A DNA stretch of 40,333 nt from Thermoplasmatota archaeon (GTDB lineage Archaea; Thermoplasmatota; E2; DHVEG-1), in the NCBI GenBank assembly GCA_025457885.1, contig JALOTN010000022.1, positions 1 to 40,333 of the forward strand, read 5' to 3'. The notes beneath the pieces are model-generated. The model ran no database searches, was not told the DNA's origin, and saw nothing but the letters and a program-made list of their open reading frames with translations. A program made the position numbers and the translations under genes. This document shows positions 1 to 40,333 of the stretch, in pieces. Each line of letters starts with the position of its first letter. The first letter of the stretch is position 1.

Positions 1-975
1 CTTTGATAACGAAGCCTCATCTGTCTGTTGTTTCTCCAAGGCTTCCGCGATGACGGTTGCTGCGATCTGCCCTGAGACAATCGCATAATAAATCCCTTCC
101 CCCGTCAACGGATTGATGAATCCTGCAGCATCACCAACAAGAAGAAGGCGATTTGCATAGGTTTTTTCCAATGGATGGGTCAGTAAGGATCCACCTTTCA
201 CAGGGATATCAGGCAACTGTTGTGGGATGAGATTTTGTTTTTTCAACAATGCAAGATACTCTTGATAACTCGTCAGAAGATTGAGTTTCTGTTCCTCGTT
301 TTTCTGCATCTGGATGATTCCAAATCCAATATTGAGATGCTGTTTTTTTGGGAACACCCACCCGTATCCTGCCACCGTCTTAAACCTTGAATGGATATAA
401 CAATGTCTGGTTTTTTTAAAATACTCATCCATGGTTTTTTCGTCCACCTCATATTCTTGCAGGACGCAGACCCCTCTCTGGGTTGTTGATGTACGTAACC
501 CACTGTCCCGTGCTATGGTGCTATTTACTCCATCCGCTCCGACGATGATTTCTGACTCGATTCTAGTTCCATTCTCCATGATGACCGTTGCTGCATCCTG
601 AGTAACTGTGATGGAAGAAACCGATGTCTCCTCTTGGAAGATTGCCCCTGCTTCCTGAGCGAATTTCACTAATGCATGATCAAAATTCTTCCTCAAGGTC
701 ATCGCGATGATCGGTGTTTGTTTGTAAATCTCGATTTTATGTTGTTGTGATGGGGAAAAAACAGTTCCACTTGATGAATATGCCTCAATGATGGTGTCAT
801 TGTTGATATACGGGAATCGTTTGAGAACACGGATGGGTAATCCTCCACCGCATGGTTTCTCACGTGGGAATTTCTCTTTGTCGAGCAAAAGGGTTTTGAA
901 TCCTTTTTCAGCAAGAAATTTTGCAGTAGTGGAGCCTGCTGGTCCTGCCCCAACTATGATGACATCGTATTTCAT
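1..975 (-). CDS. Geranylgeranyl reductase family FAD-dependent oxidoreductase (partial, C-terminus off the left edge)
   Basis: The reading frame begins at ATG 975 and stays open for 325 codons to base 1, so the C-terminal part (family members are about 390-400 residues) lies outside the window. The N-terminus MKYDVIIVGAGPAGS is a GxGxxG dinucleotide-binding motif. Further on are GADGVNS, the family motif YGWVFPK, and GDAAGFINPLTGEGI, which contacts FAD. This family saturates geranylgeranyl chains of archaeal membrane lipids or of prenylated cofactors. The gene lies 31 bases after the stop of a UbiA prenyltransferase on the same strand, with AGGGACCT before the ATG, so it is probably the last visible gene of a prenyl-lipid operon. 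Whether it reduces lipid or quinone side chains cannot be told from sequence. Confidence 0.9.
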   Translation of the reverse strand, partial: MKYDVIIVGAGPAGSTTAKFLAEKGFKTLLLDKEKFPREKPCGGGLPIRVLKRFPYINNDTIIEAYSSSGTVFSPSQQHKIEIYKQTPIIAMTLRKNFDHALVKFAQEAGAIFQEETSVSSITVTQDAATVIMENGTRIESEIIVGADGVNSTIARDSGLRTSTTQRGVCVLQEYEVDEKTMDEYFKKTRHCYIHSRFKTVAGYGWVFPKKQHLNIGFGIIQMQKNEEQKLNLLTSYQEYLALLKKQNLIPQQLPDIPVKGGSLLTHPLEKTYANRLLLVGDAAGFINPLTGEGIYYAIVSGQIAATVIAEALEKQQTDEASLSK

Positions 976-1006
976 AGGTCCCTAAATCATGAAATCCTAT
1001 GTTTTT

Positions 1007-2011
1007 TTACATTCGTGGTTTGAACAATTTTTCTCCAAGGAATGGTGTAAAGACAATGTACCATGCGATCGGGATGAGAATCAACAGGATGGCAGGTACG
1101 ATCCCTATGATTTTGAAGAGCATGACCGGGACTAGGGAGTAGCGGAGAAACGATTGGACTCCGATGAGCTTGCGTATCTGACTGCGGTTGAATGTCCGTA
1201 TGGTGAGGAGTTTTGTATCTAAGAAGAGATAGACTACGACAAGGATGCCTAAGAGAGCGATCTGCCAGAGATAATACTCGTATCCAAACACCACAAAGGG
1301 AACAAAGAAGAGTAAAGCTGCAAAAAGACGTAGTCCCAGTCCGAATGCTTGAAAACTCCGTGGGATGGTGATTTTATCCCCCTGGACAGTGACTCCTAGG
1401 GTGAGTGCGATATTTTTGACTCCCAGCTTGTAGTCATGGTCTGCGTCTTTTATCCCGTTCTGTACGACATTCATATACAGGATGTTTTCAAAGGTAAGGA
1501 TGAAGATGATCCAGATGATAACCGTGGGTTGTCCGAAGGTTAACGCGCCGAACAAGAAAATCAACGCAACAGAGATTGCGACGAAAAAATCTGATCCGAC
1601 GACCTTCTTCCCATACACATCGTAGAAGGTCCCCAGGATACCGGCGACGATGATACAGATCAACGCACTGAATTTGAATGAGTCAATCGGCTGACCATAC
1701 CAGAGTAACGCGATAAAAAAGAATGTGGTAAATGAGAGATAGAATGCGATGAGTAACGCGTTCTTTTTTGAGACTTCCCCGCTGACCAATGGCTTTTTTT
1801 TCAGTTCATCGACAAATCCGTCTAACTCGATATCCACATAATCATTGACGAGAAATCCAAAGACACTTGAAAACGCACCAATGATGAAGATAAGGATTAA
1901 TGAGTACAGATCGGTTGATCCCATGGCCAGTGCAGCGATAACGGGGACGATCCCAAGAGCACCGATTCCTGGGAGACGGAGGAGTTTGGCGTACGCGGCT
2001 ATCTTACTCAT
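1007..2011 (-). CDS. UbiA-family prenyltransferase
   Basis: A 334-residue polytopic membrane protein with both UbiA aspartate motifs: NDYVDIELD at residues 56-64 and DADHD at 189-193, which bind the Mg-diphosphate of the prenyl donor. The region after the first motif reads KKKPLVSGEV, the usual continuation. The acceptor cannot be assigned from sequence. Candidates are geranylgeranylglyceryl phosphate (ether lipid synthesis), an aromatic quinone precursor, or lycopene (C50 carotenoid elongation). It sits between another UbiA gene and a geranylgeranyl reductase on the same strand, which fits an isoprenoid-lipid operon. The ATG at 2011 has no strong Shine-Dalgarno sequence. Confidence 0.88.
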   Translation of the reverse strand: MSKIAAYAKLLRLPGIGALGIVPVIAALAMGSTDLYSLILIFIIGAFSSVFGFLVNDYVDIELDGFVDELKKKPLVSGEVSKKNALLIAFYLSFTTFFFIALLWYGQPIDSFKFSALICIIVAGILGTFYDVYGKKVVGSDFFVAISVALIFLFGALTFGQPTVIIWIIFILTFENILYMNVVQNGIKDADHDYKLGVKNIALTLGVTVQGDKITIPRSFQAFGLGLRLFAALLFFVPFVVFGYEYYLWQIALLGILVVVYLFLDTKLLTIRTFNRSQIRKLIGVQSFLRYSLVPVMLFKIIGIVPAILLILIPIAWYIVFTPFLGEKLFKPRM

Positions 2012-2067
2012 AGAGGTGTGTTAAAGAATGACTCTATTTGAGCTTTTCCCATTCAAATATCTTCTGA

Positions 2068-3012
2068 TTAAAAAAATACCTCAAAAAGAAGAAAAATCTG
2101 AAAGACGATAATCATAACCCGCGTCCCTGTCCGCTCGTACCGCTCAAACGATTTCCATATCTTCTTTTCATCGGTAGTGGTCGCCACAACCCGATAGGTC
2201 AGCAACCATGTGAGGAGGAGCGATGCCGCAAGGATTGCTCCACCGATAAGGTAAATGATTCCGAAGACGGGAGGCATATGGATGCCAGCCCAATCCCAGG
2301 CAGACAAGGGAAAGATGGGGATAAATAACAAGTAATAGAACAACGCAAACTGCATGGAGCGTTTTCGTCCATGACGCACCGGGGTCGTTTTGAATCCTGC
2401 CTTCAGATCACCAACATAGTCCCCTGCGCATACCATGATCTCTCGACCAATCTCCAGGAAAAATATTGCGACCGAGAGCGGAAGCATTAACAAGGGTTGA
2501 TCAGGGAATATTGCAAGATTACCCCAATAGGGAATCGCACCTACCCCGACTGCGACAGCCATATGCCCGAAAATCCCATGATGTTTCCCAAAATAATTAT
2601 AATACAACCCGATGACAACAAGAAGGAACGTCAGCAGACCACACTGCCAGTTAAGAACACCAGAATCAAAGTAATTGACGAAAGTCCCAAGAAAAATCGA
2701 GCAAATCATGAAAGCAATTCCAAGATAGTACACCGTTTTTTCTTTCAAAATACCAGCCGGGACCGGTTTTTTCGGCCGGTTCACTTTATCTGATTCCAGG
2801 TCCGTGATATCATTATGGAACATGGTTCCCGTGGAGAGAAACGCCGGGCCTAAAAGTAACAAAAGAATCTGGAACACCGATAAGGTCACATTATTATAAA
2901 TCGAACAATTCAATGCACTGACCAAGGCTCCGAAACTACACACAAATAAAATCGGAGGACGAATCATTCGTATCCAGGCGACTGCTAAAGTCCCGAAACC
3001 CATGTCTTCCAT
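2068..3012 (-). CDS. UbiA-family prenyltransferase, digeranylgeranylglyceryl phosphate synthase-like
   Basis: A 314-residue membrane protein. The first motif, HNDITDLESDKVNRPKKPVPAG at about residues 66-87, closely follows the NDxxDxxxDxxNRPxRPlpsG pattern typical of archaeal DGGGP synthases. The second Asp motif is at about 198-202 (CAGDYVGD), preceded by GREI. DGGGP synthase adds the second geranylgeranyl chain to the glycerol-phosphate backbone of archaeal lipids. The paralogue just downstream (1007-2011) has a more divergent motif, so this copy is the better candidate for the core lipid step. That assignment is inferred from motif shape. An ATG at 3003 (fourth codon) is an alternative start. 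The neighbours, a CruF-like protein and a geranylgeranyl reductase, are on the same strand. Confidence 0.87.
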   Translation of the reverse strand: MEDMGFGTLAVAWIRMIRPPILFVCSFGALVSALNCSIYNNVTLSVFQILLLLLGPAFLSTGTMFHNDITDLESDKVNRPKKPVPAGILKEKTVYYLGIAFMICSIFLGTFVNYFDSGVLNWQCGLLTFLLVVIGLYYNYFGKHHGIFGHMAVAVGVGAIPYWGNLAIFPDQPLLMLPLSVAIFFLEIGREIMVCAGDYVGDLKAGFKTTPVRHGRKRSMQFALFYYLLFIPIFPLSAWDWAGIHMPPVFGIIYLIGGAILAASLLLTWLLTYRVVATTTDEKKIWKSFERYERTGTRVMIIVFQIFLLFEVFF

Positions 3013-3076
3013 AAATAGGGATTTCCTTTATTACTTTAATGGTTTCTTCTCGGTAACAGCAAAAAAAACGATTTCT

Positions 3077-3754
3077 TTACGCCAAACCAATAGACTCGAA
3101 AATCCTAACGAGTATCCCATGCACCATAAAAATAGCTAATCCTGTGAACGCAAGCGATGAAATGGAGAGAAGCACTTTGCGGTTTTCTGAGAATTTCGAC
3201 CGTTCAATAAGCAAAGTTGCGATGCACATAAAAAAAATCAAAACAAACCATCCAATGAAATTCAGAATCGGCACATTAAAGAACTTGAAGCCAGTGAGGG
3301 ATTCCTCCCAGATCCACCAGTTGTTATGATGCGCGATAGGATCCTCAAGTAAATCAAGACAAACTCCAAATATTCCCGCAGCCAATGAAATCAGCAGAAT
3401 CTGCGGAAAATTCTTTTGATGATACAGCTTTGAAATGAAATATTTCCCCAAACTCATGAACAGAAAAAGGTTCACACTCCAGGCTAGCACAATGATTAAC
3501 GGAACTGCACCTCCGACGACGGAAAGATAAACAATGTACCCTGGGTAATAATACCTCCCGCCGGCGACACCAGCAGATTCAATAAGAAGTGTTGCGATGA
3601 TGATAGGTAGAAAATACACCAGAGTCATCCTCGCACCATATTTCTTATATGAATAATAGACAAGAAAAACCCATGCGATGGCAATCACAATGATAAATGG
3701 AGCAAGAAGCTGGGTGTTTTCCCCAAAATTTTGATTGATCTCAATGATCGCCAT
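3077..3754 (-). CDS. CruF-like carotenoid biosynthesis membrane protein (DUF422)
   Basis: A polytopic membrane protein of about 225 residues with the pattern of the DUF422/CruF family: an early ExxG with a GRYYYPGY stretch, a central DLLEDPIAHHNNWWIW segment, then NFIGW before the last helices. Known members hydrate carotenoid end groups (gamma-carotene 1',2'-hydratase, bisanhydrobacterioruberin hydratase). The start at 3754 is chosen because GAGG lies 10 bases upstream and the ATG overlaps the end of the preceding gene. An in-frame ATG at 3793 lies deep inside that gene and lacks a ribosome-binding site. Adjacent UbiA genes are suggestive, because C50 carotenoid synthesis in haloarchaea pairs a UbiA-type lycopene elongase with CruF. 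The carotenoid substrate here is unproven. Confidence 0.75.
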   Translation of the reverse strand: MAIIEINQNFGENTQLLAPFIIVIAIAWVFLVYYSYKKYGARMTLVYFLPIIIATLLIESAGVAGGRYYYPGYIVYLSVVGGAVPLIIVLAWSVNLFLFMSLGKYFISKLYHQKNFPQILLISLAAGIFGVCLDLLEDPIAHHNNWWIWEESLTGFKFFNVPILNFIGWFVLIFFMCIATLLIERSKFSENRKVLLSISSLAFTGLAIFMVHGILVRIFESIGLA

Positions 3755-4094
3755 GCGCTCTTGTCCTCTTGGATTTGCTGGTTTTACATTCAAAAAGTAT
3801 CAACACAAATAAGGGTATCGATGCGATGATACCACCAATGATAGTAGGAATTAAAAAATCTGATAATAATCCGATGATAAGAATCAGTAACCAGACAAAA
3901 AAATAAACTCCAACATAGATATTCACCCGGACCTTCAACAAGGTAACAAAATCAGTTGATAGATCCTCAGATGCCTCAGAGGTTACTTTTTTTGGTAAAA
4001 AATACAAAACAAGTGTCGCAATGATCCCTGCTACTCCCAAAGGAACAAATAAAAAGATATTATCAAGGATGAATTGGACGATAGTTTTCTCCAT
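3741..4094 (-). CDS. Small membrane protein of unknown function
   Basis: 117 residues with about three hydrophobic segments (near residues 10-30, 58-80 and 82-102), a short polar loop around 35-50, and a basic tail (KTSKSKRTRAHGDH). I do not recognise a family. Its last 14 bases overlap the preferred start of the CruF-like gene, so translation is probably coupled. It is the first gene of the minus-strand prenyl-lipid operon and faces metV across a 134-base divergent promoter region. A helper role in the same membrane pathway is inference only. Confidence 0.7.
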   Translation of the reverse strand: MEKTIVQFILDNIFLFVPLGVAGIIATLVLYFLPKKVTSEASEDLSTDFVTLLKVRVNIYVGVYFFVWLLILIIGLLSDFLIPTIIGGIIASIPLFVLILFECKTSKSKRTRAHGDH

Positions 4095-4125
4095 GCAAAA
4101 CTCAATTTTCTGTAAACCCCCTTTG

Positions 4126-4204
4126 TTTTAAGAATGTTTTTATCATAGATGGTTTTTTCATCCAAACCCGTGCATTTCAAAACAGAAAGCATCATTCTTA
4201 TTAA
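4126..4204. promoter_or_regulatory. Divergent promoter region between the lipid operon and metVF
   Basis: The same octamer, CATTCTTA, occurs in mirrored orientation: plus strand 4193-4200 (continuing into TTATTAA, about 28 bases before the metV ATG) and minus strand 4136-4129 (continuing into TTAAAA, about 34 bases before the ATG at 4094). Each copy directly abuts an AT-rich TATA-like stretch, so they most likely mark the two divergent core promoters. A shared regulator site is the alternative. Confidence 0.4.
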
Positions 4205-4228
4205 CCTGTTTTTCTATGTTGCAGTTCA

Positions 4229-4867
4229 ATGATTATCACCAAACAAAAACCCCTCGAAGAAATTCTCCGTAATATCGGTCCCAAACCCGTGTTCCTCGTC
4301 GGATGCAGCCAATGCGCGACCCTCTGTCATACAGGTGGGAACGATGAGGTGATAGCATTAAAAGAACAGCTCACCTCAAAGAACATTCCCGTTTCTGGCC
4401 ATGTGGTCCTTGACCCCGCATGCCATCGACAGAATAATAAGCGGATACTGAAGGACCATGTGGAGGAATTAAAAAAATCAGAAAAAATCCTAGTGCTTGC
4501 TTGCGGGAATGGAATCCAAACCATTGCAGGACTGTTCCCTGAAAAACAAATCATTGCTGGAACAGATACCTTATTCTTAGGAGAAATACTTCACGCCTCT
4601 GAGTATCAAAAACGATGCGTCATGTGCGGAGAATGTCTCCTTGATCTCTTTGGAGGACTCTGCCCGGTCAGTCAATGCCCAAAATCCATGTTGAACGGCC
4701 CGTGCGGAGGTTCTTCCCATGGAGCCTGTGAGATAAACCCACAGGTCGAATGTGTCTGGGACCGCATCATTCAGCATCTAAAAAAACAAGGAAAATTACA
4801 TTTATTAACTGTTGTTCAACCACCAAAAAACTGGTCCAAAGCTGGCGAGATAAACAGGAGAATTTAA
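4229..4867 (+). CDS. metV: MetV-type zinc/cysteine-rich subunit of methylenetetrahydrofolate reductase
   Basis: 212 residues. The C-terminal half (about residues 130-161) holds the family signature CVMCGECLLDLFGGLCP followed by SQCPKSMLNGPCGG, the cysteine-rich block of the MTHFR C-terminal (MetV) domain. Early cysteines (VGCSQCATLCHTGG) are also conserved. In acetogens MetV partners MetF to reduce 5,10-methylene-tetrahydrofolate to 5-methyl-tetrahydrofolate, and the metF gene follows here after a single base. The ATG lies about 28 bases after a TATA-like TTATTAA, compatible with a leaderless transcript. A folate-type reductase in an archaeon points to a bacterial-type methyl branch of the Wood-Ljungdahl pathway or to one-carbon supply for methionine. 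Confidence 0.9.
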   Translation: MIITKQKPLEEILRNIGPKPVFLVGCSQCATLCHTGGNDEVIALKEQLTSKNIPVSGHVVLDPACHRQNNKRILKDHVEELKKSEKILVLACGNGIQTIAGLFPEKQIIAGTDTLFLGEILHASEYQKRCVMCGECLLDLFGGLCPVSQCPKSMLNGPCGGSSHGACEINPQVECVWDRIIQHLKKQGKLHLLTVVQPPKNWSKAGEINRRI

Positions 4868-4868
4868 C

Positions 4869-5780
4869 GTGTCGAATCACAGTAGACTGCAGAGTATTCT
4901 GTCAGAGGGACGTTTCGCAATCACCGCCGAGATTGGACCACCGAAAAGCGCTGACCCTCACAAGATTCGTGATAAAGCACTCTTACTTGAAGGCTGCGCG
5001 GATGCGTTTAATGTCACCGATAACCAGACTGCGGTGGTGCGAATGTCCAGTCTTGCTGGGTCGGTTTTATTGTTGCAGATGGAATTCGAACCCATCATGC
5101 AGATGACCTGTCGGGACCGAAATCGAATTGGCCTTCAAAGCGATGTGCTTGGTGCCACTGCCCTGGGTATCCGTAACATCCTTTGTCTGACTGGAGATCA
5201 TCAGTCGTTTGGGAATCACCCTGAAGCAAAAGGAGTGTTTGATATCGATTCCCTCCAGCTGCTTCAGATAATTAAAAAAATGCAGGACGAGGGGGTCTTT
5301 CAAAGTGGCGATCCTTTACGAGGAACCCGACCTACTGCGTTTCTTGGTGCCGCAGCGAACCCCTATGCGGACCCCTATGAAATCCAGGTGGATCGTTTAC
5401 GCAAAAAAATCGATGCTGGTGCGCAATTCATTCAAACACAAAGCGTGTATAACCTGGAGAAGTTCACCACATGGATGGATGAAGTCCGCGCGCAAGGTCT
5501 TGATAAAAAAGTTCACATCCTTGCCGGGGTCACTCCTCTGAAATCAGTTAAAATGGCGGAGCGAATGAAATTCCATGTCCCTGGTACTGATGTGCCTGAC
5601 ACCGTGTTTGAGCAGATTCGGAATGCCGCTGACCCCGCGAAGGAGGGGTATGCGATTGCGCTTAACACAATACGGGAGTTACGACATCTGAAGGGAATCC
5701 ATGGTATCCATATCACTGCGTTGTTCTGGGAGGAGATCATCCCCGCACTTGTAAGGGAATCAGGTCTTCTCTCGAGGTAA
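4869..5780 (+). CDS. metF: Methylenetetrahydrofolate reductase, MetF family
   Basis: 303 residues forming one MTHFR TIM barrel: AEIGPPKSADP near the N-terminus, then CRDRNRIGLQSDVLGATALG, LTGDH, and FIQTQSVYNLEKF for FAD and folate binding. The start is GTG at 4869, with AGGAG 8 bases upstream inside the tail of metV, one base after the metV stop. The pair is clearly co-transcribed and probably co-translated. The reaction is reduction of methylene- to methyl-tetrahydrofolate. With MetV as partner, the electron donor could be ferredoxin or NADH through a further subunit not seen here. No Mer-type (methanopterin) reductase is in the window. Confidence 0.92.
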   Translation: MSNHSRLQSILSEGRFAITAEIGPPKSADPHKIRDKALLLEGCADAFNVTDNQTAVVRMSSLAGSVLLLQMEFEPIMQMTCRDRNRIGLQSDVLGATALGIRNILCLTGDHQSFGNHPEAKGVFDIDSLQLLQIIKKMQDEGVFQSGDPLRGTRPTAFLGAAANPYADPYEIQVDRLRKKIDAGAQFIQTQSVYNLEKFTTWMDEVRAQGLDKKVHILAGVTPLKSVKMAERMKFHVPGTDVPDTVFEQIRNAADPAKEGYAIALNTIRELRHLKGIHGIHITALFWEEIIPALVRESGLLSR

Positions 5781-5963
5781 TCCATTGGAACGCTCCGTTG
5801 TGTCTTGGTTCATTTTGCATCTTATTCTCCGGAATTATTATTGGGTAACAGACATCTAATCGTATCAAATTTCTTATAACAATATTAATATATTAAAAAT
5901 ATAATATTATGAGACCGTTCAGTTGAGAGGTTCAGGAAAATAAAAACCAGAGAAGATAGGAAT

Positions 5964-5971
5964 CTTTTATC
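5964..5971 (+). promoter_or_regulatory. TATA box of the RND exporter gene
   Basis: CTTTTATC is centred about 27 bases before the ATG at 5995, which would place the transcript start at the start codon (leaderless mRNA). Upstream, the 214-base gap after metF holds an AT-rich inverted repeat (5881-5908, arms AATATTA/TAATATT) and no convincing gene. Confidence 0.5.
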
Positions 5972-5994
5972 GCAGAAATCCGAGAGTATCTATT

Positions 5995-8900
5995 ATGTTT
6001 GAACGACTGGGAAGAATTATCGAAAAAAGACCTTGGTTCGTGGTCAGCCTTCTTCTCGTGGTCACGATTATTTTTTCCTTGTTCATCCCTACACTGACCT
6101 TTAAAACAAATTTTGAGGATTTCGCACCAGATAGCGAAGAAGTAAAAGCAAACAACCGTATCATGGATTATTTCGGTGGCAGCTCACAAACAATAATCTT
6201 ATACATTGATTCCGAACAAGCAGAGAGTGTGACCAGTGTTCAAGCGATCCGTGACCAATATACTCTTCAAAAAGAACTCCTAAAAATGCCAGAGGTCAAC
6301 AATACATTATCGATTTTCACCTGTCTTGACCCGGTCTGCCAGATGGAGTTCTATTCCACTGTCGAAAACTGCACAGATGAGCAACTCCAGATAGCAATTA
6401 CAGATCTCCTCAATAAACCCGCATCGGGGAACATGACATTGTTTCAATCCGATGATCCAAATGAACCGGTAGATTATCAACGGTCACGTCTGCGTTCTAG
6501 TGCAAAAACAATCGATACTGCAGACATCAAAAACTGCTATATTACAAAAGATAACAACACGCTTACCTTTTCCTTCGAAGTGTATGATCTCTCAGATTTC
6601 TCTTCAAAACTCAAACCGCCATTCCCACGCGTCAGCACCATGGAATGGTATCTTGGTTTTGAAAACCTGTTACTTCCCCCAGGATATGACATTGGTTATC
6701 AGATCGCCGCCCGGATAGAACCAACAGCTCAACGCTGGGAAATCGGAAACGGCTTTCTTGAAAACATCAAACAATTCATACAACTTATTAGAAATCACCA
6801 ACTCTCCTCTTATAAGGCGTCAGCATACCTCTGGATTCGTCCCCCTGGGATGGAGATGTCATTTCCACTGCAGCTTCGAACTGGAAATGTGAGTTTTGAT
6901 TCACAGACCAATCGAATCAATGTGATTGTTTCCCTTGAGGAACTCAGTGGATATGGGATCGCTTTACGGTATGGCTCCTATGTGCTTCCCACGAAATTAA
7001 CAAATTTCACCGCAGGGGTTCGCTATTATCAGACACCATTGTTCCATCGGCCTGGTGGACATGTTCTCATCAACACCAGTTTTCTCTTCGATAGACTCCA
7101 GCGACTCCAATCCAGACAGATCCTTGGTCCTCTTGTCTCCCGGATACTTCAGAAATACAATATCGATTTGAGTGAGCTTTCAAACCTGACTGAGAATTCG
7201 ACCTATGCAACCATCCTGCCTTCAACGATATCCCTATCAAGCATCCAATCCATCTGGACCCAAACAGACCAGGTACCTGATACCGATACATCAACAGTGA
7301 TATATCCGCTGATGCCCGAGTTATTTACGGATCTACGGGTGAATGCGTTATCCTTCATCTCCACAGAATATAAAGAGACGAAATCATCTCATGCGAGTCT
7401 TTTCATCCTCCAACTCAACTTACCAAGCAGTGATGCAGAGGTTCTTGCAAAAGTAAACGGGAACATCACCAAGAAAATCACTGAGCTTGATAAAGAATTT
7501 ACCAGTATCACTATCCAAGCCACCGGGGAAGGCATCATTAGTACAGAGATAACCGATGTCGCGATGGATGCCATGACCATCATTGGACCAGCTATTTTCA
7601 TCATTATTCTGTGCATTTTATTTATCGCGTTTCGAAAACCATCCTATTTTTTGCTCCCCATCCTAGTATTTGCTTTTTCCAGCATCTGGCTCTTTGGAAC
7701 TATGGCGTTAGTTGGAGTCTCCTTCAACATCATCGCGGTCGCGCTCCTCCCTCTCAATATCGGTTTAGGAGTTGAGTATTCGGTCAACATTCTTTTTAAC
7801 TATCGAACCGAAATACTAAGAGGACGAACCCCAAAAGAAGCAACCCTTTTATCCATTAAAGAGGTTGGTCCTGCAATTTTTTTAGCATGGTTCACCACCT
7901 TTGTTGCGTTCCTCTCCTTCCTCAGTGCAACACTCCCCCCCGTACGAGACTTTGGTATTTTCCTTGCACTTGGCATCACCTATACCTTCATCATCACCAT
8001 GACCCTGCTTATTGCACTCCGATATATCATCGATCGAAAAAAACCAGCTCTGAAAGGTAAATCACAGAAACAATCTTTTGCGATGACCCAAGTCATGAGC
8101 ACTATTGCACATCTCCTACTCCGTCATGAGAAAAAAGTCTTCCTTATCACCATCCTTCTCTGTCTCGTGATGGGAACTGCGGTGACACAATTAAACTCAG
8201 GATTCAGTATGACACAGTTTATACCCCAGGACAATCCGTCTGTTGAACTCTTCAGGCAAATCAGCAAGGATTTCCCCTTCTCCAGTCAAGATCAGGAATA
8301 CATCCTCATCGAAGGAAACATCGCAAGCGTCCAAACGTTACAAGGGCTCAAGTCCACCGCTGAGAAGATGAAAGACGACCAGTATGTTGCCCGTAGAGCC
8401 GATGGGAGCACGAAAACAGAAAGCATCTTGACCATCATCCAACAAGCGGTCGCGAATAATCAAACCCTGGTGGAACGATTCTCCATCGATGAAGCCACAG
8501 GGATACCAACGACCGATGCAGAGGTCAAGCAACTGTTCGATTATTTAGCTGAAAATGAGCAATATGAGATACAAATATCGCAACTGCTCCATAAGGAGGG
8601 AAACGAGTACAGTGCCACGATTTTCCGTATCTATGTTGATCTTCATTCCAGCGGTAAAGACATGGCTGCCCTTTATGAGCAGCTGAACGAGGAGTTACAA
8701 GATGATCTTTCTGATTACGGGGAGGGAACGTCTTCGATAATCACCGGACAATTGCTCATAACCTTGTCGATTCTGAAGAACATGACAGAAAGCCAGATCC
8801 TCTCTACGGGGATTTGTTTTATTCTCGCTGCGATCATGCTGACCCTGATTTATCGCAATCCAATACTTGGGTTGATAGCGATGATCCCTGTTAGCGTTTC

Positions 8901-9354
8901 TATTGTCTGGGTCCTGGGAACCATGTATTTCTTGGGGTACACCTTAAATATTTTAACTATCACCGTCACCTCTATTACCATCGGCGTCGGTATCGATTAT
9001 GCCTGTTACATCACAGAACGGTTCCGCTTGGTCGTAGGCCAGACCGGTGATGTGACCAAAGCAGTCACAGAAACAATCTCACGGACCGGGAGTGCAATCC
9101 TTATCGCAGCCTTGTCTTCCATGTTTGGATTTGGCGTCCTGGCATTCGCACCAATTCCTCCTGAACAACAGTTTGGTATCATTACCGCAATCACTCTTGT
9201 CTATGCGTTTATCACCTCGATTCTGGTGCTTCCGCTGGTGCTTGCCCGCTGGGCGAACTGGAGGAAAAAGCGGAAAGGATACATCATTTCACCTGGGCCT
9301 CCAAAACAGTTAGATGGTGTGAGAACTGATTCAGAGTACAGGGGGGAACAGTAA
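5995..9354 (+). CDS. RND superfamily exporter, MMPL/HAE3-like
   Basis: 1119 residues with the duplicated RND layout. There is a first membrane helix at about residues 16-35, a very long outside domain (about 36-525), and a six-helix bundle (about 526-685). The second repeat has a helix at about 715, a shorter outside loop (about 740-930) and a second bundle (about 934-1090). Equivalent transmembrane motifs are GLGVEYSVN (about 588) and GVGIDYACY (about 997), so the charged residue is Glu in repeat one and Asp in repeat two. Such proteins use proton (or ion) gradients to move hydrophobic substrates such as lipids or hopanoid/isoprenoid compounds out of the membrane. The first outside domain is more than twice the second. 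The substrate is unknown, and the nearby lipid genes on the other strand are only circumstantial. Confidence 0.88.
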   Translation: MFERLGRIIEKRPWFVVSLLLVVTIIFSLFIPTLTFKTNFEDFAPDSEEVKANNRIMDYFGGSSQTIILYIDSEQAESVTSVQAIRDQYTLQKELLKMPEVNNTLSIFTCLDPVCQMEFYSTVENCTDEQLQIAITDLLNKPASGNMTLFQSDDPNEPVDYQRSRLRSSAKTIDTADIKNCYITKDNNTLTFSFEVYDLSDFSSKLKPPFPRVSTMEWYLGFENLLLPPGYDIGYQIAARIEPTAQRWEIGNGFLENIKQFIQLIRNHQLSSYKASAYLWIRPPGMEMSFPLQLRTGNVSFDSQTNRINVIVSLEELSGYGIALRYGSYVLPTKLTNFTAGVRYYQTPLFHRPGGHVLINTSFLFDRLQRLQSRQILGPLVSRILQKYNIDLSELSNLTENSTYATILPSTISLSSIQSIWTQTDQVPDTDTSTVIYPLMPELFTDLRVNALSFISTEYKETKSSHASLFILQLNLPSSDAEVLAKVNGNITKKITELDKEFTSITIQATGEGIISTEITDVAMDAMTIIGPAIFIIILCILFIAFRKPSYFLLPILVFAFSSIWLFGTMALVGVSFNIIAVALLPLNIGLGVEYSVNILFNYRTEILRGRTPKEATLLSIKEVGPAIFLAWFTTFVAFLSFLSATLPPVRDFGIFLALGITYTFIITMTLLIALRYIIDRKKPALKGKSQKQSFAMTQVMSTIAHLLLRHEKKVFLITILLCLVMGTAVTQLNSGFSMTQFIPQDNPSVELFRQISKDFPFSSQDQEYILIEGNIASVQTLQGLKSTAEKMKDDQYVARRADGSTKTESILTIIQQAVANNQTLVERFSIDEATGIPTTDAEVKQLFDYLAENEQYEIQISQLLHKEGNEYSATIFRIYVDLHSSGKDMAALYEQLNEELQDDLSDYGEGTSSIITGQLLITLSILKNMTESQILSTGICFILAAIMLTLIYRNPILGLIAMIPVSVSIVWVLGTMYFLGYTLNILTITVTSITIGVGIDYACYITERFRLVVGQTGDVTKAVTETISRTGSAILIAALSSMFGFGVLAFAPIPPEQQFGIITAITLVYAFITSILVLPLVLARWANWRKKRKGYIISPGPPKQLDGVRTDSEYRGEQ

Positions 9355-9413
9355 AGTATCTATAGGAAATAATGATACCAGAGAACAAAAAAAACCTTGG
9401 GGGTTACTTAAGT

Positions 9414-10400
9414 ATGGCACAAGAACGGATGAAAAAAATTTTAGTCACCGGGGCTGTCGGGCAGATTGGTTCAGAGCTGACGATGCTGTTGCGGAAAAAA
9501 TTTGGAAACGACAACGTTCTAGCGACTGGTCGGAAAACTAAACCTAGCGAGACACTTCTGAACTCTGGTCCTTTTGAATTCATTGATATCGGTAAACGTG
9601 AAACCATTGAGAAAGTGGTTAATGATTATGATATCGACACCATCTACAACATGGCTGCGATTCTCTCTGCTGTTGGGGAAGAAAAACCACTCCTTGCTTG
9701 GGATGTCAACATCAATGGTTTGTATAACTGTTTAGAGGTTGCTCGGGAACATTGTATGGTGCGGGTCTTTGTTCCTAGCTCAATAGCTGTGTTTGGCCCT
9801 GAAACCCCTCGAGACAACACACCTCAGGAGACCATCCTACGACCAAAGACCATGTATGGGGTCACTAAGGTCGCTGGGGAATTACTTGGGGATTACTATG
9901 TGAAGCGGTTTAATTTGGATGTCCGCGGGATCCGATACCCAGGTATCATCAGTAGTGAGACTCTCCCGGGTGGAGGAACCACGGATTATGCAGTGGAGAT
10001 ATTCTACAAAGCAATCCAGGAGAAGAAATACATGTGTTTCTTACGAGCAGACACGACGCTACCGATGATGTACATGCCGGATTGTCTGAAGGGAACCTTG
10101 GATCTGATGGATGCTGATGTGAAAAAATTAAAGCATCATTGTGATTTCAATCTTGCTTCCATGAGTTTTTCTGCTGAGGAACTCGCTCATGAGATACAAC
10201 AACATATCCCAGAATTCACATGTGATTATAAACCTGATTTCCGGCAGGCGATTGCTGACTCGTGGCCTCGTTCCATTGATGACAGTGCAGCACGGAAAGA
10301 ATGGGGTTGGAAGCCGAAATATAAGCTTCCGGAAATGACAAAGGATATGCTGAAAAAGCTTACGAAACGGTTCGAAGAGGGCAGCCTCCTCGTTTCATAA
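9414..10400 (+). CDS. tdh: NAD-dependent epimerase/dehydratase, SDR-type L-threonine 3-dehydrogenase
   Basis: An extended short-chain dehydrogenase of about 328 residues. The Rossmann motif is GAVGQIGSEL just after the start, with catalytic PSSIAVFG and YGVTK (YxxxK). The block RYPGIISSETLPGGGTTDYA plus LRADTTLPMMYMPDCLKGTL matches the SDR-type threonine dehydrogenases of Thermoplasma and some bacteria, which oxidise L-threonine to 2-amino-3-ketobutyrate with NAD. The start at 9414 (MAQERMKKILVTG) is preferred because it is nearest the conserved core and follows a G-rich stretch. ATGs at 9372 and 9429 are alternatives. No 2-amino-3-ketobutyrate ligase gene is adjacent. Confidence 0.85.
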   Translation: MAQERMKKILVTGAVGQIGSELTMLLRKKFGNDNVLATGRKTKPSETLLNSGPFEFIDIGKRETIEKVVNDYDIDTIYNMAAILSAVGEEKPLLAWDVNINGLYNCLEVAREHCMVRVFVPSSIAVFGPETPRDNTPQETILRPKTMYGVTKVAGELLGDYYVKRFNLDVRGIRYPGIISSETLPGGGTTDYAVEIFYKAIQEKKYMCFLRADTTLPMMYMPDCLKGTLDLMDADVKKLKHHCDFNLASMSFSAEELAHEIQQHIPEFTCDYKPDFRQAIADSWPRSIDDSAARKEWGWKPKYKLPEMTKDMLKKLTKRFEEGSLLVS

Positions 10401-10440
10401 ACCTCTTTTTTTTCTTCTTTTTCTTCTTCATTTTTCTTGG
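10401..10440 (+). terminator. T-rich terminator after the threonine dehydrogenase
   Basis: The stop codon is followed by several runs of T (a run of eight, then shorter T runs broken by C) over about 35 bases with no strong hairpin, the usual archaeal oligo-T termination signal. Confidence 0.5.
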
Positions 10441-10520
10441 TAGAAAGTTTTATGTGCCATCTGATATTCCCTTGTTTATTGTGAGGTGAACTTCTCTTAT
10501 CGTAGTATGAGGAAGTTGAT

Positions 10521-11603
10521 GTGAATATGAGCGGAAATATTGATGCGATTCGAGGATATTTAGGGGCTGATGCAGACTATCTGATGAATCATACCTGTCA
10601 AAAAATTAAAAGGGAATCTCTTCATCTGCCGGGACCTGGATTTCTTGACCAAACGTTCCTTGATACGGATCGGTCGACTCCCGTGATTCGAAACCTGCAG
10701 TCTTTGTTTTCCCATGGTCGCTTAGGTGGAACAGGGTATCTATCGATTCTTCCGGTGGACCAAGGGATTGAGCATTCTGCTGCTGCATCCTTTGCACCAA
10801 ACCCTTTGTATTTTGATCCGGAGAACATTGTGAAGCTCGCTATCGAAGGAGGATGTAATGCGGTAGCCTCTACCCTGGGTGTCCTGGGGGCTGTCTCCCG
10901 AAAATATGCTCATAAGATTCCATTTATTGTAAAGATAAACCATAATGAACTCTTAACCTATCCAAATAAGTTTGATCAGATCATGTTCGCAGGAGTAGAT
11001 CAAGCCTGGGCGATGGGTGCTGCCGCGGTTGGATGTACGATTTATTATGGGTCTGATGAATCCACTCGACAGATTCAAGAGGTCAGTCAAGCCTTTAAGT
11101 ATGCCCATGAGCTAGGATTGGCAACGATTTTATGGTGTTATTTACGAAATCCAGCTTTCAAAGTGGAGGGCAAAGATTACCATACTGCTGCGGATCTCAC
11201 CGGGCAGGCAAACCATCTTGGGGCGACCATTGAAGCAGATATAGTGAAACAAAAGCTGCCGGAGCTCACCGGTGGGTACTTGGCGTTGAATCGTGGTGGG
11301 GTCAAATACGGGAAGATAAATGAGAAAGCGTACACGGAGCTTTCCTCAGATCATCCGATTGATTTGACACGATATCAGGTCGCGCATTGCTACATGGGTC
11401 GAATCGGGTTGATCAACTCTGGTGGAGCATCTGGGAAGGATGATTTTGGTCAGGCGGTCCGCACAGCGGTTATCAACAAACGCGCGGGGGGCACTGGGTT
11501 GATATCAGGTCGAAAAGCGTTCCAGAAATCCTTTGAGGATGGCGTGCGGCTCCTGCATGCAATCCAGGATGTTTACCTGTGTAAGGATGTGACGGTCGCC
11601 TAA
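10521..11603 (+). CDS. fba: Class I fructose-bisphosphate aldolase, FbaB/DhnA family
   Basis: 360 residues, close to the roughly 350 of E. coli FbaB. It shows [17 protein letters not shown] early, then [26 protein letters not shown], an [10 protein letters not shown] segment that probably carries the Schiff-base lysine, and the phosphate-binding end NSGGASG and [15 protein letters not shown]. It cleaves fructose 1,6-bisphosphate to triose phosphates, or condenses them. The GTG at 10521 is preferred, with GAGGA 7 bases upstream; an ATG follows two codons later. A TATA-like TTTTATG near 10446 implies a leader of about 45 bases. The gene stands alone between its own promoter and a hairpin terminator. 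Confidence 0.92.
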
Positions 11604-11635
11604 AAATAGCGACCATTTTTTTCCCTTTTTTTTTT
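11594..11635 (+). terminator. Hairpin plus T-run terminator at the end of the aldolase gene
   Basis: GGTCGC (11594-11599) and GCGACC (11609-11614) form a perfect 6-base-pair stem with a 9-base loop that includes the stop codon. The stem is followed by T7 and then T10. It looks like a bacterial intrinsic terminator. The convergent regulator gene ends at 11634, so the signal separates the two convergent transcripts. Confidence 0.6.
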
Positions 11636-12134
11636 AGTAGATGAGGACAGCTTTGACTCCTTTGGCGTTTCTAATGGTGGTCAGAAGCGTCCCGGGGATT
11701 GGTGTTTCGGTGATGATGAAGACTCGTGGTTCTTCAGAAAATTCGAAATCATCGACTATGGCTTGTCTGATGCTGATATTGTTGGAAGCAATGATAGATG
11801 CGACCTGCGCCAGGATACCAGGCATGCTTGGGTCGACGGGGATGATTTCGATGACTCCCCAGTTCATGTTTGGGGCAACGTCTTTGAGGTGACAGGTGGG
11901 GGTGAGGTTGGAAAAGATTTTGAGGAGTCCGGGTTCTTTTTTGATAACATCTCTTGTGGCAGTGACTGCGCGTCGGTCAACTTGGAATGCTCTAGCGATT
12001 TTTGAGTCAGAAAGTTCGATTTCCCCGCAGCGGAAGGAGTTGGTGTGGATGCAGATGCCGTATTCCATCATTTTTTGTGCGATTTTTTTTCGTTGGGGAT
12101 ATTCATTGAAGTAATGTTCAATTTGTTTCCACAT
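11634..12134 (-). CDS. ACT-domain transcriptional regulator (COG2150 type, TrpY-like)
   Basis: 166 residues. The first half contains a helix-turn-helix (about residues 37-62, LSDSKIARAFQVDRRAVTATRD). The second half (about 92-166) is an ACT domain (WGVIEIIPVDPSMPGILAQVASIIA, then NNISIRQAIVDD), which normally binds an amino acid. Archaeal proteins of this build are predicted regulators of amino-acid metabolism, and TrpY of Methanothermobacter is a functional parallel. The gene diverges from trpB2, and a perfect inverted repeat (12136-12149) sits one base upstream of its ATG, between TATA box and start. Autoregulation and control of trpB2 by tryptophan is the natural inference. The ligand is not proven. 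Confidence 0.82.
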   Translation of the reverse strand: MWKQIEHYFNEYPQRKKIAQKMMEYGICIHTNSFRCGEIELSDSKIARAFQVDRRAVTATRDVIKKEPGLLKIFSNLTPTCHLKDVAPNMNWGVIEIIPVDPSMPGILAQVASIIASNNISIRQAIVDDFEFSEEPRVFIITETPIPGTLLTTIRNAKGVKAVLIY

Positions 12135-12135
12135 A

Positions 12136-12149
12136 GTACAAAATTGTAC
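12136..12149. promoter_or_regulatory. Operator-like inverted repeat 1 (regulator promoter)
   Basis: GTACAAAATTGTAC is a perfect inverted repeat (GTACAA-AA-TTGTAC) located between the regulator's TATA box (minus strand, 12168-12159) and its ATG at 12134, where a bound protein would block transcription. It matches the sites at 12199-12214 and 12220-12233. Confidence 0.65.
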
Positions 12150-12158
12150 GTTTTGCTG

Positions 12159-12168
12159 CTATAAAAAA
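12159..12168 (-). promoter_or_regulatory. TATA box of the ACT-domain regulator
   Basis: On the minus strand the bases read TTTTTTATAG, centred about 29 bases before the ATG at 12134, consistent with a leaderless or nearly leaderless mRNA. Confidence 0.5.
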
Positions 12169-12198
12169 CCTTTGCCCTCTGTTTTTTCTATCCTATGA

Positions 12199-12214
12199 TG
12201 TATAAAATTATACA
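12199..12214. promoter_or_regulatory. Operator-like inverted repeat 2 (upstream of trpB2)
   Basis: TGTATAAAATTATACA is a perfect inverted repeat with 7-base arms around AA, the same architecture as the site at 12136-12149. It lies 64 bases (centre to centre) from that site and about 30 bases upstream of the trpB2 TATA box. Confidence 0.65.
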
Positions 12215-12219
12215 TTGAA

Positions 12220-12233
12220 GTACAATTTTAGAA
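12220..12233. promoter_or_regulatory. Operator-like site 3, degenerate
   Basis: GTACAATTTT begins a 14-base stretch matching the complement of site 1 at 10 of 14 positions; the right arm is decayed. It is centred 20 bases (about two helical turns) from site 2, as expected for cooperative binding on one DNA face. Confidence 0.45.
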
Positions 12234-12236
12234 ATC

Positions 12237-12244
12237 TTAATATA
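12237..12244 (+). promoter_or_regulatory. TATA box of trpB2
   Basis: TTAATATA is centred 28 bases before the ATG at 12269. This supports 12269 rather than an in-frame ATG at 12215 as the start, because 12215 lies upstream of the TATA box and next to the operator. Confidence 0.6.
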
Positions 12245-12268
12245 GGCATCCAAACAATACTAAATCTC

Positions 12269-13591
12269 ATGAAACGCACCAAAATCACCCTTGACGAAAA
12301 CGACATTCCAAAACATTGGTACAACATCCAAGCAGACCTCAAAACACCCCTTGACCCACCCCTCCACCCACAGACCAGACAACCCATTACCCCCGACGAC
12401 CTCAAACCAATCTTCCCCCTGGGACTCATCAAACAAGAAGCCAGCACCGACCGATACATCCCCATCCCAACCGAAGTAAGAGACATCTACCGTATCTGGA
12501 GACCCAGTCCCCTGTACCGAGCCAGACGCCTCGAGGCAGCACTCAAAACACCCGCAGAAATCTACTACAAATGGGAAGGAGGCAGCCCCGCCGGCAGCCA
12601 CAAACCAAACTCCGCGGTCGCCCAAGCCTACTACAACAAACAAGAAGGAATCGAACGACTCGTCACCGAAACCGGTGCAGGACAATGGGGATCTGCCCTT
12701 GCATTCTCCACACAACTCTTCGGAATCGCCTGCCGCATCTACATGGTCAAATGCAGCTACGAACAAAAACCCTACCGACGCATCCTCATGCAGACCTGGG
12801 GTGCCGAAGTCCACTCAAGCCCCACCACACTCACCCAAGCCGGACGAGACATTCTTAAAAAGGATCCCACCACCACCGGAAGCCTGGGCATCTCCATCAG
12901 CGAAGCAGTCGAAGATGCTGCCACCCATGACAACACCAACTACGCACTCGGCTCCGTTCTGAATCATGTTGTTTTACATCAGACCGTCATCGGACTCGAA
13001 CTCAAAAAACAATTCGAAGTCCTCGGAAAATACCCTGATATCATCTGCGGATGCGTCGGCGGTGGAAGCAACTTTGCTGGAAGCGCGTTTCCCTTCGTCC
13101 AAGACAAAATAAAAGCAACACATCCCAACCTCCGTATCGTCTCTGTCGAACCCCTCGCCTGCCCCACCCTCACCCAAGGAGAATACCGATACGACTATGG
13201 AGACACTGTCGGACTCACCCCCCTCCTAAAAATGTATACCCTTGGCCATGACTTCGTCCCCTCCGCAATCCATGCCGGTGGACTACGCTACCATGGAGAC
13301 TCACCTCTCCTCTCAAAACTCACCAAGGACGGATACATGGAAGCACTCGCCTACACCCAACAGGAAATCTTCGAAGCAGCCATGCTCTTCACCAAAACAG
13401 AAGGACTACTCCCTGCACCAGAATCCGCCCATGCCATCAAAGCAGCTATCGACTTTGCCCTCATGGCAAAGAAAAAGAACCAAAAGAAAATCATCGTCTT
13501 CACCAACAGCGGCCATGGGCATTTCGACTTAGCAGCATATGACGATTATCTCCACAAAAAAATCCCAAATGGGGAGTATAAAAAACCATAA
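12269..13591 (+). CDS. trpB: Tryptophan synthase beta chain, TrpB2 type
   Basis: 440 residues, the length of the TrpB2 subfamily (longer than classical TrpB). It starts [20 protein letters not shown], the standard TrpB2 opening. PLP is held by the lysine in [18 protein letters not shown] and by [16 protein letters not shown]; substrate contacts lie in [12 protein letters not shown]. It joins indole (or an alternative acceptor) and L-serine to give tryptophan. No trpA or other trp gene is adjacent, so it is a stand-alone TrpB2, which often works as an indole salvage enzyme. Third codon positions are strongly biased to C and A, more so than in nearby genes, and this creates long spurious antisense frames. 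Expression is probably controlled by the divergent ACT regulator. Confidence 0.93.
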
Positions 13592-13693
13592 CGTTTACTC
13601 CCTTACCTCCCTTTTTTATTCACCTTTTATTTCAAAAGAATCATCCCTACTAAAAACAGTCCACGAACAATATGTTTATCTACTACCATACCA

Positions 13694-13703
13694 CTTAATA
13701 AAG
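13694..13703 (+). promoter_or_regulatory. TATA box of pdxST
   Basis: CTTAATAAAG lies about 46 bases before the pdxS ATG at 13745, leaving a short leader that ends in GGGTAGGACCT, a usable ribosome-binding site. Confidence 0.4.
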
Positions 13704-13744
13704 GGTATTTGATATCCCCCTTTGACCGAAGTGGGGTAGGACCT

Positions 13745-14746
13745 ATGAAGGAATTAGATATCACCACAATGCGACATGGAACCGACCTAATCAAGCGAGG
13801 ATTCTCAAAAATGCAAAAAGGTGGTGTCATCATGGACGTCACCACCGCAGAACAAGCAAAAATCGCAGAAAAAAGCGGTGCGGTTGCCGTCATGGCTCTC
13901 GAACGAGTCCCCGCAGATATCCGCGCCCATGGTGGTGTCGCACGGATGGCAGACCCAACCATCATTAAACAAATACTAGACACCGTTAGCATTCCTGTCA
14001 TGGCAAAAGCCCGCATCGGACACTTCGTCGAAGCACAAGCACTTGAGGCACTTGGCGTTGACATGATCGATGAATCAGAAGTACTCACCCCTGCTGATCC
14101 GTTTTACCACATTGATAAACGCTGCTTTACCATCCCCTTTGTCTGCGGCTGCCGCAACCTTGGTGAAGCAACCAGACGTATCTGGGAAGGAGCAGCAATG
14201 ATCCGGACCAAAGGAGAAGCGGGCACCGGAAACATCATCGAAGCAATCCGCCATCAACGCATGGTCACCCGCATGATTACCACACTGAAAACGATGCCTA
14301 CGTTGAAAATACAAAAACTCGCCGAGGAATACAGTCAAAGTTACATCACCTCCTATAAAACCTTGACCAATCAACCAGTTGATGACAAAACCCTACTCTT
14401 TGGTTCCTCAACCTATGGAACCATGAAAAAAGAAATATCTGATATATTAAAGGAAATAAAACACCTGCAACGACTCCCCGTTGTGAACTTCGCGGCAGGT
14501 GGTATAGCAACCCCTGCTGATGCCGCTATCATGATGCAACTTGGAAGCGATGGTGTCTTTGTCGGCTCAGGTATCTTTAAATCAAAGAACCCAGAGAAAC
14601 GAGCAAAAGCAATCGTGGAAGCGGTAGCTCACTACGATGAAGCAGACATCATTGCAGAAGTCAGCAGAAACCTTGGTGACGCCATGTTAGGAATAGAAAT
14701 TAGCTCGATTCCAAAAGAACAACTCCTCCAAGAACGAGGCTGGTAG
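13745..14746 (+). CDS. pdxS: Pyridoxal 5'-phosphate synthase subunit PdxS
   Basis: 334 residues. It begins [20 protein letters not shown], then [19 protein letters not shown]. The ribose-phosphate-binding lysine is in [15 protein letters not shown] and the second active-site lysine in [12 protein letters not shown]. Between them and the C-terminal [15 protein letters not shown] segment is an insertion of about 30-40 residues seen in archaeal PdxS. The enzyme builds PLP from ribose 5-phosphate, glyceraldehyde 3-phosphate and ammonia supplied by PdxT, whose frame opens immediately downstream. The start at 13745 is chosen for its ribosome-binding site and for the family's N-terminus. An ATG at 13709 is too early. 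Confidence 0.95.
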
Positions 14747-14748
14747 GA

Positions 14749-15339
14749 ATCGTCACCATCGGGGTCTTATCCCTCCAAGGAGCAGTTTCAGAACATCTCG
14801 TCTCAATGAATCGTGTTTTTCAGGAAGACCAGAAGACTGGAAAAGCTATTCTCATACGTCAGATTAAAGACATAGACTCTTGTGATGCATTAATAATCCC
14901 TGGTGGAGAAAGCACCACCATCTCCCGTATTTTGGTGAATTCCGGTATGTATGATGCAATCCGCAGACGGATGGAGAATGACGATATCGCCCTTATGGGA
15001 ACGTGTGCAGGATGTGTCTTGCTAGCCAAGGAACTCACCGATACAACCGCTGATGTCAAACTCCTAGAAGCAATCGACATGCAGGTAGAACGCAACGCAT
15101 TTGGCAGACAAAAAGAATCACACGAGCGGTCAATACGCATAAAAGGATTCACAGAGTCGTATCATGCTGTTTTTATCAGAGCACCCATCATCACAAAAAC
15201 ATGGGGGGACTGTGAAATCCTATCAAAAGCGGGTAAAGAAATAGTCATGGCCAGGCAGAAGAACTACCTGGCGTTATCGTTTCATCCTGAGTTAACTGAT
15301 GACCTCAGGATTCATCGATTTTTTTTAGAGATGCTGTAG
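14749..15339 (+). CDS. pdxT: Pyridoxal 5'-phosphate synthase glutaminase subunit PdxT (non-canonical start)
   Basis: About 196 residues, normal for PdxT. It has IPGGESTTISRIL, GTCAGC with the nucleophile cysteine at about residue 86, RNAFGRQKESHE, and the catalytic histidine in SFHPEL near the end. It releases ammonia from glutamine for PdxS. The invariant N-terminal IGVLSLQGAVSEH is encoded from 14758, but there is no ATG, GTG or TTG in frame between an upstream stop (14701-14703) and the first ATG at 14806, which would delete this segment. The codon at the expected start is ATC (14749), two bases after the pdxS stop, with GAGG 9 bases upstream. A CTG at 14740 is the alternative. Confidence 0.88.
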   Translation: MVTIGVLSLQGAVSEHLVSMNRVFQEDQKTGKAILIRQIKDIDSCDALIIPGGESTTISRILVNSGMYDAIRRRMENDDIALMGTCAGCVLLAKELTDTTADVKLLEAIDMQVERNAFGRQKESHERSIRIKGFTESYHAVFIRAPIITKTWGDCEILSKAGKEIVMARQKNYLALSFHPELTDDLRIHRFFLEML

Positions 15340-15654
15340 CTATGCCTTCATGATAGCAAGCAGGAAGATTCCCAGCGCAATCAGTGCACCAACAACCGCA
15401 CCGATGACTGCGATAATCCCATTCACTATCGTTCCTGAGAAGTTCAACAGGTCTATTGGTGCTCCCATGAACCCTAACAGGTTAGCTCCCCAGAGGAAGA
15501 TGACACCAACAATAAGGCCGATAATGATTAAAATCGCTCCAACTGCTCTACTTTTACCAGAGCCGAAATAAGCGGTAAAAATTCCTGCGATCACACTTGC
15601 TATTGCAAACACCAGCGTCATCATGCTTAGAAAATATTGTACTAATCCTTCCAT
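15340..15654 (-). CDS. Small three-helix membrane protein, unknown function
   Basis: 104 residues, almost entirely hydrophobic, with about three membrane segments (near 8-28, 38-60 and 75-100) rich in Gly, Ala and Ile. No family recognised. The start at 15654 is chosen because GGAG lies 8 bases upstream; an in-frame GTG at 15663 overlaps that site. It follows the RAM-domain gene by 12 bases on the same strand, and its stop directly abuts the pdxT stop in the convergent direction. Confidence 0.7.
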   Translation of the reverse strand: MEGLVQYFLSMMTLVFAIASVIAGIFTAYFGSGKSRAVGAILIIIGLIVGVIFLWGANLLGFMGAPIDLLNFSGTIVNGIIAVIGAVVGALIALGIFLLAIMKA

Positions 15655-15666
15655 TTTTTTCACTCC

Positions 15667-15900
15667 TTAAAACTTCGTTCCCGTTAGCGTTTTTGTATCG
15701 ATTACCCCTTCGATGGTTCGAATCTTGTTTACCACAATGTCTCCGAGGCTCTCGAAATCATCCGCTTCGATTTTTGCGATGAGATCGTATTCTCCAAATA
15801 ACGGATGGAGCTCAATAATCTGTGGTACTTTAGAGAGTTTGTTGTAGACCTCATGTTCATGTGCGGGAGCGGCACTTATCAGGACAAACCCAATTGCCAT
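15667..15900 (-). CDS. Stand-alone Lrp/AsnC-type ligand-binding (RAM) domain protein
   Basis: 77 residues that correspond to the C-terminal RAM domain of Lrp/AsnC regulators (GFVLISAAPAHEHEVYNKL, GEYDLIAKIEADDFESLGDIV, IRTIEGVIDTKTL), with no DNA-binding domain. Stand-alone RAM proteins bind amino acids and can associate with full Lrp-type regulators. The start at 15900 is preferred because GAGGAAGG lies just upstream; the in-frame GTG at 15918 overlaps it. A TATA-like ACTTATATC (minus strand, 15947-15939) is about 43 bases before the ATG. Confidence 0.85.
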   Translation of the reverse strand: MAIGFVLISAAPAHEHEVYNKLSKVPQIIELHPLFGEYDLIAKIEADDFESLGDIVVNKIRTIEGVIDTKTLTGTKF

Positions 15901-15938
15901 AGATTTTACCTTCCTCACTCACCGTTATAATGTCATTG

Positions 15939-15947
15939 GATATAAGT
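15939..15947 (-). promoter_or_regulatory. TATA box of the RAM-domain/membrane protein pair
   Basis: ACTTATATC on the minus strand, placed to start transcription near 15916, just ahead of the ribosome-binding site of the gene starting at 15900. Confidence 0.45.
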
Positions 15948-16029
15948 CTTACGTTATGTACTAATTCGCTTCTATCTTAAAAAGAGGTATTTTGCTTTTA
16001 AGTCGTTGTCGATGGGGTCACCTTCTTTT

Positions 16030-19941
<3,912 letters not shown>

Positions 19942-19959
19942 AGCACCTCATCGATGAAT

Positions 19960-20619
19960 TTATTGAAGATGAACGATGATTTCAACAGGGTCTCCATCAT
20001 GCATCCTGAGCGTCTCACGCAGATTATCCGGGGCGATACATTCAAGGATGGTTGCGTAATGACTCCGTTTCGGCAGTACGATTGCTCCTTTCCGCCCGTT
20101 GATGGTGGCTTTAAAGCAGATTACACCACCGAAGGTGCGGTTCTCCGCCTGGAACTCCTCAATTTCGATACCACCGTAATTACGCAGCAAACGAATCTTG
20201 TTCCGCTCGATGTATTCGATCTGCACATTCAACGTCCCAGGATATGCGACAAACCCGAGTCGTTTCTCAAACTGATCAGCGTACCCCTTATGTCCCGTGT
20301 AGTACTTCCCCTCACCCATCCCCGACACCAGTTTTCCATTAAAGACGACCTTGTTTGTGAGATCAAAGATCTGTTTATAGGAGTGATATTCATTCTCCAA
20401 GGCTTCAGACCCTGTACTGGTAATCTGAATCATTTGTTTTTTCACCCCCAGCTCCCGACTAATCATCTCCAACGTGTCCAACTCCAACAAGTACCTTGAT
20501 GCGGTCTGTTGGCTGGTCTGTAACTGTTCCGCAAGCTCATGGGAGGAAAGCTCGATTTTGTTCTGCATCGCCCCCAGCAATGCCAACTCCTTAAGGGTCT
20601 GCATCAGATACGGTTTCAA
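19960..20619 (-). CDS. ribK: CTP-dependent riboflavin kinase with N-terminal wHTH domain
   Basis: About 219 residues. Residues 6-85 form a winged-helix domain (LSSHELAEQLQTSQQTASRYLLEL). The rest is the archaeal RibK barrel: VFNGKLVSGMGEGKYY, GFVAYPGTLNVQIE, FGGVICFKATING, RSHYATILECIAP and a closing DGDPVEI. It phosphorylates riboflavin to FMN with CTP. The start is TTG at 20619, with GGAGG 9 bases upstream. The first ATG, at 20604, would be 24 bases from it. Upstream in-frame ATGs overlap the preceding gene. The wHTH may also make it a regulator. Confidence 0.9.
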   Translation of the reverse strand: MKPYLMQTLKELALLGAMQNKIELSSHELAEQLQTSQQTASRYLLELDTLEMISRELGVKKQMIQITSTGSEALENEYHSYKQIFDLTNKVVFNGKLVSGMGEGKYYTGHKGYADQFEKRLGFVAYPGTLNVQIEYIERNKIRLLRNYGGIEIEEFQAENRTFGGVICFKATINGRKGAIVLPKRSHYATILECIAPDNLRETLRMHDGDPVEIIVHLQ

Positions 20620-20644
20620 CAGGTTTTTCCTCCGACCCGGTTGT

Positions 20645-20872
20645 TTATTTACCGATTGTTTCAACAAGCTTCTTCCCTTCATCCGTAAACACGTAGGTGT
20701 TGCCTTTTTTTTCAACGATGCCTCCGGTGATGAACTCATCGATGATACGTTGAGCCACCCGGGGGATGATACGGTTTTTTTTCGCAATCCGGGTAAGATT
20801 GGTTTCCCCTGCGACAAGCTCGTCAAAGATCACTCGTCTGAATTTGTTTGCAAGTATGAATCCTTCATCCAT
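20645..20872 (-). CDS. Small winged-helix DNA-binding protein
   Basis: 75 residues folding as one winged helix: FRRVIFDELVAGETNLTRIAKK, then RVAQRIIDEFITGGIVEKKGNTYVFTDEGKKLVE, typical of small archaeal transcription regulators. It heads the minus-strand operon with ribK, polX and ligA. The TTG start of ribK lies 26 bases beyond its stop. Control of this operon is a reasonable inference. Its start faces the GTPase gene at 20923 over a 50-base shared promoter region. Confidence 0.75.
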   Translation of the reverse strand: MDEGFILANKFRRVIFDELVAGETNLTRIAKKNRIIPRVAQRIIDEFITGGIVEKKGNTYVFTDEGKKLVETIGK

Positions 20873-20922
20873 CGCTATCCAACAGCTTAATTTAGAGGTA
20901 TCACATAAACCTTTTCAAACTT

Positions 20923-21882
20923 ATGTTTCAAAAGATCCCCTCAGTACTCAACGCAAAACAGCTATTGGATCAGTCGATCCGTCGAACAAAAAAGATCCAG
21001 ATCCATGACCGTGATAAACGATATGAGATCAAAAAAACCATTATCGCACGGACCGAGACGTTCATTACGGATTTGACTCAACGACTAGAGTCGTATGTGA
21101 AACATTTTCCTTCCTTGGATCGGCTCCCCTTGTTCTATCAGGAAATCATCGATATTAAAATCGATACGGATAAGTTAAAGAAATCCCTTGGGGCGGTCGA
21201 CTGGGCACGTAAAACCGTCGATATGGTCTACCAAACACAGAGGAATGCATTGACGAAGACAGGGAACATCGATTTTTTGAAGCAGAAGCAGAAGGAGATC
21301 TATGGTCGGGTGTCCTCCATCGTCAAACAAGTCAATAAACACCTGGTGTTCCTCTCTGAAGCTCAAAAGATCCTGAAGACCTTTCCCAATATCGAAGAAG
21401 TCCCAACTGTAGTTATCGCGGGCTATCCGAATGTGGGGAAATCATCATTGATCCGACAGCTGTCAGCAGCGAAACCAGAAGTTGCGCAGTACCCGTTTAC
21501 GACGAAACAGATTTTCGTCGGTCATCTGGAAAAAACCGTCCGGTATGAGAAGAAACGCTATCAGATCATCGACACCCCTGGGCTGCTGGACCGGCCTCTC
21601 TCTGAGCGTAACGAGATCGAACAGCAGGCGATTGCCGCATTACGCCATCTAGCGGATTTGATTGTGTTCCTCTTCGATCCATCAGAGACCAGCGGGTATC
21701 CCCTCGTTGAGCAACAACAGATGCTTACCAATATCCAGAAACTCTTCCGTGATGTCCCCTTTCTCATTGTCGAAAACAAAGTCGACATCATGAACACCGG
21801 TTCATCGTATACCAAGATCTCGTGTAAGACTGGTCAGGGGATAGAGGAACTTCGTCAGGAGATCCTCTCACAGCTTCCCTAA
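20923..21882 (+). CDS. Nog1-like GTPase (GTP1/OBG family)
   Basis: 319 residues. An N-terminal helical domain (about 1-155) is followed by a G domain: G1 GYPNVGKSS (about 165-173), G2 region QYPFTTK, G3 DTPGLLDRP, G4 VENKVD and G5 ISCKTGQG. The helical domain and G-domain order match archaeal Nog1 homologues, which assist assembly of the large ribosomal subunit. It is monocistronic, divergent from the wHTH-ribK operon, and followed by a T-rich stretch. Confidence 0.88.
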   Translation: MFQKIPSVLNAKQLLDQSIRRTKKIQIHDRDKRYEIKKTIIARTETFITDLTQRLESYVKHFPSLDRLPLFYQEIIDIKIDTDKLKKSLGAVDWARKTVDMVYQTQRNALTKTGNIDFLKQKQKEIYGRVSSIVKQVNKHLVFLSEAQKILKTFPNIEEVPTVVIAGYPNVGKSSLIRQLSAAKPEVAQYPFTTKQIFVGHLEKTVRYEKKRYQIIDTPGLLDRPLSERNEIEQQAIAALRHLADLIVFLFDPSETSGYPLVEQQQMLTNIQKLFRDVPFLIVENKVDIMNTGSSYTKISCKTGQGIEELRQEILSQLP

Positions 21883-22103
21883 TGCTTTTTTATTGTAGGT
21901 GCATATCCTGGTACATGTTCATCTGCGAAAAATGCTCATAAAAAGGCAACATGATATCCTTTCCAACGACAACTAGGAAAGGAAGAGCTTAGATTTTTTA
22001 TACCCTCTTTTCCCCCCTCTATTCTTCCTTCCTATTGTTCATTTTGTGAAACAATCTTCTCCTCCCTTAACAACATCTAAAAATTTTTTTTAATCAGGTT
22101 TCT
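21883..22103. other. Intergenic gap between convergent genes
   Basis: 221 bases between the stops of the GTPase gene and the convergent winged-helix gene. It contains oligo-T stretches for both directions and a 7-base inverted repeat, CCTTTCC (21958-21964) with GGAAAGG (21976-21982), which may help end transcription. No gene seen. Confidence 0.4.
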
Positions 22104-22439
22104 TTAACGTCGGGTCTTCATCGTCTGGATGAGTTCCTTACCAAAATCCGTCACCCCATACAACCGAACGTTCTTGCCCCCAGAACGCTCCTCAACAATG
22201 TTCAAACCGATGAGACTTTCTTCCTCACGATACCGTTCCTCGATTCCTCGTAACGCACCAATCACATTGGAGGACGTCGCACCAATGTTATAAGCAATCT
22301 CCGATGTATAACTGCAGTTTGGACTGATTTCTACAAGATATTCAGTGACCTTGCGTCGAATATTGCTTCGTCGTAGCGCCCGGATCGCAACCGATCGTTT
22401 AATCTCGATAGAGCGGTCTATCGTAGTTTGTTCTAGCAT
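22104..22439 (-). CDS. Archaeal winged-helix transcriptional regulator (COG3432-like)
   Basis: 111 residues. The core SNIRRKVTEYLVEISPNCSYTSEIAYNIGATSSNVIGALRG is a winged helix of a type common in methanogens and Thermoplasmatota, followed by a wing (SGGKNVRLYGVTDFGKELI). The target is unknown. A perfect 8-base inverted repeat frames its own TATA box (22462-22491), so autoregulation is likely. Confidence 0.8.
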   Translation of the reverse strand: MLEQTTIDRSIEIKRSVAIRALRRSNIRRKVTEYLVEISPNCSYTSEIAYNIGATSSNVIGALRGIEERYREEESLIGLNIVEERSGGKNVRLYGVTDFGKELIQTMKTRR

Positions 22440-22461
22440 CCCATCGTTCCCGTTAAAAAAA

Positions 22462-22491
22462 CGAATACTCCCTCTTTTAATAAAGTATTCG
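22462..22491. promoter_or_regulatory. Inverted repeat flanking the TATA box of the winged-helix gene
   Basis: CGAATACT (22462-22469) and AGTATTCG (22484-22491) are perfect reverse complements, 22 bases apart centre to centre. Between them the minus strand reads TTATTAAAAG, the probable TATA box, about 40 bases before the ATG at 22439. A dimer bound here would cover the TATA box. Confidence 0.6.
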
Positions 22492-22764
22492 CTTCCGGAT
22501 ACCTCGCTGCGTATACACTTGCACTACTACTTGCATCGTCACCTCTGTATCCCGCTATTTATGCAGGTGTCTGAAAACAGAGAAAAAAATCAGTCGATCT
22601 AAATCGGTATTTCTAAGGAGAAAAAAGGAAGATTTTAAAATAAGAATAAAATCAAAAAAAACTCTGATAAAAGAACCTGAAAAAAATTTCAGTACATCAC
22701 AAAGAGTTGATCCTTTGTTCCTCACTGGATACAGGACAAATGCGTTAATGACGAAACAATACGG
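22492..22764. other. Gene-free intergenic stretch
   Basis: AT-rich DNA between the winged-helix regulator and the M28 peptidase promoter. Two weak hairpins are visible: CTGAAA/TTTCAG at 22677-22692 and CAAAG/CTTTG near 22700-22717. No coding frame with a ribosome-binding site and no tRNA-like fold was found. Confidence 0.35.
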
Positions 22765-22772
22765 TATTTATA
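22765..22772 (+). promoter_or_regulatory. TATA box of the M28 peptidase gene
   Basis: TATTTATA lies about 40 bases before the ATG at 22809, leaving a leader of about a dozen bases that holds GGGG, the probable ribosome-binding site. Confidence 0.5.
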
Positions 22773-22808
22773 GGTGGTGTCTGATTATTATTTTATTGGG
22801 GAACTTTG

Positions 22809-24368
22809 ATGAGAAAAAAATACGTCTGTCTGTTTATTAGTACAATATTTATAATAACAATCATGTCCGAGGCCGTTGCTTATCAACAAAATCCTAATAC
22901 ATCCATGGACTCCTTATTACAAGAACCAATGAGGCACAATAAAAACGATGACATCCTAACCATTATTTCCAACATCAATGAACCGATTTACTTTTCATAC
23001 CTAGAAAACATCACCGCATTCGGACCGCGTGTCACCGGAACAACCTCGTGTTACAACGCAGGGACATACCTGTATGAAGAATTCCAAAGCATGGGGCTTG
23101 CAGTACGCTACCAAAACTGGAACAATGGAGGATACCAAGACCGGAACATCGAAGCAACCCTCCCAGGGGTTGATGAAACCAGCGATGAACTCTACCTTAT
23201 TTTTGGGCATTTCGACACCGTTGCGAACTGCGAGGGGGCAGACGATGACGCCTCAGGGGTCGCTGCCGTACTGACCGCAGCGTACCTGCTCCGTCAATAT
23301 ACATTCAATCACACTATCCGATTTGTCGCATTCTCCGGAGAAGAACAATGGATGCTAGGAAGCTATACATACGTCGAAGAAGCAGTCCAGAACGGAGACA
23401 ACATCGCAGCAGTCCTCAATGATGATATGATAGGCTATGCACTCACCCAGGATCAAGGAAGTAAAATTAAGGTCTATGACAGGACCACTACCCCTCGATG
23501 GGTGACGAATTGCACGATTAACATTAGTCAACAATACGCTGATGAAATCGGACTTCTCGTCATACCCAGTGGCCCAACCGCCAGTGACCAGCTCCCGTTC
23601 TGGGATGCAGGCTTCGAAGGAATCTTTTATCATGAATTCAAATTCAACGATTACTACCACGAACCCGGAGATACGATTGCACATATGAACCTCACCTACG
23701 CAGTCAAATGCAGTCGACTCAGCATCGCAACCCTTGCAGCACTTGCTGAGATCGTCAGCAGCTCCAACACACCACCAGAGACACCGGACACACCAACCGG
23801 ACCGGCGCAGGGAGACATCGGAATTGAATATTCCTTTACAACACAAACCACGGACCAAGACTCAACTGAAATCTTCTACCTCTGGTTCTGGGGGAACCAG
23901 ATGAGCGAATGGATGGGGCCCTATGAACCTGGTGAATCGATTTCCACTGTACATAGCTGGGATTACCCAGGAACCTATGAAATCAAAGTCATGGCCAAAG
24001 ATTCAGAGGATGCAACCAGCGACTGGTCAGAGTCTCTCATGATACAAATAGCTGGTGCTCCGCTCCTAGGAATCGGTGATATCACTGGTGGGTTTGGCGT
24101 ACATGCAGGAATAACAAACACAGGAACCGGAGACGCTATAAATGTTCAATGGACCATCACCCTTAGCGGATTGGTCCTTCTTGGGAAACAAACCGAAGGG
24201 ACTTTTCCTAAAATCATCCCAGGGTTTACCCCAACAGCACAGACTAGTCTTCTCATCGGTCTTGGCCCAGTTAGTATTACCGTTCGTGCGGTCGCAGATG
24301 GGTTAAATCCCATAGAAAAACATGCCACAGGATTTCTCCTTGGCCCCTTCGTCATCAGAGTCAAATAA
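22809..24368 (+). CDS. Secreted M28-family zinc peptidase with PKD-like and lineage-type C-terminal domains
   Basis: 519 residues. The N-terminus MRKKYVCLFISTIFIITIM is a signal peptide. The M28 core has all metal ligands: FGHFDT (His and Asp near 134-136), GADDDASG (bridging Asp near 146), SGEEQ (Glu), LNDDMIGY (Asp) and HEPGDT (His). Residues about 335-415 look like a PKD/Ig fold (TTDQDSTEIFYLWFWG, then SWDYPGTYEIKVMAKD). The last 95 or so residues, from GGFGVHAGITNTGTGDA to ATGFLLGPFVIRVK, form a separate beta-rich domain. It is probably an extracellular aminopeptidase used in protein scavenging. Start 22809 is chosen over TTG 22806. Confidence 0.88.
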   Translation: MRKKYVCLFISTIFIITIMSEAVAYQQNPNTSMDSLLQEPMRHNKNDDILTIISNINEPIYFSYLENITAFGPRVTGTTSCYNAGTYLYEEFQSMGLAVRYQNWNNGGYQDRNIEATLPGVDETSDELYLIFGHFDTVANCEGADDDASGVAAVLTAAYLLRQYTFNHTIRFVAFSGEEQWMLGSYTYVEEAVQNGDNIAAVLNDDMIGYALTQDQGSKIKVYDRTTTPRWVTNCTINISQQYADEIGLLVIPSGPTASDQLPFWDAGFEGIFYHEFKFNDYYHEPGDTIAHMNLTYAVKCSRLSIATLAALAEIVSSSNTPPETPDTPTGPAQGDIGIEYSFTTQTTDQDSTEIFYLWFWGNQMSEWMGPYEPGESISTVHSWDYPGTYEIKVMAKDSEDATSDWSESLMIQIAGAPLLGIGDITGGFGVHAGITNTGTGDAINVQWTITLSGLVLLGKQTEGTFPKIIPGFTPTAQTSLLIGLGPVSITVRAVADGLNPIEKHATGFLLGPFVIRVK

Positions 24369-24398
24369 ATGCATTATTTCCCATGGAGGGATTACCCG

Positions 24399-24893
24399 AT
24401 GAAATCCTTTCAGGATTCAATGAATGAATATAAAAAACAGATGCAGAAAGGCGACATTCAAGAAGCCTATAGAAATTTGATGAATTATATCATGGAATTG
24501 AGAACCTATTTTGAAAAAAAATATCCCACATTTTTCGTATCAGGCAGCATCTATTACGGATACATGGATATGACTTATTTTTCCTTTTTTCCCGACTCAT
24601 TAAAAAAGAAAAAATTAAAGATCGGGATAGTTTTTATTCATGACACTTGTCAATTTGAAATCTGGTTATTTGGATATAACAAGCAGATTCAAACAAAATA
24701 TTGGAACTTATTCAAAGAAAACAAATGGAAGAAATATCGTCTTTCATCGTCCACAAAAGATGTTGATTATATTTTACAATCCGTGTTAGTTGAAAACCCC
24801 GATTTTAATGACCCGGGTAAGTTAACAAAACAAATAGAAAAAGAGACCTTGAAATTTATTATGGATGTCGAAGAATTCTTATCAACACAGTAA
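24399..24893 (+). CDS. DUF7000-type protein of unknown function
   Basis: 164 residues, soluble, rich in Lys, Tyr and Phe: AYRNLMNYIMELRTYFEKKYP, GSIYYGYMDMTYFSFFP, then KKKKLKIGIVFIHDTCQFE and IWLFGYNKQIQTKYW. I recognise this as the DUF7000 pattern from memory; no function is known. The start at 24399 has GGAGGG 8 bases upstream; ATG 24369 is an alternative that touches the preceding stop. Codons are much more A/T-rich (many AAA, TTT, ATT) than in flanking genes. The gene abuts an integrase remnant and a damaged tRNA, so acquisition by transfer is likely. Confidence 0.65.
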   Translation: MKSFQDSMNEYKKQMQKGDIQEAYRNLMNYIMELRTYFEKKYPTFFVSGSIYYGYMDMTYFSFFPDSLKKKKLKIGIVFIHDTCQFEIWLFGYNKQIQTKYWNLFKENKWKKYRLSSSTKDVDYILQSVLVENPDFNDPGKLTKQIEKETLKFIMDVEEFLSTQ

Positions 24894-25110
24894 TAAAAAT
24901 GAAAAAAAGCAGAAGCGACGAATAACCATCTGTCTTCACAAAAACCTTATTCGAGATGCACAAAAACTGAAAATTTGCATCAGTTCGTTTGTAGAAATCG
25001 AGTTAAGGAAATATATCGCAGTGATCGATAGAAGAAGGACTGATGAAGCTTCTCTGAAAAGAGATGAGTGCGGGCGCCGGGATTTGAACCCGAGTTTTAA
25101 GCTTGGCAAG
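24865..25110 (+). pseudogene. N-terminal remnant of an archaeal tyrosine integrase (int(N)-like) ending in a tRNA gene
   Basis: The frame encodes KRRITICLHKNLIRDAQKL followed by ISSFVEIELRKYIAVIDRR (about 24919-25040), the ribbon-helix-helix-like opening typical of euryarchaeal tRNA-targeting integrases. It then runs antisense through the tRNA-Gly 3' half (DECGRRDLNP). The only in-frame ATG (24865) lies inside the DUF7000 gene. A second ATG at 24899 is out of frame by one base, suggesting decay. No catalytic integrase domain follows: beyond the tRNA the frame is random chromosomal sequence. This is the pattern left when an integrase gene is split by its own integration. The family call is from memory of motif style. 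Confidence 0.55.
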
Positions 25111-25130
25111 CAGACTACACTACACCCGCA
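25069..25130 (-). tRNA. tRNA-Gly(GCC)-like gene with a truncated D arm, probably a pseudogene
   Basis: The minus strand reads as a tRNA of only 62 bases. The acceptor stem GCGGGTG/CGCCCGC pairs fully with one G-U. The T arm TCGGG-TTCAAAT-CCCGG is intact. The anticodon loop TTGCCAA gives GCC (glycine). Between TAGTGTAGT and the anticodon arm about 10-11 bases are missing: the second half of the D loop and stem is absent, and the 5' anticodon strand pairs at only 3 of 5 positions. No CCA is encoded. It overlaps the integrase remnant. It is either a damaged tRNA from element integration or loss, or an assembly error. Confidence 0.6.
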
Positions 25131-25224
25131 TATCCTGATAGTCCAGACACAGAAGCAATCATCCCTTAAAAAGTATTACGCTGTATTATTGTGCCATCTT
25201 AGCTTTTTTTTCCCACAGCATCAT

Positions 25225-25235
25225 CTATAAATATA
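25225..25235 (+). promoter_or_regulatory. TATA box of the CrtC-like gene
   Basis: CTATAAATATA lies about 42 bases before the ATG at 25272. The transcript would begin near 25257 and include AGAGGTGA, a strong ribosome-binding site that also decides for ATG 25272 over GTG 25260. Confidence 0.6.
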
Positions 25236-25271
25236 GGAGTCACCATATAAATCCAAGAGGTGATTCCTTCG

Positions 25272-26309
25272 ATGACACCTTTGAAACGGATGGTACACAT
25301 CCTCTCTGTTCTTCTCATTCTTCCTGTTCTTCTCTCTATCCCAATTCATGGAGGTCCCTTGGTCCTACCTCATCAATCATCCATCGAAGAAATCACCCTG
25401 CAAGATGATGCGTTCCATGGCCGGGGAAGTCTCCCCTTCATCGAATGGTGGTACTTCGATGCAAAACTTGACAACGGGTACTCTTTGGTCCTTGGCGTGC
25501 AAGTTTTAAATATCTTCGCACGTGGAATCGTCACGACACGTCTCACCATGTATCATCAAGGGTCCCTCCTCATCAAAAGCTATGAAAAATACTTCCTTAG
25601 AGATTTTTCTGCTTCATCTGAGGTTCCTTCCGTGTTCATTGCAGGCGATCAAGTCATCCTTGGAACATATGATACAGCCAATGACCGCTTTTTCTATACC
25701 GTCACCATAAAAACCCCTGAAGGTGCAGTCGACCTCCAATTTAATGGCTGTACTAAAGGCTGGAAACGTCAACAACAAACAGGGGACTGGTGGGCAGTCG
25801 TCCTCCCCCGTGCAACTGTTTCTGGAACGATCACCATCAACAACGAAACGATGAATGTGACAGGAACTGGGTATCATGACCACAACTGGGGGATTGGTCC
25901 CCGCGTCGCCCTGCATTTTGGATGGTTCTGGGGAACCTGCAATTCAACAACCTACACGGTCACCTGGGCGGAGATCCGCACAACCAGACTTACGGAACTG
26001 CCGATTATGGTCTTAAACATAAAAGACGCAGGATACCTTGAGATCCCCTCAGAGACCATCTGGTTCTCTACAGATAATCTCTCCTTTGATCATTTCAGAC
26101 GCATCCCTTGGTTTTTCAACATCGAGACAATCACCGAACATGTCTTCCTTGTTATCGACATGGAAGTCATCAGCATGGATCATACCGAGATGCTAGGGTT
26201 CATCAACTACTGGAGATACCATGTCCGATGCACCGGGACGATCATGGTGGATGGACATGTAGAGACCGTGGAAGGGATTTCCATCATGGAATATCTCCGG
26301 TTCCGATAG
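25272..26309 (+). CDS. Secreted CrtC/AttH-like lipocalin-fold protein
   Basis: 345 residues. The signal peptide is within the first 26 or so residues (KRMVHILSVLLILPVLLS). The mature part carries EWWYFDAKLDNG near residue 60 and GTGYHDHNWGIGP near residue 200, the paired signatures of the hydroxyneurosporene synthase (CrtC)/AttH lipocalin-like superfamily. CrtC itself hydrates carotenoids, but most secreted relatives are of unknown role and may bind hydrophobic ligands. The stop overlaps the tail of the convergent tiaS gene by 26 bases. The link to the CruF-like gene far upstream is only thematic. Confidence 0.75.
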   Translation: MTPLKRMVHILSVLLILPVLLSIPIHGGPLVLPHQSSIEEITLQDDAFHGRGSLPFIEWWYFDAKLDNGYSLVLGVQVLNIFARGIVTTRLTMYHQGSLLIKSYEKYFLRDFSASSEVPSVFIAGDQVILGTYDTANDRFFYTVTIKTPEGAVDLQFNGCTKGWKRQQQTGDWWAVVLPRATVSGTITINNETMNVTGTGYHDHNWGIGPRVALHFGWFWGTCNSTTYTVTWAEIRTTRLTELPIMVLNIKDAGYLEIPSETIWFSTDNLSFDHFRRIPWFFNIETITEHVFLVIDMEVISMDHTEMLGFINYWRYHVRCTGTIMVDGHVETVEGISIMEYLRFR

Positions 26310-27636
26310 TGGTCACCACGGAAGGAAGCCCCATTCTTTTTAAGGGTTTACTGAGATGACGACGAGCACAAATAGGAACCTCGTACATCCCCGGTGTGAG
26401 AGACCGTTGTGTGTACTGTAAAACTGGTTCTGTGCTACTTGTCTTACACTTCCTACATTTGAATCCTTGATTGGTCCCTTTCGATTTCATATGTTTCCCG
26501 CAGGTCGGACACACAGGGTTTTCAACTTTTCTAATGAGAGACGCCAGTTGAATCACCCGTATTTTTTCAAGGTTAATAGTCAACGGCTGTTCGCGGACGC
26601 CTCCAAAGACTTCGACGATATCATCTGTGGAAAGCTTACGAATGATCTGACGGAATCCTTTGGTCGGCTCATAGGCAGCACAATCAATGGTTCCTGTCGC
26701 ATCACGGATCCTGAAAAGAACATGACCCCCAGGAATCGTTTTCGCAGGCTCAACAACCGTCCCCTTCACGATCACCGACTCAAATGATTGAACCTGAACA
26801 ATCGATTTTCTCATCAGATGATCATCGGTCCCTTGATTTGTTTCAAACAACAGCCAGCTCTCCATCGGCTCTGATTTCACTAGTTCAACAGCCAACCGGA
26901 GCTCCTCAGGGTTCTCCCCTCTGATCCCATACAGGATCGGACAAGGTGAGGCAGGGACAAGACGATTATGACGATTCAATGTATCATAGTTGTCAAACGT
27001 CCCAGTACATTTCATATCCATCTGTTGAACGGACCTTGCATCCACCTGTCGTTTCGTCCCCCACCGCTCCCGGGGCCGATAGGCGATAATCTCATAGGTC
27101 CGATCCCCAGGCTCCCAACTGACCGCGGCAGTCGCCCCTATCAACCCACGTTTATTCTTGTATCCTTCATAGACTGCGTGATGATCCTTTAAAATAGCAA
27201 GGACCTCCTCAAGAGCAACCAAAGTGGTTACCGCTTTCTGATACAACTCACATGATGGCTTTATCGAAAGAACAACGAAACCTGGGTTTGTGTTTGCATC
27301 CTCCACACGGGCTTGTGATTCAACGATTTCCTTTACAACACCCACAAGATTGCTTTGTTGCTGTTCCGAAAGTTCAGTAAAAGGAGGTGAACCACCGTAC
27401 ACCTCATGGCCATTGATCATCGCAATTCTCTTTTTTGTTTTTCTGGAGTGTGTTCCTACCTGGAGACAGACCGCTCCGTTCCCCCGAGTCTTCCAGGGCA
27501 CATTCGGGTTCAACCGAACCAGCCGTGGATAACCGATAATCTCATACTCATCTAAGAGTCTCTGCAGGATGGTCCGCAGCACATACGTCGTGCACCCCCC
27601 ATTCACCGAGTCTGTATCGTCAATACCTATCCAGAT
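26284..27636 (-). CDS. tiaS: tRNA(Ile2) 2-agmatinylcytidine synthetase TiaS (non-canonical start)
   Basis: About 450 residues. It has the opening WIGIDDTDSVNGGCTTYV (kinase-like TCKD domain), the ferredoxin-like middle GLIGATAAVSWEPGDRTYE, an OB-fold (VIVKGTVVEPAKTIPGGH) and a C-terminal zinc ribbon (CPTCGKHMKSKG ... CRKC). TiaS attaches agmatine to C34 of tRNA-Ile(CAU) so that it reads AUA. The conserved N-terminus continues upstream of the first GTG (27606), which would cut off IGIDDTDS. Between an in-frame TGA (27645-27643) and that GTG there is no ATG/GTG/TTG. The codon where Met is expected is ATC (27636), with GGTGA 6 bases upstream. Confidence 0.9.
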   Translation of the reverse strand: MWIGIDDTDSVNGGCTTYVLRTILQRLLDEYEIIGYPRLVRLNPNVPWKTRGNGAVCLQVGTHSRKTKKRIAMINGHEVYGGSPPFTELSEQQQSNLVGVVKEIVESQARVEDANTNPGFVVLSIKPSCELYQKAVTTLVALEEVLAILKDHHAVYEGYKNKRGLIGATAAVSWEPGDRTYEIIAYRPRERWGTKRQVDARSVQQMDMKCTGTFDNYDTLNRHNRLVPASPCPILYGIRGENPEELRLAVELVKSEPMESWLLFETNQGTDDHLMRKSIVQVQSFESVIVKGTVVEPAKTIPGGHVLFRIRDATGTIDCAAYEPTKGFRQIIRKLSTDDIVEVFGGVREQPLTINLEKIRVIQLASLIRKVENPVCPTCGKHMKSKGTNQGFKCRKCKTSSTEPVLQYTQRSLTPGMYEVPICARRHLSKPLKRMGLPSVVTTIGTGDIP

Positions 27637-27689
27637 AACATTTCACCAAAAACGTTATTAGAGAGGACGTACTTTAAGCTTCATTACCT

Positions 27690-28649
27690 ATGGATAGAAC
27701 AGAATTACTTACCAATATCAGAGAGTTTTTAGGGGACGCGGGTTTTTCCGTCTCAGACCCGTGTACATTCCGCCTCCCCGGCTTCGACCTTGTAGCTCGA
27801 CGAGAGGAGACCTTACTTATCCTCAAAGTCCTCTCAAACATCGATGGACTTTCTGAGGATGTCGCCCAAGAGCTCCAAGCAGTGTCCTATCTTCTGAAAG
27901 CCACCCCCTTGCTCATCGGTGAAAAAAACGGTATCAACACCCTTGAGGATGATGTGGTGTATTTCCGTTTTGGCATCCAAACCGTCACTACAGCAACACT
28001 ACGAAACCACTTGCTTGAGAAAATACCGGTGCGAGCCTATGCTGCCCCCGGTGGGTTATATGTCAACCTCGATCAAGAGAAAATACGACGATTACGCCAG
28101 GAGAAAAACATCTCGCTGGGGAGTTTTGCACACCATGTCCATGTCTCCCGACGCACCGTCCGGATGTACGAGGACGGGATGAGCGCCCGTATCGATATTG
28201 CATCCCGTATCGAGGAGATGTTCGAACAGACCGTGACTACCCCCATTGACCTGCTCAAACCACTCCTTATGGAGACCAAACAGTTACCACTCTTCAAAAA
28301 AGACCCTGGGACGACCAAAGAACTTCGATCAGAGATCTTCACCTTGCTTCAGGACATCGGCTACCGGGTTATCCCCATGGACCGCTGCCCCTTCGAAGCA
28401 CTCAGCAAGGAAAAAGAAAAGATCCTGCTCACCTGTGTCCAGGAGTATAATAAGAAACTTGCGGAAAAAGCACATTTCATCAGCAGTATCTCACGGATTA
28501 CCGAGAGACATGCCGTGGTCTTCACCGATAAGGATGTCGAAAAGAAGAGTCTGGAGGGCACCCCGATTATCGGGAAAAAAGAACTACGGAAGATCCGGGA
28601 CCCTGAGGATGTCTTTACGTTAATTCTTGAAAGAATCACCTCTGAATAA
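27690..28649 (+). CDS. Archaeal transcriptional regulator with XRE-type HTH (COG1395)
   Basis: 319 residues. An N-terminal nuclease-like/REase-fold segment (about 1-110, FDLVARREETLLILKVLSN) is followed by a helix-turn-helix at about 130-165 (KIRRLRQEKNISLGSFAHHVHVSRRTVRMYE). A C-terminal repeat-like domain (EIFTLLQDIGYRVIPMDRCPFEAL, then AVVFTDKD) completes it. This order is the COG1395 family found across archaea. The target is not known. The gene diverges from tiaS with 53 bases between the two starts, and is followed 100 bases later by the L1-L10-L12 operon, which has its own promoter. Confidence 0.85.
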   Translation: MDRTELLTNIREFLGDAGFSVSDPCTFRLPGFDLVARREETLLILKVLSNIDGLSEDVAQELQAVSYLLKATPLLIGEKNGINTLEDDVVYFRFGIQTVTTATLRNHLLEKIPVRAYAAPGGLYVNLDQEKIRRLRQEKNISLGSFAHHVHVSRRTVRMYEDGMSARIDIASRIEEMFEQTVTTPIDLLKPLLMETKQLPLFKKDPGTTKELRSEIFTLLQDIGYRVIPMDRCPFEALSKEKEKILLTCVQEYNKKLAEKAHFISSISRITERHAVVFTDKDVEKKSLEGTPIIGKKELRKIRDPEDVFTLILERITSE

Positions 28650-28670
28650 GCAGGATTCCTATGACACAAA

Positions 28671-28682
28671 CTTTTATAAATA
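28671..28682 (+). promoter_or_regulatory. TATA box and leader of the L1-L10-L12 operon
   Basis: CTTTTATAAATA predicts transcription from about 28705, giving a leader of about 50 bases before the L1 ATG at 28755. The leader contains GTTAC (28706-28710) and GTAAC (28719-28723), which can pair. Archaeal L1 is known to repress its own operon by binding mRNA, but I could not identify an L1-binding fold with confidence. Confidence 0.55.
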
Positions 28683-28754
28683 AGATTCTTATTCCCGAGA
28701 ACTACGTTACCCTCTGGAGTAACAAATAATACCTTACAGCGTCGTTGATGAATC

Positions 28755-29399
28755 ATGGCAGACAGTAAAACTGTAGAAGCAGTTCAAAAAGCATTAGAGG
28801 AATCAAAAAAACTCGAACGGAAATTCAAACAATCCGTAGACGTCGTCATAAACCTCAAGAACATCGATATGAACGATGCAAAAAACCGCATCGAAGATGA
28901 AGTATTGCTCCCGCACGGTCGTGGTACTGATGCAAAGCTTGCACTCTTCGCCAGTGGGGACCTTGCATTGAAATCAAAAAGTCACGTTGATTTATTAATA
29001 AAACCCGAGGAAATCGAAGAACTCGCAAAAGATAAGAAGAAATTCAAAAAAATCGCTGACGAGTATGATTTCTTCATTGCCGAGGCACCCTTGATGCCCA
29101 CCATTGGAAAAACCCTTGGTATCATCCTTGGTCCTCGAGGGAAAATGCCAAAACCCGTGCCACCAACCATTGATATCGCCGGTATTGCAAAAAACCTACG
29201 AAAAACCGTAAAGGTCCGATCGAAGACGACAAAAACCATCAATGCAACAGTTGGCCAGGAAGAAATGAGCACGGAACACATCGCAGAAAACATTGATGCT
29301 ATCTTAAAACGACTCGAAGGAAAACTCGAACGCGGAAAAATGAACATCGGCTCTGTCTATGTCAAAACAAGCATGGGGCCACCCATGCGAATAGGATAA
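28755..29399 (+). CDS. rpl1: Ribosomal protein L1
   Basis: 214 residues, standard archaeal length: the conserved opening VDVVINLKNIDMNDAKNRIE, then FFIAEAPLMPTIGKTLG, ILGPRGKMPKPVPP and MNIGSVYVKTSMGPPMRIG at the end. It binds 23S rRNA at the L1 stalk. First gene of the L1-L10-L12 operon, 12 bases before L10. L11, often next to L1 in other archaea, is absent. Confidence 0.96.
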   Translation: MADSKTVEAVQKALEESKKLERKFKQSVDVVINLKNIDMNDAKNRIEDEVLLPHGRGTDAKLALFASGDLALKSKSHVDLLIKPEEIEELAKDKKKFKKIADEYDFFIAEAPLMPTIGKTLGIILGPRGKMPKPVPPTIDIAGIAKNLRKTVKVRSKTTKTINATVGQEEMSTEHIAENIDAILKRLEGKLERGKMNIGSVYVKTSMGPPMRIG

Positions 29400-29411
29400 A
29401 GGTGTTAAAGT

Positions 29412-30290
29412 ATGGCGCATGTCGCAACATGGAAACACGGGGAGGTCTCAGAGATAAGTTCTCTGATGACGCACCACAAAATCATCGGCATCCTTGATAT
29501 CGGAGGTATTCCTGCTCCACAGCTTCAGCAGATGCGAGGAGGCATTCGCTCGAAAGCTCAGATCCGTGCATCAAAGAACACATTGATTCTCAAAGCACTT
29601 GACGAGGCAGAAACCCAGGTGAAAGGAATCAGCGCCCTAAAAAACGAGGTACACGGCCAAGCTGCTGTCATCGCCACCGACATCAACCCATTCGCTTTAT
29701 ACCGTGAGATAAAAGCAACCCGGAAGAACGCCCCGGCTAAAGGAGGCGAGACTGCTTCCCATGACATCGAGGTTCAAGCAGGTGACACTCCCTTCAAACC
29801 CGGTCCCATCGTAGGTGAGCTTCAAAAAGCAGGAATCCCTGCTGCCATAGCCGAAGGAAAAGTCGTTATTAAAACCGACAAAGTCCTGGTGGAAGCAGGC
29901 CAAAAGATTTCCCGGGAACTTGCACAAATGCTCTCCCGTATTGATATTTTCCCTATTGAAATTGGTTTAAAGTTAAACGCCGTCTATGAGAACGGTGAGA
30001 TCTACCGAGCCGACGTCCTTGATATTGACATGGATCGGTTCATGGGCCAGTTACGAACAGCATCATTCACTGCAGTAGGCCTCGCAATGGAGACCGGCTG
30101 GACAAATCCCCAGACGATTCGTCCTCTGTTAGCAAAGGCGTATCGAAGCGCACATACCCTTGCGGTGGAAAAGAACATTTATACCAAGGAAACCATGGAG
30201 GCGCTTCTTGCCAAGGCACAACGTTCGATGCTGTCTGTTTCATCACAGGTGAAACCTGTTAGTAAAGAGGGCGAAAAAACCCCAACCTAG
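29412..30290 (+). CDS. rpl10: Ribosomal protein L10 (acidic stalk protein P0)
   Basis: 292 residues. The rRNA-binding N-terminal domain (IIGILDIGGIPAPQLQQMRG, then IRASKNTLILKALDEAE) is followed by an archaeal/eukaryotic insertion domain (PFKPGPIVGELQKAGIPAAI, KTDKVLVEAGQKIS) and helical C-terminal segments that bind L12 dimers (VGLAMETGWTNPQTI, EAYLLAK-like repeats). The tail lacks the usual acidic GLGALF-type ending, closing instead in a Lys/Glu stretch. AAGGTG precedes the ATG. L12 follows after 16 bases. Confidence 0.95.
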   Translation: MAHVATWKHGEVSEISSLMTHHKIIGILDIGGIPAPQLQQMRGGIRSKAQIRASKNTLILKALDEAETQVKGISALKNEVHGQAAVIATDINPFALYREIKATRKNAPAKGGETASHDIEVQAGDTPFKPGPIVGELQKAGIPAAIAEGKVVIKTDKVLVEAGQKISRELAQMLSRIDIFPIEIGLKLNAVYENGEIYRADVLDIDMDRFMGQLRTASFTAVGLAMETGWTNPQTIRPLLAKAYRSAHTLAVEKNIYTKETMEALLAKAQRSMLSVSSQVKPVSKEGEKTPT

Positions 30291-30306
30291 TTAGGAGGAC
30301 AAAGCT

Positions 30307-30606
30307 ATGGAGTATGTATATAGTGCGATGCTTCTGCATTCCGCAGGCCAACCTATTAACGAAGAGAATGTAAAAAAGGTTCTCACTGCCGCTGGTGTAA
30401 AAACTGATGCCGCACGAGTAAAAGCGCTTGTTGCTTCACTCGAGGGTGTCAACATTGACGAGGCTATTAAAGCAGCCGCCGTCCCAGTCGCAGCGCCTGT
30501 AGCAGCTGCAGCACCTGCTGAAAAGAAAGAGAAAAAGAAAGAAGAAAAGAAAGAAGAAGTTTCTCAAGACGAAGCAGCAGCTGGACTTAGCGCGTTATTT
30601 GATTAA
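30307..30606 (+). CDS. rpl12: Ribosomal protein L12 (P1, stalk)
   Basis: 99 residues: the dimerisation domain [20 protein letters not shown], an Ala/Pro-rich hinge, a Lys/Glu-rich linker and the acidic C-terminal tail AAGLSALFD that recruits elongation factors. AGGAGG lies 8 bases before the ATG. Last gene of the operon, followed by a hairpin and T-run. Confidence 0.96.
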
Positions 30607-30612
30607 AGATGC

Positions 30613-30654
30613 AGAGGTTGTCATCACACAACCCTCTTCTTTTTTGTTTTTTTT
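30613..30654 (+). terminator. Terminator of the L1-L10-L12 operon
   Basis: AGAGGTTGT pairs with ACAACCCTCT (one bulged C) around a CATCAC loop, followed by TCTTTTTTG and T8. Hairpin and oligo-T begin 7 bases after the L12 stop. Confidence 0.65.
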
Positions 30655-30728
30655 CAAACATTTTTTTTTCAAGCATCTAAGTGACATTGTCTTGATAGTA
30701 CCATTCCTTTATAAAAAAAATAATGAAA

Positions 30729-30826
30729 GGTGGGGGACGGGATGCATTGGATGGGAGGAAAAAATGCCTTTAGTGGAAAGCAGATATCTAAAGATACCTC
30801 CCCAATGTCTTTTGTGTCCCCCAACA
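30729..30826 (+). ncRNA. Candidate structured RNA (branched inverted-repeat element)
   Basis: Nested complementary segments build a long branched fold. TGGGGGAC (30731-30738) pairs with GTCCCCCA (30816-30823). CATTG (30745-30749) pairs with CAATG (30803-30807). GGGAGG (30753-30758) pairs with CCTCCC (30797-30802). The apex holds two small hairpins, TGC-CTTT/AAAGCA (30765-30782) and TATC/GATA (30785-30796). A TATA-like TTTATAAAAA lies at 30708-30717, which is slightly too close if transcription is to include the whole outer stem. The reverse strand would fold equally well and is followed by a T-run. It could be an sRNA, a regulatory leader or a small inverted-repeat element. No family recognised. 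Confidence 0.4.
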
Positions 30827-30847
30827 ACAAATAATCATGGAAAATAA
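30764..30847 (+). CDS. Possible 27-residue small protein inside the structured element
   Basis: ATG at 30764 opens 27 codons (MPLVESRYLKIPPQCLLCPP, then TTNNHGK) and is preceded by GGGAGG at a spacing of 5, an excellent ribosome-binding site. That GGGAGG is also one strand of a 6-base-pair stem with CCTCCC inside the same frame, so translation would be occluded in the folded state. There is no homology support and codon use is uninformative at this length. It could be chance. Confidence 0.2.
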   Translation: MPLVESRYLKIPPQCLLCPPTTNNHGK

Positions 30848-30935
30848 ATAGTTTTCCCCTTCTGTTCCTTCTCCTGTTGATCTCTTCGTTCTAAGGAGGT
30901 GTCACTTCCCTGATTTTCCGTATCGATCTCCAGAG

Positions 30936-30942
30936 AAAAAAA
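30936..30942 (-). terminator. Oligo-T terminator of the C25 peptidase gene
   Basis: Nine bases beyond the minus-strand stop the transcript would run through T7 (A7 on the plus strand), the common archaeal termination signal. Confidence 0.45.
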
Positions 30943-30950
30943 TATCCTTC

Positions 30951-32801
30951 TTATTGGTATCCGCCAGTCATAAGACTGGGGTCGCCAAGAAGCAGGAATT
31001 CCTCAATGGTGAAGTAATCCGCCCCGACGTTCTGGATATAAACGTTCTGTGCACTCGTCAACATCTCGCCAACCCGGATACCCTCTGTATAGGAATCAAA
31101 GAAATGCACATCCAGATACCCTGCTCCACCATAGACGCCATTCGCATCCACCCAGGTGTACGCTGTACGTGTCGAGCCGATCGTCGCAATCGCCCCACCA
31201 GATTCCTTCGCAAGGAAACTCCAGGCAAAGCACTGATAGAACTCCAATGGATCCGATGGGAGGCTGAAGATTCTGACCAAAGAGTTCGTCATCCGTGGAT
31301 AATAATTCCGCAGATCCGTCACATTGAAATCCAGCTTTGCCGTCAGACACGCATCAAAAAAGATGATTGGAAGTTTGTTACCGTTCCGCAATCCGTTGGT
31401 ATACGGGGTGTAATAGAAAATCTTTGTTTTTGTCAACGCATTAGGTCGGGAGGTCCCCCACCCATGTTCAAAGCCATGTCCCGCGTAACTAATAAACCCT
31501 GCACCTCTATTAATTGCCCTGTTAAATGACCAGGGGTGAAGGTTGTGTTTCGACGTCCACAGGAACGTTTGCGCAAACTCCGGCATCGTCTGAGCCACTT
31601 TCACGTTCGTTATCTCCCCTTCATAGACAAACGGTGGCGCACCCATACTCACCGGGAAGGTATCCCCCCCAGCAAGGATCAGTCGTTTGAACCAGATCTG
31701 ATCATACGTCTCCTGCTCATAGACGATGATTTTGTTAACCACGGTTTGAACCTCAGTCACATCTGCACACGCAATCCTGCCGACATGCACATCCGCATAC
31801 AAGTCAACCCCATCAAGGTCATCACCATCTTCATTGATCTCACCGAACCGGTCGTTCCCATTGGTATCCCAGCTGCAGAACTCCCCGCTCGCATCAAAAA
31901 GATCCCCATAATACAGATCAGAAAGCAGGTCTCGTTCCCACCAGGATGCGTAGGTGAAACGGATTGGTAGCTTCTTCATATCACCCACCAACAGTACATA
32001 GGTGGTATCCCAGTCTTCCACTGCTTCTTTGATGAAGTATTTGATCCGCTCCGCGTCATCCCGCCCGTAATATGACCCATAAATCTCCTCGAGTGTCACC
32101 AGAGTTGTTGATAGACCCACACCATTTTTATGCTCAACTAATGGTTGCAGCGCTTCGGAGAACTCCGCAGGAGTAATGATAACCAGCGAGGATGATTCAA
32201 GGACCGCAGGAATAGCTGGTGCCTCAAGGTACCTCACCTTAATATCAAAATGAGGACAAAAGATAAGCTCATCAGAAACCGGTACATACCGAACAGGAGT
32301 GATTTGGACCGTGACAAACAAGGTATGCTCATTCATCCTGTTCAACCCTGCACCAAAAAATGTGTTATACCATGAAACAGGATACGGTTCATCACAAGCA
32401 TACACCTTCTCGTCGAACACTCCCTCCACGGGAACCAACTGATCACCAATCATCTGCTTCGTCGGAACCGGTCGAATCAAGTAGTCTACTCCCATGGTTT
32501 GCACCACCGATGGAACGACCTCCACAGAAAGAACCCGTGTTCCCAGGGGAAACTCAAAGGTCTTTGAAAACATCGGCAACATTGGTGCGCCCTCCACCGA
32601 AAGCACCCCCGTCGCCTCGGAAACAATGACGTTACTTAATCCATTCTCTTCAACAAGAATGGGGTTGGAAAAATCAAGGCTCTCAACAAAAACACCCTGA
32701 TTTATGATCTCCTTTTGCGCTCCGGCAGAAATAAGACCTGACGTCAAAAAAAGAACCAATATTCCAGCGAATACTACTATCTGTCGTAATACGTTCTTCA
32801 T
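30951..32801 (-). CDS. Secreted C25 (gingipain-like) cysteine peptidase
   Basis: 616 residues. It starts with a signal peptide (MKNVLRQIVVFAGILVLFL ... SAGAQ). A beta-rich pro-region (about 30-210) precedes the caspase-like C25 domain: LVIITPAEFSEALQPLVEHK, YVLLVGDMKKLP, the catalytic His at about 442 in ISYAGHGFEHGWG, and the catalytic Cys at about 485 in FFDACLTAK. A late GGAIATIGSTRTAY and EEFLLLGDPSLM close the domain. A calcium-like acidic loop (WDTNGNDRFGEINEDGDDLDG) precedes the catalytic part. There is no C-terminal anchor. Start 32801 is chosen because upstream residues would mask the signal peptide. Such enzymes degrade external protein. Confidence 0.9.
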   Translation of the reverse strand: MKNVLRQIVVFAGILVLFLTSGLISAGAQKEIINQGVFVESLDFSNPILVEENGLSNVIVSEATGVLSVEGAPMLPMFSKTFEFPLGTRVLSVEVVPSVVQTMGVDYLIRPVPTKQMIGDQLVPVEGVFDEKVYACDEPYPVSWYNTFFGAGLNRMNEHTLFVTVQITPVRYVPVSDELIFCPHFDIKVRYLEAPAIPAVLESSSLVIITPAEFSEALQPLVEHKNGVGLSTTLVTLEEIYGSYYGRDDAERIKYFIKEAVEDWDTTYVLLVGDMKKLPIRFTYASWWERDLLSDLYYGDLFDASGEFCSWDTNGNDRFGEINEDGDDLDGVDLYADVHVGRIACADVTEVQTVVNKIIVYEQETYDQIWFKRLILAGGDTFPVSMGAPPFVYEGEITNVKVAQTMPEFAQTFLWTSKHNLHPWSFNRAINRGAGFISYAGHGFEHGWGTSRPNALTKTKIFYYTPYTNGLRNGNKLPIIFFDACLTAKLDFNVTDLRNYYPRMTNSLVRIFSLPSDPLEFYQCFAWSFLAKESGGAIATIGSTRTAYTWVDANGVYGGAGYLDVHFFDSYTEGIRVGEMLTSAQNVYIQNVGADYFTIEEFLLLGDPSLMTGGYQ

Positions 32802-32960
32802 AGATAATCCCCTTGGAGATAGCGAATCAAAATAGTCATATATTAATCTTAATTCTCCAATTATTAAAAACAACGCTATTGTATTTAAGATTTGTGATAA
32901 AAAACTTGGTCAACTATCAAACGATTCTCCCCATAAAAACCAGGGTTCTTGGAGAAGAGA

Positions 32961-32971
32961 CTTTAAATATT
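32961..32971 (+). promoter_or_regulatory. TATA box of the S12-S7-EF-2 operon
   Basis: CTTTAAATATT predicts a transcript start near 32995 and a leader of about 25 bases that ends in AGGTGA, a close match to the 16S anti-Shine-Dalgarno, just before the ATG at 33018. Confidence 0.6.
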
Positions 32972-33017
32972 AAAAGCTGTATACTGCCTCACTTCTACCA
33001 GATAAAACAGGTGAACT

Positions 33018-33449
33018 ATGGGCAAAGGAATAAACGCCGCACGCCAACTGAAAAAAGCACGAAAGAACCAGATGTGGAACGACCGGTACTTTAAAAAACG
33101 AGTCCTCCACCTCAAGGAAAAATCAGATCCCCTCGGAGGCGTACCCCAAGCACGAGGCATCGTGATTGAAAAAGTCGGCATCGAGGCAAAACAACCCAAC
33201 TCCGCTATCCGAAAATGCGTCAAAATCCAACTTATCAAGAACGGTCGACAGATCACTGCGTTTGCCCCTGGTAACCATGCCATCGGATTCATCGATGAAC
33301 ACGACGAAGTCGTCGTCGAAGGCATCGGCGGTCGAATGGGCCGAAGTTACGGGGATATCCCTGGCGTTCGATTCAAAGTCATCAAAGTAAATGATGTCTC
33401 CCTTGATCAACTGGTAAAAGGAAAAATTGAGAAACCAATGAGACGGTAA
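33018..33449 (+). CDS. rps12: Ribosomal protein S12
   Basis: 143 residues, normal for archaeal S12 (uS12). It has the family blocks [39 protein letters not shown], the decoding-site loop near [17 protein letters not shown], and [18 protein letters not shown]. It controls decoding accuracy in the small subunit. It starts the operon with S7 (2 bases on) and EF-2. Confidence 0.97.
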
Positions 33450-33451
33450 CT

Positions 33452-34045
33452 ATGAGTGAAAAAAAAGACGTTCAACCCAGTGCAGCATTCTTCCCAATGT
33501 TCTCAAAATACGACCCTGGCGCTATAAAAATCGAAGACCCTGGCCTGCAACGCTACATCAACCTCGAAAACAAGGATTTCTTCCTTGGAGCGCCCCATGC
33601 GAATAAGATGTTTGGGAAAGCAAATGTCCCGATTATCGAACGACTCATTAACATCCTCATGAAAACCGAGATGTACACCGGGCAGAAGACCAAGGCATAC
33701 ACCGCAGTCCGCAAAGCATTTGAAATCATTGATAAACGCACCAAGACCAACCCGGTGCAAGTCCTCGTTGACGCGTTACAAAACGCAGCACCAAAAGAGG
33801 AGACAACCCGGTTACGGTTCGGAGGCATTATGGTCCCCAAAGCAGTGGACATCTCACCACAACGCAGACTAGATATAGCGTTACGTAACATCTGCACAGG
33901 GACTATGACTGCGAGTCATAAGAACAAAAAAAGAATCGAGGCATGTCTTGCTGATGAGCTCCTCAAGGCTAGCAAGAATGATCCTGCATCTTTTGCGGTT
34001 GCAAAGAAAAATGATCTTGAGCGGGTCGCCAAAGCAGCTCGATAG
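33452..34045 (+). CDS. rps7: Ribosomal protein S7
   Basis: 197 residues of archaeal uS7: MFGKANVPIIERLINILMKT, TGQKTKAYTAVRKAFEIID, NPVQVLVDALQNAAPKEETT, and the C-terminal ACLADELLKASKND. It nucleates the 30S head and contacts E-site tRNA. Its ATG follows the S12 stop after 2 bases; the next gene, EF-2, begins 35 bases after its stop. Confidence 0.97.
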   Translation: MSEKKDVQPSAAFFPMFSKYDPGAIKIEDPGLQRYINLENKDFFLGAPHANKMFGKANVPIIERLINILMKTEMYTGQKTKAYTAVRKAFEIIDKRTKTNPVQVLVDALQNAAPKEETTRLRFGGIMVPKAVDISPQRRLDIALRNICTGTMTASHKNKKRIEACLADELLKASKNDPASFAVAKKNDLERVAKAAR

Positions 34046-34080
34046 ACAAAAAAATATGGATTTTTGAAGGTGTAATATAT

Positions 34081-36279
34081 ATGGGGCGAAAAGAAGAAAA
34101 TATTCAAAAAGCAACAACGCTGATGAATAAATTAGATCATATTCGTAACATTGGGATTGCAGCACACATTGATCATGGGAAAACAACTTTTTCAGATAAC
34201 CTCATCGCCGGATGTGGGATGATGAGTGAAGACCTCGCCGGAAAACAACTGGTCTTAGATTACGATGAACAGGAGCAAGCTCGCGGGATTACGATTAACG
34301 CAGCATCAGCATCAATGGTTCATAACGTCGATGGACAGGATTATCTGATTAACTTAATTGACACACCAGGACATGTCGACTTTGGTGGGGATGTTACCCG
34401 TGCGATGCGAGCAGTTGATGGTTGTATCATTGTCGTCTGCGCTGTAGAAGGCGCAATGCCACAAACAGAAACCGTGATACGCCAGGCAATCCGTGAAAAA
34501 GTTCAACCTGTATTATTCATCAACAAAGTAGACCGACTCATTAATGAACTTCGAGTCACACCAGAGGAGATGCAAAATCGGTTCATTAAAATCATCAACA
34601 AATTCAACGAACTTCTGGACCGTGTTATCCCTGAAGAATTCAAAGGGAAATGGAATGTTAAAGTTGAAAACGGGACCGTTGCGTTTGGTTCTGCATTCCA
34701 CAACTGGGCAGTTTCCGTTCCTCGTATGAAAAAAACCAACTTAGGATTCAAAGATGTCTACAACTACTGTAAGAACAATGATCAGAAAAGCTTAGCGAAA
34801 CGATCCCCTATCCACGAGGTTGTCTTGGATATGGTTATTCAACATCTCCCACCACCGAATGTTGCACAAAAATATAGGATTCCACATATCTGGCGAGGGG
34901 ATCTAACCAGTTCTCTTGGTAAAAGCATGGTCGAATGCAACGAAAATGGACCGTTAGCGTTGATGGTGACAAAGATTATCCTTGATCCCCATGCCGGTGA
35001 GGTAGCCATTGGCCGGATGTTCAGCGGAAAGATTCAACGGGGTCAAGAGTTATATGTCATCGGAATGCCCAACAAGAATCGAGTCCAACAGGTCAACGTC
35101 ATGGTTGGACCTGATCGAATCCCAATTGATTATGTGAGTGCAGGAAATATTGTTGCCGCAACTGGTATCCGTGACGCGATTGCAGGAAGCACCGTAACCG
35201 ATAACCCTGATGCAGAACCCTTTGAACGTATCGTCCATGTCTCAGAGCCCGTAGTCACCGTTGCTGTCGAAGCCAAAAATATGAAAGACCTACCAAAACT
35301 AGTCGAAGTGTTACGATTAATCTCCAAAGCAGATCCAAGTATCCAAGTACAGATCAACCAGGAGACCGGGGAGAACCTGATGTCAGGGATGGGAGAACTC
35401 CATTTAGAAATCACCGAATATCGTATCCGAAACGACCATAAAATGGAGATCGTCTGCTCAGAACCTATCGTGGTCTATCGAGAGACCGTCAGCAAACCAA
35501 GTCCCTATAAATTCGAAGGAAAATCACCAAACAAACACAACCGGTTCTACATCGAAGTAGAGCCCATGCCAGATACCATCGTCAAAGCAATTTATAACAA
35601 TGAACTCCCAGAGAACGTGAAGAAATACAAGAAAGAAACAGCTAAGATCCTCCAGGACCTCGGCATGGACAAAGAAGTCGCAAAAGGAGTCTTTGGCGTA
35701 CATGGACTTAACATCATCACCGATACCACGAAAGGAATACAACATCTGTTCGAAACCCGGGATCTCATCATGGAAGCCTTCGATGAAGTCATGAAAAGCG
35801 GACCAACCGTCTCAGAACCCTGTCAAGGGATCCTTGTAAAACTCGTCGATGCAAAACTCCATGAAGATGCAATCCACCGAGGACCCGCACAGGTCATCCC
35901 TGCAGCAAGAAACGCTATTTATGGTGCGATTACGATCTCTGAGCCGACCTTACTTGAACCAATGCAGAAAGTCTTTATCAGCACTCCCCAGGAGATCATG
36001 GGTGATGCATCACGAGAACTGAATTCCCGACGCTCTGAAGTCAAAGACATGAAAACTGTAGGTGACTCCGTCGAAATCGAAGCCAAAGCACCCGTCGCAG
36101 AAATGTTCGGATTTGCCTCAGCCATCCGATCAGCCACCGGTGGTCGAGTCCTGTGGAACACCGAGAACATGGGGTTTGAACCCTTACCAAGAAACCTCCG
36201 GGATGACGTGATTAAAAAAATCCGGGAGCGCAAAGGCCTCAAACCAGAGCCATACCCTGCTGAGTATTACATGGGATAA
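34081..36279 (+). CDS. fusA: Elongation factor 2 (aEF-2)
   Basis: 732 residues, full length with no intein. G motifs: AHIDHGKTTFSDNL (G1), RGITI (G2), DTPGHVDFGG (G3), NKVD (G4). Domain IV contains AIHRGPAQVIPAAR, whose histidine is the site of diphthamide modification in archaea and eukaryotes. It drives GTP-dependent ribosome translocation. Third gene of the S12-S7 operon. A 9-base-pair UUCG hairpin overlaps its stop codon. Confidence 0.97.
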   Translation: MGRKEENIQKATTLMNKLDHIRNIGIAAHIDHGKTTFSDNLIAGCGMMSEDLAGKQLVLDYDEQEQARGITINAASASMVHNVDGQDYLINLIDTPGHVDFGGDVTRAMRAVDGCIIVVCAVEGAMPQTETVIRQAIREKVQPVLFINKVDRLINELRVTPEEMQNRFIKIINKFNELLDRVIPEEFKGKWNVKVENGTVAFGSAFHNWAVSVPRMKKTNLGFKDVYNYCKNNDQKSLAKRSPIHEVVLDMVIQHLPPPNVAQKYRIPHIWRGDLTSSLGKSMVECNENGPLALMVTKIILDPHAGEVAIGRMFSGKIQRGQELYVIGMPNKNRVQQVNVMVGPDRIPIDYVSAGNIVAATGIRDAIAGSTVTDNPDAEPFERIVHVSEPVVTVAVEAKNMKDLPKLVEVLRLISKADPSIQVQINQETGENLMSGMGELHLEITEYRIRNDHKMEIVCSEPIVVYRETVSKPSPYKFEGKSPNKHNRFYIEVEPMPDTIVKAIYNNELPENVKKYKKETAKILQDLGMDKEVAKGVFGVHGLNIITDTTKGIQHLFETRDLIMEAFDEVMKSGPTVSEPCQGILVKLVDAKLHEDAIHRGPAQVIPAARNAIYGAITISEPTLLEPMQKVFISTPQEIMGDASRELNSRRSEVKDMKTVGDSVEIEAKAPVAEMFGFASAIRSATGGRVLWNTENMGFEPLPRNLRDDVIKKIRERKGLKPEPYPAEYYMG

Positions 36280-36297
36280 TCCTCTTCGGAGGATTAT
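36276..36297 (+). terminator. UUCG-capped hairpin at the EF-2 stop codon
   Basis: ATAATCCTC-TTCG-GAGGATTAT is a perfect 9-base-pair stem with the very stable UUCG tetraloop; the TAA stop is inside the 5' strand. A run of T5 follows about 8 bases later and then the next gene's TATA box. It may protect or define the mRNA 3' end. Confidence 0.6.
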
Positions 36298-36304
36298 TTC
36301 CAAA

Positions 36305-36314
36305 TTTTTAAAAA
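36305..36314 (+). promoter_or_regulatory. TATA box of the 118-residue unknown gene
   Basis: TTTTTAAAAA is centred about 29 bases before ATG 36339, pointing to a leaderless mRNA and supporting 36339 over the GTG at 36330. Confidence 0.5.
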
Positions 36315-36338
36315 CCACACAAGGATACAGTGGCCACT

Positions 36339-36695
36339 ATGCAGCGAGGAATCGTCCCCATCAACCAGTTCTACGAGTTGGAATACCGCTACTACGAAAA
36401 AGACCCAACCTACAAATACTTCAACCGACGATTCGAAATCTACCTCATCGGAAAAAAAGGGACACAAAAAATCTATATCCTGCACATGGACAACTGTGAC
36501 CGCAGACCCGGTAGTTGGGCACCTCATATCCACCGAGCATCCAATGTGGCAAAGAAACTTTACTTTGGTGTCTCTACCCTGAACTGGAACGAAATCAAGG
36601 AAAACTTCCTCTCCGCCATCATCGGAGAGATTGGGGATGAGTACAAGGCTGCTGCAAAAAAAGCAGTCGTCAACCTCCTCTCACCAAAATTCTAA
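36339..36695 (+). CDS. Small conserved-looking protein of unknown function
   Basis: 118 residues, soluble, basic and aromatic: NQFYELEYRYYEKDPTYKYF, then YLIGKKGTQKIYILHMDNC, PGSWAPHIHRASNVAKKLYF, and a helical C-terminal third. I do not recognise the family. It has its own TATA box and good codon use, and it sits directly downstream of EF-2. Histidines and a cysteine (HMDNCDRRP, PHIHR) could bind metal, but that is speculation. Confidence 0.75.
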   Translation: MQRGIVPINQFYELEYRYYEKDPTYKYFNRRFEIYLIGKKGTQKIYILHMDNCDRRPGSWAPHIHRASNVAKKLYFGVSTLNWNEIKENFLSAIIGEIGDEYKAAAKKAVVNLLSPKF

Positions 36696-36732
36696 ACAAC
36701 TCATCCTATTTTTCACCAATCTTTGAAAAATA

Positions 36733-36741
36733 TTTTTATAC
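36733..36741 (+). promoter_or_regulatory. TATA box of the 38-residue small gene
   Basis: TTTTTATAC is centred 27 bases before the ATG at 36764, the spacing expected for a leaderless archaeal transcript. Confidence 0.55.
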
Positions 36742-36763
36742 TACAACGACCCATTTGTTCTCT

Positions 36764-36880
36764 ATGGAAATGTCCGTACTTCCTGAGGTAGAAGAAACAC
36801 TAAACGCCTATAAAAAAAAGAAGAAACAACCTTTGAAAAAGAAAGACGAAGAGGAACAAGAGGAACCACCGGTTAAATAA
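36764..36880 (+). CDS. Small charged protein, 38 residues
   Basis: ATG 36764 to TAA 36880 encodes MEMSVLPEVEETLNAYKKKK followed by a Lys/Glu-rich tail ending EEPPVK. Support is the TATA box at the canonical 27-base spacing, the clean stop, and a T-run (36899-36907) just after the gene. Its first 16 residues may form an amphipathic helix; the tail is probably disordered. No family recognised. It is convergent with mcm, 32 bases apart. Confidence 0.5.
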   Translation: MEMSVLPEVEETLNAYKKKKKQPLKKKDEEEQEEPPVK

Positions 36881-36912
36881 GGTTCACCTGCTCCTTCATT
36901 TTTTTTTAAAGA

Positions 36913-39021
36913 TTATTGACCTGCGAGACGATACTTCCCATGCGATGGTTCGTAGATCTGACCATTACGGTTCAAACGATCCAGGACCTCTTCAACCTTC
37001 CGAGACTCAATCCCCTGGATCTCCGCCTCATTGATGATATCGCTACGCGACGCACTATCCTCAGTAGATTCCTGGCAGAGCCGCTGAATGATATCAAGGA
37101 TCACCCGCATCCGCTCATGTTGGCTATGGCTGATACCTGTCGCGATGATATCAATATCAAACTTCCCCGTCTCCCGGTCCGTCCCTACTCGTCGCAGATA
37201 CTGATCGATAATCGAGATCGCCCGTTTCGCATCCTCCACATTTGCCTCCTGGCTCAACCGTATCCGGGCACTGGATTCCGCAAGCCGCACAAACGCCTCT
37301 AGCTGACGAGGGGTGAACGGTACGGAATCCTTCGAAGAACTCCGGAAATCCACATAATAATTCTGCAGGATTTCCAATGCATCATCCGTCATGACTGGGA
37401 AGACGTTCCGTTTCGCATACGCCACATACTTACGCAGGAACTCTGGTTCGAACACGGGTAACACATGCTTCAAAAACGTTGATTCTTGAGATTTTGAGTA
37501 CATGTTATCAGAGGTCTTTTTCATATGTTCATGGATTTCCCCACCCTTATGTGACTGCAGGATATGAGACGCAAGATCGGTATCCGTCTTTCGATTCGGT
37601 TTATCAAGAATCGAAAAGATAAGATCAAAACGTGACAACAACGCAGGGGGCATGTTGATTTGCTCATGCATCGGGATAAATTCATCAAAACGCCCTAGTT
37701 TTGGGTTTGCCGCAGCAAGCACTGCACAGCGTGACTTCAGGGTTGCATTAATCCCCGCCTTCGCAACAGAGATCTCCTGCTGCTCCATCGCCTGATGCAA
37801 GCTGCTCCGGTCTGTTTCTTCCATTTTATCAATTTCATCGATACAGGCAAGACCTTTATCCGCTAGCACCAATGCACCAGCCTCCAATGTCCACTGTCCC
37901 TCACCGAACTCGTCACGGACCGCAGCAGCAGTAAGACCAGCTGCTGAGGACGCTTTACCTGAGGCATACACACTTCGAGGAGCAAGTTTTGACATATACG
38001 ACAACATCTGCGATTTTGCAGTACCTGGGTCTCCCACAAGTAACGCATGGATATCCCCTCGTGTCCTTGTCCCATCAGGCATTTCCTTCGCGATTCCACC
38101 GAACAACTGAAGGACCAATGCATCCTTCTCCACATCAAGACCATAAATCGTCGGAGCGATACTCTGCCGCATCTTCTCATATATCTCTGGATCCTTACTA
38201 ATCTTCACGATCTTCTTTTCATCCTCTTTTGAGACCTCGACTTCCTCAAATGCGTACTCCTGGCTTTCAATACTCACTGCATCCATAGTCTTATCAAACG
38301 AAGTCAAACGGAAGGTCCCCCGATGACGTGCCGTGGAATGAAGAATCCCATTCACAATCACCCGATCCCCTGGAGCGACACCCCCCACGAGATCATCCTC
38401 AAGATGTACACTGATACGTTCCGGTTGTGCCCCCCCACGCAACCCCTCCGGGTTCTCCTGAATCTCGATCTTCTGAGAATCAATAAACGATGACAACGTC
38501 GTCGACAGCTTAAACGACGAGACCCGCCCACACCCGCCCTGATCCTCATAACACTCCGAAGGTTCCTTCAGAATATCCTCATCTTGTTCAATCCGGATTA
38601 CCGCACCACATTTCTGACACTGAAACGCCGCGACCTGCAGCTTAGGCCGCACCTCCGTAATCTTCTTCACCAAGCCTTCCACAGCAATAAACGTCCCCAG
38701 TCGGTTCGCCCGGATCTTCCTAATCAACACCCGCTGAGACTCCGGGATGTTCTTCACCCGGAAATGCAACTGCAGCTTCTGCTCCGCAGCAACCTCAATA
38801 ATTTTAAGTGCTTCCTCTGCGTTAAACAACGCTTTAAACGGCTGACGAAGAAGCATCTCTGCTAGCTTTGGATCTGCTTTATCGATATCCCAATAATCAA
38901 GCAACAAACTGCGTGTCTCAGGATAAGCCGTTGCCACCGTCTCGATTTCCGCTTTACAATTATCCTCAAAGAAGTCCTGCCATTCTGCCGTGAGACTCTC
39001 GTCTTTCACCAAACGAACCAT
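36913..39021 (-). CDS. mcm: MCM replicative helicase
   Basis: 702 residues, single-copy archaeal MCM without intein. It has an N-terminal domain with a zinc ribbon (CQKCGAV ... CYEDQGGCGR, about 135-165) and OB fold. The AAA+ module has Walker A GDPGTAKSQ, Walker B LACIDEIDK, sensor 1 AAANP and arginine finger LLSRFDLIF. A C-terminal winged helix ends the protein (VEEVLDRLNRNGQIYEPSHGKYRLAG). It unwinds DNA ahead of the replisome. The start at 39021 is chosen because GGGAGG is 8 bases upstream, just downstream of a TATA box; in-frame ATG 39102 lies inside the SRP RNA. Confidence 0.96.
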   Translation of the reverse strand: MVRLVKDESLTAEWQDFFEDNCKAEIETVATAYPETRSLLLDYWDIDKADPKLAEMLLRQPFKALFNAEEALKIIEVAAEQKLQLHFRVKNIPESQRVLIRKIRANRLGTFIAVEGLVKKITEVRPKLQVAAFQCQKCGAVIRIEQDEDILKEPSECYEDQGGCGRVSSFKLSTTLSSFIDSQKIEIQENPEGLRGGAQPERISVHLEDDLVGGVAPGDRVIVNGILHSTARHRGTFRLTSFDKTMDAVSIESQEYAFEEVEVSKEDEKKIVKISKDPEIYEKMRQSIAPTIYGLDVEKDALVLQLFGGIAKEMPDGTRTRGDIHALLVGDPGTAKSQMLSYMSKLAPRSVYASGKASSAAGLTAAAVRDEFGEGQWTLEAGALVLADKGLACIDEIDKMEETDRSSLHQAMEQQEISVAKAGINATLKSRCAVLAAANPKLGRFDEFIPMHEQINMPPALLSRFDLIFSILDKPNRKTDTDLASHILQSHKGGEIHEHMKKTSDNMYSKSQESTFLKHVLPVFEPEFLRKYVAYAKRNVFPVMTDDALEILQNYYVDFRSSSKDSVPFTPRQLEAFVRLAESSARIRLSQEANVEDAKRAISIIDQYLRRVGTDRETGKFDIDIIATGISHSQHERMRVILDIIQRLCQESTEDSASRSDIINEAEIQGIESRKVEEVLDRLNRNGQIYEPSHGKYRLAGQ

Positions 39022-39054
39022 AAGGAAAACCTCCCGTACTCCTAAAACAGAATA

Positions 39055-39066
39055 CCATATATTAAA
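39055..39066 (-). promoter_or_regulatory. TATA box of mcm
   Basis: TTTAATATATGG on the minus strand predicts a start near 39034 with a short leader carrying GGGAGG. It begins only 4 bases beyond the 3' end of the SRP RNA gene. Confidence 0.6.
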
Positions 39067-39070
39067 TTTT

Positions 39071-39399
39071 GGCGGGTGTAGACGCCTCTTGAGTGGGTGC
39101 ACGTGGTATACAAGTGATTGCCCGTCTGCATTCTCAACCCCGTTAACCCTCTGAGCATCGGCAGTCTGTGGTAAGGCTGCTCACTTCCGTGCCTCACCCG
39201 GTTCCCACAGCGAAGATAGACATATGACCCTCCGGTCATATGCGATTATCACCTCTGATCCCAAAGGACAAGGCGTCATAGGCAACAAACGGATCACGAG
39301 ATACTCGTAACACCGCCTCGTAAGATCGACCCCAGCGTATCGGCGATTTCTGGTTACAGGGAACGCCTAGCTCCCCGGTCTATTCTACACCTTTCGCCA
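39071..39399 (-). ncRNA. ffs: Signal recognition particle 7S RNA
   Basis: About 329 bases on the minus strand. Ends pair as helix 1: GGCG...GTGTAGA at the 5' end with TCTACAC...CGCC at the 3' end, an archaeal trait. The Alu-domain motif GGGAGCTAGGCG leads into CCCTGTAACC. Helix 8, the SRP54 site, reads GTGAGGCACGGAAGTGAGCAGCC (GGAA tetraloop near 39185-39188) and is close to the universal sequence. The RNA scaffolds SRP19 and SRP54 for co-translational targeting of membrane and secreted proteins. A TATA-like TTTAATTACT (minus, 39437-39428) lies inside the tail of the upstream gene. Confidence 0.93.
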
Positions 39400-39400
39400 C

Positions 39401-39670
39401 TTACCAGGAACGACGGCTAAGCTGTCGGTAGTAATTAAACATTTGCACGAACAAAATAACTAAACCGACTGCTAAAAATGCGACATCACGCATGACCAAA
39501 ACCAATTTATCAGTCACATAGGATGAACCATGGACCATGCCTGCGCCGTATGCATCAGTAAAGAGAAGATAAATGAACACTGCGACGATAATGAAGATAA
39601 TCACGTTGATGTAAAAGGACCATTTGTTCCATGTTTTTTTATCAACAGGAAGAATCGGGTTCTCACTCAT
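39401..39670 (-). CDS. Small two-helix membrane protein, unknown function
   Basis: 89 residues: a short N-terminal polar segment (MSENPILPVDKKTWNKW), helix one (about 19-40, FYINVIIFIIVAVFIYLLF), an outside loop (DAYGAGMVHGSSYVTD), helix two (about 58-80) and a basic end (YYRQLSRRSW). No family recognised. The start at 39670 follows a G/T-rich possible ribosome-binding site; ATG 39694 is an alternative. The stop is one base from the predicted 5' end of the SRP RNA. Confidence 0.7.
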   Translation of the reverse strand: MSENPILPVDKKTWNKWSFYINVIIFIIVAVFIYLLFTDAYGAGMVHGSSYVTDKLVLVMRDVAFLAVGLVILFVQMFNYYRQLSRRSW

Positions 39671-39733
39671 GACACACCAACCACCACCAAGCATGAGTTG
39701 ATGGATATATGAATATTATGATTCTGTCAACTC

Positions 39734-40333
39734 TCAAAAAAAATCAGTCAATTTCGTGTTTTTCACTTTATCACTGACGAACGTCGAGTCAATGGATTTT
39801 TCCACCAACGCGATGCGTTGACGGGCGTACACAGGGAGGTTGTATTTCTCTGCGATTTCTTTGGAGATATCCAGGTATTTCTTCACTGACATCTCATGGA
39901 CGGTCAGGGTGAGTTTCCCGTTGCATTTCGTGCATACTCCTTGAAGCGGGATGCGTCGAAACGTGGTGTTGCAGAGAGGGCATCGGACCGATTGTTTACT
40001 GAATGCGCGAAGGTTCCCAAGGATGTCCGGGAGGAAATGTCGTTCGATGACTTTGTAGGCGACGTCTGCTTCGTCGACCGCGCGGATCTTTGCTGCAAGA
40101 CTGAGCTGTACGTTCATTTTCTCCATCATGCTCTTTAAAGTCTTGTATAATGATTCCTTTGGTCCTTCGGAGATATCGTTGGTGTCATGGGTAAAACCGA
40201 ACTGTTCGTACTGCAGCTCGGTGCCGAGTCGTGAGGCGACTAACCCCATTTTGGATTCAAGGTTCTTTGAATGTTCGTGTCGGAGGGTCGCTTCATAGAA
40301 TTCCAGGGGATATCTGGAGAGGGTGTCCAGGTT
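39734..40333 (-). CDS. polC: DNA polymerase II (PolD) large subunit DP2, C-terminal part
   Basis: The frame enters from the right edge (NLDTLSRYPLEFYEATLRHE) and ends at 39734, giving about 199 residues of a protein that is normally over 1,000. The region holds the DP2 C-terminal zinc finger (CPLCNTTFRRIPLQGVCTKC) and FGFTHDTNDI typical of PolD. It is the catalytic subunit of the euryarchaeal replicative polymerase. The last residues, NTKLTDFF, resemble a PCNA-interacting box with Asn in place of Gln. No intein is seen in the visible part. Confidence 0.95.
   Translation of the reverse strand, partial: NLDTLSRYPLEFYEATLRHEHSKNLESKMGLVASRLGTELQYEQFGFTHDTNDISEGPKESLYKTLKSMMEKMNVQLSLAAKIRAVDEADVAYKVIERHFLPDILGNLRAFSKQSVRCPLCNTTFRRIPLQGVCTKCNGKLTLTVHEMSVKKYLDISKEIAEKYNLPVYARQRIALVEKSIDSTFVSDKVKNTKLTDFF

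Follow-up and report, generated by a model that had tools for sequence, protein, structure and literature searches.

An AUC start codon conserved at tiaS in Thermoplasmatota archaea and probably retained as a weak start

The tiaS gene in a 40,333-nucleotide stretch of archaeal DNA (the window, meaning that stretch at its full length) carries ATC at its start position, and comparison with relatives makes the assignment of AUC as the start codon well supported. Our main reading, to which we give a probability of roughly 0.8, is that tiaS would be translated from the AUC at 27636 as a selected weak start of the kind seen in bacterial infC, most likely giving a low output of TiaS. The retention of an abnormal start (AUC, AUU or AUA) through dozens of genera of a large set of uncultured archaea suggests that a deliberately weak start has been preserved.

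The tiaS gene and its start site in the window

The window comes from an archaeal draft genome (G000) of 2.07 Mb in 100 contigs. Read along the minus strand, the start region of tiaS runs TTT GGTGA AATGTT ATC TGG ATA GGT ATT GAC GAT ACA GAC TCG, and the features of the gene are as follows.

26284 to 27636, minus strand: coding sequence of tiaS, 450 codons from the ATC through to the stop, for the tRNA-Ile2 2-agmatinylcytidine synthetase
27634 to 27636, minus strand: ATC, start codon of tiaS; the column holds ATC, ATT or ATA, or ATG or GTG, in relatives and is followed by a Trp codon nearly invariant in the family
27643 to 27647, minus strand: GGTGA, Shine-Dalgarno (SD)-like, 6 nt 5' of the ATC
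27643 to 27645, minus strand: TGA, in-frame stop three codons 5' of the ATC, kept in most of the genus
27670 to 27680, minus strand: AGCTTAAAGTA, BRE/TATA candidate near tiaS, in a block conserved in the genus

The original prediction had described a GGTGA six bases upstream of the ATC, an in-frame TGA at 27645-27643 and, as the nearest downstream alternative, a GTG at 27606, and all three are confirmed in the window sequence. No in-frame ATG, GTG or TTG (NTG) lies between the TGA and the ATC, and the GTG, which is the first in-frame NTG downstream, is 10 codons inside the gene. One out-of-frame ATG is found near the start, at 27641. The BRE/TATA candidate would imply a leader of ~12 nt with the SD inside.

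The encoded protein has the complete TiaS domain set above cut-off, namely PF22641, PF08489, PF01336 and PF23783 (TCKD, FLD, OB and zinc ribbon), and matches PDB entry 4rvz, one of the Archaeoglobus TiaS structures, with E=2e-103. The NCBIfam equivalog NF040849 matches in two stretches with 397.7 bits, below its cut-off of 600, a shortfall that we read as reflecting a cut-off set on other lineages. The substrate, tRNA-Ile2(CAU), is present, as judged from Ile2-like tRNAs assigned by sequence features in G000 (L339) and in the related genome G014 (L334). Archaeal TiaS such as that of Archaeoglobus fulgidus (4rvz) belongs to the same protein family and has the same N-terminal GIDDTDS motif; its Trp is residue 4, whereas the start of the window TiaS lies directly before the Trp, so that the 4rvz protein begins earlier. 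Initiation at the AUC would give the N-terminus Met-Trp-Ile-Gly-Ile-Asp-Asp-Thr-Asp-Ser, with the predicted peptide start MWIGIDDTDSVNGGCTTYVLR.

The start column in relatives

tiaS was found in 55 of the 59 genomes searched. Most leaders in the family have ATC, sometimes ATT, directly 5' of the Trp of WIGIDDTDS, a few have ATG, and sister lineages have ATG or GTG in exactly this column; the claim that ATC occupies the expected start is borne out by ~37 family relatives as well as by further branches within the phylum. Across 390 phylum genomes, ATG, GTG or TTG stands in the column in 131 places, and among 126 distinct leaders it is occupied by AUH (ATC, ATT or ATA) in 60. We called an AUH case strict when there was no in-frame ATG, GTG or TTG from the start column back to the upstream stop, which gave 34 genes in Thermoplasmatota (30 ATC, 3 ATT and 1 ATA); the remaining 26 of the 60 are not strict, the start being ambiguous in some species because a GTG or TTG lies inside or before the SD. 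In one genome (G020, locus L038) the ATG is shifted one codon upstream and the column itself is ACC. The ATT cases of family f34 (g117) were rejected as internal Ile codons behind a TTG or ATG at -8. Genome G279 has two tiaS-like matches (C24:53145 and C1:2435), with ATC in the start column of one and ATG in that of the other.

In the 25 family members compared, codons 2-10 read W I G I/V D D T D S and differ only synonymously, except for Ile/Val at codon 5, which indicates that they are translated. In these members codon -1 specifies I, T, K, V, N or S, and the upstream in-frame stop of strict genes is found at codon -1 (G133), -2 (G035), -3 (8 genes) or -4 (4 genes). The synonymous pattern and the nearby stops together indicate that translation covers the TGG and, in genes with a stop nearby, cannot begin more than a few codons ahead of it, and the occurrence of ATG, GTG or TTG in the same column then places the start on the ATC.

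Three other explanations of the ATC bear on this placement. Initiation might use another non-canonical codon close by, for example an AUU at -1 or the AUA that often forms codon 3, as an Ile codon is found at -1 in 15 of the 25 family members and ATA at codon 3 in 19 of the 25, and in a single species AUU at -1 could serve as start. We nevertheless find this quite improbable: position -1 varies freely, even to a stop in G133, a start at codon 3 would lose the Trp, which is invariant in the aligned homologs, and the ATG and GTG replacements sit on the ATC column. A start at a downstream GTG, TTG or ATG, for which the window offers the GTG at 27606, would give a protein without its N-terminus. 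This is very improbable, given that the first downstream NTG of the strict genes lies anywhere from 4 to 202 codons inside and that the WIGxDDTDS codons that would be skipped are under purifying selection in the family. Finally, we attach almost no weight to an error of sequencing or assembly, or to a frameshift that would join the window's ATG at 27641, which is one frame off. That ATG is not kept in the genus and is absent from close relatives sharing the ATC, 22 of the 34 strict leaders lack ATG in every frame over 40 nt, and the closed chromosomes CP070724.1 (G014) and CP070798.1 (G034) have the same ATC; the original prediction had argued against such an error, and on this point the relatives and both closed chromosomes agree with it.

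An SD motif, scored as an anti-SD match of at least 4 bases at 3-11 nt, is present in 32 of the 34 strict AUH leaders versus 14 of the 45 NTG leaders (Fisher p ~8e-9, a statistic that ignores shared ancestry). Many of the NTG genes appear to be leaderless, a TATA-like box being found near their ATG. AUH without an alternative also occurs in families f14, f39, f45 and f52 and in bins named Methanomassiliicoccales and Proteinoplasmatales, and AUH starts fall in several separate branches of a TiaS tree made by a quick method from 104 rows. On this tree the strict AUH group takes 16 changes, at least 7 of them forced by the starred branches, with gains and losses not distinguishable; a two-state minimum of 13 results when ambiguous cases are scored as AUH.

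Other non-canonical starts

The original prediction had paired tiaS with a second ATC start, at 14749 in pdxT. This does not hold, as most close relatives have ATA in place of the ATC at 14749 and the start column of pdxT is found at 14740.

14740 to 15339, plus strand: pdxT, probably beginning with the CTG at 14740-14742, a column in which relatives have CTG, TTG or ATG

The start of pdxT overlaps the pdxS stop TAG at 14744-14746. Its column holds CTG in the window and throughout most of the genus, ATG in many of the sister genera and in some relatives TTG; it is set by the overlapping Gly codon of pdxS, GGC-TGG-TAG giving CTG and GGA-TGG-TAG giving ATG. From these columns, CTG 14740-14742 is most likely the start of pdxT, and with pdxT on CTG the earlier count of two ATC starts in 13 kb falls to tiaS alone.

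A census of starts sampled 332 kb from G000, 239 kb from G005 and, in both G014 and G034, 400 kb. Homologs were available for 446 genes; the 53 of these that might lack a canonical start were checked by hand, leaving four kinds of gene: tiaS, pdxT (CTG), archaellum flaC (ATA) and a T2SSF/flaJ-like (flaJ/tadC-like) gene (ATA). In flaC and the T2SSF/flaJ-like gene, ATA is kept across many genera of the same order, and a stop lies either immediately before it or three codons before it. The flaC-like gene (PF05377; G000 C4:8448-9272, minus strand; L381-L399) has a conserved ATA start (also ATT or ATC) after GGAGGGG, which in several genera is directly preceded by a stop codon. In the T2SSF/flaJ-like gene (PF00482; G000 C37:18497-19405, minus strand; L400-L423) the ATA is conserved, with ATG in two genera; GGTGA (GGGTGA) lies six bases 5' of it, and it overlaps the stop of the preceding gene as ATAA.

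The original prediction had looked to a genome scan for further cases, and conserved AUH starts were indeed found in these two genes, but SD-preceded ATH codons show no genome-wide enrichment over other SD-preceded codons. AUH starts are rare, yet several are conserved. tiaS is set apart from flaC and the flaJ-like gene by its recurrence across the phylum and by having a leader to itself that faces a divergent HTH gene.

The persistence of AUH in flaC and the flaJ/tadC-like gene means that the cause may be a clade-wide tolerance that is not specific to TiaS, whereby a strong SD or coupling to an upstream gene permits AUH and the tiaS codon drifts nearly neutrally without regulatory meaning. 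This is a serious rival to a selected low-output start and one that we hold to be possible, if tentatively so, as flaC keeps its ATA, ATT or ATC after GGAGGGG and the flaJ-like gene its ATA after GGGTGA within the same order, and pdxT adds a CTG start. Few genes are affected, however, SD-preceded ATH codons are not enriched, and aIF1 has ATG in all relatives displayed. Moreover, if the codon were neutral, a single C-to-G change would yield ATG, yet ATC or ATT persists in the tiaS column through most of ~20 genera.

Decoding, dosage and comparison with known systems

Start-site proofreading in archaea is done by aIF1. The aIF1 gene is present, with its ATG start behind a strong SD, and was for this ATG rejected as an infC-like AUH gene. 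Genome G014 has three CAU tRNAs, namely the initiator, with three G-C pairs in its anticodon stem, an intron-bearing elongator Met tRNA and the Ile2-like tRNA, together with one Ile-GAU tRNA. An unusual initiator tRNA or a missing aIF1 was considered as the cause of the AUC start and rejected, since with ordinary CAU and GAU tRNAs and aIF1 present there is no special initiator or absent factor behind it.

The window also holds a tRNA-like remnant at 25069-25129 (minus strand), which has intact acceptor and T arms but degenerate D and anticodon arms and is given no ARAGORN call, and an archaeal SRP RNA at 39076-39390 (minus strand; Rfam RF01857, 190 bits). At 16236-18236 (minus strand) lies an ORF that resembles, by reading only, an NAD-dependent DNA ligase, beside a PolX-like gene and in an archaeon.

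In the reading that we prefer, a selected weak start, the GGTGA would position the 30S subunit at the AUC, and the ordinary initiator Met-tRNA(CAU) would pair with it with a mismatch at the third position. The Pyrococcus 30S:aIF1 complex binds mRNA through the SD whether or not a Met codon is there (PMC6237735), and such SD-dependent binding offers a route for AUH initiation. The weak start would be kept by selection across the family, recurring in other Thermoplasmatota families, and its effect would be a low rate of TiaS synthesis that depends on the stringency of initiation set by aIF1. We infer this throttle purely from the persistence of the codon. A plausible candidate for the selective reason is that surplus TiaS could act on other CAU tRNAs; the more specific proposal, that an AUH start evolved recurrently in the phylum and limits TiaS because surplus would modify C34 of tRNA-Met or of the initiator, the choice of start guarding the border between Met and Ile, appears to us unlikely.

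The original prediction had also speculated that CAU decoding could feed back on tiaS. The sole link is the CAU anticodon common to the TiaS substrate and the initiator tRNA, to which may be added that codon 3 is often AUA. TiaS-modified tRNA-Ile2 is, however, an elongator that reads AUA and not AUC, and the start is AUC or AUU in nearly all genes; the AUA at codon 3 is not conserved in GC-rich families, and the fold of the leader in the window is not unusual (z=-0.68). With an ordinary tRNA set besides, the loop is unsupported, and feedback on the AUC start by TiaS or its product tRNA seems highly doubtful.

Gene finders normally take only ATG, GTG and TTG as starts, so that tiaS and a few other genes of the phylum are probably annotated with missing N-termini. 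The open-access texts that we searched report conserved non-AUG starts for bacteria and organelles, with none for such archaeal genes or for tiaS. Together tiaS, flaC and the flaJ-like gene provide a natural archaeal set of AUH starts for asking how aIF1 and the SD set start-codon stringency.

The start of tiaS finds a parallel in infC, the gene of bacterial IF3, which is likewise translation-related and has a conserved AUH start with long evolutionary retention; tiaS resembles it in having no canonical alternative (in the 34 strict cases) and in its conservation over many genera. IF3 itself rejects AUH starts and hence autoregulates, whereas TiaS is an archaeal tRNA modification enzyme for which we know of no role in start selection and no mechanism of controlling its own start, and control of the kind exerted by IF3 is unlikely. 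E. coli starts infC with ATT and Streptomyces starts it with ATC, and the GTC start of sigR is repressed by IF3 (PMC5472188). In Streptomyces sigR the non-canonical start limits protein dose, as established by experiment, whereas the case for tiaS comes from sequence comparison, and sigR differs further in being bacterial, in its GTC codon and in its coupling to rsrA.
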